The translations under genes and the position numbers were made by a program. Shown one piece after another: positions 1 to 64,000 of a stretch of DNA of 64,000 nucleotides (position 1 is the first letter of the stretch; each line of letters begins with the position of its first letter). Below the pieces are notes generated by a model that worked only from the letters and a program-made list of their open reading frames with translations, made no database searches and was not told the origin of the DNA. The DNA comes from Paenibacillus mangrovi (lineage in GTDB: Bacteria > Bacillota > Bacilli > Paenibacillales > Paenibacillaceae): NCBI RefSeq assembly GCF_022898935.1, contig NZ_JALIRP010000007.1, forward strand, positions 248,001-312,000, given 5' to 3'.

Positions 1-175
1 CAATCCACTCCGCTTCTGCGTCGATAATTTTTTGATACATTGCACTTGCATCCTTCACATCATTGAGATCTAGCGGCCCCTCGCTTGTATTTGAGTTCGC
101 ATAGCCTGGAGCAGCAGTCGTTACGACCATAATTGCAACAATAAAAAAGGCAACAACTTTTCTCAAATGAACCAT
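1..175 (-). CDS. Secreted protein, N-terminal part only (cut by window edge)
   Basis: Only the first 58 codons are present. They begin at an ATG at 173-175 with an AAAGGAGG-type ribosome binding site just upstream. The protein starts with a typical Sec signal peptide: a basic LRK, a hydrophobic stretch (VVAFFIVAIMVV), and a probable cut near APGYA-NS. The mature start is acidic and helical. The gene follows the MalG-type permease by 13 bp, so it is probably the next gene of the amino-sugar operon and may be an extracellular enzyme that releases the transported sugar. The family cannot be named from 58 residues. Confidence 0.75.
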   Translation of the reverse strand, partial: MVHLRKVVAFFIVAIMVVTTAAPGYANSNTSEGPLDLNDVKDASAMYQKIIDAEAEWI

Positions 176-188
176 TTTGGTTCCTCCT

Positions 189-1025
189 TTAGCCTTTTAT
201 CGCACCTGATGTAATCCCTTGGATGAATTGTTTTTGCATCACAATATACACAAGCACAACTGGCAGCACCATAATCGTGGAGGCCGCCATCAACAGTTCA
301 TACTGCGTCGTATACTGTCCGACGAATACCGATAAGCCCATTTGAATCGGCATCAGACGATTTTCCGAGAACAGAACCAACGCAAGCATAAACTCGTTCC
401 ACACCGATAATGTATTCAAAATCACAATCGTAGCAAGTGCCGGGCGGGCAATAGGCAGCATGATTTTATAATAGATTTGAAAGCTGCTCGCCCCGTCGAT
501 AATCGCCGCTTCCTCCAGCTCGCGCGACATGTCGTCAAAAAAGGCTTTCAGAATAAAAATCGATACTGGAAGGGCTGCGGCAATAAGCGGCAAAATATAG
601 CCGATTCTTGTATTCGCCAATCCCAAATTGCTGACCACAATATAAATAGAAATAAAGGCACCGGGAATCGGGATCATCAACGTAGCCATAAAGCCAAAAA
701 AAATAACCTTTTTTCCGGCCATATCCAGTCTTGCTATCGCATAGGAAGCCAGAGATGCAAATAAGACGACACAGAACACGACAATCAAGGAGTATACAAC
801 GCTGTTGAACGTGTAGATATTAAAATCACCCTGAAACCATGCATCTTTGTAATTTTCAAAATTAAGCGCATTATTCGGAATCAAACTACGGTTTGTAAAA
901 ATTTCATTCCGCTGCTTCAGTGAAGTAGAGATCATCCACACTAATGGAAATATAGATATGATGGTCCAAATGATCAGGGATAGATGAGTGATGCCTTTGA
1001 AAATGAGCGCTCCTGTATTGCGCAT
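189..1025 (-). CDS. Carbohydrate ABC transporter permease, MalG type
   Basis: Inner-membrane subunit of a sugar importer, 278 residues, the usual length for the MalG/CUT1 family. About six hydrophobic segments are visible. The cytoplasmic EAA loop that docks to the ATPase is at about residues 166-192 (EEAAIIDGASSFQIYYKIML). The protein ends with the QFIQGITSGAIKG tail typical of this subunit. It starts at ATG 1025 with AGAGGGG upstream and lies 15 bp after the MalF-type partner. No ATPase gene is nearby. In Bacillus-type bacteria such importers usually share an MsmX-like ATPase encoded elsewhere (family knowledge). Substrate is inferred from the operon to be an N-acetylated amino sugar or a cell-wall fragment. 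Confidence 0.93.
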   Translation of the reverse strand: MRNTGALIFKGITHLSLIIWTIISIFPLVWMISTSLKQRNEIFTNRSLIPNNALNFENYKDAWFQGDFNIYTFNSVVYSLIVVFCVVLFASLASYAIARLDMAGKKVIFFGFMATLMIPIPGAFISIYIVVSNLGLANTRIGYILPLIAAALPVSIFILKAFFDDMSRELEEAAIIDGASSFQIYYKIMLPIARPALATIVILNTLSVWNEFMLALVLFSENRLMPIQMGLSVFVGQYTTQYELLMAASTIMVLPVVLVYIVMQKQFIQGITSGAIKG

Positions 1026-1040
1026 ACTTTTATCCCCTCT

Positions 1041-1958
1041 CTAGTCTTTCTTCTGGGACAATTTTAATTGAATGAGCGACAAAATAAACAGCATCACGCC
1101 GAACACAATCGAGAAGGCACTCGCCATACCGAAGTTGGAATTTGTAAACGCTTCGCGATAGATACGTAGAGCTGGAACTTCTGTTGTATATCCAGGTCCC
1201 CCCATGGTCATGGCATAAACGTGATTGAAAATACCTAGTGCCCCAAGAATCGTTAGAATATTGACCAGCGTATATACTTTGCGCAGCGATGGAATCGTAA
1301 TGTAGCGCAATTGCTGAAATCGACTCGCACCATCTATACTAGCCGCTTCATACAAGTCTTTCGGAATGCCTTGAAGCCCCGCTAGGAATAAAATGAACGA
1401 GCCGCCGACACCTTGCCACATCGAGCTGACCGCTACCGCATAGAGTGCCGTATCGATCGAACCAAGCCATACATGCGTATATTCGCCAAGACCAATGTCT
1501 TTCAGCAAACCGTTCAGAAGCCCCTTTGGCTCATAAATCCATTTCCATATATACCCCACTACAATGCCGGACAGAATAGGCGGAATATAAAATACGACAC
1601 GGTAAAACTTACTGCCACGGATATTCGAATTTGTAGCTACAGACAATAACAACGCAATGGTATTCATAAATACAAGCGACAGCAGCGCAAAAATAATGCC
1701 ATTGCCGACAGCTTCCCACCACCGAGTATCGGTAATGGCTGTCAGATAGTTTTTGAATCCGACATAATCATAGTTTTTATTGACACCATTGAAATTCGTA
1801 AAGCTGTATTGTACCGTACGAATGATAGGAAGCAGTGAAAACAATATAAATAGCAGCAACGCAGGCAAAACATAAGTCAAATTGAGATAGCGCTTCCTGA
1901 CTTGCTTTCGCTTGCTTTTAAACTTCCCTTTTGTGCTTGGAAAGCTGCTTGCCCCCAT
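1041..1958 (-). CDS. Carbohydrate ABC transporter permease, MalF type
   Basis: Partner permease of the importer. The start is placed at ATG 1956-1958 (MGASSFPSTKG...) because AGAGGGTGAT lies directly upstream. An in-frame ATG at 2009 would add 17 residues but has no clear ribosome binding site. A basic cytoplasmic N-terminus is followed by the first membrane segment (LTYVLPALLLFILFSLLP) and several others. The EAA loop is YEAASIDGASRFQQLRYITI. The gene lies between the binding protein (about 90 bp upstream) and the MalG-type permease (15 bp downstream). Confidence 0.92.
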   Translation of the reverse strand: MGASSFPSTKGKFKSKRKQVRKRYLNLTYVLPALLLFILFSLLPIIRTVQYSFTNFNGVNKNYDYVGFKNYLTAITDTRWWEAVGNGIIFALLSLVFMNTIALLLSVATNSNIRGSKFYRVVFYIPPILSGIVVGYIWKWIYEPKGLLNGLLKDIGLGEYTHVWLGSIDTALYAVAVSSMWQGVGGSFILFLAGLQGIPKDLYEAASIDGASRFQQLRYITIPSLRKVYTLVNILTILGALGIFNHVYAMTMGGPGYTTEVPALRIYREAFTNSNFGMASAFSIVFGVMLFILSLIQLKLSQKKD

Positions 1959-2050
1959 ACAATCACCCTCTGTATCATGCGTAATCAAATGAAAAGGTCC
2001 GGATTTCATAAGCAGGATGGGAAGCCTTGCCGCTCATCCATGCATTTCTA

Positions 2051-3406
2051 CTATTTCTTTTCCTTCAGCGCCTTTTGCAGCTCCACATCCATTTCTTTCA
2101 GCACTTTATCTGGTGTCGACTGTCCAATGGCGATCAGCTGAATGCCTTTTTGCAGAACCGTCTCCACGCTAGGATCCGGGTACGAACCGCCGTTCTCGAT
2201 GATATGATTCATACCGAGCGAGAAGTTGTGCAATGCTGGCGTCATGCCGCTCTCAGACGTAGCTGCTTCTATGTTGGCAGGCAAATTAAAGCTTTTCGAT
2301 GCATATTTTTGCTGCTGCTCCTTCTCAACAAGGAATCTAACGAATTGCATGGCTGCTTCTTTATTTTTGGTATGATTGTCAATGACTAACGGAACCCCGA
2401 TACCTCCGGGTATTTTCACATCATACGCCGCGTCTGCCGGCTTCGGTGGCTGGAATACATCATAATGCGTAAAATTTGGATTCATCTGATTGAACACGCC
2501 GATGGCCCAGGATCCGTCAAAAATCATCGCAACCTCTTCATTCACAAACATTTGCTCTGCCGCTGGCAAATCCATCGTAGCGATACCCTCCGCGTACGCA
2601 CCATGTTTGTACAAGTCCTCGAATCGCTGCAATACTTTCAGATAACCGGAATCTACTAACGACTCGTCACCCTTCTTCACGTTCACTAGCTTCTCTTCAC
2701 CTAAATAAGCAACCTCATAAGGTGCAGCCATGGAACCAGCCACCCAAGAGCCAATTCCTGTTGCAAACGGAACAATCCCTGCTGCTTTCAGCCTATCGAC
2801 GTCAGTGAGAAGCTCATCCCATGTCGTTGGTGCGGAAGTAATGCCTACTTTTTCAAATAGCTTGGTATTGTACACAAACTGCATATTGTTCGTATCCATC
2901 GGGATCGCATACGTGCCGAATTTTTTTACGCCAAAAATATTGTTATTGTCAAAAGTAAACGTTTTCAAAATGGTGCTAGGGAACTTGTCGAACATATCTT
3001 TCATGTCACTAAGCTCCATGACATTTCCCGCCTCTACAAGCTGTCCCAGATCTCCTGCACCGCCCGCGAAAGTCATCACATCGGGTAACGCGTTATTTTG
3101 TGCCGAAGCCATGATCTTTTGCTTAAAGCCGTCACCGCCAAACAATTGAACATCTACCTTTATCCCTGTTTTTTGCTCAAAATCGGATGCCATTTCCTTT
3201 AATAAATCATCTCGGTCATTCAAATAATGCCAGAACACCAGTTTAACGTCTTTCTTATTTGTGACGTCAGTTTGATCGTTAGTCTGTGTCATATTTTTAT
3301 CATTGGACGTAGTATCTTTGGAGTTGGAGCTACAGCCCGTCAAAGCAATCAACATGATGATGGATAAAATGAACATCCGCCATTTTACACGATGATCTTG
3401 TATCAT
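2051..3406 (-). CDS. Sugar-binding lipoprotein of the ABC importer (family 1)
   Basis: Extracellular solute-binding protein, 451 residues. The N-terminus has a lipoprotein signal with lipobox LTGC at about residues 22-25, so it should be anchored on the outer face of the membrane. The body (VKLVFWHYLNDRDDLLKEMASDFEQKTGIKVDV) is the start of the family 1 (MalE-like) fold, and the C-terminal half includes ALMFxxG-like and IPGGIGVPLVI elements of the hinge and second lobe. It starts at ATG 3406 after AGGAGGT. It lies 33 bp after the SIS gene and before its two permeases, in the classic binding protein-MalF-MalG order. Substrate is not readable from sequence; the operon suggests an amino sugar. 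Confidence 0.93.
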   Translation of the reverse strand: MIQDHRVKWRMFILSIIMLIALTGCSSNSKDTTSNDKNMTQTNDQTDVTNKKDVKLVFWHYLNDRDDLLKEMASDFEQKTGIKVDVQLFGGDGFKQKIMASAQNNALPDVMTFAGGAGDLGQLVEAGNVMELSDMKDMFDKFPSTILKTFTFDNNNIFGVKKFGTYAIPMDTNNMQFVYNTKLFEKVGITSAPTTWDELLTDVDRLKAAGIVPFATGIGSWVAGSMAAPYEVAYLGEEKLVNVKKGDESLVDSGYLKVLQRFEDLYKHGAYAEGIATMDLPAAEQMFVNEEVAMIFDGSWAIGVFNQMNPNFTHYDVFQPPKPADAAYDVKIPGGIGVPLVIDNHTKNKEAAMQFVRFLVEKEQQQKYASKSFNLPANIEAATSESGMTPALHNFSLGMNHIIENGGSYPDPSVETVLQKGIQLIAIGQSTPDKVLKEMDVELQKALKEKK

Positions 3407-3439
3407 TGTTTAGACCTCCTCAATTATGATACTATGGGG

Positions 3440-4186
3440 TTAATATGTTATTTTTCTATGTCCATACCGCTTTACAATCTCTTTGTTGTGCTCGTCGCCT
3501 CCATCGACATTGGCGCTAATGAATACTGGCGGAGTGCGATCCGCTTGGATGAAGCGTGCAATGATTTCTGCGGTCAACGATTGTGCGATCATCGCGCCGA
3601 TAACACTGGAGGCAGAGCCGGCTTTTTCTGCAAAGCCTGGAATTTCCAATATTACATCCCCATACGGACAGCAATTATCGATCACAACATCTGCAATTTC
3701 ATATAGCTTCTTGCCGCTGGGATGGCGGCTGTCTGCCCGCTGCGAATGATCGAGCGAAGTTACGGCAATCACTGGTATCCCTCTTCTTTGACTCTCCAGC
3801 CCCAGCTCGTTCGGAGCGCCGTTTCTACCGGAATTCGATACAATGATGAATGCGTCCTCCGGCTGAACCTCGTGCATTTCCATTAATCTGTGTGCCGTAT
3901 GCGAATCTCTCTCTAAATCCACCAGATTAATGCCTGTGATCCCTTCCAGTGCAGCAATATCCTCAAGACCGACTAGCTTCACCGGTGCAAGCCCGCCGGC
4001 TCTGCCGCACATTTCCATCCCGAAAGCACGAGAATGGCCTGCACCGAAGACATGGATAATTCCGCCTTTTGACAAGCTTTCAAACAGTCTATCCGCAGCT
4101 TTGCTCATATTTCCCATCTGGGTACGTTCCACTTGTTGAATAATGTTTGTAATCGCTTCAAAAACCTCGTTCGCTCCAATGCTCAT
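3440..4186 (-). CDS. SIS-domain phosphosugar-binding protein (UPF0309-like)
   Basis: 248 residues with one sugar-isomerase (SIS) domain. The phosphosugar-binding signatures VFGAGHSRAFGMEMCGRAGG (residues about 47-66) and IIVSNSGRNGAPNELG (about 114-129) are clear. It resembles the UPF0309 group, whose reaction is not established, rather than the MurQ etherase, whose glycine-rich signature is different. The start codon overlaps the stop of the kinase gene by 4 bp (ATGA), so the two are probably translationally coupled. In this operon it most likely handles a phosphorylated amino sugar. Confidence 0.85.
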   Translation of the reverse strand: MSIGANEVFEAITNIIQQVERTQMGNMSKAADRLFESLSKGGIIHVFGAGHSRAFGMEMCGRAGGLAPVKLVGLEDIAALEGITGINLVDLERDSHTAHRLMEMHEVQPEDAFIIVSNSGRNGAPNELGLESQRRGIPVIAVTSLDHSQRADSRHPSGKKLYEIADVVIDNCCPYGDVILEIPGFAEKAGSASSVIGAMIAQSLTAEIIARFIQADRTPPVFISANVDGGDEHNKEIVKRYGHRKITY

Positions 4187-5157
4187 ACCTCTTCTCCTTG
4201 TATTGCATTATTTACGATCGTCATATCCAGGCTTACCTGAAGCGCTTGCGCGCATAAAATGATGGCTCCAACTACCGGAGGGTATTGTGGCTTGGAGATG
4301 CTTACAGATGCATCATAGCGATGAATCGTTTCTATCATGCTGGTTACAACCCGTTCTGAATGTAAGACACCTCCTGTTGTGTATACAGTTTCCAGCTTCA
4401 GTGTGCTGTCATCCTCTCTTGCCTGCCGCAATACGGATATGGCGAGTCCGCCGAGCTCTTCTCCAGCTTGCTGCAAAATGGTCTGCGCCACTTCATCTCC
4501 TGCATTAGCAGCCTGTTCAACCAGCAGTGACAGCTGTGCAATATCGCTTCTTTGAATGATGTCTGCATGAATTCGTTTTTTGATTCCCCAAAAGGATTCC
4601 TCGCCGAAATAATCAAGAACTTGCCTACGGAGTACAGTTCTCTGACCGCGCGCTTCACTGTCACGAATCCCAGCTTTAATCGATTGAAGTCCAATCCAAT
4701 AAGCACTGCCCTCATCTCCCAAAATATGACCGTAACCGCCGGCAACAAATTCCCGCCTGTCGCCGAAGTAATATCCTATGCTACCACCTCCCCCAATAAT
4801 TAACACGCCATCGTTCTTCCCGTTGGAAGCCCCTGACAGATTGGCTTTTACATCGCCTTCAATCATAAATGCATCCACCTGAACACATTCGGCAACCCAG
4901 CTTTTAATTAAATATTCATGTTCTTTGTGTACACCGCTTATACTGATAAACGCCATATCAACTTTACGAATCAGCTTTGCTTGCTCGAGAAGCGCTTGGA
5001 GCGATTGCTGAATCGCTTGCTTGGTTTTCACCTGGCCGTTAAACGTCAACATATGATCTATTGACGGTCCACTGGCAAAAAGACAAGTGCTGTTCTCATG
5101 ATCATAAAGGCAAGCTTTGGTTGACGTCTGCCCTCCGTCAATTCCAAGTAAAAGCAT
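4183..5157 (-). CDS. BadF/BcrA-type sugar kinase (N-acetylglucosamine kinase family)
   Basis: 324 residues of the ASKHA fold. The phosphate-1 motif is at the N-terminus (LLLGIDGGQTSTKACLYD). The second nucleotide motif is DGVLIIGGGGSIGYYFG, followed by GGYGHILGDEGSAYWIG. These are the hallmarks of BadF-type kinases acting on N-acetylglucosamine and related sugars. It starts at ATG 5157 after AGGAGGAAT, 26 bp downstream of nanE. A kinase beside NanE would be expected to make N-acetylmannosamine-6-phosphate or another N-acetylhexosamine phosphate for the epimerase. That substrate is inferred from context. Confidence 0.87.
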   Translation of the reverse strand: MLLLGIDGGQTSTKACLYDHENSTCLFASGPSIDHMLTFNGQVKTKQAIQQSLQALLEQAKLIRKVDMAFISISGVHKEHEYLIKSWVAECVQVDAFMIEGDVKANLSGASNGKNDGVLIIGGGGSIGYYFGDRREFVAGGYGHILGDEGSAYWIGLQSIKAGIRDSEARGQRTVLRRQVLDYFGEESFWGIKKRIHADIIQRSDIAQLSLLVEQAANAGDEVAQTILQQAGEELGGLAISVLRQAREDDSTLKLETVYTTGGVLHSERVVTSMIETIHRYDASVSISKPQYPPVVGAIILCAQALQVSLDMTIVNNAIQGEEV

Positions 5158-5183
5158 GGATGTATTCCTCCTAATCCAACCCT

Positions 5184-5861
5184 TTAAATCGCTCTAGCGA
5201 ATCTCGCCGTAATTTCCCAAGGTGCTGTAATCGATGTTCCAATCACAACGCTGTGTGCGCCGCGTACTTTAATCGCCTCGCAAACATCGGATGGAAGGGC
5301 AAAACGTCCTTCACCTATGACCGGAATATTAACCTGCTCGACAATACGAGAAATTAATTCAAAATCCGGCCCTTCTGTTTTATGTTCCTTCGTATAGGAG
5401 GTATAACCAGCCATTGTTGTTGCTACTACATTGGCACCAAGTCGTTCTGCGCGCACAGCTTCTTCCACATTCGAAATGTCCGCCATAACTGGAAGCCTGA
5501 GACGTATTTGAATATCTTGAATCAACTGCTGAAGCTCCGCTTCATCTTCTCTCGACTGCACGGTAGCATCAACCGCAATCAGATCCGCCCCTGCTTCCGC
5601 CAGTACGCGAGCGCTTTCAAAGTCTGGTGTAATGATGCGAACACCGCGTTTATCCGGAAGCTTGTTAATGCCGATCACCGGTAGATCGACCGTTGTCTTA
5701 ATCTCCCGTATATCATCGGCGCCATTCGCACGAATACCGCCTGCGCCTCCCATTAAAGCGCTTTCCGCCATGGCACGCATAAGTCTGGGATCCCCGTAGA
5801 ACGGTGTTCCAGGCCATGCTTGACAAGAGACAATAATTTTGTTCTTCATCGTTTGGATCAT
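5184..5861 (-). CDS. nanE: N-acetylmannosamine-6-phosphate 2-epimerase NanE
   Basis: Converts N-acetylmannosamine-6-phosphate to N-acetylglucosamine-6-phosphate in the cytoplasm, feeding amino-sugar catabolism. The 225-residue TIM barrel has the family start IIVSCQAWPGTPFYGD, the GGAGGIRANG loop, IIGIxK-like and VDATVQSR strands, MADISNVEEA, and the phosphate-binding end IGEGRFALPSD and VVIGTSIT. Length and motifs are normal. It starts at ATG 5861 after AAGGAG. It lies 13 bp after the regulator and ahead of the kinase. No sialic acid lyase, NagA or NagB gene lies in the visible part of the operon. Confidence 0.93.
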   Translation of the reverse strand: MIQTMKNKIIVSCQAWPGTPFYGDPRLMRAMAESALMGGAGGIRANGADDIREIKTTVDLPVIGINKLPDKRGVRIITPDFESARVLAEAGADLIAVDATVQSREDEAELQQLIQDIQIRLRLPVMADISNVEEAVRAERLGANVVATTMAGYTSYTKEHKTEGPDFELISRIVEQVNIPVIGEGRFALPSDVCEAIKVRGAHSVVIGTSITAPWEITARFARAI

Positions 5862-5874
5862 GCTAGCACACTCC

Positions 5875-6750
5875 TTAATACAGTTTGTCGAGTATGGAAT
5901 CTGTCGTCTTCCATAATTTTTTTATATCAAGCGACTGGTCTGACATTTGGAGCGTCAAACTTACGCTTAATAGCTCAATAACGTACAAGATCGAGGCTTT
6001 ACTCTTGAAGCTTTCTAGAATATTGCTCAACCCGCGATTGAAGCAGACCAGACTAATATCCGAAACCTCTGTGATAGGGGATTTTCCATGCCCGGTGATG
6101 CAAATCGTCTTCGCCCCGGATTTACGAGCCGTCTGCATGACCGCCACAATATCCTTTGTACTGCCCTGTTGCGAAATACCGATTGCGACATCTCTCGAAT
6201 CTAGATGCGCCGCCGCAATGGACTGCAGATGAATATCTACCTGTGCATCAACCATGAGTCCAAGTCCCAAAAGCTTAATCTTGAGCAGCTGAGCCATCGG
6301 GCCCGATTCCCCAAGCCCAAAGATATGAATTCTTCTGGCATTTACAATCGCCGCTACCGCTGATTCGAATACAGACTCTTCAATGTGTGCGGCGGCATCG
6401 AGAATGCTATTCGCTGCATTGTTCGCCAACTGCATGGGAAGGCTCTGAACTTCTTGCACCTGCGGAGCAGGCTGTCTACGCTCCAGCTCCTGAGCCAAAC
6501 GAATTTTCAGCTCTTGATAACCCCGTAAATCGATCGTGCGACAAAATCTCGTAACCGTGGATTGCGCTACTTCAAGAACTTCGGCCACTTGTGTGACCGT
6601 ATTATAAATGATCGTTTCCGGAGAATTCAGAATTAGATCGGCGATCCGTTTCTCCGTTACGCTTAAGTTTTCATAAGCATTCTGAATCATAGTAACTAAA
6701 GTCGGCCCTTCTACACTTCTTTCTTGAACAGGTCGTAATGCATCACTCAT
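5875..6750 (-). CDS. MurR/RpiR-family transcriptional regulator
   Basis: First gene of the amino-sugar operon, 291 residues. An N-terminal RpiR-type helix-turn-helix (residues about 20-95; LSVTEKRIADLILN...ATVTRFCRTIDLRGYQELK-like) precedes a C-terminal SIS effector domain (about 120-260; IHIFGLGESGPMAQLLK and VAIGISQQGSTKDIV). Such regulators sense a sugar phosphate and control the adjacent genes. It starts at ATG 6750 with AAAGGAG upstream. A consensus promoter and a palindrome lie in front, so autoregulation of the whole operon is likely. Confidence 0.92.
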   Translation of the reverse strand: MSDALRPVQERSVEGPTLVTMIQNAYENLSVTEKRIADLILNSPETIIYNTVTQVAEVLEVAQSTVTRFCRTIDLRGYQELKIRLAQELERRQPAPQVQEVQSLPMQLANNAANSILDAAAHIEESVFESAVAAIVNARRIHIFGLGESGPMAQLLKIKLLGLGLMVDAQVDIHLQSIAAAHLDSRDVAIGISQQGSTKDIVAVMQTARKSGAKTICITGHGKSPITEVSDISLVCFNRGLSNILESFKSKASILYVIELLSVSLTLQMSDQSLDIKKLWKTTDSILDKLY

Positions 6751-6786
6751 TATGATTTTTTCTCCTTTGGTGCTGGCTTTGGCATC

Positions 6787-6815
6787 AGTATAGCACCCAC
6801 CCCTAATATATACAA
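6787..6815 (-). promoter_or_regulatory. Sigma-A type promoter of the rpiR-nanE operon
   Basis: Read on the minus strand: -35 TTGTAT at 6815-6810, a spacer of exactly 17 bp, and -10 TATACT at 6792-6787. It lies about 37 bp ahead of the regulator start codon. No other promoter-like pair was seen before the genes down to position 1. Confidence 0.7.
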
Positions 6816-6827
6816 GAATATTTTTTT

Positions 6828-6842
6828 CGTAATATATTTACG
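6828..6842. promoter_or_regulatory. Palindrome, candidate operator of the RpiR-type regulator
   Basis: CGTAA-TATAT-TTACG is a perfect inverted repeat lying 12 bp upstream of the -35 box. It is nested in an AT-rich stretch that also contains outer AATATT/AATATT elements. Its position suits an operator or activator site. Assignment to the adjacent regulator is an inference from proximity. Confidence 0.5.
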
Positions 6843-6936
6843 GATAAATATTTCTTTCCTATATCCTCTAGATGAGTAAAATACAATTTATTAAACAAGC
6901 ATTTTAATTCGAAATAAAGGGATTCTTTTATTGGAA

Positions 6937-6964
6937 TTGAAAAAGGAACCGAATAGGGTTCCTT
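6937..6964 (-). terminator. Rho-independent terminator after the germination operon
   Basis: On the minus strand, AAGGAACC, a 6-nt loop and GGTTCCTT, followed by a run of T. It lies 25 bp after the stop of the GerAC-type gene and separates it from the rpiR promoter region. Confidence 0.85.
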
Positions 6965-6988
6965 GGCCACGAATTTTCGGCCAGTTCT

Positions 6989-8113
6989 TTACTGCGTAAT
7001 GCCAGTATCAATAATGGAAACCTGAACATTCGTATGAAAATGTACTTTTTGATAATCCTCCTTCCAGTTCTTTTGTTTCCAAATTGGATTATGGTAAGCG
7101 ATCAACTTTCTCCCTACTCCGAATATATCGCATTTTGCTTTCTGGAGCTCTCTGATGACATCTTTCGCATCGCTGGTCATCATGCTGGATAACTCTTGAT
7201 TCAATCTTGCGATTGCTTTGTCATCAAGGAGATGGGTACCTGTATATTCTTCGAGAATCGCTCTAAGCTTTATGTTCAACGTGACATGTACATCACCGTT
7301 ATTGGCTACGTTAACCTTGAAGGTGCGTTTAATCTTTTTTTTGCCAACATTGTAACTGAGTTCGCTCCGGCTCGAATCCGTGCTTCCGATATCAATTGTT
7401 TTGGTAAAGCGTGCGTTTCCACCCGTTTTTCCTTTCAGAAGAACCAGAAGAATAGATTGTTCGGTATCAAGCATTCCGCTGTAATATTGATCATGGAACA
7501 AGGCCACACCTTTGGCGGCAACTTCGTCCCCTTCCATGCCGATCAAAGGAAGCGCAAAATCCTGTCCAGGATCCTTTAAAGAATGAAAAACGGTATCCAT
7601 GGTTTCGGGAGGATAAAAGAGACTCATATTCTCCAGGCTGGTGATTTTTGATGTAAGAAACTCCCCGATTTTCAGCTCTCCAATTTTTTTTTGATTAACA
7701 ATATCCCCCGCTTCTTTGTCTGCGATCAGCATCCGTACATTGGAGGTCGGATTTTTGGGATCTCTGAAATTCACATCCATGGGAGCATCCAAACCGTTTA
7801 TTGCTAGAGATTTACCAATAAGCTGCACGCCATTTTTGATCACTCGCATATTTCCTCTTACCCGGTTGCGCAATTCATTGCTTGCCCCCCGAGTCGAAAA
7901 GCCTGTCGCCGTATGTATTTCATTTTTGGTAGCAGACTGTTCGGTTTCCGGTGGAATAATGAGCTCAACCGTCTGCTTGATTTTATGATCCTTCGTCAGA
8001 TCAAAAGCGATGCTGTAGGCAAGATTCATGTCCTTTAAATATTCGTGATCCCAGCAGCCAGTCGTCAAGGCGATGATGATGAACAACAGTAAGCCATCAA
8101 AAATTCGTTTCAT
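6989..8113 (-). CDS. Spore germination lipoprotein, Ger(x)C/GerAC family
   Basis: Third subunit of a nutrient germinant receptor in the spore inner membrane. 374 residues. The N-terminus is a lipoprotein signal with lipobox TTGC followed by WDHEYLKDMNLAYSIAFD, matching the canonical C-W-D/N-x-x-E start of mature Ger(x)C proteins. The remainder is the usual three-domain globular body ending in a region rich in K and H. It overlaps the GerAB-type gene by 4 bp (ATGA). Operons of this type are normally made in the forespore under sigma-G (family knowledge); no confident sigma-G promoter was recognised here. Confidence 0.93.
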   Translation of the reverse strand: MKRIFDGLLLFIIIALTTGCWDHEYLKDMNLAYSIAFDLTKDHKIKQTVELIIPPETEQSATKNEIHTATGFSTRGASNELRNRVRGNMRVIKNGVQLIGKSLAINGLDAPMDVNFRDPKNPTSNVRMLIADKEAGDIVNQKKIGELKIGEFLTSKITSLENMSLFYPPETMDTVFHSLKDPGQDFALPLIGMEGDEVAAKGVALFHDQYYSGMLDTEQSILLVLLKGKTGGNARFTKTIDIGSTDSSRSELSYNVGKKKIKRTFKVNVANNGDVHVTLNIKLRAILEEYTGTHLLDDKAIARLNQELSSMMTSDAKDVIRELQKAKCDIFGVGRKLIAYHNPIWKQKNWKEDYQKVHFHTNVQVSIIDTGITQ

Positions 8114-9204
8114 ACAGTCCTACCTGCCTTTCTCTTGACGAAGAGTGATACGATCATCAATACCGCTGGGATCGTGGCAATAAACAGGTACGCGGCAAAC
8201 TCAGCCATTTGGTCAAAATGATGAATTGTGATGGGCGTAATTGGCAGCAATGCAATGAAATAGATGGCAATTTGAACGTAGGGCGCGAATGATCTGTGGT
8301 TTTTTTGCTTAAACAGTACGCTTAGCCCTATAGAAGCCGAATAACAGTAACTGACAATGGAACATACAAGCGTAATCGACCAGATCGACAGGAAAATGAT
8401 ATCGGCCCGGTCAAAGATGTAGAAGTTTAGTGATTTCACCAGATAAATAACGGGTTCCGGGATGATTCGCAGCTGGTCAGAAGTGAATACCATAAGACAG
8501 GTGCAGACCACGAAAGTGTAAAACAGCGTGACGAATAAATTCGACATGCTGATGATGAACAGCTTTTGTTTATCTGAAGCATCAATGAATGGGAAAATGA
8601 TCAAAAACACTTCGAACCCGTACATCGAGTTCGTGGTATCCTTTGTCCCTCTGAGAATGTTCCAGAAACCTGTTTCCATGATCGGGAACATATACTCGAT
8701 ATGGGCTTGGGTTAGACCATAGCTTACAAATATAATTAACGGGATAAATAATCCAGATGCTAAAGAATAAAATCTAGCTAGTACCGTAAGCTTTTCTCTC
8801 GCCAGGTAGAATGTCATGATCGAGAACAAGCCCAGCAAGACCCATTTGGGAGTTTCCTGAAGTATCCAGCGCGAAAGAACCTCAATCGCACTAAGCATAA
8901 TATTCGCTCCAAGAAAAAGGAAATATCCGATGTAGCAAATAATGAGCATCCTTCCTACAATAGGTCCTGCCAACTGAAGACAAATTTGAAACAGGTTGCG
9001 GCCGGGGAATTTCCTCATTAAAGCCCACATCATCAAGATGATGATCTGTGTAATGATCCCTGCCATGATGACAGAGATACCTCCCCCGCCCTTTGCAGTC
9101 TCACTCAGCTTGTATGGAATTGAGAGGACGCCTACCCCAATCTGCGCTTGGATAATAAACAAGAACTGCTGCTTTGGAGACATGAATTTTTCATCTTGAG
9201 CCAT
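8110..9204 (-). CDS. Spore germination permease-like subunit, GerAB family
   Basis: 364 residues, almost entirely hydrophobic, with about ten membrane segments of the APC-superfamily fold. The N-terminal SPKQQFLFIIQAQIGVGVLSIPYKLSETAKGGG is the characteristic opening of GerAB proteins, which bind the germinant and form a channel. It starts at ATG 9204 after GAGAGGA. It lies 45 bp after the GerAA-type gene and is coupled to the GerAC-type gene by a 4-bp overlap. The germinant cannot be predicted. Confidence 0.94.
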   Translation of the reverse strand: MAQDEKFMSPKQQFLFIIQAQIGVGVLSIPYKLSETAKGGGGISVIMAGIITQIIILMMWALMRKFPGRNLFQICLQLAGPIVGRMLIICYIGYFLFLGANIMLSAIEVLSRWILQETPKWVLLGLFSIMTFYLAREKLTVLARFYSLASGLFIPLIIFVSYGLTQAHIEYMFPIMETGFWNILRGTKDTTNSMYGFEVFLIIFPFIDASDKQKLFIISMSNLFVTLFYTFVVCTCLMVFTSDQLRIIPEPVIYLVKSLNFYIFDRADIIFLSIWSITLVCSIVSYCYSASIGLSVLFKQKNHRSFAPYVQIAIYFIALLPITPITIHHFDQMAEFAAYLFIATIPAVLMIVSLFVKRKAGRTV

Positions 9205-9249
9205 AGGGTCCTCTCTTTCTTCACGGTTTGATCTGAACCAGGTCAGTTA

Positions 9250-10668
9250 TTATTTTGGGGAGCCGTCAGCCTTTTTCCGGATTCTCCAAATGGGGAAACG
9301 CATGAAAGCATCCTTGAAATTTTTCATCTTTAAAGGCGCCACAGGAAATAGGTATGGCTTCCCAAAGGATTCCAGCTTACACAGGTGAATAAACAAGATG
9401 GTCAGTCCAAAGGAGATGCCTATAAAACCGAAAAGGGAGGCGGCAATCATCAAGGGAAATCTTAAGATCCGAATCGCCGAACTCATCTCATTAGATGGAA
9501 TCAGAAACGAAGAAATAGCGGTCATAGCCACGACAATAATCATGGTATATGACACAAACCCTGCTTTGACAATCGCATCTCCAATAACCAAACCGCCTAC
9601 AATGCCAATCGTTTGGCCTACTCGGGATGGAAGCCGAAGACCCGCTTCTCTCAGAAATTCAAATATGAGCTCTAGTAACATCGCTTCCATTAACGGTGGG
9701 TACGGAACTCTCGTGAGTGACCCCTGCACCGTGAAGAACAATTGGATGGGCAATACATCGGAGTGAAAGGATACGATCGCAATGTAGAATGCCGGCAGCT
9801 GAAAAGCCGTAATGAAGCTGAGAAGCCTGATAAATCTCACAAAGGAAGCGATCATCCACCGATTGTTATAGTCGTCAGGCGTTTGGTAAAAGGCAAAAAA
9901 GCTTACCGGCACAATAAGTGCTGTGGGATCCCCTTCGAGCATCATAACGACATGTCCGTCCATAAGATAAGCTCCCGTATGGTCCGGCCGCTCCGTATTC
10001 AAATGCTGGGGGAAGATCGAATGCGGATTATCTTCTATTAATTCCTGAATGAACCCTGCAGACATAATGGCATCAAGGGATATGCTTTTCAGTCTCTTTT
10101 CAACCTTCTGAACCAACTCCTGCTCCGTCAAATTATGCATGTAAATCATAGCTACTCGTCTTGGTGCCGTATTGCCAATATTGAAGTATTTGACTGTAAG
10201 ATCTGGTACACTGATTTGTTGACGGAGCAAAAATAAGTTTACAGTCAAATTCTCGATAAAACCGTTATGAGCTCCCCGAATAATCGCTTCATTTTCCGGT
10301 TCCGTTATGCTTCTGTCATAATTGGCTGGTGCGGTCAGAGTATAGAACACTGGCTTACCCTTCACAAAATAAAGACAGTAACCCTGCATTAGCCCTTGAA
10401 TGCCATCCTCTAGTCTCTCATGAACTTCCAGATGCATCGTCGTAAAAAGCTCAGACAGATTGTCAGCTTCTTTAAGACGAAGCGGCGCTATAATATTCCG
10501 TTCAACAAGTATAGGATCAACCAGGGATTCCAAATACACCAATGCTGCCGGCATATCTTTGTAAAAATGATGCCTAATTTTGAGATCATCTGTATGGAAC
10601 AGCGCATCCTGTATGTATGTGATATTTTGATCTACGGTAGAAAAGATGGTTTGAGATGATGGTTTCAT
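9250..10668 (-). CDS. Spore germination protein, GerAA family
   Basis: First subunit of the germinant receptor. A cytoplasmic N-terminal region of about 270 residues precedes the conserved core (ERPDHTGAYLMDGHVVMMLEGDPTALIVPVSF) and four to five membrane segments with PYPPLMEAMLLELIFEFLREAGLRLPS and GQTIGIVGGLVIGDA, all family hallmarks. The start is uncertain. ATG 10668 has a weak AGGCGA six bases upstream, while an in-frame GTG at 10716 has none, so the shorter form of 472 residues is preferred. The order AA-AB-AC is the normal gerA operon layout. Confidence 0.92.
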   Translation of the reverse strand: MKPSSQTIFSTVDQNITYIQDALFHTDDLKIRHHFYKDMPAALVYLESLVDPILVERNIIAPLRLKEADNLSELFTTMHLEVHERLEDGIQGLMQGYCLYFVKGKPVFYTLTAPANYDRSITEPENEAIIRGAHNGFIENLTVNLFLLRQQISVPDLTVKYFNIGNTAPRRVAMIYMHNLTEQELVQKVEKRLKSISLDAIMSAGFIQELIEDNPHSIFPQHLNTERPDHTGAYLMDGHVVMMLEGDPTALIVPVSFFAFYQTPDDYNNRWMIASFVRFIRLLSFITAFQLPAFYIAIVSFHSDVLPIQLFFTVQGSLTRVPYPPLMEAMLLELIFEFLREAGLRLPSRVGQTIGIVGGLVIGDAIVKAGFVSYTMIIVVAMTAISSFLIPSNEMSSAIRILRFPLMIAASLFGFIGISFGLTILFIHLCKLESFGKPYLFPVAPLKMKNFKDAFMRFPIWRIRKKADGSPK

Positions 10669-10767
10669 GATCGATCGCCTGACTTTCCGGATTATGTTCT
10701 TTGGTAATTTTCCCACTCAATAGTAATTTATTCCGAGATGTAACATCGGCTCGATCATGATCCTGGA

Positions 10768-10803
10768 TAAAAAAACAAAGAAGCCTGATGGCTCAGACTT
10801 CTT
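10768..10803 (-). terminator. Rho-independent terminator after metE
   Basis: On the minus strand, AAGAAG and CTTCTT arms extended inward by CTGA/TCAG with one wobble pair, then a T-rich tract at 10776-10768. It lies 24 bp after the metE stop codon. Confidence 0.85.
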
Positions 10804-10827
10804 CGCAAGATATGAAAGCTGCTATTG

Positions 10828-13116
10828 TTATACGTTTACGGAATACTTCTCACGGGCAATCCGAGTTGCAGCAACCATGTTGCGCAAGGAACTAACCGTT
10901 TCATCGACTCCACGGGTTTTTAGTCCGCAGTCCGGATTGATCCAGAAAAGCTTCGGATCCAGCACGCACAGAGCGCGGTCAATCATTTGGGTCATTTCCT
11001 CAATTTGCGGTACACGCGGGCTATGAATATCATACACACCTAAGCCGATTCCCTGTTTATACGTATTCAATTCGAAGCTGTGAATGAGTTCTCCATGACT
11101 CCGGGATGTCTCGATTGAGATCACGTCAGCATCCATAGCTTCAATGGAATCGATCATGTCATGGAATTCGCAATAACACATATGTGTGTGAATTTGCGTT
11201 GTATCTTGAACCGTGCATGAGGTCATACGGAACGCTTTGACGGCCCATTCCAGATACTTGGCTTGTTCTTCTGTCTTAAGCGGCAAGCCTTCGCGAACCG
11301 CCGGCTCATCCACCTGAATCATACCAATACCGGCATCCTCCAACGCTTCAACCTCTTGTCTCAACGCATAAGCCAGCTGGTAGGCGATTTGTTCCCGCGT
11401 GATGTCCTCACGGACAAACGACCAGTTCATGATCGTGATCGGACCTGTCAGCATCCCTTTTACAGGACGCTTGGTCTTTGACTGGGCATACTTTGTCTCC
11501 TCGACCGTCATGGCTTTCTCGAAAGCGACATCTCCATATATAATCGGCGGTTTTACGCAGCGGGAACCGTATGATTGAACCCAGCCATACTGAGTAAATG
11601 CAAAGCCTGCAAGTTTTTCACCGAAAAATTCAACCATATCTGTTCTTTCAAATTCCCCATGAACTAGGACATCCAGTCCAATCTCTTCCTGCAGCTTAAT
11701 CCAGGTATCAATCTGATCGCGGATGAAGCCTGCATATCGTTCGTTGTTCCATTCGCCTTTACGCCATAATTGGCGGGCTTTACGGACTTCAACGGATTGC
11801 GGAAAACTGCCGATGGTCGTTGTAGGCAAGAGCGGCAGCTGCCATTTCTGTTGTTGAACAATGTGTCGCTCAGCAAAAGGAAGATTACGTTTCGGCTCCT
11901 TCGAGCTAACGGCAGCAACTGCTTGCTGAATGTCCGTACGGTTGCGCTCGCTTGATTGTTTGAGTGCTTGAATAGCAAGCTCACATTCTTCCAGTTCTTT
12001 TACAACGGAGGCTTTGCCTGAAGAAATTGCTTTCGTCAATAGGACGATCTCGTCCAGTTTCTCATCTGCAAATGCGAGAGCATTCTTTAGTTCTGCCGAG
12101 AGTTTCGTTTCATTCTGTACCGTTACCGGAACATGAAGCAAACTACAGGATGACTGTACAATTAGCTTTTCTGCCACTACGTGTTCAGATAACTCTTCCA
12201 GGAGTGCTAGTTTTTCTTGAAGTGATGCTTTCCAGATACCGCGTCCATCGATGATTCCCGCACCAAGTACCTTGTCTTTGGGAAAACCATTTTCCTTGAC
12301 TGATTGGAGATTACCAGCGTAACCATGCACGAAATCCAGACCAATGCCTTGAACCGGCAGCGCAGCGATGTCACTGTAATTCTCTACCGATTCAAAATAG
12401 GTTTGAAGCATGATGTTCAGTTCTGGTACCGATACGGCAAACGTTTCATAGATTGTCTTGAGGCGTCCGAGATCGGCATTTTCTAGTTTCGTGACAAGAA
12501 TGGGCTCATCGATTTGTACCCATTGAACTCCCTCTTGCGCAAGCTCCTGCAAGATTTGTACATAGAGAGGAAGCAAACGTTTAAGCCATGCATCGGTTTC
12601 CGAAATATCGTAGCCTTTTGATAGTTTTAGGAAGGTTAATGGTCCAATAATGATCGGTTTACTTTCGATACCCAGCTTTTCTTTTGCTTCCCGGTATGCT
12701 GTCAGCGGCTTGTTTTCTGTGATGACAGGAGCAGCCCCATCTAGTTCGGGCACAATATAGTGATAGTTGGTATTAAACCATTTGGTCATTTCACTTGCAG
12801 CTGCTTCCTTCGTCCCGCGGGCAATGCCGTAGTAAACAGATACAGGTACTGCGCCGCCTTCATATGGAAAACGCTTCGGTACAATGCCGAACATCGTAGC
12901 TGTATCCAGTACATGATCATAATAGCTGAAATCATTGACAGGAATGAGATCGATACCCTTTTGCAGCTGTTTGCGTAAGTGATCTAAACGTATTTCCTGC
13001 AGTTTGCTGTTCAATTCCGTTTCCTCGATTTTACCTGCCCAGAACGCTTCGAGCGCCTTCTTCCATTCGCGGTCCGCACCAATGCGCGGGTATCCCAAAA
13101 CACTGCTTTTCGCCAT
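10828..13116 (-). CDS. metE: Cobalamin-independent methionine synthase MetE
   Basis: Transfers the methyl group of 5-methyltetrahydropteroyltriglutamate to homocysteine, the last step of methionine synthesis. 762 residues, the normal length for the duplicated-barrel enzyme. The start SSVLGYPRIGADREWKKALE is typical. The C-terminal barrel has LLPTTTIGSFPQ, the zinc ligands in IHTHMCYCEF (His and Cys) and the final Cys in NPDCGLKTR, and DVISIETSRS. It starts at ATG 13116 with AGGGGTG upstream. It stands alone with its own terminator, and two overlapping palindromes lie upstream. Confidence 0.97.
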   Translation of the reverse strand: MAKSSVLGYPRIGADREWKKALEAFWAGKIEETELNSKLQEIRLDHLRKQLQKGIDLIPVNDFSYYDHVLDTATMFGIVPKRFPYEGGAVPVSVYYGIARGTKEAAASEMTKWFNTNYHYIVPELDGAAPVITENKPLTAYREAKEKLGIESKPIIIGPLTFLKLSKGYDISETDAWLKRLLPLYVQILQELAQEGVQWVQIDEPILVTKLENADLGRLKTIYETFAVSVPELNIMLQTYFESVENYSDIAALPVQGIGLDFVHGYAGNLQSVKENGFPKDKVLGAGIIDGRGIWKASLQEKLALLEELSEHVVAEKLIVQSSCSLLHVPVTVQNETKLSAELKNALAFADEKLDEIVLLTKAISSGKASVVKELEECELAIQALKQSSERNRTDIQQAVAAVSSKEPKRNLPFAERHIVQQQKWQLPLLPTTTIGSFPQSVEVRKARQLWRKGEWNNERYAGFIRDQIDTWIKLQEEIGLDVLVHGEFERTDMVEFFGEKLAGFAFTQYGWVQSYGSRCVKPPIIYGDVAFEKAMTVEETKYAQSKTKRPVKGMLTGPITIMNWSFVREDITREQIAYQLAYALRQEVEALEDAGIGMIQVDEPAVREGLPLKTEEQAKYLEWAVKAFRMTSCTVQDTTQIHTHMCYCEFHDMIDSIEAMDADVISIETSRSHGELIHSFELNTYKQGIGLGVYDIHSPRVPQIEEMTQMIDRALCVLDPKLFWINPDCGLKTRGVDETVSSLRNMVAATRIAREKYSVNV

Positions 13117-13178
13117 CTCTCGTACACCCCTATAACAAATTGTTACAAGTAAGATATCACGTATTTATCGTTATAGTG

Positions 13179-13219
13179 TAACTGGTATAAGCTATATCCA
13201 GTTATAGCCTTAGGCTATA
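13179..13219. promoter_or_regulatory. Two adjoining palindromes upstream of metE
   Basis: TAACTGG (13179-13185) is inverted as CCAGTTA (13198-13204). Sharing two bases with it, TATAGCC-TTA-GGCTATA (13203-13219) forms a second perfect inverted repeat. The second fits the T-N11-A pattern of LysR-type sites. They lie 63-103 bp before the metE start codon. No regulator gene is adjacent, and no S-box or T-box leader features were seen. Confidence 0.55.
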
Positions 13220-13354
13220 GCAGACATGCAAAACACTGAAACATATGCCAGCTGACACGCTGCCGGAACTTTGTCATGAGGAATAAATCCAGGCCAAACA
13301 GTAAACCTTAATAGCGGTAATGCACAAAATTTAATGGACTAAGGAGATTTGTTG

Positions 13355-14224
13355 ATGATAAAGTATATCGTGCCCGCCGTCTTCATTTTGGTTGCAGGCT
13401 GTACATCCAATAACAATGTGACCCCAAAGCAAGTAACTCAAACACCAATAACACAACAGCAAGTAAATCCCAATCCAGTCCAAATAACGTCCCAAACACG
13501 AAAAGCTGGACCGTTATATACCTCCACTCAAGCATCCTCCACTGCAACATCTTGGACGAATGCTAAAGTATCAGCAAAAGGAACACAAAACGGGATTCCT
13601 CCAGAATTGCTTAATTTGCTTCAACCGCCAGGTACCAATCAATCAGCAGGACAAGCACCAGCATCGCCGAACACTGGAAATAAGACGTACCCGGGATATA
13701 GTAATGGAAATGGTTATGGAAATGGAACCACCACAACTACTCCTGGACAGGGACAAACAACAACACCAGGACAAACAGCACCTGGACAAGCAACACCAGG
13801 TCAAACTACGCCTGGAAAAACAACATCTGGACAAACACCAGGAGCCCAAAAGGATTCATCCCAATACGCCCAGCAGGTACTGGATCTGGTCAACCAGGAA
13901 AGATCCAAAGCAGGATTAAGCTCTTTGAGTATGAATGATCAGTTGGCAAAAATGGCTATGGCAAAAGCAGAGGACATGTACAATAACAATTACTTTGACC
14001 ACAACTCACCAACGTATGGATCACCCTTCGATATGATGAAGCAATACGGAATCACGTATAACACCGCTGGTGAAAATATCGCCAAAGGCCAGACCAGCCC
14101 TTCGCAGGTCATGAAAGATTGGATGAACAGTCCAGGTCATAAAGCCAATATCCTGAATAATAGCTACAAGAATATTGGTATAGCTTTTTATAATAATGAA
14201 TGGGTTCAGGAATTTACGGGTTAA
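13355..14224 (+). CDS. CAP/SCP-domain lipoprotein with Pro-Gly-Gln-Thr linker
   Basis: About 290 residues. The start ATG at 13355 has AAGGAG eight bases upstream; a TTG at 13349 is possible but too close to it. The signal peptide ends in lipobox VAGC, so the protein should be anchored to the membrane. A low-complexity region of about 150 residues, rich in Q, T and P, includes a degenerate PGQTT-type tract encoded at 13741-13842. The C-terminal CAP domain (residues about 170-289) has the YkwD-type signatures VLDLVNQERSKAGL, NYFDHNSPTYGSPFDMM, NTAGENIAKGQ and SPGHKANILN. It ends directly after WVQEF, as is usual. Role unknown; related YkwD-type proteins are spore or cell-wall associated. Confidence 0.9.
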   Translation: MIKYIVPAVFILVAGCTSNNNVTPKQVTQTPITQQQVNPNPVQITSQTRKAGPLYTSTQASSTATSWTNAKVSAKGTQNGIPPELLNLLQPPGTNQSAGQAPASPNTGNKTYPGYSNGNGYGNGTTTTTPGQGQTTTPGQTAPGQATPGQTTPGKTTSGQTPGAQKDSSQYAQQVLDLVNQERSKAGLSSLSMNDQLAKMAMAKAEDMYNNNYFDHNSPTYGSPFDMMKQYGITYNTAGENIAKGQTSPSQVMKDWMNSPGHKANILNNSYKNIGIAFYNNEWVQEFTG

Positions 14225-14237
14225 CCCTGTGAATATG

Positions 14238-14280
14238 AAAAAGCTTAAGCCTTGTTTCATGACAAAGCTTAAGCTTTTTT
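14238..14280 (+). terminator. Rho-independent terminator after the CAP-domain gene
   Basis: AAAGCTTAAGC and GCTTAAGCTTT arms, with an additional inner TTGT/ACAA pairing, followed by six T residues. It starts 14 bp after the stop codon. Confidence 0.9.
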
Positions 14281-14402
14281 GCATCCCCTTGATTCTCCCC
14301 TTTTGACTCATGGGCTTAAATCAGCCGCGATTGCGCTGCGATGCAGGAATCGTATAACCCGTTGGATATGAAAGGCTGATGTATTAACGGGCCAGAAGAT
14401 AT

Positions 14403-14858
14403 TTATAATTCCATGGTCATAAATACACTATTGGGATCCTCGACGTAATTCGAAAAAGGCTGGCAGTATTGAAAACCGAAGCTAGCATACAGTCTTCTGG
14501 CTGGCGCGAAAGCTTCCATGGAACCCGTCTCCAGGCTAAGTCGCTGGTATCCACGCTGTTTGGCTTCATCAATAATGTGTGCAAGAATTCTCCGGGCAAC
14601 ACCTCTTCTTAGGTGTGAGGATGAAGTACGCATCGATTTAATCTCCCCATGCTGTTCATCCAGTTCTTTCAGCGCACCACAGCCGGTCAATTCTCCCTGC
14701 TCCCATGCGCTCCAAAATGTCACGTCCTTACTTCGAAGTCCATCCAAATTCAGAGCATGCGTACTTTCAGGAGGAGAAAGCTCAGACATATTTTGAAGAT
14801 GCTGTCCTACTAACTCAGCCACTTCCGGCCCGGTTAGATCGTCAATCTTAATATCCAT
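14403..14858 (-). CDS. GNAT-family N-acetyltransferase
   Basis: About 151 residues starting MDIKIDDLTG. ATG 14856-14858 is chosen because AAGGAG lies eight bases upstream; the in-frame GTG at 14867 overlaps that site. The acetyl-CoA fold is recognisable from GELTGCGALKELDEQHGEIKSMRTSSSHLRRGVARRIL (beta4 and the R/Q-x-x-G-x-G/A loop, here RRGVAR) and the C-terminal YASFGFQYCQPF. The resemblance is to small general acetyltransferases; the substrate is unknown. It is a single gene with no obvious operon partner. Confidence 0.85.
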   Translation of the reverse strand: MDIKIDDLTGPEVAELVGQHLQNMSELSPPESTHALNLDGLRSKDVTFWSAWEQGELTGCGALKELDEQHGEIKSMRTSSSHLRRGVARRILAHIIDEAKQRGYQRLSLETGSMEAFAPARRLYASFGFQYCQPFSNYVEDPNSVFMTMEL

Positions 14859-14966
14859 TTGAATCACTCCTTCATGGCTGTGCAGAGAATAGTAAAGCGA
14901 CTAGAGTTGTATAATCAACTTATCATAAAAAGAAGGTCCCGTCCTCACACGGCCTGTGAAGTCAAG

Positions 14967-14998
14967 AAAAACAAATAGCCCTCCACATGTGGAAGGGC
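14967..14998 (-). terminator. Rho-independent terminator after telA
   Basis: On the minus strand, GCCCTTCCAC and GTGGAGGGC arms around AT, followed by a T-rich tract (TTTGTTTTTC). It lies 46 bp after the telA stop. Confidence 0.8.
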
Positions 14999-15043
14999 CA
15001 TGGTAATAAACATGCGCACAAGAATATGAGGTGATGATTCCTT

Positions 15044-16183
15044 TTATAAGCCTAATTTATGGCCTCTTTCCAGACGCTGAATCTGTTTTTCCCCACTGTC
15101 AGCCATTTCGCGGAATTGATTGATTGTATCACGCATTTTAGGCAGGGCTTCCTGCTTGTAGGTGCTGATCGAATCTAGCGCGGACAACACATCGGCAAAA
15201 GCCTGTTTCAAGGTATCTACCGAAATGCTGGCTTCAAGCGCCTGCTTTTGGATTTCAGCCCCTTGATTTTTCAGCATTCTGGATGTGCTCGAGATCAGTT
15301 CATTCGTGGTTTGATTTAAGAGCTCGATCTTCTTTAATACGATTTTTTGATTATAGAGGGCGCTCGCTACCGTAACGGAAATCTTCAGTGCGGAAACAGT
15401 AACGTTCTTGGCCCGATCTACGCCGCGGATCAGTTCCTTGTTGTTGCGGATAACCACTTCGATGGCCATGATCCCCTGCTGGTTGACGACCAGCATCTGC
15501 TGCAGGTCCATTACCCGCTGACGCAGCGGAAACAGCACTTCTTCAGTAATAAAACGGATTTTGTCGGGATCTTCATTACGCACTTTTGCCGCTTCGACCT
15601 GCGATTCGATCGATTCGTCCATAAGTCCACCGAGCTGAATTTCCTTTTGAAGCTTTTTGGTTAAATCCCGAAGCGTCTGCTGTTCGATTTCAAGCGTAGT
15701 GTTATCGTTCTTCAGGGTCTGCTTCCCTTTATCCAAAGAAACTACGATATCCGCAATAACGCTATCCGCCTTTTCAAACCGAAGGAAGTAGGCACGCAGC
15801 GGATTAAACAGCTTGCCGAGAAGGCCTGTTTTGGCAAAGTCGATTACGCTTGGGTCCAAGTCTTTCAGCTGTGTATGCAGCTCAACCAGACCTTTAGCAA
15901 CATCCCCTCCCTCATCACCGGTTTTGGATAGTTTACCTACGGATACCTGCAACAAGGCATTTTTATCCGAAGACATTTTCATGGTGTTTAAACCGAAGGT
16001 ATCGATGGACTGCAGAATTTCTTTCCGTTTATCCAGTGACTCGATATCCAGCTCCATAATGGCTGCCACGTTGGAATTTGCCAGCTCCTGGAGTTTTGCT
16101 ACTTCCTCCGGCACAGGTTTTACCTCTTCTTCAATTGCTGCCTTAATCTCTTCCGGGTTTACTACTTCCATCGAAAACGACAT
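15044..16183 (-). CDS. telA: TelA/KlaA-family protein (toxic anion resistance family)
   Basis: 379 residues, predicted soluble and almost wholly helical with long coiled-coil stretches. It matches the TelA family by the motif region SIDTFGLNTMKMSSDKNALLQVSVGKLSKTGDEGGDVAKGLVELHTQLKDLDPS and by the following FNPLRAYFLRFEKADSVIADIV. The family was named for tellurite resistance on plasmids, but the molecular role is unsettled and chromosomal copies are linked to envelope stress. It starts at ATG 16183 after AAGGGGG. It is the last gene of a three-gene set with the VWA protein (43 bp upstream) and a small membrane protein, which probably act together at the membrane. Confidence 0.9.
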   Translation of the reverse strand: MSFSMEVVNPEEIKAAIEEEVKPVPEEVAKLQELANSNVAAIMELDIESLDKRKEILQSIDTFGLNTMKMSSDKNALLQVSVGKLSKTGDEGGDVAKGLVELHTQLKDLDPSVIDFAKTGLLGKLFNPLRAYFLRFEKADSVIADIVVSLDKGKQTLKNDNTTLEIEQQTLRDLTKKLQKEIQLGGLMDESIESQVEAAKVRNEDPDKIRFITEEVLFPLRQRVMDLQQMLVVNQQGIMAIEVVIRNNKELIRGVDRAKNVTVSALKISVTVASALYNQKIVLKKIELLNQTTNELISSTSRMLKNQGAEIQKQALEASISVDTLKQAFADVLSALDSISTYKQEALPKMRDTINQFREMADSGEKQIQRLERGHKLGL

Positions 16184-16226
16184 ATAAATCCCCCTTTGAT
16201 TAGTTTAAGAATATTCGCAGTTTTGC

Positions 16227-17915
16227 TTACATTTGCACGTTGAACAGGTTGCCAATTTTGTAGACCACATCATCCGTATCCGCGTTAATGCTGGCAGCTT
16301 CATTAATGCTGGAAATGTTCTGAAGCGCCTTAATGTTCGCGTTGTACCCGATTGTATAAATCGGAATTTTGTATGCTTCAATCAGGCTCTTGATATCTTT
16401 GAGCGTATGCCCCTCATTCGTCTCCCCGTCGCTCAGAACGAAGATTAACGGCTTACTCGAAGGATTGACGGCCAGTTCATCCTGAAGCATTTTGATTGCC
16501 ACCACGATTCCATCGAACGTAGCCGTCCCCCCGCCTGGCTGCAGACCTTCAACTGCTCCGACGAACATGGATTGCTGATTCGTATCATATTTTGCAATCG
16601 GCAAATTAATGGTGACATCACTTGAATAGGAGACCAGACCAATGCTGTTGTCTCTGCCTAAAAACTTCTGTCCCTTGAGCAAGGACTCTTTCAAGCGGTT
16701 CAAAGGTTCGCCCGCCATGCTGCCTGATACATCCGTCACGAATACAGCTGCAATCGATTTATTCCCGTTTTTCTTTTCCTTCCACAGCTTTTGCGCAGCA
16801 ATCAGAAGATTCCCATCAACTGGAGCGAGCTCCGATTTGTAATCTTCAAGGCTGTTAAAGCCTTTATCCTTCGCAGCGGATTGATATTTGTCCTGAGAGA
16901 CAAAATCCGCGAACTTGGTGATAATGTCACGCTTGTTCTGGGGCAGATCGCCAATGGCGTACAATGGACTGTCATGTCTAACCCCAAAAGGAGTAAACAC
17001 ATATCCACCCTTAAGTTCTGCCGCATTGACGAATGTTTGATATTCCAAAACGAACCCGTCAAGCGCTCCCGACTTGGCTGCATCCCGCATCTGGATGGTA
17101 GTCGACGCCGTGAATGGCACGTTCGCCTGGAATTTCTCAAAGCCCTGTACGGCTTTGTCTCCCAAGATATTTGAGCTATCGAATGTGCTCAGAGCGGTGA
17201 CGAGGAAATTGAGGCCGGTAGAGCTGGCAAAAGGATCGGTATATCCCATCGAAAATTCGTTGTTCGCGATCGCCTCGGTCACGGTTTTGACATTTACGGC
17301 TCCGTACTTGCTTACAATGGCATCGTATTTAGACTTGGATAACACGATTCCAGGTACATTTCCGACGAGACGTTTGGATACCAGCTGTGTTTTGACACCG
17401 CTTGCCTTAACCATTTCACCCCATAATTCATTGGAAGGAGTAAATGCGTCGGGTATGTATTTTTTCGATTTAATGTAATCCACGCCTGTACCCGAAGCAA
17501 TATTACGGATCTTGACGGATGCCGGTTTGCCGTTGACGATGATGTTGGCCTTATTGAACTCGGTCGCCACCTCCGTCAACCAGCCGTCTACGCCTGTTCC
17601 TGCTTTCTCCGGAGACGAGAATATTTCCACAAAATTATCCGTCGTGTTATTTACCGTCATTGGGAACTTGGATATATCCGGAAGCGATTCCCCTACATCT
17701 GCCGGATCAAGGTCAATTTGACCCTTAACGGGTGTATCGGTAGTTACTGAAATATTGGAGTACAGTTTGCCCAGCCGTTTGGCAGCATCTTGAGCAGTCA
17801 CCTGCATTTTTGTTTTTCCTAAATTTGAAGTCAAGTTTACCCCCACATACACAAGGACAAATACGATGACCAAAATAATTCCGGATACTAGGAAAAATTT
17901 ATTCTTCTTTGCCAT
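16227..17915 (-). CDS. Membrane-anchored substrate-binding-like plus VWA-domain protein
   Basis: 562 residues. An N-terminal membrane anchor (FFLVSGIILVIVFVLVYVGV) is not followed by a clear cleavage site. Residues about 90-360 resemble a periplasmic-binding-protein fold (VDGWLTEVATEFNKA, YIPDAFTPSNELWGEM, VLSKSKYDAIVSKYG). Residues about 390-560 form a von Willebrand A domain with a complete metal site (VFVTDVSGSMAG, conserved T in GGGTATFDG, and VLSDGETNEG). It starts at ATG 17915 after GAGAGGTG. Both domains should face the cell exterior. The arrangement suggests ligand- or metal-controlled protein contact rather than transport, since no permease is adjacent. Confidence 0.88.
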   Translation of the reverse strand: MAKKNKFFLVSGIILVIVFVLVYVGVNLTSNLGKTKMQVTAQDAAKRLGKLYSNISVTTDTPVKGQIDLDPADVGESLPDISKFPMTVNNTTDNFVEIFSSPEKAGTGVDGWLTEVATEFNKANIIVNGKPASVKIRNIASGTGVDYIKSKKYIPDAFTPSNELWGEMVKASGVKTQLVSKRLVGNVPGIVLSKSKYDAIVSKYGAVNVKTVTEAIANNEFSMGYTDPFASSTGLNFLVTALSTFDSSNILGDKAVQGFEKFQANVPFTASTTIQMRDAAKSGALDGFVLEYQTFVNAAELKGGYVFTPFGVRHDSPLYAIGDLPQNKRDIITKFADFVSQDKYQSAAKDKGFNSLEDYKSELAPVDGNLLIAAQKLWKEKKNGNKSIAAVFVTDVSGSMAGEPLNRLKESLLKGQKFLGRDNSIGLVSYSSDVTINLPIAKYDTNQQSMFVGAVEGLQPGGGTATFDGIVVAIKMLQDELAVNPSSKPLIFVLSDGETNEGHTLKDIKSLIEAYKIPIYTIGYNANIKALQNISSINEAASINADTDDVVYKIGNLFNVQM

Positions 17916-17927
17916 TCACTGCACCTC

Positions 17928-18665
17928 TCACTGTTTATAATATTTGGTCTGCTTAATCAAAGAGTCGATCTCCTGCATACATGGCATATTGTCGATATCT
18001 CCAGGCTCCAAGCTGTCCAGACGAGAGATTTCCACCAGCAGTTTATCCAGCTTCAGCAGAATCTCTTCGTTGGTGCTTAAGGAATTTCGCATGAAAGAGA
18101 TGAACTCGTTGTACACATTCGTCTTTTCCTGAAGCAGCTCACGGGAGAATTTGCCCGGCTTCTGGTTCATCACAATCAGAAACTCCGACTCGTCAAATAT
18201 ACTCAGCCTGTTCAGGATGCTTTTGATGTTCAGATAAAACAGCTTTTCAACCTCATACGTAACGGATTCAAACTTCTTATAGCTTAACTCCGCAGGATCA
18301 AATCTTTGATTCAGGACATTCAGCAGGGTGCCCCTTTTCTTTTTCATACGTTCCAGCTGCTCCAAAGCAAGATTGATGTCTTCCTCGAGCGATTTTACGT
18401 GTTTGTATTGATTCAACCCCTCTACATAATCTTCATGCGTCTTGATCTCTTTTACAGGCAGAACCACAGGAGGCTTAAACAATAGTACGTAACTCCCATA
18501 CAGCAAAACGATCGCGCTCGCGACCAGTAATGTAACCCCAAACGCCGTGGAGAGAGCGCTTCCCCCGATCTCAACTCCAAGAAATCCGGGCGAGAGCACT
18601 AAGACGTTTAATACCAGAATCCCTATAACAAGTCCTGCAAATTTTATGTATTTGATTGGGTTCAA
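17928..18665 (-). CDS. Two-segment membrane protein with helical tail (XpaC-like layout)
   Basis: Unrecognised at family level. The start is best placed at TTG 18663-18665 because GAGGAGG lies eight bases upstream; ATG 18689 in the same frame has no ribosome binding site. Two hydrophobic segments (FAGLVIGILVLNVLVLS and FGVTLLVASAIVLLYGSYVLLF) are followed by about 165 residues of charged, helical, coiled-coil-like sequence. TelA genes in Bacillus relatives are commonly paired with xpaC, which has the same membrane-hairpin-then-helices layout, so an equivalent role is plausible but not shown by sequence identity here. It is 12 bp upstream of the VWA gene and first in the cluster. Confidence 0.75.
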   Translation of the reverse strand: MNPIKYIKFAGLVIGILVLNVLVLSPGFLGVEIGGSALSTAFGVTLLVASAIVLLYGSYVLLFKPPVVLPVKEIKTHEDYVEGLNQYKHVKSLEEDINLALEQLERMKKKRGTLLNVLNQRFDPAELSYKKFESVTYEVEKLFYLNIKSILNRLSIFDESEFLIVMNQKPGKFSRELLQEKTNVYNEFISFMRNSLSTNEEILLKLDKLLVEISRLDSLEPGDIDNMPCMQEIDSLIKQTKYYKQ

Positions 18666-19233
18666 TATCTTTTCCTCCTCTTGCCCCATCAAGAATATCT
18701 GGATGGTAATGAAGTGACGCCAAGGCCTAATTCATGCGCTTTCTCCGTGTTATCGGCAACCCGCGATGATCATGCCGCTTCGGTCAAGGAAGCAGTCATT
18801 CTGGTGACTCATGATTTGTTGTCATATGTAAAAGAATCACGTTTGAACCTATCCTTAAGGCTGCTGTTATCGTTGCTTTATACCTACGTTCTATTTCCGG
18901 ATCGGTTCCGTCCGGTACGACAAAAATGGCCTGATGTGCTTCCCCTCCTGTGCTGGTATTCCTTCAATCCTCTTAATGCACTGTAAGCATTACATACTAA
19001 TAATCATCTTTTCCTGATTTGTATGTAATGACCGCAGCATGAAAATTGTACCATAAGTTGCAGTCCGCCGGGACCATAAAAGTTTAAAAAGTTCCGTATT
19101 ATTCTTGAGGCTTATATGGCCTGACGCTAAAGGTTTGAGCCGAATCTGTAAGAAGTTGCATGAATCATGATATGCAAAAGTCCGCGCTTTTTTTTCCGCC
19201 TTCCGTATGGGTATAAAGATTCATTCCAGCCGT
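18666..19233. other. Gene-poor spacer upstream of the telA cluster
   Basis: No intact gene seen. On the minus strand 18963-18796 reads as about 55 codons of protein-like sequence between two stops (with AIFVVPDGTDPEIERRYKAT and VILLHM), lacking an upstream start, which suggests a decayed gene. A 10-bp perfect inverted repeat, CATTACATAC at 18988-18997 and GTATGTAATG at 19021-19030, lies further upstream. The promoter of the telA cluster should be in this stretch, but no clear consensus pair was found. Confidence 0.4.
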
Positions 19234-19345
19234 AAGAAAAACGTCTATCGACGTACTTTCACAGAAGACAGACCGCTTTTGGATGTAGTTTTTCTTGCGA
19301 TTATAGAATGGTTCAGCTTCGCTGAGATTTAAATTCTATAATCTT
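19234..19345. repeat. Solo copy of the 110-bp structured repeat
   Basis: 112 bp related to the units of the array at 58657-59565. The first part (19234-19296) has the same AAGAAAAAC/GTTTTTCTT arms and a nearly identical interior. The second part is an independent hairpin with arms GATTATAGAAT (19299-19309) and ATTCTATAATC (19333-19343), an 11-bp perfect stem whose sequence differs from the array but is still paired, with an inner CAGC-TTC-GCTG stem. It lies between the ABC exporter terminator and the telA cluster, in the same orientation relative to the leftward genes as the array. Confidence 0.85.
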
Positions 19346-19378
19346 AAAAAACAAACCCGCCATGCATGATGGCGGGTT
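19346..19378 (-). terminator. Rho-independent terminator after the ABC exporter
   Basis: On the minus strand, AACCCGCCAT and ATGGCGGGTT arms with a 5-nt loop, then TTTGTTTTTT. It starts 11 bp after the exporter stop codon and directly adjoins the solo repeat. Confidence 0.9.
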
Positions 19379-19388
19379 CTTTCAAATA

Positions 19389-21125
19389 TTATGATTTCAA
19401 ATGCATGTTGTACAGATTCGCGTATGTTCCATTTAAGGCGATAAGCTCTTCATGGGTTCCCTGCTCATCGATCCCATTCTCGTTCAGCACGACGATCCGC
19501 TGCGCGTTTCGAACCGTAGACAAACGGTGGGCTATCACCAGGGTAGTACGGTTATCGGATAACCTTTCGAGCGAATTTTGAACGGCCTTTTCGCTCTCAT
19601 TGTCCAAAGCGCTTGTCGCTTCATCAAATATTAGGATCGGCGGATTTTTCAGGAAAACGCGCGCAATACTAAGCCTCTGCTTCTGACCGCCAGAGAGTTT
19701 AACGCCTCTTTGACCGATATCCGTGTCATATCCATCCGGAAGTTTCATAATGAAATCATGGGCATTCGCCTTTTTCGCCGCTTCCACGATCTCCTCCTTG
19801 CTTGCGTCCATTTTACCGTAACGGATGTTATCCGAAACCGTACCGGCAAATAAATAGACGTCCTGCTGAACAATGCCGATGTTTTTTCTTAGCGAACGAA
19901 GGCGAATGTCTCTGATATCCCGATCATCCAGAAGTATTTGCCCCTCATTCAACTCATAGAAGCGCGGAATCAAAGAACAGAGAGTGGACTTGCCGGCACC
20001 GGATGCTCCCACGATCGCAACATATTCCCCGACATCGATCTGCAGAGATACGTCCGTCAGGACATTTTGGTGCTCTTCAATATACTTGAAGCTTGCATGC
20101 ACGAATTCCAATTTTCCCCGCACTTGTTCCAGTTCTATCGCGTTGGGGGAGTCTTGGATATCAGGCTCGATCTCCATAATCTCCATAAACCGGTCAAAAC
20201 CCGTTATTCCTTCCTGATACAGCCTCGCGAAGTTCACCAATCTCTGAATGGGCTCGATTATGATGCCAATACATAAGAAAAAGGTCAGCAAATCGGCGAG
20301 CTCAAGTGAAGTATTCAGAATAGCAGCTCCGCCAAAAATGATAACGGCCACAGTTATCAACTGCGTGAACGCGATCAGTCCTTCGTAAAAGTATGTTTCA
20401 CTTTTATAGCCATCTCTTCGGCTGTCAACAAAACGGTTGTTTTCGTAATCAAATTTTTGCTGCTCAATCTCTTCGTTTGTAAATGATTTCACAACACGGA
20501 TACCCGAGAGGGAATCTTCAACCTGCGCATTGATGTCACCGATCCGATCCTTGCTTCTTCTTAAAGCTACATTCATTTTTTTATTGAAATAAAACGCGTA
20601 AACCGCCATTACCGGTAAAAAGAGAAAGACAATAAAGGTAAGCTTAACATCGATATAAGCCAAAATGATGAAAGCGCCCGTAAACTTGAGCAGTGAAATG
20701 ACGATATCTTCAGGACCGTGATGGTAAAGTTCAGTTAGTGATAAGATGTCATTGGTGGTGCGGGTCATGAGTTGCCCTATTTTTTGTTCATCATAAAAAC
20801 GGAACGATAGTTTCTGCAGATGATCAAACAGCTCTTTTCGCATGTCACTTTCCATCATGGCCCCCATCATATGACCCTTATAGGAAATAAACATGTTGCA
20901 AAATGTATGGACGATGATGAGGCCGATCATGACGGCACCAATCGTGTACATTTGAACCAATGTATTGGGCGTATTCTCTTGTAGAATCTGAACGGTAATA
21001 TAGCGAATGCACATTGGAAGGATTAATGTAATGAGCGAAACGATCAACGCACAGACCATGTCGGCACATAATAATCCCAGATGAGGTTTGTAATACGATA
21101 ACAATTTCTTGGTTCGTGAATTCAA
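19389..21125 (-). CDS. ABC exporter, fused membrane and ATPase domains
   Basis: 578 residues, the usual length for a type IV ABC half-transporter that works as a homo- or heterodimer. Six membrane segments occupy residues about 15-300. The ATPase domain (about 335-575) has Walker A GASGAGKSTLCS, Q-loop, signature LSGGQKQRLSIARVFL, Walker B PILIFDEATSALD and the switch His in VIAHRLST, so catalysis looks intact. The start is TTG 21125 with GGAGGAG eight bases upstream. It is a single gene with its own terminator. A lipid or drug export role is typical; the substrate is unknown. Confidence 0.93.
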   Translation of the reverse strand: MNSRTKKLLSYYKPHLGLLCADMVCALIVSLITLILPMCIRYITVQILQENTPNTLVQMYTIGAVMIGLIIVHTFCNMFISYKGHMMGAMMESDMRKELFDHLQKLSFRFYDEQKIGQLMTRTTNDILSLTELYHHGPEDIVISLLKFTGAFIILAYIDVKLTFIVFLFLPVMAVYAFYFNKKMNVALRRSKDRIGDINAQVEDSLSGIRVVKSFTNEEIEQQKFDYENNRFVDSRRDGYKSETYFYEGLIAFTQLITVAVIIFGGAAILNTSLELADLLTFFLCIGIIIEPIQRLVNFARLYQEGITGFDRFMEIMEIEPDIQDSPNAIELEQVRGKLEFVHASFKYIEEHQNVLTDVSLQIDVGEYVAIVGASGAGKSTLCSLIPRFYELNEGQILLDDRDIRDIRLRSLRKNIGIVQQDVYLFAGTVSDNIRYGKMDASKEEIVEAAKKANAHDFIMKLPDGYDTDIGQRGVKLSGGQKQRLSIARVFLKNPPILIFDEATSALDNESEKAVQNSLERLSDNRTTLVIAHRLSTVRNAQRIVVLNENGIDEQGTHEELIALNGTYANLYNMHLKS

Positions 21126-21308
21126 ATCTATCTCTCCTCCATGATTTGGAGGGTCAGATCATGATCGCCCTCCAAAGATGATTTATGTTCGCGATCATTG
21201 TATTTTTCATTAAAAACACCCTTCCCATTGGAATGTAGACATACAGTTCAATCATATTCCGATCTTCCTCGGTTGAATCAATAAGATATATTTATAATTA
21301 AAAAATAT

Positions 21309-21338
21309 CAAAGGCCGCCGGATTGCCGGCAGCCTTTG
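21309..21338 (-). terminator. Rho-independent terminator
   Basis: On the minus strand, CAAAGGC and GCCGG/CCGGC inner pairs closing with GCCTTTG, followed by a T-rich run. It lies 15 bp after the small secreted-protein gene. Confidence 0.85.
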
Positions 21339-21352
21339 GTCAACCGCAGTGA

Positions 21353-21883
21353 TCATGGTTTTTCAATTTCTTCCCATTTCTTCGTAAACACGTCAAGTTT
21401 GATATACACTCGCTTGTGGTCTTTTAGAACATCTCCATAAACGTAGCCATCCCCATATCCTCCCGATACCCATAGTTCACGGTCGGGAACCATTCCGGTA
21501 TGAGCAATAGCGGCGTTAGCAAGCTTTAAAATCTCTTTCCAATAGGTCGTACCATTCCAAATATCTTTGAAATTAGGTGATTCCTTGATGTACAGATTGG
21601 TCTCGGGTCCACCGGAGGTCTCATCGTAGACGGTTCCCGTCTTAGCGTTCACAGCATAGGTTCTGCCATTGGCTTCAGGGTCCGCTGGCCTGGACGTGAA
21701 TAAGTAGGTATCCCCTTTCCGCGTAACGTCCCATCCGTTTACATCCATCTTTAGAGCCATCAATCGTGTCACTTCCTGCTCGCCCATAGGCATCACGTGC
21801 GGAGAAGGATTCCAACCTGACATACAGCAAAGCATAAGAATGGAAATGAATATGCTGTTCAAGAGCGCACCCCGTTTCATCAT
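21353..21883 (-). CDS. Small secreted protein, PepSY-like features
   Basis: 176 residues. A signal peptide or membrane anchor (ALLNSIFISILMLCCMSGW) is followed by about 145 residues of mixed alpha/beta sequence. The stretch YAVNAKTGTVYDETSGG resembles the strand-turn of PepSY-type domains, but one short motif is weak support. Two cysteines fall at the end of the hydrophobic segment (LCCMSG), so lipidation is possible though the lipobox is poor. The ribosome binding site is weak. It lies between two terminators and so is probably monocistronic. Function not recognised. Confidence 0.65.
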   Translation of the reverse strand: MMKRGALLNSIFISILMLCCMSGWNPSPHVMPMGEQEVTRLMALKMDVNGWDVTRKGDTYLFTSRPADPEANGRTYAVNAKTGTVYDETSGGPETNLYIKESPNFKDIWNGTTYWKEILKLANAAIAHTGMVPDRELWVSGGYGDGYVYGDVLKDHKRVYIKLDVFTKKWEEIEKP

Positions 21884-21954
21884 TCTGAAGTGAGCCTTCA
21901 GAAGTTACTACAGTTTAAGACGGAGTCCAGTGAAGAATGTTGTGTAATAACGTA

Positions 21955-21985
21955 AAAAACCGGGAAACGATTAGACGTTCCCGGC
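21955..21985 (-). terminator. Terminator-like hairpin with no obvious gene in front
   Basis: On the minus strand, CCGGGAACG and CGTTTCCCGG arms followed by TTTTTT. It would stop leftward transcription from within or beyond the start of the RCC1-protein gene. It may protect the small secreted-protein gene from read-through or end an antisense RNA. Confidence 0.5.
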
Positions 21986-22066
21986 TTTGTGGAATTAGAG
22001 TCGCGCAACTTTTTCCCCTTTGTTCGCGTCATTAGATTCAATAAAACATGTCTCTGGAGGAATATT

Positions 22067-23569
22067 ATGAAGAAATCTCTTTGCATGCCAGCACTCCATA
22101 AGCAGCTTGCAGTTATGGCTATTGCGGGTCTAGCCATTTCCCCTCAAGCTTCGGCTCTGACTGCTGCAAGCCCGGTTGCCGCTGTCCCATCATCCTTCCT
22201 TTCCGATTCTTCAGCTACTTCGATCCATATTCCTGTTACCCAAAGTACGGCCTTTAGTCAGGTAACAGCCGGCAATTACTATTCGGTCGGACTGCGAGCA
22301 GATGGTTCCGTTTGGACTTGGGGCCGAAATTTATATGGTGAACTGGGCATCACGGATACGACCGCAACTTCAAATATGATCGCACCTGTCCGATTAAGCA
22401 CGCTTTCAGAAATGACTTCAATTGCTTCCAACGGCAACGGATATCAGCTTGGGGTTAGGAAAGACGGCAGTGTATGGGAATGGGGGAATCGTTATAGTAC
22501 AGACAGAGAATCACAGCCGCCAAGGCAGTTGCCACAAATTTCAGATGTCTCCCAAGTCTCAACGTTGAATGAGATTAGTTTTGCGCTCACGAAGGATGGA
22601 ACCGTAAAGGCATGGATGAGGGATCATGAAACCGGAGAATCCAGCAGGCCCGTCCAAGTCGAGGGACTCCGTAAAATTGTCCAATTGGATGCTGCGGCTG
22701 GAAAGGGATATGCTCTTGATTCGTCCGGATCTGTCTGGATCTTCTCGGCGGAGCTGAAGGACAAGCAGCTCAATCTCTCGTCTCCTTCACAGATATATGG
22801 ATTACCGCCATTAAAGCAAATTTACGTGTACAATTCCACTGAGGCTTACGGAGTCGACGCCGCTGGATCTGCTTGGAAATGGTCTATCACGAACGCATCG
22901 TCCGTGATCAAACTGTCTGGAAAAGCTTCGAAGATCTATCCTCAGCTCAAGGTAAAAAGCATACAGGCTGCAAATGGATATGCTGTTCTGCTAACCCGCC
23001 AAGGAGAAGTGTGGACTTACGGCAAAAAGCCAGCAGGCAAAGAAGGAAAAGTGAAAGAACTTAGTGGCATTGTTTCCATCTCCGCCGGTGACACTCACTG
23101 TCTGGCGATCGACTCCAAAGGACAGGTATGGGGCTGGGGAGCCAATCAGTGGAATGAAATCGGGGTACCGAGGAATTCCGGGGATGGAATGGAGTATGTA
23201 CCAGTACGCATCCAGACTCCAATTACGGTAGTCATCAATGGTAAACTGCTCCCTGCTTCTTTTCCAGCCATGATGAACAACAATCTGATCAGTGTTCCGT
23301 TGAAAAGTGTCGTGAAAGAGCTGGGCGCATCGCTTGACATTTCTCCTGTCACGAACGGCAGCGTATATACGATGAAGCACCAACAAAATACAGTCACTTT
23401 TCAAATAGGATCAACGGAAGCCGAATTGAACGGGCAAAAGCTGGCTTTGTCCAGCCCAGCCTATCTGATCACAGGTGCAACGATGATCCCCGCTTCCCTG
23501 TTGAAGCAAATGGGCATCCAGGTTGTTTGGGATTCCAAGCTCTCCACTCTCAGTATTAGCAGCTCTTAA
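22067..23569 (+). CDS. Secreted RCC1-repeat protein with copper-amine-oxidase-N-like domain
   Basis: 500 residues. ATG 22067 is chosen because CTGGAGG lies upstream and a signal peptide (LAVMAIAGLAISPQASA) follows at once. Residues about 65-385 are RCC1-type beta-propeller repeats, seen in recurring blocks such as YYSVGLRADGSVWTWGRN, YQLGVRKDGSVWEWGNR and HCLAIDSKGQVWGWGANQW. Residues about 388-500 are the CuAO_N1 module found on many Paenibacillus surface proteins (VVINGKLLPASFPAMMNNNLISVPLKSVVKELG...VVWDSKLSTLSI). It probably acts in protein binding at the cell surface. Alone in its transcription unit, with a terminator downstream. Confidence 0.88.
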   Translation: MKKSLCMPALHKQLAVMAIAGLAISPQASALTAASPVAAVPSSFLSDSSATSIHIPVTQSTAFSQVTAGNYYSVGLRADGSVWTWGRNLYGELGITDTTATSNMIAPVRLSTLSEMTSIASNGNGYQLGVRKDGSVWEWGNRYSTDRESQPPRQLPQISDVSQVSTLNEISFALTKDGTVKAWMRDHETGESSRPVQVEGLRKIVQLDAAAGKGYALDSSGSVWIFSAELKDKQLNLSSPSQIYGLPPLKQIYVYNSTEAYGVDAAGSAWKWSITNASSVIKLSGKASKIYPQLKVKSIQAANGYAVLLTRQGEVWTYGKKPAGKEGKVKELSGIVSISAGDTHCLAIDSKGQVWGWGANQWNEIGVPRNSGDGMEYVPVRIQTPITVVINGKLLPASFPAMMNNNLISVPLKSVVKELGASLDISPVTNGSVYTMKHQQNTVTFQIGSTEAELNGQKLALSSPAYLITGATMIPASLLKQMGIQVVWDSKLSTLSISSS

Positions 23570-23585
23570 TACGCAAATGAACAAA

Positions 23586-23625
23586 AGAAGCGTATTCTGA
23601 TTTCAGAATGCGCTTCTTCTTTTGA
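23586..23625 (+). terminator. Rho-independent terminator after the RCC1-repeat gene
   Basis: AAGAAGCG and CGCTTCTT arms with inner ATTCTG/CAGAAT pairing, followed by CTTTT. It begins 16 bp after the stop codon. The rest of 23626-23869, between converging genes, holds nothing recognisable. Confidence 0.85.
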
Positions 23626-23869
23626 GCTTTGACAATGGTTCTCACTACCTGAACGACTCGGTTTATGTTAAGGCCGCAGTTATAGTTTCCTTCATTCCAG
23701 AATCTCTAATCTGATCTGCGATGGCTTTCCATCTGGATTCGTGACTTTCATGAGTAAGCTTAGGTACAAAGCCAGAAATCATCCGTATTCAAAAGCGCCT
23801 TGTCTCTTCCTTCTTTCCGCATTTGCAGCAGAGCTGCATGAGTTACCCGGTAAAAGTCGCAGCAGTCGT

Positions 23870-26800
23870 TTATTTGATCGGTCTAACCGACACTTGATCA
23901 ATTTCCACGGTGTTAGCTGCTCCGGTACTCTTTAAGGCGAACCCGATTCCGCCTGAAGAGAGTGACGAGTCGCTGAATGCACCCACTACCGTTCCGTCAA
24001 TGGACAGCTTGATATCGTTCCCGTTAACTTCCACTTGGTACGCATGCCAATCCGCCAGAGAGAATCCCGGCAGGAATGAACTGATATTAATGGCGGAACC
24101 AACTTGGACATTCGCTGCCGAATCAGCGTACTTCCACAGCTCCACCGCATTGGAATTTTTAAATTCCAAGAAGTAATAGCTCGTGCCCGAGGAGTACCGG
24201 AACATCGCCCGGAAACGGTCTCCCTTTGCATGAAAGTCCAGACTGTAATTCTGGGTACTGTATGGAAGCAGATTCGGCTTGACCACCACTCGTTGAGGGT
24301 AGGTCAGCGTCGTCGTTCCCATCAGCTCCGCTGAAGTTTCGCTCCCCTGGATTTGCCATGCCGTGCTGCCGAACAAGTCCCAGTTGGAGAGCCCGCCGTC
24401 AAATTTATCCTCGAATAAGGGCTTCACCGGGGGTACCGTTACAGCCCCTTCGCTAATCAGCCCCACATCGTCGAACCAAGCGGTACCCGCTCCGTTCAAT
24501 TCAAGATCAATCCTGATCTTGGCCGCATCCGCAGGAGTAACGGCGTTCACCGTCAACTGCGTCCAACCATTCGTTCCTCTTACTTCGTTCGAGAAGGAAG
24601 CATTTCCTGTCACGGTCCCATCGCTCCTGTAACAGGTAATGACAGCGCGTGCTCCATCAGTCGCATTGACATCGCTGGTCTTAACCCAAGCTTTGAACGT
24701 ATACGAAGCCGAAGAATCGATAGCGATCATATTGGTGTCGGACAGGCTCCATCCGCCCTTATCCTCTGAAGCGGCATTGACGATCTTGGCAGAACGGCTG
24801 CCTGTTCTTGCCAAATCAGAGTCCCAGGTAACGGAGGGATTACCTTCCGTGGACACTTCCGTCCAAAAGTCAGGAGTTCCGGTTCCATCCTCAAAACTGG
24901 CGTTAGGCACGGACACGGGTTCTCCCGTAGGGGTAATCGTCCAATCTGCGAAATTGTAAACCAGCTTCTCACCACCTTCGGTTGCCGTGAACACGTCGGA
25001 GTTAGGTTCCTGCTGCAGCCAAGGCGTGTCGAAGAGCTTAAATGAATTATAATCAATCGCCTTATTGTTGATCTTGTGTGTATTGTTGTAGGGTCCTTCG
25101 GCCGAATCGAAAGTGATATCCATCGTATCTCCACTTAAGCTTTGATAGATGAGACGTGGATTGGTATCGTTGATATGGCTGCTGTCTACCGATGTCTTGG
25201 CAAGAATGGCGCTCTTGAAACTGGCGAAATCCGCATATTCTGCCCGATCCGCCGTTTCCAGCACCCAGCCGTTCGTGTCGGCCTGGCTGCGGAGAATGTT
25301 GTAGCTGTATAGCAGCTGCGCTGTAGGATGCAGCTGCGTCGTCGTCTTGACCTTGTTTGACGGATCGGTTGACGTCTGGTAATACCAGGAAGTCGGCTTG
25401 ACGAACTTGAAGGCGAAATACATTGTCCCCGCATTGCTGAACACCCATCCGGATTGCTCTTCTCTGCTGAGAATCGAGCCCGTGTCCGGGAACATGGCGT
25501 TGATATAGTTGGTCGTTGGGCTGTTCAGCAGTTTGAATACCCCGACCGCCGCCTTGCCATCCTGCATGATTCGGTGACTGGAAGGCTGGTCGTAATTTCC
25601 TATAGGAGCGGTGCCCTGATCGGTAGATAATCTAAACAAAGGATTCGCGGAATCGGATTGCCAGCGAAGAACAACGGGAAGATCCTCGATCCAGTTATCG
25701 ACCCTGCTGTACTGCACCTCGGTTGCCAGGCCCCATGTCGGCTTTACATACGCCTGACGATAAATTTTCATCCCCCGCCCACTCGAATTTTGTAGATTGG
25801 ACTTGCGTGACTCATATTCCTTAGAAGCGGTTTGCCCGATTCGAACCGCCATCTCGGGCGGCTCGTAGTCCATCCCTCTATAGAGGACTAGGCCCAGATA
25901 TTCCAGGTACGGCCGGTAAAGCGATGGCGCCGAGCTGTCTGATTCGCCTACCGTTTGTTGTGCGCGATGCGATCCGAAATAAGACCACGCGAGCGCCGTA
26001 TGGTCCGCCCCTCTCCAGGTAGGGTCGCTGGCCGAGACCGAGTCTCCTTTCGCTCTGCTCACAGAGGAGATGGTGTATCCGTCAATCCAGTCATTTGCCC
26101 ATTCGAACCACATGACGTCCATCGCCATTTTGGCTTCCTGCTTCAAGTCAGGCTCATCGGTATATTGATAGATGGCGTTCAGGCACAAATAGGTCATAAA
26201 TGTGTATTCCGGACTTTCGTACTCCGCCCACCCCTTGTGGACGCCGGCATGAATCATGTCTTCAATGTTCGTTTTATTCATGCTTTTCAGCTTGGCTCCC
26301 GAATTGCCGTTCAGGTCTACGAGGTCAGGAAAATACTGCCCGACCAGATATCCGGTTGCATAATTGCTCATCCGTAAATTTTCCGTTTGGGGCAGAGCAG
26401 CGTAAGCGTATGACGCAAAGTATTGTTTGACATGCTCCATCATGGCGCTGCTGAATTGATCTCCGGCCATCAGGTAGGCGTACATCTTGGCCATCGTCTT
26501 GTATTGCTCCCAATCATAGGTTTGAAATAGCGCGTCCAGCTTCTTCAGGTTGCCTGCGACATTCTGGCCATCCAGAATTTGAGCGACATATTCCGCAGTA
26601 TTGATAGGTCCGCTCTCTTCCTGCATCGTCTTGGTTTTGTTCCACAGCCATTGTTTCCGGCTCTCGATTGTTCCCGGAAAAGGCGCATAGGTGCTCTCCA
26701 CCGGCGGCGCTTCGCCGATGCTCACCTGTCCGAAAACGGCAGCAGCCAATCTGCTATTGGTATGGCTGGTAACCGCCAGCCCGATGTAGACGGTATCCGC

Positions 26801-28258
26801 CATGCTGATGGTTTCCCGCTTGATCATAATCCAGTTCGTCCCGTCGCTTGAATCGTATGCGCTGATCCCGCTCTGATCCCGCACAAGCTTCAACCAATAT
26901 GGAGCCGTCGTCGTTGTTCCCGTCGTCAGGGTCGACGCTCCGGCAGACTGCTGGCGTGATTGGTAGATCGAGCCATGCGAAGGCGTAAGTGCCATGAACG
27001 CATATGGCGATTGCTTCGTCATGTCGCTGCGGATCATCAATCCCGCTTTCGTCCACTCGGCAGAATTCTGAACGCTGTCAACACGCGCTATGATCTGTCC
27101 ATTCCCCGTCCACGGCCGATAGACATAATGGAACGCGTCCTCAGTTCCCCAAATGTCGCTGCCGGAGCCCTTCACCTCGTACGAGTTCGTATCGGAATCG
27201 TAACTCGCGCTGCCCGCAATCGTCACGCTGCCGATGTCCCGATCGCCAAAAGGCGCGGGAAGTCCACCTGCCGATGCGTCCGTCGTCACCGTTACTTCAT
27301 TGCTGGGATCCGATACATTCCCCGCGCCATCCTTCGCTTTTACGGTATAACGGTACTCCGAGTTCGGCGATAATCCGCCGTCTTCAAGCGTTGTCACGAG
27401 TCCGCTTACGGATTGGGTCAGTACGCCATTTCTGTAAATGTCATATCCTTTCACACTCACATTATCCTGCGAAGCCGTCCAGCTTAAGGACGCGCTTGTG
27501 TCGGTCTTGCTCACGACGATCAGGTTTGATGGCGCCGTTGGCGCTTCGTCGTCCTGTACGGTACCCACCTCGTAGACCGCCAGATCGTCAATGACGTAGG
27601 CTTCGTCCGTCCCACCGGTGTCGACCCTAACAGAGAAGCCCAGCTCTACAGTCGAGATATTGCGCTGCCCGCCGTTGGGAGTCACCGTAAACCGGTAACT
27701 CGGAATGTCGCTGTCGGTCACCGTCTGAAGCGCCGCGGAAGAGGTATTCAGATAAGCTGCTGTCCCGGTAATGCTCGTGGCGCTCACCGGGAACCGTGGG
27801 ATGAGATTATTATCGAAGTTGCCGAATTGAATCTGGGCATAGATGTCTTTGGCTACAGGCTTGTCGCTTACAGCGCTGCGATGGAGCTTATACTCGAGTA
27901 TAAAATCCACCGGAGGGCTTCCGATCGGCAAATTATAAACTTCATTAATGCGATTCTTCAAGGTTCCGGAAGAGGTCCGGTAATAGAAGTAGCTCGACAG
28001 ATTCGAGCCAAACGAGGCGTCGCGAAGCTCGAGCGCGTTGTTGCCATCCACCTGAACGATCTGCTGCGAGCCTCCTGATGCTGCATTGGAAAGCGTCAAC
28101 GGACTGGATCCTCCGTTAAAGTGCACATCCATGTCTGCCGCCAATAAGTTGACCATCGAAGGCTCCAGGACCGCTTCCTCCGCATTGGCATGCATAATGG
28201 GTACATAACCGAGGACAAGCGTTAGAGCCAGCAACCAGCTTACGATTTTTTTGTTCAT
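23870..28258 (-). CDS. Large secreted multidomain protein, candidate polysaccharide-active enzyme
   Basis: About 1,462 residues. The start is set at ATG 28258 (MNKKIVSW...), 12 bases after GGAGG; the in-frame TTG 28270 abuts that site. In order: signal peptide ending near ANAEE; a beta-sandwich at about 35-235; a fibronectin III domain at about 242-330 (TAPSNLIVVSKTDTSASLSW); a DUF1349-like sandwich at about 340-515 (AEWTKAGLMIRSD, LKLVRDQSGISAYDSSDG); an alpha-helical region at about 530-770 that looks like an alpha/alpha toroid, followed by a beta region to about 1130, together the likely catalytic part; a CBM-type sandwich (PNASFEDG...TAWFDDVGLI); and a C-terminal LamG/DUF1080-like sandwich. 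The helical core plus beta-sandwich recalls polysaccharide lyases, but no catalytic residue can be assigned. Its place beside an importer suggests it makes the transported sugar. Confidence 0.82.
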   Translation of the reverse strand: MNKKIVSWLLALTLVLGYVPIMHANAEEAVLEPSMVNLLAADMDVHFNGGSSPLTLSNAASGGSQQIVQVDGNNALELRDASFGSNLSSYFYYRTSSGTLKNRINEVYNLPIGSPPVDFILEYKLHRSAVSDKPVAKDIYAQIQFGNFDNNLIPRFPVSATSITGTAAYLNTSSAALQTVTDSDIPSYRFTVTPNGGQRNISTVELGFSVRVDTGGTDEAYVIDDLAVYEVGTVQDDEAPTAPSNLIVVSKTDTSASLSWTASQDNVSVKGYDIYRNGVLTQSVSGLVTTLEDGGLSPNSEYRYTVKAKDGAGNVSDPSNEVTVTTDASAGGLPAPFGDRDIGSVTIAGSASYDSDTNSYEVKGSGSDIWGTEDAFHYVYRPWTGNGQIIARVDSVQNSAEWTKAGLMIRSDMTKQSPYAFMALTPSHGSIYQSRQQSAGASTLTTGTTTTAPYWLKLVRDQSGISAYDSSDGTNWIMIKRETISMADTVYIGLAVTSHTNSRLAAAVFGQVSIGEAPPVESTYAPFPGTIESRKQWLWNKTKTMQEESGPINTAEYVAQILDGQNVAGNLKKLDALFQTYDWEQYKTMAKMYAYLMAGDQFSSAMMEHVKQYFASYAYAALPQTENLRMSNYATGYLVGQYFPDLVDLNGNSGAKLKSMNKTNIEDMIHAGVHKGWAEYESPEYTFMTYLCLNAIYQYTDEPDLKQEAKMAMDVMWFEWANDWIDGYTISSVSRAKGDSVSASDPTWRGADHTALAWSYFGSHRAQQTVGESDSSAPSLYRPYLEYLGLVLYRGMDYEPPEMAVRIGQTASKEYESRKSNLQNSSGRGMKIYRQAYVKPTWGLATEVQYSRVDNWIEDLPVVLRWQSDSANPLFRLSTDQGTAPIGNYDQPSSHRIMQDGKAAVGVFKLLNSPTTNYINAMFPDTGSILSREEQSGWVFSNAGTMYFAFKFVKPTSWYYQTSTDPSNKVKTTTQLHPTAQLLYSYNILRSQADTNGWVLETADRAEYADFASFKSAILAKTSVDSSHINDTNPRLIYQSLSGDTMDITFDSAEGPYNNTHKINNKAIDYNSFKLFDTPWLQQEPNSDVFTATEGGEKLVYNFADWTITPTGEPVSVPNASFEDGTGTPDFWTEVSTEGNPSVTWDSDLARTGSRSAKIVNAASEDKGGWSLSDTNMIAIDSSASYTFKAWVKTSDVNATDGARAVITCYRSDGTVTGNASFSNEVRGTNGWTQLTVNAVTPADAAKIRIDLELNGAGTAWFDDVGLISEGAVTVPPVKPLFEDKFDGGLSNWDLFGSTAWQIQGSETSAELMGTTTLTYPQRVVVKPNLLPYSTQNYSLDFHAKGDRFRAMFRYSSGTSYYFLEFKNSNAVELWKYADSAANVQVGSAINISSFLPGFSLADWHAYQVEVNGNDIKLSIDGTVVGAFSDSSLSSGGIGFALKSTGAANTVEIDQVSVRPIK

Positions 28259-28440
28259 GAACTGGATCAACCTCCATCGTTAGATAAGAACTGCTTCTTG
28301 GCGTTCGCGAAATTTGCCGATATAGTCAGCTCTTCTTCCCTACCCATGTATAAAAGTTGATCACCCCCTTCCAGTCCCTGAAGTAGCCTTCACGTCCCCA
28401 TCCGGCAATTCAATGCTGTAGCTCATTCTGTTCTGCAGTC

Positions 28441-28476
28441 AAAAAACGGGTACCCGGGCCATATGCCGAATACCCG
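28441..28476 (-). terminator. Rho-independent terminator after the Lpl-type binding-protein gene
   Basis: On the minus strand, CGGGTA and TACCCG outer arms with an inner CGG/CCG pair, then TTTTTT. The secreted multidomain gene further downstream therefore depends on its own promoter or on read-through; no clear promoter was seen at 28259-28440. Confidence 0.8.
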
Positions 28477-28508
28477 CCGATGATCGACTGGACCGATGGG
28501 ATCTCGCC

Positions 28509-30083
28509 TTATTTGCTCGCTAGAAACGCATCGATTTGCTTTTGAAGCTCAATCTGAATTTTTTTGGCGTTGGCTTCGCCCTCTTTTTTGAATTTCGCCC
28601 ACGTCTCGTTCGGATCGGCCGCGCCGTCGAATAATGCGCTATAATATTTATCCTCAGTTGCGTTGTACAAGGATATCTCATTGATTACCGGGCTCGGATC
28701 GAACGAGAAGCCCGTCAAGATGCTGGTGGTTAGATTATTCGCATCCTTATTGAATTTATAGTGCTTAATCGTCTCTTCGTCGAAGCCGGCATTTAGACGG
28801 TCCATCGTAGGATTCCAGATCCAAGCATAAGGGAAGTAAGAGTAATTCGTGCCGATTTGCTTATATTGATCGTCTCCGACCGCTTCGTAATGCGTTCCTT
28901 CGATCCCATATGCGAGCAGGTCATAGTTTTCCTTCTGAGCCGTCCAATTCAGGAACATCATGGCGCGCTCTTTGTTTTTGCTGACCTTCGGAATGGCCTG
29001 GAAGTTCGCCTGCTTAAAATTGGTGATGTTCTTGCCCTTCTCCGTTTGGATGAAGGTAACCGCTTCCAATTCTGCGCCCGGAACGTTCTGGGCAACGGCA
29101 GCGCTCATGCTGGACGGAACGCCGAATTCGTTGTAGACGGCAACGGCGATTTTCCCGGAATTAATGACGGAATCAATGTCCTTCAGGGCGAGAATATCGG
29201 GATGAATCAGGCCATCGGTATACAGCTTTCTGGCATCTTCAATCCAGGACCAGACTCTTGGCTCCATCTCGTCGAACAGGTTATAGACCTTTCCGTCATT
29301 ATTTTTGTAGTATAGAACCAGGCTTTGCCCCAAAGCGTCTGATCTTAGAATCTGTGGATCGTACTCCATGAAGGCTCTGAAAGCGCCCCACGAGACGTCT
29401 TTCTGTCCGGCTTGGCCGTAAGCGAGCAGCGGAATAACATCCTTCTCATTCTCCTTCACTTTGTAAGCGAATTTAATCAAATCGTCATAGGTTTGAATCG
29501 GAGGAAGGCCATACTTCTCCCTCAAATCCTTGCGGACCAAATACGTTCTTCCTGCCAAATGCGTGTTGCCAAGAGGAAGAGCGTAGATTTTGCCTTGAAA
29601 TTTGTTGGCGTTAAACATTTGCTCGGATCTCACTTTAACGGCATCCTGACCGTACTTGCTCAGCAAATCTTCCAGCGGCTCGTAATAACCGGCGCTGATC
29701 ATTTGTTCCATGTGCAGCCACGGTGCATCAAAGATCAGATCAACATCTTCACCGGATGCAAGCATGACCTGAGTCTTCTGGGCCAGATCTGACCAAGGTA
29801 CGAATACGAGATTGAGCTTCACATTAATCGTGTCTGCCATCCGTTTCTCAGCTTCTTTGATGATGAGATCCATGTCGGCCGGCCTATCGCCCGGAAGTAT
29901 AATCTTAAGCGTAACCGGATCCAGCTTGGTCGTTGCTGCTCCCGCAGATGGCGCCGTGCCGCCCTTTGAAGAAGAATCGCCGGCAGCATTACCAGTATCG
30001 TTGGAACTTGCGCTGCACCCGACTAACGTCGCCATCATAAGCGACAGGACCAGCATCATCGACCATCTTTTTCTTATTTTCAT
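28509..30083 (-). CDS. Sugar-binding lipoprotein, LplA type
   Basis: About 524 residues. ATG 30083 follows TAGGAGG, so the 12 upstream in-frame codons are rejected. Lipobox LVGC is at about residues 20-23 of this form. It has the large-size LplA/family 1 fold common in Paenibacillus: a Ser/Gly-rich linker, LKIILPGDRPADMDLIIKEAEKR, the NVKLNLVFVPWSDLAQKTQVMLASGEDVDLIFDAPW strand region, and a Trp-rich C-terminal lobe. Together with two LplB/LplC-type permeases upstream it forms an importer for oligosaccharides. Here the binding protein is the last gene of the trio. Confidence 0.93.
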   Translation of the reverse strand: MKIRKRWSMMLVLSLMMATLVGCSASSNDTGNAAGDSSSKGGTAPSAGAATTKLDPVTLKIILPGDRPADMDLIIKEAEKRMADTINVKLNLVFVPWSDLAQKTQVMLASGEDVDLIFDAPWLHMEQMISAGYYEPLEDLLSKYGQDAVKVRSEQMFNANKFQGKIYALPLGNTHLAGRTYLVRKDLREKYGLPPIQTYDDLIKFAYKVKENEKDVIPLLAYGQAGQKDVSWGAFRAFMEYDPQILRSDALGQSLVLYYKNNDGKVYNLFDEMEPRVWSWIEDARKLYTDGLIHPDILALKDIDSVINSGKIAVAVYNEFGVPSSMSAAVAQNVPGAELEAVTFIQTEKGKNITNFKQANFQAIPKVSKNKERAMMFLNWTAQKENYDLLAYGIEGTHYEAVGDDQYKQIGTNYSYFPYAWIWNPTMDRLNAGFDEETIKHYKFNKDANNLTTSILTGFSFDPSPVINEISLYNATEDKYYSALFDGAADPNETWAKFKKEGEANAKKIQIELQKQIDAFLASK

Positions 30084-30140
30084 ACTGTGACCTCCTAATG
30101 TGGTTGGTTCTATTCTCAACCGGATGTGTCCGGGTTAAGA

Positions 30141-31070
30141 CTAGCCTTTCAGGGCGCCAATGGTAATTCCCTTGACAAAATACCTTTGAATGAATGGGTA
30201 CAAAAAGAAAATCGGACCAATCGTTACGCATACCGTTGCCAATTGCACGCTATAAGTTGGGAGCGGCTGGGTATATGTGGTTTGACTTCCGCCGACATAG
30301 GCGCCGATATTAATGTTGGAGATCAACTGGCGAATCATCATCTGCAGCGGATGAAGCTTATAATCGTCGATGAACATGAGCGCCAGAAAGAAATCATTCC
30401 AATATTGCAGCGCATAGAATAAGCCTACTGTCGCGATGACCGGCTTGGAGATTGGCATGATGATCTTGAAGAAGATTTTCAGATCGTTGGCACCGTCGAT
30501 TGTTGCCGCTTCATTAATCTCATAGGGCAGCGTTCTGAAGAAAGAAACCATAATGAAGGCAAAGAACGGATTCAACATGTAAGGAAGGATAAGCGCCCAG
30601 AGCGAATCCTTGAGGTGAAGCCAATTGGCGATAAGAATATAGAACCCGACCAAACCCGCTCCGAAGATCATCGTAAAATAGGTTAAAAAGGACAATACAT
30701 TGCGGTACTTCACCTTGGGATGGGACAGCACGTAGGCGTACATAGCGGTAATCAGCACCGCGAGTACGGTACCTATGATCGTAACGGTCATGGATACGGC
30801 ATAACTGCTGGCAATCTGCCTGCCATTCATTAGATATTGATAAGCGTCCAAGGAAAAATTCTGCGGAATCAGTTGATATCCGCTCCGCTTGATGGAAGAT
30901 TCCGCGGCGAACGAATTAATGAACACGAGCCAGAAAGGAATAAAACAGATCAAGGCGAACGCGCCGCTAAACGCGTAGATAAAGAAAAGAAAAATCTTCT
31001 CGGATAGCGAGCGGTCTGTCTTTACCTTTATCGCTTTAACAGATTTGACCTGACGAATCGAACTTTCCAT
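30141..31070 (-). CDS. ABC transporter permease, LplC type
   Basis: 309 residues with six membrane segments and a basic cytoplasmic N-terminus. The EAA loop is NEAATIDGANDLKIFFKIIMPISKPV (about residues 195-220), and the C-terminus YFVKGITIGALKG is typical of the MalG-like partner. It lies 20 bp after the LplB-type gene and 57 bp before the binding-protein start. No ATPase gene is present nearby. Confidence 0.93.
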   Translation of the reverse strand: MESSIRQVKSVKAIKVKTDRSLSEKIFLFFIYAFSGAFALICFIPFWLVFINSFAAESSIKRSGYQLIPQNFSLDAYQYLMNGRQIASSYAVSMTVTIIGTVLAVLITAMYAYVLSHPKVKYRNVLSFLTYFTMIFGAGLVGFYILIANWLHLKDSLWALILPYMLNPFFAFIMVSFFRTLPYEINEAATIDGANDLKIFFKIIMPISKPVIATVGLFYALQYWNDFFLALMFIDDYKLHPLQMMIRQLISNINIGAYVGGSQTTYTQPLPTYSVQLATVCVTIGPIFFLYPFIQRYFVKGITIGALKG

Positions 31071-31090
31071 GTTGAGCCTCCCGAGTTCTT

Positions 31091-32002
31091 TTAGAATAAA
31101 CTGGAATCCTTGTCGATTTTCTTGGCGATGGCATTAAAGATCAAGATCGTCACAAGCCCCATGACGGATTGATAGAGAATAACCGCGGAAGATTTGCTGA
31201 AATCGCCTAACTGCCGAAGCGCCCTGTAAGAGTAGGTGTCGATGACATCAGTGGTTGGATACAAAGGAGCGGTGTCTCCGACAATCCCGTATATCATTCC
31301 GAAATCTCCATAGAAAATCCGTCCAACCCCAAGCAAAGCCAGCACGATGAGAACGTTGCGAATTAATGGGATGGTAATATGAATGATTTGCTGAAACCGG
31401 GTGGCCCCGTCTATCTTGGCACTCTCGTAATATTCTCCGGAAATCCCCGTAATCGCGGCCAGAAAGATGATGGAGTAATAACCTGCGAATTTCCATACGT
31501 AAATGACCGTCAGAATGGCCGGCCAGACTTCGGGCATCAGGTACCAATTTTTCGGATCCAACCCATTGGCGGCCAATGTCCGGTTCAGAATGCCGTCCGT
31601 CGTGTTCAGAAAAGCAAACACCATCATGCTGACGACCAGCCATGAAATAAAGTACGGCATAAAGATAAACGACTGTGCGATCTTCTTGAAGACCACTTTT
31701 TGAATTTCATTCAGGAGGATCGCGAGCAGCAGGGCCATGCCCAGGCCGCAGACGATGAATAATCCATTGAGGAAGATCGTATTAAACGTAACCTTATACC
31801 AGTCGCTGCCCATAAAGAAGAACTTGAAATTATCGAAACCGACCCATTCACTCCCCCATATACCATCTGACAAACGATACCTTTTGAATGCGATCAAATG
31901 CCCAGCCATAGGCAAATAGGCGAATATTAGCAAAAACAGCAATCCCGGCAAAGATAGTACATATAAGTATTTGTTCTTGACGATTTCTCTGACCATTCCC
32001 AC
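31091..32002 (-). CDS. ABC transporter permease, LplB type
   Basis: About 304 residues. Three in-frame starts compete. GTG 32002 has AGAGGAGA ten bases upstream and is preferred. ATG 32026 has no ribosome binding site and ATG 31996 would have one only three bases away. The first membrane segment (LYVLSLPGLLFLLIFAYLPM) and the EAA loop YESAKIDGATRFQQIIHITIPLI identify the family. It is first in the transporter operon, about 290 bp after the AraC-type sensor, whose terminator lies in between. Confidence 0.9.
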   Translation of the reverse strand: MGMVREIVKNKYLYVLSLPGLLFLLIFAYLPMAGHLIAFKRYRLSDGIWGSEWVGFDNFKFFFMGSDWYKVTFNTIFLNGLFIVCGLGMALLLAILLNEIQKVVFKKIAQSFIFMPYFISWLVVSMMVFAFLNTTDGILNRTLAANGLDPKNWYLMPEVWPAILTVIYVWKFAGYYSIIFLAAITGISGEYYESAKIDGATRFQQIIHITIPLIRNVLIVLALLGVGRIFYGDFGMIYGIVGDTAPLYPTTDVIDTYSYRALRQLGDFSKSSAVILYQSVMGLVTILIFNAIAKKIDKDSSLF

Positions 32003-32255
32003 CTTGTGTCCGTCTCCTCTCCGCATAAGCGATTGTTTTTTCTACGACCAAGCTTAAAATTCCTGCGGGTGGTCTGTATAGTTCTAATAACGGAAGTAAC
32101 GGCTTAAACCCCCTAAAAATCAAGGTTCTCAATTCGGAGATCGGGTTCGCAAAACGGAAAAACACCGTATATGAGCCCGCAATTCCGCTTTTTGCCCCTC
32201 GATTTCAGTGATCGCTGCCATTATGCGGGGATGGATGAGGGATGAGCCTTCATTA

Positions 32256-32287
32256 GAAAAGGCCTCCACCCGAACGGCTGGAGGCCT
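32256..32287 (-). terminator. Rho-independent terminator after the AraC-type regulator
   Basis: On the minus strand, AGGCCTCCA and TGGAGGCCT arms around a 10-nt loop, followed by TTTTC. It ends the regulator transcript before the transporter genes, which must have a promoter of their own within 32003-32255. None is obvious by eye. Confidence 0.85.
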
Positions 32288-32295
32288 CCCATCTT

Positions 32296-34584
32296 TTATC
32301 CCATATCCCGGTATTGGCTCGGCGTCATTCCGGTCGCTTTTTTGAAGATCGTGAAGAAGTGGCTCTTCGTCTGGAAGCCGGCCCTCTCTCCGATATCCGT
32401 AACGGTCCAATGGGTCGAGACGAGCAATTCCTTCACCTTCGTGATGCGAGCCTGCAGAATATAATCAGACAGCGTCAGGTCCAGGACGTCTTTGAACAGT
32501 TGCCGCACATGCCTGGTCGATAAAGATAGGTGTTCGGCTATCTCCTCGATCGTGAGCATCGGGTCATGAAGGTGATTTTTGACGTAATCCACGATCTCGG
32601 TAACGATTTCATCTTTGCGGCTTGAACCTTTACGAAGACTTAATTCGTCGATAATACCGAGCAATTCCTTCTCCAACCAGCCCCTCACTCCAAAGAGCGT
32701 ATCGAACGACTCCAGGATGTTCTCTATTCCTTCTATAGATTCAATGGAAGGAAGCTTGTTGAAGGACTTAAACAGCGTATATAACATCAATGAGAGCTGA
32801 AACCTGCTCTGTGAATAATGCATGGACTGCATATGAACGAAAATTTCATTCAAGCCTGCGATGACCTCTTCAGGCTTGCCCAATCGGACTTTCGTAATCA
32901 GTTCCTCCACCAGATTGTCATCAGCCAGTGGCTGAACACTTCGCATGTAATTTTCGAAATCGCCTTCCATATAAATTTTATCTTCACCTGAGACGAATTT
33001 AAGCATCGTCAATTCATGGATATGCTGGTATATAGCACGTATATCGTCGCTGATTCCCTTTCGCTCGCTGACCGATAACGTAATCCGGACTTGTGTCCAA
33101 TGATATATCTGTTCTTTTACTTCCTCTAGGAGTGCCGTTATATGCTCACTAGAGAGCGGGTTGCCGGCTACCAGCAAAACGAGATGGTCGCTGCCCAGAT
33201 CAATGGATTCTGCGTAGCCTCTTCTATTCATGATCTCTTCTGCAATGTTGCCCATTGCGTACTTGATTAATTTTCTGGAGGCGAAACTATACTTCTCTTT
33301 AAACGCGCTGTATCCGTTAATCCGAATAACGCTAACATACAGTCCTTCGTATTGAAACAGCTTGGTTTGTTCTCGAAGATACTGCTCAACCGGCGTTATC
33401 AGCTTGCCTTGAAGGACCCATTGCCTCAGGTATTCGGTCTTGATCACGTCGCGGTGCTCCCGCATAGACGAATTGAGCTGGACCATTCGATCCTCCAGCA
33501 TCTCGATTCCGTAACGGATGACTTTATATTCTTCCGTCGGGCCATAATCGTTTTTTTTGTTGTTCAAGAGAAGACCGAACTTCATTTCCAATTGATTCGC
33601 CAGCTGCGAAAAGGGCATATAGGTTCGCCTTGAATTCCAGAATAAAATAGCGAGCAGCAAAGCGACCATGCAAGCAATAAACGCCATCATCTTCGCTTGG
33701 AACGATTGGAAGTCAGAGCGAATTCCTTCCATCTTGGCCATTTGATAGAGACTCCAGCCCTGCGGTTCAATGCGTGCATACTGAATCGACCATGAATCCC
33801 CTTCGTAAATCTGGGTTAGTTTCCCGGAGTCGTGGACCGATTTGGCAGCCAACTCGGCATATAGCTCCTTAGATTCGGAGGATCCGAGCATGACCTCACC
33901 TTTATCATCGAGAATAAAGGAATTGAACCCCGCATTCCCGTTATCCTTGAGCAAATACTGCTTCAATAAGGCATTATCCAGAAAAAGAACCAAATAACCG
34001 TATGAGGGCTGACCGGAAGGCACCGTTGGAATCATAAGCGCAAGCATCTGCAGTCCGTTTATCCGGTGAATGAAATACCGCTGGTAAGCGCTCCGTGGTT
34101 GCTTGGTCAAAGCCAAAATGTCCTGGTCCTTGAAAGGTTTGAACGAGGATATTCCATACTTGAGATCAATGACGTGTTCCGTCCTCATGTTGATCAAATA
34201 AGCATTCTCAAGGAATGGCTCGGTCGTCATATATCTCGTTCCGGCAGAAAGAGCCTCGACCTCCGCTTCCCCCGTCTCCATACCGGATGACATCCATGCT
34301 TGGATGTCTTTGTCGGCGTACATATTTAAACCGTATGCGATCATTTTGTTGAAGATAAATTCCGCATTGTCCCGTGAATGCGCAAGCTCCGCTTGATTCA
34401 CTTTATCGATCTGTTTCATCGCGTATTTCGAGAACTGGCTTGTCAACAAGAAGATAAAGGGGACGGAAACAAGAGTAAACAGAAGGCATAACCCCAGAAA
34501 AATCCTGATATGCGTTTGCCTTGGAATAAAACGATTGTGTTCTACAAACGAACGCAGTTGTTGCAGTTTGGGGTACCGCAGCAT
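32296..34584 (-). CDS. Membrane-bound AraC-family regulator with extracellular sensor
   Basis: 762 residues. Two membrane segments (about 26-48, LGLCLLFTLVSVPFIFLLTS, and about 300-320, MAFIACMVALLLAILFW) enclose an extracellular Cache-like domain. A linker region with GGDEF-like remnants leads to a C-terminal AraC helix-turn-helix pair (about 660-760; TIEEIAEHLSLSTRHVRQLFKD and TVTDIGERAGFQTKSHFFTIFKKATGMTPSQYR). Regulators of this layout in Paenibacillus sit beside Lpl-type importers and switch them on when an extracellular sugar is present. It starts at ATG 34584 after AGGAGG. Confidence 0.92.
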   Translation of the reverse strand: MLRYPKLQQLRSFVEHNRFIPRQTHIRIFLGLCLLFTLVSVPFIFLLTSQFSKYAMKQIDKVNQAELAHSRDNAEFIFNKMIAYGLNMYADKDIQAWMSSGMETGEAEVEALSAGTRYMTTEPFLENAYLINMRTEHVIDLKYGISSFKPFKDQDILALTKQPRSAYQRYFIHRINGLQMLALMIPTVPSGQPSYGYLVLFLDNALLKQYLLKDNGNAGFNSFILDDKGEVMLGSSESKELYAELAAKSVHDSGKLTQIYEGDSWSIQYARIEPQGWSLYQMAKMEGIRSDFQSFQAKMMAFIACMVALLLAILFWNSRRTYMPFSQLANQLEMKFGLLLNNKKNDYGPTEEYKVIRYGIEMLEDRMVQLNSSMREHRDVIKTEYLRQWVLQGKLITPVEQYLREQTKLFQYEGLYVSVIRINGYSAFKEKYSFASRKLIKYAMGNIAEEIMNRRGYAESIDLGSDHLVLLVAGNPLSSEHITALLEEVKEQIYHWTQVRITLSVSERKGISDDIRAIYQHIHELTMLKFVSGEDKIYMEGDFENYMRSVQPLADDNLVEELITKVRLGKPEEVIAGLNEIFVHMQSMHYSQSRFQLSLMLYTLFKSFNKLPSIESIEGIENILESFDTLFGVRGWLEKELLGIIDELSLRKGSSRKDEIVTEIVDYVKNHLHDPMLTIEEIAEHLSLSTRHVRQLFKDVLDLTLSDYILQARITKVKELLVSTHWTVTDIGERAGFQTKSHFFTIFKKATGMTPSQYRDMG

Positions 34585-34609
34585 GGCCGAACCTCCTGTG
34601 TACTGGGTG

Positions 34610-35380
34610 TCAATCCGCGATATCTACTTGAACGCCGTTATCGATGCACGCCTGCAAAAGGGCTTCATCTGGCGACTCGTCGGTAATCATTCGATGAATA
34701 CCCGATAATGAAGCGAAGGAAACGAGCACTTTCGCGCCGAATTTGGTGTGATCCAGCACAATCACCGCATCGGACGACTGCCTGATGGCAATCTGTTTGA
34801 TCTCCGTTTCATAGATATTGGAGTTGCTGAATCCATGTTCAATATCAACGCCCGTCGCCCCTAGGAAGACGCGATCAAATGCCATCCCCGCCAAGTTCTG
34901 GGCCGCCATGGGACCAACGAGGGAATGGGTGGATTCCAGAAGCATGCCGCCGGTCATCATCGTAGGAATTTGTTTGGCGGATAGTTCTGCCGCGACGTTT
35001 AATGCGTTGGTAACCACGGTAACATCCATCCCTTGAGGGAGGAACCGCGCTACCTGCAAAGTGGTCGTTCCTCCATCGAGAAACACGGACTCTCCGGGAC
35101 GTATAAGAGCTGCAGCTCTGCGTCCGATCTTCATTTTCTCTTCCATGAATAAAACGGAGCGCTCTTTGAGCGCCACATCCTGACCTACGTATATGGCACC
35201 GCCGAATGTTCGTTTAATGGAACCCGCTTCTTCAAGCTTCTCCAGGTCACGCCGGATCGTCATTTCTGTCACTTGGAACGATTCTCTAAGGTCGGCGATC
35301 CGCATTTCTCCTGCCAGGGAGATGCGATCCAGCATCTGCTGCTGTCGTGCATTAAGTTGAATATGTGCTGTATTTCTCAT
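34610..35380 (-). CDS. DeoR/GlpR-family transcriptional repressor
   Basis: 256 residues. N-terminal winged helix (about 10-65; LNARQQQMLDRISLAGEMRIADL and EMTIRRDLEKLEEAGSIKRTFGGA). The C-terminal sensor domain has the phosphosugar-binding DGGTTTLQVARFL, VVTNALNVAAEL and FLGATGVD motifs. It starts at ATG 35380 after CAGGAGG. It follows the sugar-catabolic genes by 100 bp and probably represses them until a phosphorylated intermediate appears. Confidence 0.93.
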   Translation of the reverse strand: MRNTAHIQLNARQQQMLDRISLAGEMRIADLRESFQVTEMTIRRDLEKLEEAGSIKRTFGGAIYVGQDVALKERSVLFMEEKMKIGRRAAALIRPGESVFLDGGTTTLQVARFLPQGMDVTVVTNALNVAAELSAKQIPTMMTGGMLLESTHSLVGPMAAQNLAGMAFDRVFLGATGVDIEHGFSNSNIYETEIKQIAIRQSSDAVIVLDHTKFGAKVLVSFASLSGIHRMITDESPDEALLQACIDNGVQVDIAD

Positions 35381-35480
35381 TCCTGCCTCCTGGCTTTATT
35401 CATGTTTTAGATTCTACTATCGCCTTTTACAGGCTTCGATCGATTTCAAAAACGATATAGATTTGCGATGGTTCATGAGG

Positions 35481-37340
<1,860 letters not shown>

Positions 37341-37344
<4 letters not shown>

Positions 37345-38507
37345 TTCAAGCCCTCCCAGTCCACGGTGACCGTGCTTCCCGTGCGGTGCGAGTCTAATGC
37401 TGCGGTAAATATGCGATGGCTGCCTGCCGTTTCTTCGGGCAGTGCACAGTAGAACGGCTGCGTCATACGATCGCGGCCGTGAACGACCTCATCGCAAAAA
37501 GCGGCCCACATCTGCAGAATGGAGTCGGAGAAGCCAAATTCGAAGATCGCTCCCGTTATAGTGCCATACGCGCTTTTATAGGGCACATCAACAATATGCC
37601 AAGCTTGCTGGCCTCCTGGGACGTATGGAAGAGATGCAAGCTGCTTCGGGTTCTTCGTCGTAAATTCCGCCGAGAATTCCGTTCCTTGGATCCGGATAAA
37701 CCAAGTGTTGGCGTGGCCAGGCGCAATCCTTTTCGTAGATAATACCATCGGGAATTGCTGGTCGGCTCTCTTCACCTCACAAGCAAGAATGGCGTTGTCC
37801 CACGTCTCGCACGGTGCTGCTCCTCCCCTGCCGTCGGGCCGCTCTTCGACAACCTTCGAAAGCAGCGCACGCACATTGGTCGGCTTCCAACCGAACCGCA
37901 TCGGCAGGTGGAGAACATGAAGCCCGAGATCACCCATGCATCCGTATTCCCCATTGGTGGCACGCCGGCGTTTCCAATTGATCGGTTTCGTCGGATCCAG
38001 ATCGCTGGAATGCCAGAAGCCGGCCTCCACCTCGATGATCCGTCCGAATCTGCCCTCGTTAACCCATTTGGCAATCTGCTGAGCACCGGGGAAAAAGGGG
38101 AATTCGGAGGAGCTGCGGACGATAACCTGCGGGTTCTCTCTTATCGCTGCCGCTATCGCTTCGTTCGCTTTGCGGTCGATGCCGAACGGTTTCTCTCCGA
38201 GTAGGTGCTTGCCAGCTTGGATGATATCGGTATAGATCTGCTCGTGAAGATTGTGGGGAACCGCACAGTAGACCGCCTCTACGGTGGGATCTGCCAGTAG
38301 ATCCCTGTAATCGGTATAAGCATGGGTTACGCTTGGTACATTGTCCTTAAACCATTGCATCGCCGATTCATTGGCGTCGCACACCACTACGATACGAGGT
38401 TCGAAATCCACATTCGCCAGATGGCAAAAGCGGGCTGCCGCACTGGCAAACTCTTTGCCCATGAGGCCACAGCCGATAACACCGAAAGGAACGACTCTCT
38501 TGCCCAT
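37341..38507 (-). CDS. Gfo/Idh/MocA-family oxidoreductase
   Basis: 388 residues. The N-terminal Rossmann fold is shown by VIGCGLMGKEFASAAARF and VVVCDANESAMQWF. The family EKPFGID motif (here GEKPFGIDRKANEAIA) supplies the catalytic lysine. The C-terminal alpha/beta domain has GCMGDLGLHVLHLPMRFG with the conserved His. These enzymes oxidise or reduce sugars or inositols with NAD(P). Its stop and start overlap both neighbours, so it is translated as part of a tight operon. Confidence 0.92.
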
Positions 38508-39349
38508 TAGGAATCAGCCCCCTTCAAAATCGCTAAACCCTGCTCCGCCGAAGCCCCTTCATGAACGATAGCCATGAGGGCTGATGTCATCGCTCCGGGA
38601 TTGGGATGCTGAATGACATTTCGGCCGTATACGATACCGGAAGCGCCCTGTCTCATCAGCTCTTCCGTACGCTTCATAATCTCTTCATCGCTGGCCCGTC
38701 CTCCGCCGCGTACGAGAACAGGAACACCGGAGGCGACTTCAATGACGCGTGCGTATTCGCTCACATCGTCCGATGGATCCGCCTTAATGACGTCCGCGCC
38801 GAGTTCGACGCCTTGACGAACGAGAGACATGATTTTCTGAATATTGCCATCCGTCATGTACCCGCCCTTTACTTCGTTCGGAAGCATAACGAGCGGTTCA
38901 ATCATTAGTGGCATTCCGTATTTCTCGCTCTCAGACTTCAGAAGCGTAATATTGCGCACGCATTGATGATGCAGCTCGGGCTGCCCAGGAAGAAGCAGCA
39001 AATTAATGCAAACGGCGACGGCATCCAATCGAACGGCTTGCTCAATAGCCCGGTCGATGAGCTCACTAAATAGATATTTGGGCAACTCAGTCCCATAGAT
39101 GTTCGCTGCGTCCGTTCTCAGTACAAGCGCAGGCTTCTGCTTGCCCGGAATATCCTGAAGCAAGCGAGCCTGACCGGCGCTTAGCTGAATGCAATCAGGA
39201 CCGGCTTTAATTACCGTTTCGATGGCGCTATTCATGTTCTCAATGCCGGATAGAAAGGAAAATTCATTGAAAAATCCATGATCGATGGCGACGTCGAAAC
39301 ATTTACCTTGTACGCTGAACATCCGATTCAATCGAGGTTTGGTAGACAT
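38507..39349 (-). CDS. Class I aldolase, DhnA/LacD-like family
   Basis: About 280 residues from ATG 39349 (MSTKPRLNRMF...), with AAGGAG 11 bases upstream. The frame stays open for 53 further codons, but they read as promoter DNA. The sequence has the start CFDVAIDHGFF, VIKAGPDCIQLSAGQARLLQ, DAVAVCINLLLLPG, and the Schiff-base region ELGADVIKADPSDDVSEYARV followed by PVLVRGGGRASDEEI. This is the DhnA-type (beta/alpha)8 aldolase group, which includes aldolases for fructose, tagatose and sulfofructose phosphates. First gene of the catabolic operon. It would cleave the kinase product. Confidence 0.87.
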   Translation of the reverse strand: MSTKPRLNRMFSVQGKCFDVAIDHGFFNEFSFLSGIENMNSAIETVIKAGPDCIQLSAGQARLLQDIPGKQKPALVLRTDAANIYGTELPKYLFSELIDRAIEQAVRLDAVAVCINLLLLPGQPELHHQCVRNITLLKSESEKYGMPLMIEPLVMLPNEVKGGYMTDGNIQKIMSLVRQGVELGADVIKADPSDDVSEYARVIEVASGVPVLVRGGGRASDEEIMKRTEELMRQGASGIVYGRNVIQHPNPGAMTSALMAIVHEGASAEQGLAILKGADS

Positions 39350-39403
39350 GCTGGCGGCAGCTCCTTTTTTGTTAAAAACAGGAATATGTTCGTTTATAAC
39401 ATT

Positions 39404-39432
39404 ATCATATATACAAATAAACAATTTTTCAA
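39404..39432 (-). promoter_or_regulatory. Sigma-A type promoter of the aldolase-deoR operon
   Basis: On the minus strand, -35 TTGAAA at 39432-39427, a 17-bp spacer, and -10 TATGAT at 39409-39404. It lies 55 bp before the chosen aldolase start. This supports ATG 39349, because the longer reading frame would begin upstream of the promoter. Confidence 0.65.
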
Positions 39433-39588
39433 TCCAAAAAATTGAAATTATCGAGTCAACATTTTTCATTATGAAAGCAAAGAGAAAACGGAAAGCCGCA
39501 GTGAGCAAGGTTATGCTCTAGCTAGGGTCGTGTGGCTTTCACTTACCCATAATTTGCAAAAGAAAGCAGCAGTTGACCAAAATAGAAG

Positions 39589-39697
39589 AATGGCGGTACA
39601 GGAATAACCCCCTGCACCGCCATTTTTTCATTTTTACATCATTTTTTTCTCTATGCGAGCTATGTTTCCACCGAGTCTTACCTCTTTTGGGACAGCC
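39589..39697 (-). repeat. IS-end-like repeat with hairpin, copy 1
   Basis: 109 bp nearly identical to 55341-55448. Read leftward it begins GGCTGTCCCAAAAGAGGTAA, like the end of a transposable element, and contains a strong hairpin (AATGGCGGTGCAGG and CCTGTACCGCCATT). No transposase and no opposite end were found nearby. It lies 26 bp after the gene for the beta-module protein and may serve as its terminator. Confidence 0.75.
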
Positions 39698-39722
39698 CCT
39701 AGTCAAATCATAATATGAATAT

Positions 39723-42269
39723 CTATCGATCCGATTCTGTTGGATCCTCTATGAATAAAGGATATCTCTCACTACCCAGCTCAATGCGTTCACCAGCGAT
39801 CTCGTCATACAGGGTTAATAGATAGGATTCTCCCGATTGTCTCTTTTGTTGACTAAAGCTAAAGCTAACCGAGTAAGAATGATGATTCCCCGGAGTTAAA
39901 TCCGTGCCAATACTGAGCGTTTTTTCCTGTGATTGTCCATATGAATCCGTCATTTTCAGCACCAGTTTATGGTTCAAACCACCCGCTTCGGCTTCGGCAT
40001 TGTCTTTCAGATTCAGATTATAGTTCATATTGATTTGAATGCTGTTACCACCCGTGATAAACAAACCTTTCGAATTCAGGACCGACAGGGTGTATGGAGC
40101 CAGCGGGATCTGCGACAAGTTTGTCTTTGGCTGAATATCGACCGGATGGAGCTTCATTGAAACTGGGTTCACATAACCGCTCGGTTCCTCTCCGGTTTCG
40201 CTGAGCTTATTTCCTGTGATTCCCTGACCAAGAACAAGCTTAAGCCCGGAGGTGTCCACAGATTTGGGAAGTTTGGCCCAGAATGTGATCCTCTGGTTGA
40301 CGCCCGGCGATGCCGGCGTATCCGGCTGGTTGGCTGTCGCATCATATAGTTTCCCGTCCCCCGTTTTGTAATAGGCTTGCAGCCGGGGCATTCTGGTTTG
40401 CCGTTTCTCATCGCTGCTCAACAGCATTTCCGTAGCCACAATGTTGGCATTCATGCCGCTGTACACGCCCGTGTTGGTTTCAGTTACATTGGCATTTTTC
40501 CCTTGGCCGGAAATGACATAGCTTTCGCCTTGTTTGATCGGCTCGATCTCGGTTATCGCGCCCTGAGTACTCAAGGATAGGAACGCCTTTTTTTCATCCT
40601 TTTCAAGCGTATATAGATCAATCTTTAACTTACGGAATTCCTGAGTATAAGGAATATGAGCGAGCACGTTTATTCGGGTGCTTTCACCCGGTCTCAAGAC
40701 GGCGGCCTCATGATCCACTAACACTTGTGTTGTTTCGGACAAATCTTGCAAATCTGCCTTTAGCGATCCTTTTAATTCCGGGAGGGACAGGTTGGTTGAT
40801 TGCGTATTCGTAATCTTCAATTTGGCCGATACGATGTCTTCCTCTTTCCAAGGCAGGCGCTGCAGCGATTCCAGACTGTACGAAAACGATCCGAAAGAGT
40901 TGGTTGCAAGGTAAGGCATCCCCATTTGCGCGTCAGTGTACGGGATATACGGGATGACAAAATATGCAACGGGAAGTTTTATATTCACACCGGAATCCGT
41001 TATTCCTACAGATCCTTTAACGTCCGCGTCTTTATCTTTTTCCTTCTGTTCGGCAGCCTCGATCATTTCGAGCTTCAGCGTGTTCTGCTCGACTTCAAGC
41101 GGAATTTGTACGCTGAGAGGAATGACCTTCTCTTCCAGCGGTTTTAAGGTTATACCGCTTAATCCGTTCGATTCTACCGGAAAAGATTTGCCTTTGATTG
41201 ATTTGACGGCAAGACTATATGCAGGGAATGTGACGGTCTTATTCCCGGTATTTTTCACCCGAAGCTGGAAGGACCACTTACCCTTGCCGTTCTCTCCCAA
41301 AACGCTGGCATTCTGGAGCGATGTCTCTATGCTGTTGTGGTTGATCATGATTTTTTGGACTTGACCATAGCCCACGACCTGATTCGGTACAACGGCTTTC
41401 GGAAGCTTGTATGCAGATGTGGCGTACTCCAGATTCAACGTTTCGTCTTTCTGCGTGAATTGGAGCTTCATATTCGCCGTATTTAAATTTGCGGGTAATT
41501 CGCATACATAATAAAGGGTCTTCTTCTCTCCTGGTTGTACTTGATATGCGGTCTGAGTGCTTAATGCCAGTTTGAATATGCTTCCTCCGCCGGATACCAG
41601 ATACGCCATGTAACCCGGGTCTTCCAGAACCTTTTTGCCACGGTTGGTCAAGCTGAAACCAACTTTCGCATACACTTTCCCATTGAATGGATACAGTTCA
41701 AGTGATTCACTGCTGGCCGTAACCGGAATATTGTTTAGCGTTGTATTCAAGCTCTTGCCGTTTGCAGTTACGGTTGAATCGTTAGCTGGCAGTGTAAACG
41801 TACCCGCATGCTTCAAATAACCCTTGGCATTGGCGTCCCAAACGTACACGGGGATTTTCAAGCCCTTAAGCGAACTGACCTGTTTTAGATTGACATAATA
41901 CGTCACACGAATGTTATCCTTGGGCTGCACGCTCTTCTTGAGGTCGTCCCCGGAAATGGGATGTCCCATGATAAGAGATCCTCCGGGAGTGGCTACCTTT
42001 GAAAAATAGTTCATCAGACTTGAACTGCTGCTTCCGGAGTTTGAGAAGTTCAGCGTGTATGTGAGAATATTGCCTGCGGCCTGCGGCCAAATGTTCACGT
42101 CCTCAAGGGAAACTTGAACTTTGGAGCTTAAGAGTATCGATCCTAGGCTATTTGTGACAGCATTGTCCGCTGCACCGGAAGTAGCATGAGTCATAGATAG
42201 CGGATATTGGCTGACGATACAAACGCTTAATAGAGCTACCCATACGTTTCTGATGTTTTTCATTTCCAT
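39723..42269 (-). CDS. Large secreted protein of repeated beta modules, unknown family
   Basis: 848 residues from ATG 42269 (846 from the second ATG at 42263, better spaced from GGGGGAG). A signal peptide (VWVALLSVCIVSQYPLSMTHA) is followed by about six or seven modules of 90-120 residues. Each has beta-sandwich character and recurring phrases of the type YTLNFSNSG, VGFSLTNRGKKV, LRVKNTGNKTV and LKITNTQSTN, followed by L.PGE/K.....V.YY.. strands. They resemble the underlying-trunk or DUF4352-like sandwiches that bind or present other proteins. No enzyme motif, cell-wall anchor or membrane segment was seen. It follows the HlyD-type adaptor by 13 bp and is the last gene of the operon, so it probably works with the adaptor outside the cell. 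Confidence 0.75.
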   Translation of the reverse strand: MEMKNIRNVWVALLSVCIVSQYPLSMTHATSGAADNAVTNSLGSILLSSKVQVSLEDVNIWPQAAGNILTYTLNFSNSGSSSSSLMNYFSKVATPGGSLIMGHPISGDDLKKSVQPKDNIRVTYYVNLKQVSSLKGLKIPVYVWDANAKGYLKHAGTFTLPANDSTVTANGKSLNTTLNNIPVTASSESLELYPFNGKVYAKVGFSLTNRGKKVLEDPGYMAYLVSGGGSIFKLALSTQTAYQVQPGEKKTLYYVCELPANLNTANMKLQFTQKDETLNLEYATSAYKLPKAVVPNQVVGYGQVQKIMINHNSIETSLQNASVLGENGKGKWSFQLRVKNTGNKTVTFPAYSLAVKSIKGKSFPVESNGLSGITLKPLEEKVIPLSVQIPLEVEQNTLKLEMIEAAEQKEKDKDADVKGSVGITDSGVNIKLPVAYFVIPYIPYTDAQMGMPYLATNSFGSFSYSLESLQRLPWKEEDIVSAKLKITNTQSTNLSLPELKGSLKADLQDLSETTQVLVDHEAAVLRPGESTRINVLAHIPYTQEFRKLKIDLYTLEKDEKKAFLSLSTQGAITEIEPIKQGESYVISGQGKNANVTETNTGVYSGMNANIVATEMLLSSDEKRQTRMPRLQAYYKTGDGKLYDATANQPDTPASPGVNQRITFWAKLPKSVDTSGLKLVLGQGITGNKLSETGEEPSGYVNPVSMKLHPVDIQPKTNLSQIPLAPYTLSVLNSKGLFITGGNSIQINMNYNLNLKDNAEAEAGGLNHKLVLKMTDSYGQSQEKTLSIGTDLTPGNHHSYSVSFSFSQQKRQSGESYLLTLYDEIAGERIELGSERYPLFIEDPTESDR

Positions 42270-42282
42270 TCAACTCCCCCAA

Positions 42283-43425
42283 TTATTCATGGACACGTGT
42301 GCCGTCCGTGATCAGATCGTTGCTGTCCACGATGATCTCCTGATCTTCGAACAGCCCCACACTTACAGCCGTTGTCGTGTCGTTCGCATCGGTAATCTGC
42401 ACATTCGTGCGAACAGCATAATATGCGTTTCCGAGCGGGCCTTGCGATTCGCGCAGAGCGAATACATAAGCACCTTCCTGATCCTTGTGAATGGCTTGAT
42501 TCGGAACCAGGATCGCGTCGCCGCTGTTGGACTGCGCTATTTTGACATCTACCTGTTCCCCGCCATGAAGTGCACGGTCTTTAAGCGCGATCTCCACTTG
42601 ATTCATTGAACCGGGCACTTTCTCATCCGAAGTGCTTAAAGGATTATCCGAAGAACCGGGTGACGCATCAATCTTGCTGATCGTGCCGGACAAAGGGATT
42701 GGATCCCCTTCTTTTCCTGGAAGGGATACATCCTTCAACGTATCCCCAACGCTCAACTTCGAAGCGATCGGCGACGGGATCAGCAGCGTAAACTTATATC
42801 CCTTGGCGGTATTGGAAATCGTGATATCCGGTTTACCGGTCGAACTATAACCTTCGATCGCGCCGACATCCATAACGATGCCCTGAAACGGCGCTTTGAG
42901 CTGCCTGTTGGCTGCAAGATTGCCATTCAGATTCTGAATATGCTGCTGCTGGATAGACACGTCCACTTTTGCCAATTCCAGCGCCGCGGTAGCGCTGATT
43001 TTTGCAGCCTCATCTTCTCCCTGCATCGCTAGGATCACATTGTAATTCAACTGCTCCATCGACAATTGGAGCTTCTTCAAGGCGGACTGCTCGTCAGCAA
43101 TCTGCTGTTTGATATCGCTGCCGTCATATTCGATCAGCACTTGACCTTGCTGAACGACATCTCCTTTTTTAACGAGCACATTTGCGACTTTCCATCCGGC
43201 CGGATTGGTCAGTTCGCTCACCTCGCTTGGAGTGACGACCGCGCGGCTCTCGTAAGTATGAACGAGCGAACCCTTGCTGGTCTTCGCCGTCATTACCTTG
43301 GGTAATGTGAGGGTCTGCAGGTTATTCCCTGCAAACGTGAATAGGAGAAGAAGGGCTATAAACAGGCCTGCAATCAGCCGGACTTTGCGTTTTCTGGATT
43401 GGGAAATCTCGACTTCCAATGTCAT
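42283..43425 (-). CDS. HlyD/RND-type adaptor protein
   Basis: 380 residues. One N-terminal membrane segment (LIAGLFIALLLLFTFAG). A barrel-sandwich (lipoyl-like) half motif at about 75-105 (NVLVKKGDVVQQGQVLIEYDG), a helical hairpin at about 106-170, the second half motif LKAPFQGIVMDV, and a beta-barrel with DAILVPNQAIHKDQEGAYVFAL. This is the layout of membrane-fusion adaptors in tripartite efflux. No pump, MacB-type ABC or RND gene is in the neighbourhood; its partners by position are two importer-type permeases. It starts at ATG 43425 after AGGAGTGA. Confidence 0.9.
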   Translation of the reverse strand: MTLEVEISQSRKRKVRLIAGLFIALLLLFTFAGNNLQTLTLPKVMTAKTSKGSLVHTYESRAVVTPSEVSELTNPAGWKVANVLVKKGDVVQQGQVLIEYDGSDIKQQIADEQSALKKLQLSMEQLNYNVILAMQGEDEAAKISATAALELAKVDVSIQQQHIQNLNGNLAANRQLKAPFQGIVMDVGAIEGYSSTGKPDITISNTAKGYKFTLLIPSPIASKLSVGDTLKDVSLPGKEGDPIPLSGTISKIDASPGSSDNPLSTSDEKVPGSMNQVEIALKDRALHGGEQVDVKIAQSNSGDAILVPNQAIHKDQEGAYVFALRESQGPLGNAYYAVRTNVQITDANDTTTAVSVGLFEDQEIIVDSNDLITDGTRVHE

Positions 43426-43436
43426 TCACTCCTAAG

Positions 43437-44348
43437 CTAGCCTTTAATGCCCGATAATTGTATTCCCTCGATAAAGTAGGACTCCGCATACAGGAATAAA
43501 AAAACCATGGGAGCCATGTACAAGGCCGAAGCGGCAAAGCCGATGCCTCTTGCTTCTTTGTTGATCTGCGCAAGGTACAAGGACAGCGGCTGTTTATAGG
43601 AATCCTGCAAAAAAATGAGCGGCTGCTCGATCATGTTCCAATAATCGACGAATAACAGAACGATCAGCGCAGCCAGACCCGGTTTCGCCAGCGGAAGAAT
43701 GATCCGCCAGAAGATTACCCATTGTCCCCCTCCGTCCATCATCACGGCTTCGGAATACGCACCGGGAATATGGGCCATAAATTGCCGCATCATAAAGACG
43801 CCAAATGCTCCAAAGATGCCCGGCAGAATGATCGCCGACGCATGATTCATCAGCCCAAGTTTGTCTATGACCATATAGTTTGGAACCAGCGTGACTTGGA
43901 ACGGCATGAGCATCGTCATTAAATAAACCATGAACAGCTGATTTCTTCCTGGAAATCGGAGCTTGGCGAAGGCGTAAGCCGCTAAGGATGCGACGACGGC
44001 CTGCCCTGCCACGATAGGGATGACCATCATCGCTGAGTTCCAGAACATCTGCAGGAATTTGGTGGAAAACACCATCACCTCGGCATACTGCTCAAATGAT
44101 ATCCAATCCGGGATCAGCTTCAGATTGATGAACGAATCCTTGCCGCCTTTTGTAACGTCAATCATCTGTCCGATCAGGTCGTAGTTCCTCCCGATTTCCT
44201 GCTCGGTCATGACCGAGTTACTTATCGTCAGAAAGATAGGTGCAAGCATCACAATGGCTGCCATGCCTAGCAGCAGCGTCAGCACCAGCTTGGTAAAAGG
44301 TATCTTTCTCATGTAGTTCATGTAGTTCATGTAGTTCATGTAGTTCAT
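43437..44348 (-). CDS. Carbohydrate-type ABC permease, MalG type
   Basis: 303 residues, six membrane segments. The EAA loop is SEAVMMDGGGQWVIFWRIILPLAKPGL (about 190-215), and the tail SYFIEGIQLSGIKG is typical. The gene begins with four in-frame copies of a 9-bp unit encoding Met-Asn-Tyr, so there are five possible ATG starts three codons apart. The first has GGAGGGAGG upstream. It lies 20 bp after the MalF-type gene and 11 bp before the adaptor gene. Confidence 0.92.
   Translation of the reverse strand: MNYMNYMNYMNYMRKIPFTKLVLTLLLGMAAIVMLAPIFLTISNSVMTEQEIGRNYDLIGQMIDVTKGGKDSFINLKLIPDWISFEQYAEVMVFSTKFLQMFWNSAMMVIPIVAGQAVVASLAAYAFAKLRFPGRNQLFMVYLMTMLMPFQVTLVPNYMVIDKLGLMNHASAIILPGIFGAFGVFMMRQFMAHIPGAYSEAVMMDGGGQWVIFWRIILPLAKPGLAALIVLLFVDYWNMIEQPLIFLQDSYKQPLSLYLAQINKEARGIGFAASALYMAPMVFLFLYAESYFIEGIQLSGIKG
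44313..44348 (-). repeat. Four 9-bp repeats at the start of the permease gene
   Basis: ATGAACTAC is repeated four times head to tail over the start codon. Slippage would add or remove a start codon and three residues without changing frame. Confidence 0.95.
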
Positions 44349-44368
44349 AGTTGTTCCTCCCTCCCTGG

Positions 44369-45253
44369 TTACTCCAAATGTTCCCGGAATCTGCGCTCGA
44401 TGCTTAGCAGCCCGGTGACCAGAATGACGATGCAGCCAACCATCAGTGTGGCGGCAGTCGTGAGCTTCTGAATATCCAGGGAAAAGAACATGTTGTTCAT
44501 GTAATGCTGCATCATGTAGATACGGTCGTAGGGATATTCGCCTGCCAACAGGTAAGTCTCCCGAAACACTTTGAAAGAGTTGATGATCGAAATGAGAATG
44601 ACAAAGAACATCGTCGGCGTCAAATAAATCAATGTAATGTGTAATAACTGACGCATTTTCCCCGCCCCTTCGATCTGTGCCGTTTCATAGTAATCTTTCG
44701 GAATGGACTGAAGTCCGGCTAAAAATAAAATGATGTTGTAGCCGAGATTTTTCCAAATGTACATGATTATCATGATGCCCATGGACCAATCCGATTGCAT
44801 CCAGTCGATCCGCTCCTTGTGAAAATGATGCAGCCACGCATTGAGCGTCCCGTTCCAGTCAAAGAGAATTTGCCAAAACATCACGATGGACGCTACCGGC
44901 ACGACGAGCGGCAGGATGAACGACGTTCGTAGCCAATTACGCATATAGAGGGATCGATTCAGCAGCATCGCCATGAGCAGGGATAGCACAATAAGCAGCG
45001 GAACGCTCATACCGGTAAACAACAACGTATTGACCGATGCCTTATGGAACGAGCCGCTCCTAAGAACCTCCCTGTAGTTATCGAAGCCGACGAACTTCCC
45101 GCCAAGCGAGCCATCCGTGAACGATTCATAGATACCCATGATGAACGGGATGATATAAAATATCGCAAAGCCGATCAAGCTTGGAGCCAGGAACCATAGA
45201 GCTTTGATCCCGTCTTTGCGTAACCATCCTCTTATCCGTCTTCTATTGTTCAT
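44369..45253 (-). CDS. Carbohydrate-type ABC permease, MalF type
   Basis: 294 residues, six membrane segments starting with ALWFLAPSLIGFAIFYIIPF. The EAA loop is YETAQIEGAGKMRQLLHITLIYL (about 190-212). The start ATG overlaps the end of the binding-protein reading frame by 11 bp and has no ribosome binding site of its own, so translation probably depends on ribosomes finishing that gene. That gene carries a frameshift. Confidence 0.92.
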   Translation of the reverse strand: MNNRRRIRGWLRKDGIKALWFLAPSLIGFAIFYIIPFIMGIYESFTDGSLGGKFVGFDNYREVLRSGSFHKASVNTLLFTGMSVPLLIVLSLLMAMLLNRSLYMRNWLRTSFILPLVVPVASIVMFWQILFDWNGTLNAWLHHFHKERIDWMQSDWSMGIMIIMYIWKNLGYNIILFLAGLQSIPKDYYETAQIEGAGKMRQLLHITLIYLTPTMFFVILISIINSFKVFRETYLLAGEYPYDRIYMMQHYMNNMFFSLDIQKLTTAATLMVGCIVILVTGLLSIERRFREHLE

Positions 45254-46653
45254 TTAGATACGTCGTTACTTTATTCTGGATGAGCCTTGCGACGTCATCT
45301 GCGGATTTCTGTCCGGCAAAGAAAGCCTTGGACTCTTTAACGATCATCTCCTGCACCTTGGCGGATTTGTACTCGACTTGATGTATCGCTCCCTCCACCA
45401 AGCTCTCGAGCTGATCCAGCTTGGCCTGATCGACTTTGATCGCCATTCCGTGCAACGGCCCTTCCTCATAGGCTTTCACCGTACCTTCATCCTTTAATTG
45501 CTGAATTTTCTTGGCGAATGCCTTTTTATTGATTGGAAATCCGGCCTTGGTGGGAGGCGTCTCTATTTCCCCGGACATCATGAATTTTATGAAATCCCAC
45601 GCTTCCGCCTTCACCTTGGAGTTTGAGTTCATGGAGATGCTTTTGTAAGGTCTGAAATAGCCGCCGGCTGTCGTATCCTGAGCATGGGGCTTCATGTAAA
45701 ACTTCATGTTCTCGCCATATTCCTTTGAAGATACGAGATAGTCCCACGGAGAGTTGATATGGATTGTTCTGAAATAAGCCTTGTTCCTAAAATCCATGGT
45801 GACGATATGATCGTCATACATGGACTTTACCTGGTTCATCAGACCGGTGAAGGAGGCAGAATCGAAATTGGCTTTATGGCCCGCTGTATCCACAAATAAG
45901 GAATAGTTGTCCATTGCGATTTCTGCCAATAGATTTTCGGGTTCGCCAAACATCAGCGCTGAAGGGTACCCCCCCCTTGGAAGCCGCCAGTTGATTTGCG
46001 GTATTTATAAAATCGTTCCAGGACCAGGTTTTGTCGTTAACCTGAATCCCGGTTTTATCGATTGCATCCACATCTCCGACAAATCCCTCCAAAAAGAAAG
46101 CGAGCGGCAAGCTGTAAAGTCCCTTACCGATTCGAGAGTTATCCAGGATATTACCGAAATAATCTTCCTTTTGGAAAATCGAATCCTTGTCCATCCATTC
46201 ACCGAGATCAACTAGCAAATGATGCTTTACGTAGTTGTCAGTAGGCAGAATATTCATATATTCTGCCGATTGGAGCAGATCGGGGCCTTTGCCTGCCAGC
46301 ATGGCCGTATTCATATTCTTAACGTACTTTTCCTGATCCGCCTCGGCATGCGCATCGTCGGTGTAGGCCGTCTCCAGTTTGATTTCAATGTTTGGATGAA
46401 GCTTTTCGTACTTCATCTTAGCTTCCTGAAACAGTTGATCTGGGGAAAACATGGAGAAGACGATCGTCTTCTTGCCACCGGAGGTCGGTTCATTATTCTG
46501 GGGCGTGTCCTTCACGCCGTTTGTTTCTGTGGACGCCTCATTGCTGCCTTTCCCCACGGATGATGCTTCCCCTTTTGGGCTGCCACTGCCGCAAGCGGTT
46601 AAAGAGAAGGCTATAAAACAGCTAACCAATAATCCTAACCCGATATTCTTCAT
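45243..46653 (-). pseudogene. Sugar-binding lipoprotein, frameshifted in a G8 tract
   Basis: One of three tandem paralogues. The first part (46653 to about 45977) has a signal peptide with lipobox LTAC, the linker, and TIVFSMFSPDQLFQEAKMKYEKLHPNIEIKLE. At 45969-45976 a run of eight G (minus strand) shifts the frame. The upstream frame then reads to a stop at 45874 through unrelated sequence. The rest (YPSALMFGEPENLLAEIAMDNYSLFVD... to QNKVTTYLNEQ) continues in the other frame. With seven G the protein would be a complete binding protein of about 470 residues aligning with its paralogues (DNYRQLV / DNYSRLI). It could be a true mutation, a slippage-controlled switch or a sequencing error. It starts at ATG 46653 after GAGGAG. 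Confidence 0.88.
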
Positions 46654-46674
46654 ATGACGATTCTCCTCATCGTT

Positions 46675-48066
46675 TCATTCGTTGAGATATAGATTGATCT
46701 TGTTCCGAACTTGTTTCGCGAAATTGTCCGCTGATTTCTGTCCACTGAAGAAAGACTTTGATTCATTGGAAATGATCTCATCAATCTTGGACTGTTTCTC
46801 GGTGGAATGAACGGCTCCCGTAATATAGTCGTCCAGTTGATCCAGCGATGCATTGTCAACCTTGACCGCGGGAAGATCAGCCTCGCGAATCGTTCCTTCG
46901 TCTTTAAGCTGCTTCAGCTGTTTTTCGTAGGCAATTCTATTAATTGGAAAACCAGGGCTTTGATCATACACATCGGTATAAGACTGCGCCTCATCCTCTA
47001 TGAGAAATTTGATAAAATCCCAGTCTTCTTGCTTATGAGGCGAGCTTGTGTTAATCCCGATCATTCCGAAGTTTTTAAAATAACCTCCAGCCCCCACATC
47101 TTGCGGATGCGGTTTGGTATACAGCTTGGTATGCTCGGCGAAATTGTTCAACAGATACCCTCGGAGAGAACTGATGGTTTCTTCGGTGAAATAAGCTTTC
47201 ACATACCTGGCAGCTTCGCTGCCTCTGCCACCGCCATCCGTAACCATGTCGTAAATCAGACCATCATCGAACATCGTTTTGATCTGCTGCATTAACCCGG
47301 CAAAGCGCACCGAATCGAAATTGGCTTTCCCGATTCCTTCTGTGACGAGCTGGCGGTAGTTGTCAGCGACCATCTCGCTCAGCATATAATGCGGTTCGCT
47401 AATGAGCACATTCTTGTACTCGCCTTTCTCTGTCAATTGCTTGGCAATATCCGTAAAATCGCTCCATGTCCAACTGCTGTCATCGATCTTGACTCCGCTC
47501 TTTCCAAGGGCATCCTCATCGCCGATCAAACCGACAAGGGAGAAATAAAGCGGCATCCCGTAAAGTCCCCTATCAATCTTCGAGTTGTCCAAGATGTTGG
47601 TGAAATAATCTTTCGTCTGAAGCGATGAATCCTTCGCCATCATGTCGCTTAGATTGACAAGCAGATGACGGCTTACATATTTATCTGCCGGGAGCATATC
47701 AAGCTCAATCAGGTCGGGAACTTTGCCGGCCAAGATGGATGTGTTCGAGGAGGTAACGAATTTTTCAATATTTGCGGTTACCTCGTCGAGATCCTTACCT
47801 TCAGAGGGTGTAGCCTGCAGCTCAATTTCGATATTGGGATGCCGTTTCTCATACTTCTTCACAGCCGTCTGCATGTGATTGCTCAGATAAAAAGTCGAGA
47901 ACACGAGCTTCACATGTCCTTTTGAATCCACACTTTCTTTCGTATTTCCGTCTTGCGCCGCTGTCGCTCCTTTCATTGCCATTTCGCCTTTGTTTCCCTG
48001 AGCTCCACTGCAGGCGGAGAGACAGAGAATTAGACAAATCCATATCCAGCCTATTTTCTTCATCAT
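46675..48066 (-). CDS. Sugar-binding lipoprotein, paralogue 2
   Basis: 463 residues, same length as paralogue 3. Signal peptide with lipobox LSAC; mature start rich in Gly, Lys and Ala. Core VKLVFSTFYLSNHMQTAVKKYEKRHPNIEIELQ, RGLYGMPLYFSLVGLIGDEDALGKSGVKIDDSSWTWSDFTDIAKQL, and C-terminal FPINRIAYEKQLKQLKDEG and KSFFSGQKSADNFAKQVRNKINLYLNE. It starts at ATG 48066 after AAAGGTGG and lies 21 bp upstream of paralogue 1. A pair of TCTCCAAAA boxes 33 bp apart lies in its leader, as for paralogue 3. Confidence 0.92.
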   Translation of the reverse strand: MMKKIGWIWICLILCLSACSGAQGNKGEMAMKGATAAQDGNTKESVDSKGHVKLVFSTFYLSNHMQTAVKKYEKRHPNIEIELQATPSEGKDLDEVTANIEKFVTSSNTSILAGKVPDLIELDMLPADKYVSRHLLVNLSDMMAKDSSLQTKDYFTNILDNSKIDRGLYGMPLYFSLVGLIGDEDALGKSGVKIDDSSWTWSDFTDIAKQLTEKGEYKNVLISEPHYMLSEMVADNYRQLVTEGIGKANFDSVRFAGLMQQIKTMFDDGLIYDMVTDGGGRGSEAARYVKAYFTEETISSLRGYLLNNFAEHTKLYTKPHPQDVGAGGYFKNFGMIGINTSSPHKQEDWDFIKFLIEDEAQSYTDVYDQSPGFPINRIAYEKQLKQLKDEGTIREADLPAVKVDNASLDQLDDYITGAVHSTEKQSKIDEIISNESKSFFSGQKSADNFAKQVRNKINLYLNE

Positions 48067-48167
48067 GATCCACCTTTCTTAACCGATATCTTCCATATTT
48101 TCAAGACGGTACTTTCCTAAAGAATTGAAACTATCATCCCTGACTTTTCCAAATATAAAGTAAAGAT

Positions 48168-48210
48168 GTCTCCAAAATTTCAACTACATGTGAACAAATT
48201 GTCTCCAAAA
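48168..48210. promoter_or_regulatory. Paired GTCTCCAAAA boxes upstream of paralogue 2
   Basis: GTCTCCAAAA occurs at 48168-48177 and 48201-48210, 33 bp apart (about three helical turns), on the plus strand. An equally spaced pair lies before paralogue 3. The direct-repeat layout suits an OmpR-type response regulator such as the one encoded at 52767-53465, which is an inference. Confidence 0.55.
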
Positions 48211-48295
48211 TAACCCCACAAAGTGGAGACTATGCTTAGGTGCTTATTCCAAATACTTTGCGGGGACCTCCAAAAACATATAAATATAAATATCT

Positions 48296-48339
48296 AAAAA
48301 AAAGACGGCAGACCGAACGATATTTCGTTCAGTCTGCCG
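48296..48339 (-). terminator. Rho-independent terminator between paralogues 3 and 2
   Basis: On the minus strand, CGGCAGACTGAACG and CGTTCGGTCTGCCG arms (one mismatch or wobble) followed by eight T. A copy almost identical in sequence lies at about 50055-50093, showing that the segment was duplicated with its terminator. Confidence 0.92.
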
Positions 48340-48365
48340 CAAATGTGGGGTTAGGTTATCATTTC

Positions 48366-48491
48366 AAACTTAATGATAAACGGCTGATTATATGATACCG
48401 GGCCGGGCTCTCTACTCGCTTGCACTCTTGGCGTGGAATATATTTTCTGCCCATTGATCAATAGACTGTCATTGTCCAGGCTCCAAAACAT
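48366..48491 (-). pseudogene. Duplicated 3' fragment of the beta-propeller lipoprotein gene
   Basis: 126 bp nearly identical to 50165-50290, the last 42 codons of the beta-propeller lipoprotein gene. It has no start and lacks the original stop codon. It sits 17 bp after the stop of paralogue 3 and before a copied terminator. It marks the edge of a segmental duplication of (lipoprotein 3' end - terminator - promoter - binding protein). Confidence 0.92.
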
Positions 48492-48507
48492 CAGCCATTG
48501 AAAATGT

Positions 48508-49881
48508 TTATTCATTTAAATAAGTCACTACACGGTTCTGGATAAGCTTAACGATGGCTTCAGTAGTTTTGTGGCCACTGAAGAATGCTTTAGTTTCCTC
48601 GGTAATAATCTTTTGGACCGTCGATTCATACCCCATATTCCTGACGCTAGGTGCTGACAGCAACTCTCGGATAGATTCGAGATCTTCAGCTTTAATTTTA
48701 ATGCTCCCGCTCTTTGGATCCTGCAAGACCTCTTTCGATTCTAGGTTTTCGATGTCTTTATCATTAATCGCTTTATTCATCGAGAAGCCCGTTTGACGAG
48801 GGTAGGATTGCATTTCCTCGGACAATAAAAATTTCATAAACTCCCACGCATCTCTTTGCACCTTAGAATTCGCGTTCATTGCGATTTGATTGGTTGGGAC
48901 GAACGAAACACCGGATTTCTGATCGGAGGAATGCGGCTTTTGATAAACTTTACCGTTTGGATAATACAAACCAAGCCTCACAAGGTAATCGCTTGGCGAT
49001 GTAATTAACGAATACGTAAAACTACTGTTTTTATTGTCTACATAATCCGATTTCAGTACGTTATCATCATACAAGGCTTTGACTTGTTTGAGCATATCCA
49101 TGAATATCTGGGAGTCAAAAGATGCCTTTCCGCCCGCGCCATCGATCAGTCGGGAATAATTATCCGAAACAAGATTGTTGATCATCGTCTCAGGAGCGAT
49201 GTTCCCCATCGCGTAGCGCCTGCTGCCCTTCCCTTTCATTTGCTTGCTGATATCGGCAAAGTCGCTCCATGTCCAAGACCTATCATCGATTGCGATACCA
49301 GCATTATTGAAGGCTTCCGCATCTCCGTAAAGCGCTTCCAGGTAAAATTCAATCGGTAGAATGTAAGAACCGCCATTCATTTTGGAGCCTTCGAGGATAT
49401 TCATTTGATACTGTTTAGGATCGAACGAGGAATCTTTTTGAATCCATTCGTCCATGTTAACGAAGGCTTTCTTGTTAATGTATTGGTCGATAGGCAATTC
49501 GACTGTCGTAAACGCGAACAGATCCGCTCCCTTTCCTGATAATACTTCTGTCGTCGTTTGTTTGACGAATTTTTCCACCTCGGCTTTACTCATGACGCCA
49601 TCGCTGCTGCTTTCAAACTCTTTGAGTTGAATCGTCGTATTCGGATGGAGTTTTTCGTATTTTTCTTTGGCGAGTTTATAAAAATCGTTCGCGGCAAGAA
49701 CGGAAATAACGATTGTCTTCGGTTTATTATCCAGCGGCTCGAGCCCAGATTTGCCTGTGTTTTCGTTAGAGGTTGGTTTAGATGCCGCAGTAGTCTGAGA
49801 TTGCCCTCGTTCGGGTTCGGAGCATGCGGCTAAACCTACAGCCATGATGCAAAGTATAATAATAACAATAAGCTTTTTCAT
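48508..49881 (-). CDS. Sugar-binding lipoprotein, paralogue 3
   Basis: 457 residues from ATG 49881, which has AAGTGGG upstream; two earlier in-frame starts are less well placed. Lipobox LAAC. Core TIVISVLAANDFYKLAKEKYEKLHPNTTIQLKEFE, GGSYILPIEFYLEALYGDAEAFNNAGIAIDDRSWTWSDFADISKQMKGKG, and C-terminal TKAFFSGHKTTEAIVKLIQNRVVTYLNE, matching paralogues 1 and 2. It is the first binding-protein gene after the sensor operon and the only one directly next to it. Confidence 0.92.
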   Translation of the reverse strand: MKKLIVIIILCIMAVGLAACSEPERGQSQTTAASKPTSNENTGKSGLEPLDNKPKTIVISVLAANDFYKLAKEKYEKLHPNTTIQLKEFESSSDGVMSKAEVEKFVKQTTTEVLSGKGADLFAFTTVELPIDQYINKKAFVNMDEWIQKDSSFDPKQYQMNILEGSKMNGGSYILPIEFYLEALYGDAEAFNNAGIAIDDRSWTWSDFADISKQMKGKGSRRYAMGNIAPETMINNLVSDNYSRLIDGAGGKASFDSQIFMDMLKQVKALYDDNVLKSDYVDNKNSSFTYSLITSPSDYLVRLGLYYPNGKVYQKPHSSDQKSGVSFVPTNQIAMNANSKVQRDAWEFMKFLLSEEMQSYPRQTGFSMNKAINDKDIENLESKEVLQDPKSGSIKIKAEDLESIRELLSAPSVRNMGYESTVQKIITEETKAFFSGHKTTEAIVKLIQNRVVTYLNE

Positions 49882-49972
49882 ATTCATTCCCACTTTCAAA
49901 AATTGTATGTTACATCCTTATAAAAAGAATCGAATCTATCAACGCTGACTTTCCCAAATATAATGTAAAGAT

Positions 49973-50015
49973 ATCTCCAAAACTTCATCTACTTGTAAAC
50001 AAAATGTCTCCAAAA
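49973..50015. promoter_or_regulatory. Paired TCTCCAAAA boxes upstream of paralogue 3
   Basis: ATCTCCAAAA at 49973 and GTCTCCAAAA at 50006, again 33 bp apart. On the minus strand ATGAAG, a 17-bp spacer containing one box, and CATTAT form a possible -35/-10 pair. The corresponding stretch before paralogue 2 reads TTGAAA and CTTTAT. Confidence 0.55.
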
Positions 50016-50046
50016 TAACCCCGCAAAAACATATAAATTCTAATAT

Positions 50047-50093
50047 CTAAAAAAAGACGGCAGACCGAACGATATTTCGTTCAGTCTGCCGCA
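50047..50093 (-). terminator. Rho-independent terminator after the sensor operon
   Basis: On the minus strand, CGGCAGACTGAACG and CGTTCGGTCTGCCG arms, then TCTTTTTTT. It lies about 65 bp after the lipoprotein stop and is the source or sister of the terminator at 48296-48339. Confidence 0.92.
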
Positions 50094-50158
50094 AAGAAAG
50101 CATAAACTTCCGAGGCTTCATATCCTTTTCTCGCAAGAAAAGTATTTTTACCGATTTG

Positions 50159-51313
50159 TCATTGAAACTTAATGATAAACGGCTGATTATACGATACGGG
50201 ACCGGGCTCTTTACTCGCTTGCACTCTTGGCGCAGAATATATTTTCTGCCCATTGATCAATAGACTGTCATTGTCCAGGCTCCAAAACATTTCAGAAGGC
50301 AAAAAGCCTTGATAGACCGATGTTTTGTATAGGACGTTGTTCCCTTGAAGCTTGCCCGCATATATCGAGATTGAATCGTTGTCTTGCTGGGAGTATGCAA
50401 TATACTTCCGGTCTTGCGACAATTGAAAGCTAAGAACCTTCTCCAGCAGGACAGAAAGAGCCTTGTTTCGTCGATCGTACTCATACAACGTGCCTTCCGT
50501 TCCAAGGAAAACAAACTGATCTTTGTTAAGCCATGCCATCTGATCGCCGCCCGTCTGATGCTCGTATTCAATATTTACGCTGCTTCCATCTACTGTCCCC
50601 ATGCAGATACTATTGGTCCGTTTATTCCTCACCACAATCAGTACGCTTTGTCCATCGTCAGACATTTTCGCCTCGGAGATGCTGCTAGAGTTTTGCAGGC
50701 ACTTCAGGGGATACAGATTAACTTGTCCAGCGGTAGTGTCATACACTGCCATTTTGACTTCAGATCCTGCGTTGACGTCTGTAATGAGATAAGAGATGTA
50801 TCTGCTGTTATCCGACCAAGTGAGCTTTGTCTTGAGCAGCCCTTCACTGGGTTTGAAGATGCCTATGGTGGTTTCCCGCCCATCGGAAAGTGAAATCAAC
50901 TTCATGCCATCTTGTGTCTTGTTAAACCCAACGATATATTTACCGTTTGGCGACATCTCGATGTTCCGAGGATCAACATTCATGCTTTGCATTTTCTCTA
51001 GTTGTTCATAAGGTGGCTTGAGCCGCTGCAAACTTTGCGTCAAATGCCTGGTTGCCCCGGGGTCGTCCTGAAAAAGACCGACAACGGATTCGGGATCCGT
51101 CCAACCGAGCAATTGACTGTCATTGGTTTCTGATATTGGGAGACGATAGATTGTTTTCACTTGGAATGGCTTGCTGCCAGAATCGACAATATGCTCATCT
51201 TCCGTGCTTGGAATCACTATGGTTTCCGACTGCAGTCCCCTTGCACATCCGGACAAGAGGATAATCAGAACCGTAAACAACACAGGCAATGCCACAAACC
51301 GTTTGTTTACCAT
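50159..51313 (-). CDS. Beta-propeller lipoprotein, probable sensor accessory
   Basis: 384 residues. Signal peptide with lipobox LSGC. The remainder has WD40/TolB-like beta-propeller blades, seen in repeats such as NIEMSPNGKYIVGFNK, LTWSDNSRYISYLIT, EAKMSDDGQSVLIVVRN, MAWLNKDQFVFLGTEG and MFWSLDNDSLLIN. It starts at ATG 51313 after GGAGGAGG. The ATG overlaps the kinase stop codon, so the two are coupled. In this position it probably binds an extracellular ligand or protein and tunes the kinase. Its 3' end was duplicated to 48366-48491. Confidence 0.87.
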   Translation of the reverse strand: MVNKRFVALPVLFTVLIILLSGCARGLQSETIVIPSTEDEHIVDSGSKPFQVKTIYRLPISETNDSQLLGWTDPESVVGLFQDDPGATRHLTQSLQRLKPPYEQLEKMQSMNVDPRNIEMSPNGKYIVGFNKTQDGMKLISLSDGRETTIGIFKPSEGLLKTKLTWSDNSRYISYLITDVNAGSEVKMAVYDTTAGQVNLYPLKCLQNSSSISEAKMSDDGQSVLIVVRNKRTNSICMGTVDGSSVNIEYEHQTGGDQMAWLNKDQFVFLGTEGTLYEYDRRNKALSVLLEKVLSFQLSQDRKYIAYSQQDNDSISIYAGKLQGNNVLYKTSVYQGFLPSEMFWSLDNDSLLINGQKIYSAPRVQASKEPGPVSYNQPFIIKFQ

Positions 51314-52764
51314 TATGCCCCCTCCTCCCCGATGTAAGGTAAATCCACGTAAACAATGGTCTTCCCGTTCTGGCTGAACAGTCGGATGGTCCCTCCATGG
51401 TCGTCGACGATCGATTTGGCGATGCTGAGGCCCAAACCGACACTGCCTTCTTCCTTGAACTTATGGCCCGCCGAATAGAACGGCTGAAATAGGCTCTCAA
51501 GCTGGTCTGGCGGGATCGGTTCGGCCGGATTGTCGAACATAAAGCGAACAAGTCCGTAGTCCAGCTCGGCCCTGGCTGAGATCTCCGATTGGGGAGAACT
51601 GTATTTGATCGCATTATCGAGCAGATTGATAAAGATCTGGCGCAGCCTGTCCGCTTGGCCATATACGAACATTTTCTCTTGCGTCTCGCAAACGATGCTT
51701 TTTTTGTAGCGCTTGGCCCGAAACGACATGGAGTCGCAGACGTCCCGCAGAATGATGCCGGTGTCTACGATTTCAAAATCATCGCCGGTGTCTCGATGCG
51801 AAACCTCCAGCAGCTTCACCACCATACCGTGCAGACGTCTGCTCTCTTCCACGATGTGATTCATTCCTTTATCGAAAAAATGCCGGTCGGCTTCCCCCTT
51901 CTCCCCGATCATTTCGGCATAACCAAGGATGGATGTCAGCGGCGTCTTCAGCTCATGGGTGACATTGTCGAAAAAACGTTTTTCCTGTTGATTGAGCTCC
52001 CGCAGGCGATCCCGATCCCTTTCGATGGTCGAAATCTGACTGCTGATCGTATCGATCATATCATTGAAATTAACGGCCAACCGCCCGATTTCATCCTTAC
52101 GCCGAAACCGGATACGCACGTTCAGATTGCCGTTTTTTACCTCTGTTGAGGCCCGCGTCAATTTGACGAGCGGAATCGTGATATGCCGAGACAGGATGTA
52201 TGAGAACAGGAACGCTGCCGCAAATATCGCAAGAGCGATGTAAAAAATGATGTCCGTAATCCTTCCGCTTTGTTCATACAGCAAGGTGAAATCCTTGGCA
52301 AAACGCAAGATGCCGACCTTCGTTCCGTCGATGATAACCGGGTATGAGAAAAGGATCTTCCCTTCGTTCCGTCCATAAGTGACATGATAAGCCGTCTTTC
52401 CCTTAATCGCTTGTTTGAGATCGTCATCGCTTCGCCCGGTGAATTCCGACTTGTCGGATGAAAACAGCAAAACGCCATCCACCGTATAGGCGCTGACGCT
52501 GCTTCCGGTGGCATGATTTAGATCATTCACCATTTCCTCGGCCATTTGGCCGAAATAGAGCTTGTTATTCGTAAAATGGTTGATCAGAAAAGCTTGGCGC
52601 ACGTACACATTACTATTGTTTTTGAGACCAACTAAATCCGACGTAACAATCTTCTGATTGCTTGTCCGAATGATTTCCTTGACGGTCTGATTGAGCACAA
52701 GGAAAGATAGAGCGAATATCAGAAAGAAACCGACAATGAATTTGGCTCTGATCGTCCGGAACAT
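51313..52764 (-). CDS. Sensor histidine kinase
   Basis: 483 residues from ATG 52764. Two membrane segments (about 10-30, and about 165-185, IIFYIALAIFAAAFLFSYIL) enclose an extracellular domain of about 130 residues of sCache character. A HAMP linker (LSRHITIPLVKLTRASTEVKNGNLNVR) is followed by the phospho-acceptor region NVTHELKTPLTSILGYAEM and the ATPase domain with N box (INLLDNAIKYS), and GLGLSIAKSIVDDHGG. All catalytic motifs are present. It overlaps the response-regulator stop by one to four bases. Confidence 0.95.
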   Translation of the reverse strand: MFRTIRAKFIVGFFLIFALSFLVLNQTVKEIIRTSNQKIVTSDLVGLKNNSNVYVRQAFLINHFTNNKLYFGQMAEEMVNDLNHATGSSVSAYTVDGVLLFSSDKSEFTGRSDDDLKQAIKGKTAYHVTYGRNEGKILFSYPVIIDGTKVGILRFAKDFTLLYEQSGRITDIIFYIALAIFAAAFLFSYILSRHITIPLVKLTRASTEVKNGNLNVRIRFRRKDEIGRLAVNFNDMIDTISSQISTIERDRDRLRELNQQEKRFFDNVTHELKTPLTSILGYAEMIGEKGEADRHFFDKGMNHIVEESRRLHGMVVKLLEVSHRDTGDDFEIVDTGIILRDVCDSMSFRAKRYKKSIVCETQEKMFVYGQADRLRQIFINLLDNAIKYSSPQSEISARAELDYGLVRFMFDNPAEPIPPDQLESLFQPFYSAGHKFKEEGSVGLGLSIAKSIVDDHGGTIRLFSQNGKTIVYVDLPYIGEEGA

Positions 52765-52766
52765 CA

Positions 52767-53465
52767 CTATTCCGCCTGCTTCTCGAATTTATAACCGATC
52801 CCGAACACGGTCGTAATGAGGTCCCCAGCATCCAGCTTTTTACGGAGCCTTTGAATATGCGTGTCCACCGTCCGGGTATCGCCGGCAAAATCATATCCCC
52901 AAACGAAGTCGAGCAGCTCTGTACGCGTGAAAATTTTACCTTTGTGGCCTATTAATTTCATGAGCAGGTCAAATTCCTTGGGTGTTAGGTCGACAAGCTG
53001 TCCGTTTTTTTTGACTAGCCTTTCCTCCGCTACAATCTCAATGTCTTTAAACCGGACCACCACAACTTCTTCCGCTGCCCGTTCTGCTACATTGGCTTGA
53101 TCCACCCGACGGAGTATCGTGCGGATCCGGGCGACGACTTCGCGCAGATCAAAGGGCTTCGTAATATAGTCATCCGCACCGAATTCAAGCCCAAGCACTT
53201 TATCGGTAATGTCCGACTTAGCCGTGATCATCAAGATGGGGATGTTATAGTTCGCTGTCACCTTTTTGCAGATATCCAGTCCGCTTTGGTCCGGCAACAT
53301 CCAGTCAAGCAGGAGAAGATCGGGCTTGAAGGATTCCAGCTCGCTCAACCCCGCGGCACCGCTTGCTGCAGTTCCCGTATGAAAACCATCCATCGTAAGT
53401 CCATATGAGAGCAAATCGGCAATCGGCTCTTCATCTTCAATGATGAGAATTTTGGTTTTATTCAT
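52767..53465 (-). CDS. OmpR-family response regulator
   Basis: 232 residues from ATG 53465 (GGAG six bases upstream; ATG 53477 abuts the AAGGA). The receiver domain has the acidic pair in IIEDEEP, the phosphorylation Asp in LLLLDWMLPDQSG, and the Lys in ITKPFDLREV. The C-terminal winged helix is DLTPKEFDLLMKLIGHKGKIFTRTELLDFVWGYDFAGDTRTVDTHIQRLRKKL. It is first in a three-gene sensor operon. Likely targets are the paired TCTCCAAAA boxes before the binding-protein genes downstream. Confidence 0.95.
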   Translation of the reverse strand: MNKTKILIIEDEEPIADLLSYGLTMDGFHTGTAASGAAGLSELESFKPDLLLLDWMLPDQSGLDICKKVTANYNIPILMITAKSDITDKVLGLEFGADDYITKPFDLREVVARIRTILRRVDQANVAERAAEEVVVVRFKDIEIVAEERLVKKNGQLVDLTPKEFDLLMKLIGHKGKIFTRTELLDFVWGYDFAGDTRTVDTHIQRLRKKLDAGDLITTVFGIGYKFEKQAE

Positions 53466-53603
53466 GAAGATCTCCATTCCTTATTCTTTATCAAGCAATC
53501 AAATCGCTGCACTTATCAACGTACCAAGCACTTTACCTTTACGATATCGATTTTAGCACATATCTGTTATCATAAGCGGGAATCACCGTCTGAAAATCAT
53601 TAT

Positions 53604-55058
53604 CTACGGCGAGTCCGACAGATGCAGCAGCTGAGGCACCGTTACGAAGGAGTATCCTTCAGCAGTCAATTCGGGAATCATCTGCTGCAACGCCTCGATG
53701 GTATTGGCCAAATGGTTTTTCCCGTTGGCTGTATGCTGTAACACGATGCCTCCGGGCTTTAACTCATTGCGAACCAGCCTCATGATCTCTTTTGAAGATA
53801 CGCCTGACCAGTCCATCGTGTCTACCGTCCAGTTAACGACCGCCAAATTCTTTTGGTGAATGGCATCCATTTTATCGGTTCCGAGTGCACCGTATGGCGG
53901 CCGAAACAGGATGGGGCGAGACCCTACCGCTTCTTCGAGTACATCCTGGGTATCATCCACTTCTTTCATCGCCTCAGCCATCGATATTTGTTCGAAATTC
54001 GGATGTGACCAAGAGTGGTTACCGATCGCATGTCCTTCCTGGACGATCCGGCGCACTATATCTGGATGGGCTTTAGCTCGGTTGCCCAGTATAAAAAACG
54101 TGGCTTTGATGTTGTTTTCCTTCAAAATATCTAGGATCTTGGGTGTAATGTTGCTGTCGGGTCCATCATCGAACGTTAACGCAACTTGTTTTCCATCCTT
54201 TGCCGATCCGTTGAAATACACTTTGTTTTGGAATGATTGCTCTTTCTGCGAATGACCCTGATGCTGATCCTCAATAATGGAAACAGGTGGCGGTACTTCT
54301 GTTAATTCATTGTCGATGGACTGCTTATGGGGAATATTTTGGCTAAAATATTGTTTCAATCCCTCAACAATGGCATGTGCAGCCAAGTCTTGACCTTTAC
54401 TGCTGAGCAGAAAGGATTCCTCTTCCGGGTTGGTAAGATATCCGGTTTCAACAAGGACGGCTGGCATCTGCGATAAGGAGAGCACCTTGAGATGTTCTTC
54501 CTTAACTCCGCGATCGGGAAATCCCAACGCCTTTACGACCTGCTCTTGGATGGATTGAGCCAAAGGAATACTGTCGTCATGCCGGTACAGTGTCTCTGTT
54601 CCGGTAATCGTTTGGTCCTTGTAGGTGTTTCCGTGGATCGAAACCAAAGCATCCGCGTTCCAATCGTTTGCAATTGCCGCGCGGTCCTCCAATGCAACAA
54701 ATTCATCATCCGTCCGCGTTAGACGGGGTTCAAACATCGGTTCCTGCTCCAAAAGCTGATATACACGCTGTGCCAAAGAAAGGTTAAAGCCCTTTTCGAA
54801 TTGACCACTTGCCCCCGTTGCACCAGGGTCTTTGCCGCCATGTCCGGCATCGATTACGATTCGGTACTTTGCATTGCCCAGAGATATATTCGGTACGGAC
54901 ACCGAAGCCGTCGAATCTCCACGTGTCAGAGCGGGCATTAATTTCTCCACCATAGATCCGGTATGCCAGACTGTTTTGATTCCTAGTACTATAACGAAGA
55001 AAAATAGCAGAAAAAATATTGCTTTAATAGGCCGTTTACGCTTGCTGCGGTTAATCAT
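53604..55058 (-). CDS. Membrane-anchored amidase / polysaccharide deacetylase fusion
   Basis: 484 residues with two catalytic domains on one N-terminal membrane anchor (AIFFLLFFFVIVLGIKTVW). Residues about 65-240 are N-acetylmuramoyl-L-alanine amidase type 3 with zinc ligands in IVIDAGHGGKDPGATG, the Glu of QFEKGFNLSLA and the His of ALVSIHGNTY, plus the late Glu in VLVETGYLTNPEE. Residues about 285-480 are a NodB deacetylase with TFDDGPDSN, HSWSHPNF, RPPYGALG and IVLQHT. Both active sites look complete. It should trim and deacetylate peptidoglycan outside the cell. The start ATG 55058 has GAGGAAC close upstream. Sole gene of its unit. Confidence 0.93.
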   Translation of the reverse strand: MINRSKRKRPIKAIFFLLFFFVIVLGIKTVWHTGSMVEKLMPALTRGDSTASVSVPNISLGNAKYRIVIDAGHGGKDPGATGASGQFEKGFNLSLAQRVYQLLEQEPMFEPRLTRTDDEFVALEDRAAIANDWNADALVSIHGNTYKDQTITGTETLYRHDDSIPLAQSIQEQVVKALGFPDRGVKEEHLKVLSLSQMPAVLVETGYLTNPEEESFLLSSKGQDLAAHAIVEGLKQYFSQNIPHKQSIDNELTEVPPPVSIIEDQHQGHSQKEQSFQNKVYFNGSAKDGKQVALTFDDGPDSNITPKILDILKENNIKATFFILGNRAKAHPDIVRRIVQEGHAIGNHSWSHPNFEQISMAEAMKEVDDTQDVLEEAVGSRPILFRPPYGALGTDKMDAIHQKNLAVVNWTVDTMDWSGVSSKEIMRLVRNELKPGGIVLQHTANGKNHLANTIEALQQMIPELTAEGYSFVTVPQLLHLSDSP

Positions 55059-55225
55059 AGTTCCTCCTCGTGAATGATAGTTTCGTATATTGATGTGTGG
55101 GAACTATGGCTTTATGCAGTTCCTTGATGAAAAATATAATCTATGAATGTGGCAGCCGTTTCATCGAGATGTCAACAAGATGTGTCCATGTCTCGTATTT
55201 TCAATTGAAAAAAGCCACCGATGAA

Positions 55226-55332
55226 TACGATAAGAGAAATGACGATTGAGGATTACGATAAGAGAAATGACGATTGAGGATTACGATCAGATGTATGCTA
55301 TAGCGGGGCATGACGGCGGAAGAGGATTTATC
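55226..55332 (+). pseudogene. Possible acetyltransferase remnant with a 28-bp tandem duplication
   Basis: On the plus strand an ATG leads into IREMTIEDYD, like the N-terminus of many GNAT acetyltransferases. The 28-bp unit TACGATAAGAGAAATGACG(...)GAT is present twice (55226-55253 and 55254-55281), and since 28 is not a multiple of three the first copy runs into a stop. The second copy continues as TIEDYDQMYAIAGHDGG and then meets the IS-end-like repeat. Too short for a firm family call. Confidence 0.4.
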
Positions 55333-55340
55333 TATAGAAA

Positions 55341-55448
55341 AATGGCGGTACAGGAATAACTTCCTGCACCGCCATTTTTTCAATTTAGCATCATTTTTTT
55401 CTCAATGCGAGCTATGTTTCCAGCGAGCTTACCTCTTTTGGGACAGCC
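55341..55448 (-). repeat. IS-end-like repeat with hairpin, copy 2
   Basis: Nearly identical to 39589-39697. Read leftward it opens with GGCTGTCCCAAAAGAGGTAA and ends in a hairpin (AATGGCGGTGCAGG and CCTGTACCGCCATT) followed here by TTTTT. It lies 57 bp after the ribonuclease J stop codon in the same orientation as copy 1, and could act as the rnj terminator. Confidence 0.75.
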
Positions 55449-55504
55449 TCTTCATTTTCATCTGAAATGCGGTTAGTTCCGAATCAGTTTAACGGTACGA
55501 TCAC

Positions 55505-57178
55505 CTAAATTTCAATGATTATAGGTAAAATCATCGGTCTTCGTTTGGTCTGCTGGTAAATAAATTTGCCTACATGATCCTTTAAAGTCTGTTTGATCAG
55601 ACTCCATTGAGTAGTCTGCGATTCCGATAACTCAGTCATGGTAGAATTTACAATATCTTGGATTTGCCCCATAAGCTCTTCGGAATCTTTTACAAAAACA
55701 AAACCTCTAGAAATGACTTCAGGTGAGGCAACCATGTGCCCTTCCGACTTGCTAAGCGTTGTCACGATAATTAGCATCCCGTCCGAAGAAAGATGCCGTC
55801 GATCCCGCAGCACGATATTGCCAATATCTCCGATCATCAATCCATCAACCAGGCTGTTGCCCGCAGGAATCTTTGATCCAATAGAAACTCCTCCGCTTTC
55901 AACTTGAACTGTATCGCCATTATTTATAATTAAGACATTTTCAGGTGGTATTCCGACCGACTCTGCCAGCTGCTTATGCTGATACAGCATTCGAGCTTCT
56001 CCATGAACTGGAATCAAATACTCGGGTTTCATCAAGGTCAGCATAAGCTTTAATTCCTCTTGGCTGCCATGGCCTGATACATGCATACCTGCAGCACTTC
56101 CGGATTTATAAATGACTCGCGCCCCCAGCACGCATAGGTTATTGATGACCTGCCCGAGATTTCTTTCATTACCCGGTATGGCTCCGGCGGCAATGATCAC
56201 AGTATCACCAGGCAAAATTTCAATGTAAGGATGCTTGGAACTAGCCAACCTGGAAAGTGCAGCCATGGGTTCGCCTTGGCTTCCTGTACATAGCACCGCT
56301 ATTTTTTCGGAAGGGTACCTCTCCGTTTCATCTGGCGAAATCAGCAAATCGTCGGGAAAATCCAAATAGCCAAGTTCCTTAGAAATGGTTACGACATTGA
56401 CCATACTCCGGCCAAGCAGAACAAGCTTACGGCCTGTCTCCATCGCCGCATCGATGATTTGTTGAACTCGATTGACATTCGATGCAAATGTAGAAATAAA
56501 AACCTGCTTCTCAGCCTTGACAAACGCTTCAAGTATTTGCTCGCCTACATTACGCTCCGTAGGAGTAAATCCAGGCCGTTCGGCATTTGTGCTCTCAGAT
56601 AAAAGGATTTTAACTCCCTTCATTCCGATTTCCGCCATCCGATGCAGATCTGGAAAAGGACCTTTAACGGGCGACATGTCGAATTTAAAGTCACCTGTAT
56701 GTACCACATTTCCTTCCGGCGTCTGAAAGCACACACCCAAGCAGTCAGGAATGCTGTGAATGGTTGTAAAAAAGGTTGCCTGAATTGCCCCGGTGCTTAC
56801 CGTGGAATTGACATCTATAATATGCAGCTGAGCATCGCGAAGAAGCCCATGCTCCTTCAACTTCATCTTTATTAGCTCGATGGTGAGCCGGGCTCCATAA
56901 ACGGGAATATTTAATTGTTTTAAAAAATAAGGGATTCCTCCAATATGATCTTCATGACCATGCGTTACGATCAGAGCTTTTACATGTTCCTGATTTTCAA
57001 GCAGGTAGCTGATATCAGGTACAATCAAATCAATCCCGGGCAAGCTTTCATCCGGAAATTTGGAACCACAATCAATGACCACAATATCCTCGCCGTACTG
57101 AATCATATACATATTTTTACCGATTTCGTTCACGCCGCCTAAAGCCGCAATAAGTAATTTATTCTTTGCAGGATTCAA
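55505..57178 (-). CDS. rnj: Ribonuclease J
   Basis: 557 residues, the standard length. Metallo-beta-lactamase domain with the zinc motif THGHEDHIGG, further ligands in HTGDFKFD, and the beta-CASP motifs LLSESTNAERPG, ISTFASNVNRVQ and LCTGSQGEPMAAL, plus VHGEARMLYQHKQLA. All metal-binding histidines are present, as in RNase J1, so both endo- and 5' exonuclease activity are likely; whether this is the J1 or J2 orthologue is not decided here. The start is TTG 57178 with AAGGAGG nine bases upstream. It acts in mRNA decay and rRNA maturation. Confidence 0.95.
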   Translation of the reverse strand: MNPAKNKLLIAALGGVNEIGKNMYMIQYGEDIVVIDCGSKFPDESLPGIDLIVPDISYLLENQEHVKALIVTHGHEDHIGGIPYFLKQLNIPVYGARLTIELIKMKLKEHGLLRDAQLHIIDVNSTVSTGAIQATFFTTIHSIPDCLGVCFQTPEGNVVHTGDFKFDMSPVKGPFPDLHRMAEIGMKGVKILLSESTNAERPGFTPTERNVGEQILEAFVKAEKQVFISTFASNVNRVQQIIDAAMETGRKLVLLGRSMVNVVTISKELGYLDFPDDLLISPDETERYPSEKIAVLCTGSQGEPMAALSRLASSKHPYIEILPGDTVIIAAGAIPGNERNLGQVINNLCVLGARVIYKSGSAAGMHVSGHGSQEELKLMLTLMKPEYLIPVHGEARMLYQHKQLAESVGIPPENVLIINNGDTVQVESGGVSIGSKIPAGNSLVDGLMIGDIGNIVLRDRRHLSSDGMLIIVTTLSKSEGHMVASPEVISRGFVFVKDSEELMGQIQDIVNSTMTELSESQTTQWSLIKQTLKDHVGKFIYQQTKRRPMILPIIIEI

Positions 57179-57310
57179 CTGTATGTACCTCCTTCGAATT
57201 CATGACAGACATCGCTTTGGCAATTAGTATTTATTATCATGAGAAACTTATACACCAAAGCGTTCTGTACGATTCAATCTGCGGCTTGCGGCTATTAGGA
57301 ATCCGGATAT

Positions 57311-57349
57311 TATTAAAAAAACGGGTAATCCAGAATGGGTTACCCGTTT
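57311..57349 (-). terminator. Rho-independent terminator after dck
   Basis: On the minus strand, AAACGGGTAA and TTACCCGTTT arms followed by seven T. It starts 7 bp after the dck stop codon. Confidence 0.92.
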
Positions 57350-57355
57350 ATCTTT

Positions 57356-58009
57356 TTACTTAGAAGCTGCAGACGTGGAAATCATGTCTCCCACCCGCTT
57401 CAGGATATCCTTCATGGATTCCGGATCATGGACGTCATATTCTTCAATATTTAAGCGCAGCACGGGGCAAGCGTCGAATTCGTTGATCCACTTGGAATAC
57501 CGTTCATACATATGCTCCCAATAAGTAACATCCGTTTGGATCTCCATCTCACGTCCGCGTTCCTTGATTCGATTCAGGATGGACGGCAGGCTGCCTTCAA
57601 TATAGATCAGAACATCCGGGTGCGGAAAATACGGTGTCATGACCATGGCATCAAACAGGCTGGTATATGTTTCATAATCTGTCTTGGACATCGTGCCTTG
57701 ATCCGCATGCATTTTGGCAAAAATCCCCGTATCCTCATAAATGGAGCGGTCCTGCACAAAGCCTCCTCCCATTTCGAAGATCTTTTTCTGTTCCTTAAAA
57801 CGCTCGGCAAGAAAGTAGATTTGCAAATGAAAGCTCCACCGCTCAAAGTCATGATAGAACTTCTCCAGATAAGGATTATGATCCACCTGTTCCAATGAAG
57901 TTTTAAAGCCCAACTGCTCGGCTAAAGCGGCGGTCAAGGTCGATTTACCCACTCCAACGGTGCCTGCGACTGTGATTATTGCATTTTCCGGAATAAGATA
58001 TTGGTTCAT
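57356..58009 (-). CDS. dck: Deoxyadenosine/deoxycytidine kinase
   Basis: Salvages deoxynucleosides to the monophosphates. 217 residues. P-loop TVGVGKSTLTAAL, the FERWSFHLQIYFLAERFKEQ helix that shapes the nucleoside pocket, the DRSIYEDTGIFAKM motif (Asp-Arg-Ser), and the lid RIKERGREMEIQ. It overlaps dgk by 4 bp (ATGA), the same pair and order as dgk-dck in Bacillus subtilis. The choice of dAdo/dCyd rather than dGuo follows that order and the DRS motif. Confidence 0.92.
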   Translation of the reverse strand: MNQYLIPENAIITVAGTVGVGKSTLTAALAEQLGFKTSLEQVDHNPYLEKFYHDFERWSFHLQIYFLAERFKEQKKIFEMGGGFVQDRSIYEDTGIFAKMHADQGTMSKTDYETYTSLFDAMVMTPYFPHPDVLIYIEGSLPSILNRIKERGREMEIQTDVTYWEHMYERYSKWINEFDACPVLRLNIEEYDVHDPESMKDILKRVGDMISTSAASK

Positions 58010-58629
58010 TCCATAAACTCCTTTATTTGAGTGGCGATCTCTTCAAAATGCTCTTTATTCTCAACGAAATCAACCACATCTCCATTAATGGTTATGATAT
58101 GGGTAGAAGGTTCATGTGCAGCCAGCGCGGTCATCGCAGCATCATAGTCTTCGATTAACTGCTGCAGATAGTTGTGATCGATGCCTTCCTCAAAAGTCCG
58201 CCCACGTTTAGCAATTCTTTTCAAAAGGGTATGAAGCTCTGCTCTAATGTAAATAATGATATTCGGTTTGGGCAAATCATCCGTAAGGACATGGTATATC
58301 TGCCGGTATTTTTCTCTCTCATTCCCTTTCAAGGTCCGATCGCTGAAAATGAGATTTTTGTAAATATGATAATCCGAAATGACAGGTTTCCCTTTATCGA
58401 TATACTCGCTGACGATGTCCTTCAGCTGCTTGTAACGATTGCAGAGGAAAAACATCTCAAGTTGAAAGCTCCAATCATCCATGTTCTGATAAAATTTATC
58501 GATGAACGGATTCTCTTCAACAATTTCCTTCATAATCGGAAGCTGTAATTCTTCCGCAAGCATCGAAGCCAGCGTGGTTTTGCCCGCTCCGATGGGCCCT
58601 TCTACTGCAATAAATGGCGCTAGTTTCAT
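58006..58629 (-). CDS. dgk: Deoxyguanosine kinase
   Basis: 207 residues of the same fold as dck. P-loop VEGPIGAGKTTLASML, the pocket helix MDDWSFQLEMFFLCNRYKQL, the YHIYKNLIFSDRTL region replacing DRS, and the lid RIAKRGRTFEEG. It starts at ATG 58629 after GAGGAGG and lies only 28 bp from the 110-bp repeat array. That array therefore occupies its leader or promoter region. Confidence 0.92.
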   Translation of the reverse strand: MKLAPFIAVEGPIGAGKTTLASMLAEELQLPIMKEIVEENPFIDKFYQNMDDWSFQLEMFFLCNRYKQLKDIVSEYIDKGKPVISDYHIYKNLIFSDRTLKGNEREKYRQIYHVLTDDLPKPNIIIYIRAELHTLLKRIAKRGRTFEEGIDHNYLQQLIEDYDAAMTALAAHEPSTHIITINGDVVDFVENKEHFEEIATQIKEFME

Positions 58630-58656
58630 TGATGCTGATTTCCTCCTCTAAGCTAT

Positions 58657-59565
58657 AAGAAAAACGTCTATCGACGTACTTTCACTGATGACAGACCGCG
58701 TTTTAGATGTAGTTTTTCTTGCGATATCAGGATGCCTCTCTTGAAGTTTATACTTTCTGATATCTTAAGAAAAACGTCTATCGACGTACTTTCACTGATG
58801 ACAGACCGCGTTTTAGATGTAGTTTTTCTTGCGATATCAGGATGCCTCTCTTGAAGTTTATACTTTCTGATATCTTAAGAAAAACGTCTATCGACGTACT
58901 TTCACTGATGACAGACCGCGTTTTAGATGTAGTTTTTCTTGCGATATCAGGATGCCTCTCTTGAAGTTTATACTTTCTGATATCTTAAGAAAAACGTCTA
59001 TCGACGTACTTTCACTGATGACAGACCGCGTTTTAGATGTAGTTTTTCTTGCGATATCAGGATGCCTCTCTTGAAGTTTATACTTTCTGATATCTTAAGA
59101 AAAACGTCTATCGACGTACTTTCACTGATGACAGACCGCGTTTTAGATGTAGTTTTTCTTGCGATATCAGGATGCTTCTCTTGAAGTTTATACTTTCTGA
59201 TATCTTAAGAAAAACGTCTATCGACGTACTTTCACTGATGACAGACCGCGTTTTAGATGTAGTTTTTCTTGCGATATCAGGATGCTTCTCTTGAAGTTTA
59301 TACTTTCTGATATCTTAAGAAAAACGTCTATCGACGTACTTTCACTGATGACAGACCGCGTTTTAGATGTAGTTTTTCTTGCGATATCAGGATGCTTCTC
59401 TTGAAGTTTATACTTTCTGATATCTTAAGAAAAACGTCTATCGACGTACTTTCACTGATGACAGACCGCGTTTTAGATGTAGTTTTTCTTGCGATATCAG
59501 GATGCTTCTCTTGAAGTTTATACTTTCTGATATCTTAAGAAAAACGTCTATCGACGTACTTTCAC
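58657..59565. repeat. Tandem array of eight 110-bp units plus a partial ninth
   Basis: Units start at 58657, 58767, 58877, 58987, 59097, 59207, 59317 and 59427, each exactly 110 bp. A 29-bp partial unit ends at 59565. Copies are almost identical: units 1-4 have CCTC and units 5-8 CTTC at one site. Each unit has hairpin A (58657-58720 in unit 1; arms AAGAAAAAC/GTTTTTCTT, with an inner ACGTC-TATC-GACGT) and hairpin B (58723-58764; arms GATATCAGGA/TTCTGATATC with one wobble). No open frame runs through it and there are no unique spacers. A diverged solo unit is at 19234-19345. It lies between the FHA gene terminator and dgk. Confidence 0.95.
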
Positions 59566-59587
59566 ATAATCTAAAAAACAGACTTAC

Positions 59588-59597
59588 CTATTGTATC
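59588..59597 (-). promoter_or_regulatory. Candidate extended -10 promoter reading into the array and dgk
   Basis: On the minus strand TGATACAAT contains -10 TACAAT (59595-59590) with the TG of an extended -10 element. No good -35 lies 16-18 bp upstream. Transcription from here would carry the whole array as a leader of about 950 nt on the dgk-dck message. Confidence 0.4.
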
Positions 59598-59689
59598 ACT
59601 AGAGTTTATTTTCTCATAGTCACTTTACGCACCAATATATCGCGAATTCCTCTTCTGCCCAATCCCTGTTCTGAGGTCATTTCTGAATC

Positions 59690-59718
59690 AAAAAAAGGAC
59701 CCTCAGGGGCCCCTTCTA
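59690..59718 (-). terminator. Rho-independent terminator after the FHA gene
   Basis: On the minus strand, AAGGGGCCC and GGGTCCTT arms with a short loop, followed by seven T. It overlaps the last codon of the FHA gene. Confidence 0.85.
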
Positions 59719-60387
59719 CATCATTTCTCTTTTCATGAATACGCCTTTTTTATAAACGGATTTGATGACAAAGTGACGGCCCAGCTTCTTGTTCGTGCGG
59801 TAAATCAGTGAATTCACTTCATCGATTCCGACAAGCTCGGTGTTCTCCATGCAACGCTCCGGCCATACATGCTGCATGATTTCTTCTTTGGTCACGAAGT
59901 GATCCAAACGGCTGTGAAGGAGCTTAAACAGCTGGTATTCCTTTTTGGATAACGTAATATTGTCTGTTCCCACCAGCACACTTTGCAAATGGTCGTTCAA
60001 CCTCACTTCGTGCTCAAGCAGTTCGGAAATCAGGTATTCCCGCGTCTCTTCCATGTCACTGCTAATCTCCAGCTGCAGCTCTACAAGACCGTTAACCAGC
60101 GTCAAGGAGTCTTCGTAAGTCCAAAGGGTCCTCTGATGGGGAATCAGGCGCTGACCGTTCAGCTCGGTGCCGTTTTTGCTGCCCAGATCCTCAACATATA
60201 TTTCATTATATACACGGTAAATGCGGCAGTGCTGTTTGGATACCAGCTGGTTAAAAATAGCCAGAACTGCATGATTCATACCGGTATGTCTGCCGATGGT
60301 AATGCTCTTCCCTTGTTCCAGATAATGAAATGAACCATGACCTTTTTGGCCGGCTGTATCTACCACGATTTTGATGATATCCGGCAT
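59716..60387 (-). CDS. FHA-domain winged-helix protein
   Basis: 223 residues. The N-terminal FHA domain (about 15-105) has the phosphothreonine-binding signatures ITIGRHTG, LVSKQHCRIYRV and VEDLGSKNGTELNGQRL. Residues about 140-220 form a winged helix of the OmpR/SARP type (LSKKEYQLFKLLHSRLDHFVTKEEIMQHVW...DEVNSLIYRTNKKLGRHFVIKSVYKKGVF). There is no receiver domain, so it probably binds DNA in response to a phosphorylated partner protein, for example of a Ser/Thr kinase. It starts at ATG 60387 with a weak GAGAGA site. Its partner is not visible in the window. Confidence 0.85.
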   Translation of the reverse strand: MPDIIKIVVDTAGQKGHGSFHYLEQGKSITIGRHTGMNHAVLAIFNQLVSKQHCRIYRVYNEIYVEDLGSKNGTELNGQRLIPHQRTLWTYEDSLTLVNGLVELQLEISSDMEETREYLISELLEHEVRLNDHLQSVLVGTDNITLSKKEYQLFKLLHSRLDHFVTKEEIMQHVWPERCMENTELVGIDEVNSLIYRTNKKLGRHFVIKSVYKKGVFMKREMM

Positions 60388-60419
60388 TCGAATCTCTCGC
60401 TTTCTTTTTCAATGATAAT

Positions 60420-60457
60420 TCTGATGAATCTTTTCAGAAAATGATAATTTCATCAGA
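60420..60457. promoter_or_regulatory. Inverted repeat upstream of the FHA gene
   Basis: TCTGATGAA (60420-60428) and TTCATCAGA (60449-60457) form a 9-bp perfect inverted repeat between the divergent FHA and NTF2-like genes. A nested TTCTGA/TCAGAA pair overlaps it. Candidate operator or leader hairpin for the FHA gene. Confidence 0.45.
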
Positions 60458-60469
60458 TTCATACCATTG

Positions 60470-60503
60470 TTTGCCGTGTTGGCAAAATTTATAGTATACA
60501 TAG
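60470..60503 (+). promoter_or_regulatory. Promoter with palindrome for the NTF2-like gene
   Basis: TTTGCC-GTGTT-GGCAAA (60470-60486) is a perfect inverted repeat overlapping a possible -35 TTGCCG. A possible -10 TATACA follows at 18-bp spacing. The palindrome could be an operator. Confidence 0.4.
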
Positions 60504-60570
60504 AGCAAGTTTCAGCTACTCCATCATATTATCAGTTCGTGAAATATTTTTCAAAAGCGAGGTTATAAAC

Positions 60571-61107
60571 TTGAAGTCAAAACAGCTCTTAATGTACGCG
60601 ATGCTCTCTATTATGGCGGCCAGCGTCCTGGCTCTGTATGTGTATTTTTTTGGGAAGCTGGATGAGCAGTCACCGAATGAGACCGTACATTCATATATAA
60701 TCAGTTTGCAGGATCAGGATTTCAACCAGTTATATGACTTGATGACTAAGGAATCTCTAGAGAAATCCGGTCTAACGCGCGAACAGTTCGTACAGAAATA
60801 CCAATCGGTATACAGCGGTATGAAAGTATCAAACATCGAGATCAGTGCAGGAACCCCAATTAAATCAGAGGAAAACTCCAACTATACGGTGGACTATTCC
60901 GCCCAGATCACAACCTTTATGGGTGAAATTCAGGAAAATTACAAACTAATCCTCGTTCAGGACAAAAGCGATAGATCCAATACCTGGAAAATACAGTGGC
61001 AGCCTACCCTCATACTCCCAGACAAGGTGGATGGGAATAAAGTAAAGATACAGATATCAAAGCCGGAGCTGGGAGACAAAATGGATCGTGTGGTATTTAC
61101 TAACTGA
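60571..61107 (+). CDS. Stand-alone NTF2-like (MecA-N) domain protein
   Basis: 178 residues. TTG 60571 is used as start, seven bases after GAGGT. One membrane segment (LLMYAMLSIMAASVLALYVYFFG) is followed by a single MecA-N/NTF2-like domain (TVHSYIISLQDQDFNQLYDLMTKESLEKSGLTREQFVQKYQ...WKIQWQPTLILPD). In class B penicillin-binding proteins this domain leads into a linker with a motif like RGxIxDRNGxPL. Here the chain ends just there (GDKMDRVVFTN), with no dimerisation or transpeptidase domain. It looks like a penicillin-binding protein cut down to its N-terminal domain, kept open and with a plausible ribosome binding site. Confidence 0.82.
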   Translation: MKSKQLLMYAMLSIMAASVLALYVYFFGKLDEQSPNETVHSYIISLQDQDFNQLYDLMTKESLEKSGLTREQFVQKYQSVYSGMKVSNIEISAGTPIKSEENSNYTVDYSAQITTFMGEIQENYKLILVQDKSDRSNTWKIQWQPTLILPDKVDGNKVKIQISKPELGDKMDRVVFTN

Positions 61108-61164
61108 TTGGGGCATCATTACAATGAAAGTCTCCAAAAAAAACAACCAGTTCGTCGATTTTCT

Positions 61165-61172
61165 GGTATAAT
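61165..61172 (+). promoter_or_regulatory. Extended -10 promoter of pdxK
   Basis: TGGTATAAT has a perfect -10 TATAAT (61167-61172) with the upstream TG. No strong -35 is seen. It lies about 50 bp before the GTG start. Confidence 0.55.
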
Positions 61173-61220
61173 CAACTCGGTTTGTTACATATTTCATTGC
61201 AGGAAAAGAGGAATTGAACC

Positions 61221-62033
61221 GTGACCAAGATTATTAAAGCTCTTACCATTGCCGGCAGCGACTCCAGTGGAGGCGCAGGCATTCAGGCCGATCTCAAAAC
61301 CTTTGAGGAGTACGGAACATACGGCTTCAGCGCACTGACAACCATTGTGACGATGGATCCGGATAACGGATGGCATCATAATGTTTACCCTATTGACGCC
61401 GCTTTAGTTGCGGAACAGCTCAAGACGATTTTCGCAGGCGGGCCCGTTGATGCGATGAAAACAGGGATGCTCGGCAGCGTTGATATCGTCCGTGTCGCTG
61501 AAAAAGCGATTAAGGATAACAAACAGAGCAATGTAGTTATAGATCCTGTGATGGTCTGCAAAGGCGAGGATGAGGTTTTGAATCCGGAGAGCGCCGATGC
61601 TATTCGGGATCTGCTCCTTCCGCTCGCAACCGTAGTGACACCTAACTTGTTTGAAGCCGGCGTATTGTCCGGTCTCGGAAAGCTTTCCACCATTGAAGAT
61701 ATGAAAGAAGCTGCACGCAAGATTCATAAGATCGGAGCTCAAAACGTCGTCGTTAAAGGCGGAAAAGCCCTTGATGGCGAAAAAGCGATTGACGTGTTCT
61801 TCGACGGTACCGAGTTTACCGTTCTGGAATCTGACAAAATCGAGCCGGCATACAACCACGGTGCAGGCTGCACATTCGCCGCCGCGATCGCAGGTGGATT
61901 AGCAAACGGTTTATCTGTGAAGGATGCCGTATCCAAAGCAAAAGATTTTGTATCCGCAGCAATCCGCAGCGGCTATCAGTTTAATGAATACGTCGGCCCT
62001 GTCTTCCATGGCGGATACCGTCTGGAGCGTTAA
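61221..62033 (+). CDS. pdxK: Pyridoxine/pyridoxal kinase of the ThiD-like PdxK type
   Basis: 270 residues of the ribokinase fold. ALTIAGSDSSGGAGIQADLKTFEEYGTYG at the start, VDAMKTGMLGSVDIV, VVIDPVMVCKGEDEVL, and the ATP and catalytic end PAYNHGAGCTFAAAIAGGLA. It resembles the B. subtilis PdxK protein more than ThiD: MVCKG rather than MVATSG-type sequence, and YNHGAGCTF with Cys. It would phosphorylate B6 vitamers, possibly also hydroxymethylpyrimidine. The start is GTG 61221 after AGAGGA. Monocistronic with a shared terminator. Confidence 0.9.
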   Translation: MTKIIKALTIAGSDSSGGAGIQADLKTFEEYGTYGFSALTTIVTMDPDNGWHHNVYPIDAALVAEQLKTIFAGGPVDAMKTGMLGSVDIVRVAEKAIKDNKQSNVVIDPVMVCKGEDEVLNPESADAIRDLLLPLATVVTPNLFEAGVLSGLGKLSTIEDMKEAARKIHKIGAQNVVVKGGKALDGEKAIDVFFDGTEFTVLESDKIEPAYNHGAGCTFAAAIAGGLANGLSVKDAVSKAKDFVSAAIRSGYQFNEYVGPVFHGGYRLER

Positions 62034-62073
62034 TCCCCAGGCTATTAGGCCAGACGATTAGGTTTGAAAATGC

Positions 62074-62106
62074 AAAAGCCTCCTTCTACACACGAAGGAG
62101 GCTTTT
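62074..62106. terminator. Bidirectional terminator between pdxK and the HAAS gene
   Basis: AAAAGCCTCCTTC and GAAGGAGGCTTTT form a 13-bp perfect stem around a 7-nt loop, with A/T-rich ends that work for both converging genes. Confidence 0.92.
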
Positions 62107-62144
62107 CTATGTATACATCACAAGCTATAAGAATTTTCGATCCT

Positions 62145-62714
62145 TCAGTTTTCAAACGATCTCGCTCCCGGCAGCGAACGTCTGTAACGCTCGGACAGGA
62201 ATGCAAGGTATTTCTTCAAACCCACCCAGCTGAAGTAGGCGATTCCGCCAACAATTGCGCTCACGACCGCAGCAAATACCATGCTGTATTCCGATGGAAT
62301 TTCCACACCGGGCGCAATGGTCATATTGACCCAAGACGCGCCGAAAGTGCGCAGAATGCCTGCAATGAAAATCATTACGGCACAAAACCCGAAACCATAG
62401 GCTACCGTTGCCAGCACCGGAATTACCATAACGCTCAGGAGGCCGGTAGTACAGTAGAATCCGACCATCGTCAGCACATCCTTAATCGATCTTACACTCA
62501 TATGCCCAGCCATATGTTCACTCCGGTAAGCTCTCGCCAGCTTGCGTGGATCGCCTAGACGTGAGAGGATTACGGCTTCAGGCTGTCCATTCGCAATTCC
62601 CTCTGCAATATGGCTTTCGATTTCCATAACTGCATCCATTCTTTCTGCATCAGGCAGCTTCTCCAGATAGTGGTTCAATTTCTCTAAATACGACCTTCCA
62701 TACGCACTAATCAT
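62145..62714 (-). CDS. HAAS-domain (DUF1700-type) membrane protein
   Basis: About 189 residues from ATG 62714, which follows GGAGGAG. The N-terminal HAAS signalling domain (YLEKLNHYLEKLPDAERMDAVMEIESHIAEGIANGQPEAVILSRLGDPRKLARAYR) is followed by about three membrane segments and a basic C-terminus. It overlaps the PadR gene by 8 bp. PadR-HAAS pairs are common regulatory units in Firmicutes; the membrane protein is thought to sense the envelope state (family knowledge, mechanism unclear). Confidence 0.88.
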   Translation of the reverse strand: MISAYGRSYLEKLNHYLEKLPDAERMDAVMEIESHIAEGIANGQPEAVILSRLGDPRKLARAYRSEHMAGHMSVRSIKDVLTMVGFYCTTGLLSVMVIPVLATVAYGFGFCAVMIFIAGILRTFGASWVNMTIAPGVEIPSEYSMVFAAVVSAIVGGIAYFSWVGLKKYLAFLSERYRRSLPGARSFEN

Positions 62715-63054
62715 GATTCTCTCCTCCGAATAATTGAATATGTCCGACAGCACTGCTGATTTTGTTCCATTCCACCGACATCTTTTCCATCAAGCGGCGT
62801 CCGGAGTCCGTAAGACTGTAGTACTTCCGGGGCGGTCCGGATTCGGATTCCTTCCAGAAGGATTCAATGTATTTATCTTTAAGCAGCCTGCGCAGCAGCG
62901 GATACAGTGTTCCTTCCGTTATGGCAAGAGGCTCCCATTGATCAAGCAGCGTTACAAGCTCATATCCGTACCTGGGCTCTCTGCTGATCAGCTGCAAAAT
63001 GCAATACTCTAGGATTCCTCTTCGAACCTGAGATGTCCATTCTGACATTTCCAT
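62707..63054 (-). CDS. PadR-family transcriptional regulator
   Basis: 115 residues from ATG 63054, 11 bases after AAAGGAG; a longer in-frame reading overlaps the promoter. The winged helix has RRGILEYCILQLISREPRYGYELVTLL, ITEGTLYPLLRRLLKDKYIESFW and GPPRKYYSLTDSGRRLME, all typical of short PadR proteins. It precedes and overlaps the HAAS gene. An AGTAC/GTACT inverted repeat lies across its promoter, suggesting autorepression. Confidence 0.93.
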   Translation of the reverse strand: MEMSEWTSQVRRGILEYCILQLISREPRYGYELVTLLDQWEPLAITEGTLYPLLRRLLKDKYIESFWKESESGPPRKYYSLTDSGRRLMEKMSVEWNKISSAVGHIQLFGGENHD

Positions 63055-63079
63055 ACAACTGTCCGCTCCTTTCGTTACT

Positions 63080-63114
63080 ATAATATCACCCAGTACTGTG
63101 CTTTGCAAGGTACT
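63080..63114 (-). promoter_or_regulatory. Promoter and operator-like repeat of the padR gene
   Basis: On the minus strand, -35 TTGCAA at 63108-63103, a 17-bp spacer, and -10 TATTAT at 63085-63080. The inverted repeat AGTAC (63092-63096) / GTACT (63110-63114) brackets the -35 box, where a repressor would block polymerase. Confidence 0.65.
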
Positions 63115-63186
63115 AGGTTGAGTACACTAACATATTTTTTTTAGCACATGGTCAGTGAGAATAAAGTATTAGACTGATCACAGAAA

Positions 63187-63243
63187 TTGAAACAGCGACA
63201 GCCATGGACTAGAAAATAAAGTCCTAGACTATCGCTGTTTCAT
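63187..63243 (-). terminator. Long hairpin, probable terminator of the monooxygenase gene
   Basis: GAAACAGCGA and TCGCTGTTTC outer arms with an inner ACTAG/CTAGA-type pairing, about 57 nt in all. It lies 38 bp after the monooxygenase stop. The following T tract is weak (TTTC). Confidence 0.5.
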
Positions 63244-63280
63244 TGAACTAACGTGTTGCTAAGCGCCAATTAAGACCATA

Positions 63281-64000
63281 CTAAAGTTCCTGATTGGCTT
63301 TCGTTTGCCCAGCTTGCTGCTTAGTGTGATCAGACCACCGGTCGCTAAACACCGCGCGCCGCAGTGAGGGCACCGCTCCGCAAAGCCTCAGGAAACCCTT
63401 GCCCGTAATCCGTGAAATGCGGCCGGCCAAAGCCTGCTTTGTGTTGCGCATCGAATCCTTAACGGCAGCGAAGCCATACTCCAACATCAATGCTTCATAA
63501 CTGTGTATAGCCGGAATAAGGGATTGCTTTCCTAGCTTGACGTCTATCAGCATGCTGCAGAGCAGACTTGCGTCTCTCAGCGCGGTATTGGCACCAATCC
63601 CCCCCGCTGGAGTCATGCTGTGAATTGCGTCTCCAAGCAGAGTAACATTCGTACTCTCCCATGGTCTAATCGGAACGGAAGTTCTAAACTCGAATGCCTG
63701 GATCGTATCGGCGCTCGTCTCAACAATCATCCGGTGTAGGTCCGGGTGCCAGCCTTCGATCATCTGGCTGACTAGCTTTTGTAAGGCTTCACCCTGCCCG
63801 TCGGTGGCTTTAATGGTACGGTCATCGCGGCGAGTGATGAACGCCCAAAGAATGTAGTCTTTGTTTTCAAGGCTGTGGAAGAGCTGATCAGGGTTCAAAC
63901 CTGCGGCTCTAACCTTGTCGCCGAGCAACTTCAGCGCTTCATCGGGAGTGCGTCTCCGGTTAAAGATGGCGGTGAACAGGAAGTGCTGCGGGCCCAGGAT
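63281..64000 (-). CDS. FAD-dependent monooxygenase, C-terminal part (cut by window edge)
   Basis: 240 codons are visible and the frame is open to the window end; the TTG at 63928 is internal, not the start. The sequence GPQHFLFTAIFNRRRTPDEAL runs straight into the rest. The second FAD-binding signature NVTLLGDAIHSMTPAGGIGANTALRDASLLCSML (GDAxHxxxPxxGxGxN type) is clear, which identifies the PHBH-like aromatic hydroxylase group. The N-terminal dinucleotide-binding GxGxxG motif lies outside the window. The substrate cannot be told. Confidence 0.9.
   Translation of the reverse strand: MLGPQHFLFTAIFNRRRTPDEALKLLGDKVRAAGLNPDQLFHSLENKDYILWAFITRRDDRTIKATDGQGEALQKLVSQMIEGWHPDLHRMIVETSADTIQAFEFRTSVPIRPWESTNVTLLGDAIHSMTPAGGIGANTALRDASLLCSMLIDVKLGKQSLIPAIHSYEALMLEYGFAAVKDSMRNTKQALAGRISRITGKGFLRLCGAVPSLRRAVFSDRWSDHTKQQAGQTKANQEL

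What the first reader, a model, noticed from the sequence alone, without database searches (positions are those of the whole stretch)
58657..59565. Array of eight near-identical 110-bp two-hairpin units in front of dgk
Seen directly: an exact 110-bp period, eight full units and a 29-bp partial unit. Each unit holds a 64-nt hairpin and a 42-nt hairpin. There are no unique spacers as in CRISPR, no open frame, and no adjacent mobile-element gene. Near identity implies recent amplification or gene conversion. The folded design suggests an RNA, a protein-binding array or a single-stranded DNA substrate. I do not recognise a published family.
Basis: partly seen in the sequence, partly recalled or inferred. 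Interest (0 to 1): 0.78.

Follow-up and report, generated by a model that had tools for sequence, protein, structure and literature searches.

The report
Terminator-seeking tiny mobile DNA repeat, amplified
The eight repeated units are a locally multiplied copy of a tiny, gene-less, apparently mobile DNA element, scattered dozens of times through this Paenibacillus-type genome, that tends to sit just after runs of T at gene ends; what moves it is still unknown.

Summary
The array is real: eight 110-bp units plus 29 bp of a ninth. The unit belongs to a dispersed family: 80 model matches at E<=1.5e-4 in this draft genome, 8 of them the array; 40 of 60 genomes (own included) at E<=0.01; 34 of 299 Bacilli at E<=1e-4. 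No Rfam match. Both outer stems keep pairing through compensatory changes. Copies insert without visible target duplication at two empty sites, in one orientation, beside T-tracts, about two in five behind a terminator-like hairpin. In single-contig genome G014, 40-41 of 43 loci have the structured strand as lagging-strand template. Each unit ends in hairpin plus T-tract, so it re-creates its landing site. Best reading: a non-autonomous, IS200/IS605-like (PATE-like) single-strand element, tandemly amplified in the leader of a deoxynucleoside kinase gene. The mover is unidentified: three carriers (G005, G006, G020) lack Y1, group II and IS110 hits alike. The exact number eight is unproven in a 32-contig draft.

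The parts
58657..59536 (-). eight tandem 110-bp units; sense strand (T-tract side first, H2 then H1) is the minus strand
59537..59565 (-). partial ninth unit, 29 bp of the H1 end
59566..59572 (-). ATAATCT, probably the other end (type-2 H2) of the same ninth unit after an internal deletion
   Evidence: sequence comparison with the solo copy; inference
59573..59578 (-). T-tract (A-tract on +) taken as the landing site in the kinase leader
   Evidence: unit-free leaders of relatives
58657..58720 (-). hairpin H1 of the first unit (outer stem AAGAAAAAC/GTTTTTCTT)
58723..58764 (-). hairpin H2 of the first unit (covarying stem)
58664..58677 (-). terminator-like ACGTC-GATA-GACGT followed by TTTTCTT at the unit's 3' end (nine such sites in the region, one per unit and one in the partial unit)
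59590..59617 (-). promoter-like site (ATGAGA, 16 nt, TACAAT with TG before) upstream of the array; one of 2 such sites found, shuffles give 3.3, so its weight is the similarity in relatives
   Evidence: similar by eye in seven printed leaders
58006..58629 (-). deoxynucleoside kinase gene whose leader holds the array
19234..19345 (-). solo copy with a type-2 H2 hairpin
19354..19378 (-). intrinsic terminator-like hairpin whose T-tract (19346-19351) abuts the solo copy

Best explanation
The unit is a small non-coding mobile element of about 108-110 bp that moves, or moved, by single-strand DNA transposition of the IS200/IS605 kind, with the enzyme supplied in trans. Shown: dispersed high copy; presence/absence at two sites without a visible target duplication; no terminal inverted repeats; one orientation relative to T-tracts, often terminator hairpin plus T-tract; conserved pairing in both outer stems; structured strand mostly on the lagging-strand template. 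Inferred: the A-rich strand at the foot of H1 (AAGAAAAAC) pairs with the element's own 3' end (GTTTTTCTT) and with the T-tract target, as the guide sequence does in IS200/IS605. Because each copy ends in hairpin plus T-tract it offers a new landing site; arrays then grow by insertion beside a copy and by unequal crossing over or slippage. The window array is one such expansion in the leader of a deoxynucleoside kinase gene, where every unit adds a weak terminator-like signal and may lower expression (not tested).
For: Copies: 80 matches at E<=1.5e-4 in the genome. Empty sites: ffh-rpsP junction contiguous in G020 and G014; obg-side terminator CGGCTTTTTTTAATA in G020 against CGGCTTTTTTTAA-element-TA here; no unit in the kinase leader of any of 80 related loci. 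T-tract (TTTT within 12 nt) on the H2 side 27/32 own and 21/33 other copies, against 6/32 and 2/33 on the other side; terminator-like hairpins 14/32 and 12/33 against 1/32 and 1/33. Further copies from divergent genomes: 29/46 against 6/46, terminators 19/46 against 0/46, flank starting AT 35/46. H2 stem 99.0% paired with both-sided changes at 6 of 8 pairs in 50 sequences; in 101 copies five of eight H2 pairs show three Watson-Crick types and the H1 outer stem covaries too (on an alignment fitted to the model). Replication: 40-41 of 43 loci co-oriented against 128/187 sampled ORFs and 13/19 IS110 copies. Resident IS200 (Y1) elements with readable ends: 6 of 6 abut, by eye, a terminator hairpin plus T-tract. 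Chimeric middle unit in L081 is what unequal crossing over gives. Rules of IS200/IS605: passages of PMC7290912 and PMC6006769.
Against: PF01797 (Y1) gave no match at E<=1e-5 in repeat-bearing G004, G005, G006, G020 and G037 (G006 is a single contig, the others drafts that may miss IS copies). Ends of the Y1 loci examined are not similar to the repeat (the only hit, L103, is repeat units lying beside an IS200). Lagging-strand bias also fits group II introns (8/8 in G014), and resident Y1 elements themselves are only 4/5. The guide idea fails for three copies with an AACAAAA foot whose flank reads TTTTCTT (L242, L243, L271). 17 of 46 copies lack TTTT next to them. In another control (same strand, far side) terminators reach 5/33. 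The inner hairpins of H1 are less well kept (76.1% and 87.9% of cells paired). One copy (L012) has TTTTGTAAAG on both sides, which could be a duplication. No movement was observed.
Confidence: 0.58

Rival explanations
1. A mobile repeat inserted into lagging-strand template DNA by a reverse transcriptase of class C group II introns or another RT, as a bacterial SINE-like RNA.
For: Class C introns also insert right after terminators and on the lagging strand (PMC8919778 passages); in G014 8 of 8 group II hits are co-oriented with replication; many copies lie downstream of a gene read in the same direction (by eye, not counted).
Against: GIIM domain gave no match in G000 itself and in G005, G006, G020, G037; no poly(A) tail seen; G-U pairs are not clearly favoured over A-C mismatches in H2 (7 against 6), which an RNA fold should show. 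Other reverse transcriptases were not searched.
Confidence: 0.1
2. A structured RNA or regulatory element under selection (terminator booster, mRNA-end stabiliser), copied by ordinary recombination rather than transposition.
For: Compensatory changes in stems; position downstream of genes and nine terminator-like sites in the array region against 0.9 in shuffles; G-T against A-C 13:4 in the H1 outer stem.
Against: Presence or absence between related genomes at single sites, patchy distribution (no match in 25 of 40 genomes by DNA), no wobble excess in H2 (7:6).
Confidence: 0.12
3. A classical MITE moved by a DDE transposase.
For: Short, high copy, no ORF.
Against: No terminal inverted repeats (ends AAGATATC and TTTTTCTT) and no target duplication at the two clean empty sites. 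DDE transposase families were not searched.
Confidence: 0.07
4. An IS110-family satellite guided by a bridge RNA.
For: IS110 elements lack terminal inverted repeats (recalled) and G000 has 11 IS110 hits.
Against: No IS110 match in repeat-bearing G002, G004, G005, G006, G020; IS110 copies in G014 show no strand bias beyond genes (13/19).
Confidence: 0.03
5. The eight-fold array is an assembly artefact.
For: Draft of 32 contigs, near-identical units.
Against: One-base difference splits units 4+4; arrays of the same family occur in a single-contig genome: 9 of 43 loci in G014.
Confidence: 0.08

Closest known systems
PATEs (palindrome-associated transposable elements, IS605-related) of Haloquadratum and Halanaerobium
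   Same: No terminal inverted repeats, near-terminal palindromes, no target duplication, too short for a transposase (PMC3119063 and PMC7290912, passages)
   Different: Ends not related to the resident IS200/IS605 elements examined here; T-tract/terminator target; forms tandem arrays; one A-rich foot could serve both ends
Resident IS200 (Y1) elements of the same genus
   Same: Insert directly after terminator hairpin plus T-tract, right end is hairpin plus T-rich tail (6 of 6 left ends readable, by eye)
   Different: Code for TnpA, about 0.76 kb, different hairpin sequences
REP/REPIN and CGTC-tagged REPs
   Same: Palindromic, intergenic, downstream of genes; CGTC REPs also lack a known transposase (PMC3733652, abstract and passages)
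   Different: 20-40 bp palindromes against about 110 bp two-hairpin units; CGTC here is internal to H1, not an end tag
Class C group II introns
   Same: Land after intrinsic terminators and on the lagging strand (PMC8919778, passages)
   Different: Ribozyme with RT; no maturase-domain match in the host genome
SPRITE/BOX repeats of pneumococcus
   Same: Small interspersed repeats; SPRITE is terminator-like with no TSD established; boxB forms tandem modules (PMC3049150, passages)
   Different: Different structure as described there; modular rather than whole-unit arrays; sequences not compared here

Membership tests
PATE (IS200/IS605-derived) | no terminal inverted repeats, no target duplication | tested here: met
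   two clean empty sites; L012 is a possible exception
PATE (IS200/IS605-derived) | subterminal palindromes | tested here: met
PATE (IS200/IS605-derived) | ends related to an IS200/IS605 transposon | tested here: not met
   nhmmer against 30 Y1 loci (without L103): no related ends; these are 30 of the 41 Y1 matches listed, and other Y1 elements of the order were not examined
IS200/IS605 mechanism | insertion 3' of a fixed short target | tested here: inconclusive
   T-tract on the H2 side strongly enriched but loose rather than a strict tetra- or pentanucleotide, and absent from 17 of 46 copies
IS200/IS605 mechanism | lagging-strand template bias | tested here: met
   40-41 of 43 loci in G014, 7 of 8 in G010
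IS200/IS605 mechanism | guide sequence at hairpin foot pairs with target and right end | tested here: inconclusive
   H1 outer stem covaries; flanks of three AACAAAA-type copies do not follow the guide, one (L240) does
IS200/IS605 mechanism | Y1 transposase available | tested here: inconclusive
   one Y1 gene in G000, no match in 5 repeat-bearing genomes
CGTC/GTAG REP | 20-40 bp palindrome with end tag | tested here: not met
   unit of about 110 bp with two hairpins
MITE | terminal inverted repeats and target duplication | tested here: not met
Group II intron | ribozyme core or intron-encoded protein | tested here: not met
   no Rfam hit in the window or on the repeats of six loci; no GIIM match in G000
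CRISPR | repeats separated by unique spacers | tested here: not met
   head-to-tail units without spacers
Rfam RNA family | score above gathering cut-off | tested here: not met
   window; six loci, where the only hit above a cut-off was a tRNA outside the repeat

The most novel reading that the evidence does not exclude
A self-landing single-strand DNA parasite: one short element whose 3' end is a copy of its own target (hairpin plus T-tract), so terminators act as genome-wide docking sites and every insertion makes another; it is spread by an enzyme that is none of three known movers without target duplication (Y1, group II RT, IS110), since three carriers (G005, G006, G020) show none of them.
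Probability: 0.3. Interest if true: 0.75.

Novelty: new variant of a known kind. Interest (0 to 1): 0.52.

Why it matters
It names a widespread repeat family of Paenibacillus-type bacteria, undescribed as far as ten literature searches show, with a clear landing preference; it links intrinsic terminators to single-strand insertion at the replication fork, and poses a testable question shared with CGTC REPs: what moves small palindromic repeats when no dedicated transposase is found. The array also gives a natural test of how stacked weak terminators in a leader change expression of a nucleoside-salvage gene.

Tried and rejected
Rejected: CRISPR (no spacers), Rfam RNA, a Y1 transposase with matching ends, group II introns, IS110. 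Phages: no match in the phage collection with one copy (L031) as query; the viral contig collection was not searched. Plasmids: the same copy found one Paenibacillus plasmid record (896,837 bp) with 14 places. L103 looked like a transposase flanked by units, but the same IS200 stands elsewhere without them (L115). First empty-site attempt at L012 was not clean: G020 carries another repeat there. At the obg-side site G014 also carries that other repeat and G005 is too diverged to judge, so only G020 gives the clean comparison. L193 is the only one of 80 kinase loci with a unit, away from the leader. AACAAAA-type copies were aligned for a second covariance model, which was not built. Literature: ten searches run; one search found no paper; six papers were seen as passages, none whole.

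Dropped rows: copies without a recognisable H2, the window array and L103 were left out first; then 30 of 95 contexts because another unit lay upstream. In one search, 3 of 49 were left out for the same reason, and contexts with N or short flanks were left out uncounted. In one search the 24 lowest-scoring of 131 aligned matches were left out (mostly overlapping opposite-strand matches) and duplicates joined, leaving 101; one of seven IS200 loci (L112) had no readable frame. The G014 strand test used the 57 rows printed, not all matches; genes there are ORFs of at least 120 codons picked greedily. In one search only 150 of 1839 first-look candidates were scored, so 80 is a lower bound.

Full report
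Observation. The array is as described: period 110, 8.3 copies, 99%; units 1-4 identical, 5-8 with one shared C-to-T change, then 29 bp of a ninth. After those 29 bp comes ATAATCT, the tail of a type-2 copy, so the ninth unit appears internally deleted. The unit folds better than nearly all shuffles.

Not local. BLAST finds 53 matches in the genome, array units and partial ones included. A covariance model from 50 copies finds 94 at E<=0.01, of which 8 are overlapping opposite-strand matches (seven in the array); 80 reach E<=1.5e-4 (my count of the list; 150 of 1839 candidates were scored), eight of them the array. By DNA 15 of 40 genomes have it, by model 40 of 60 at E<=0.01 and 34 of 299 Bacilli at E<=1e-4, 9 of 118 genera; each of these counts includes the window's own genome. 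The distribution is patchy. No Rfam family matches the repeat, and one copy as query finds nothing in the phage collection.

Anatomy. Read on the sense strand: T-tract, then H2 (AAGATATCAG...CTGATATC), GC, then H1 (AAGAAAAAC...GTTTTTCTT), usually followed by AT. H2 comes in at least two sequence classes, yet its stem is 99.0% paired and 6 of 8 pairs show changes on both sides in 50 copies; the H1 outer stem is 98.3% paired, the two inner H1 hairpins 76.1% and 87.9%. In 101 distinct copies five of eight H2 pairs show three Watson-Crick types and three show two, and the H1 outer stem also covaries (that alignment was fitted to the model, which leans towards its structure). G-T and A-C mismatches are about equal in H2 (7 and 6) and 13 to 4 in the H1 outer stem, so a transcript-level fold is not clearly favoured. 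The inner hairpin ACGTC-GATA-GACGT next to the T-tract is terminator-like; one search finds nine such sites, one per unit and one in the partial unit, against 0.9 in shuffles.

Insertion. In this genome 27 of 32 copies with a non-repeat flank have TTTT within 12 nt on the H2 side, against 6 of 32 on the other side; in other genomes 21 of 33 against 2 of 33; terminator-like hairpins 14 of 32 and 12 of 33 against 1 of 32 and 1 of 33 (a further control, the same strand far from the element, gives 1 of 32 and 5 of 33; shuffles 4 of 160 and 4 of 165). A second set from divergent genomes repeats this (29 of 46 against 6; 19 of 46 against 0). Two clean empty sites exist: ffh-rpsP, contiguous in G020 and G014, and the terminator after an obg-like gene in G020; gene names there are recalled from the sequences. 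Neither shows a target duplication; L012 might. In the kinase leader none of 80 related loci has a unit; seven printed leaders, P. dendrobii and P. dokdonensis among them, show promoter-like sequence, mostly a T-tract, and a ribosome site without the array.

Replication. G014 is one contig; GC skew of 20 evenly spaced samples changes sign between 3.30 and 3.66 Mb. Of 43 loci (57 printed rows joined) 40-41, depending on where the terminus is placed, have the sense strand running with the fork, i.e. as lagging-strand template; sampled ORFs 128 of 187, IS110 13 of 19, group II 8 of 8, Y1 4 of 5; in G010 7 of 8. IS608 and ISDra2 use the lagging-strand template (PMC6006769, abstract and passages). 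The bias alone does not tell Y1 from group II introns.

Mover. None found. Y1 gave no match in five repeat-bearing genomes, the group II maturase domain none in G000 and four others, IS110 none in five; G005, G006 and G020 lack all three. The resident IS200 elements nevertheless follow the same landing rule (6 of 6 readable left ends, by eye). So the mechanism is argued from anatomy, target and strand, not from a partner gene; a lost or unrecognised enzyme is possible, and other transposase families were not searched.

Array growth. In L081 the middle of three units has the H1 start of its one neighbour and the H1 end plus H2 of the other, the product expected from unequal crossing over. The window's 4+4 pattern fits successive duplications. 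Nine of 43 G014 loci are arrays, so arrays recur in the family.

Verdict. A new family of PATE-like small mobile repeats; the window array is an amplified copy in the leader of a deoxynucleoside kinase gene (PF01712). Family and insertion preference are well supported; single-strand transposition is likely; the enzyme and any effect on the gene are open.

Noticed in passing
L245 and L358 (G020, G014); one CCCCACAAAG at window 48214: A second, unrelated repeat (GGGGTCCCCGCAAAG...CTTTGT[GA]GGG) also sits directly after terminator T-tracts, at two sites where this genome has the 110-bp element; a 10-nt word of it occurs in 18 of the loci held then, several of them G014 samples.
   Followed up: partly
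L103, L105, L106, L115, L116, L119: IS200 (Y1) elements of these genomes abut terminator hairpins plus T-tracts at their left ends, 6 of 6 with readable ends, by eye.
   Followed up: yes
window 44309-44348: Perfect 9-bp tandem repeat TCATGTAGT, 4.4 copies.
   Followed up: no
window 55226-55291: 28-bp tandem repeat, 2.4 copies, 97%, upstream of an ORF with amidase- and deacetylase-like sequence (recalled).
   Followed up: no
window 59716-60387: FHA domain joined to a C-terminal transcriptional-regulator domain in one protein, upstream of the array on the same strand.
   Followed up: no
L025, L059, L061 and the window array: Several copies or arrays end with a stub of roughly 19-45 nt of the H1 end beside a complete copy, suggesting recurrent deletion inside units.
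   Followed up: no
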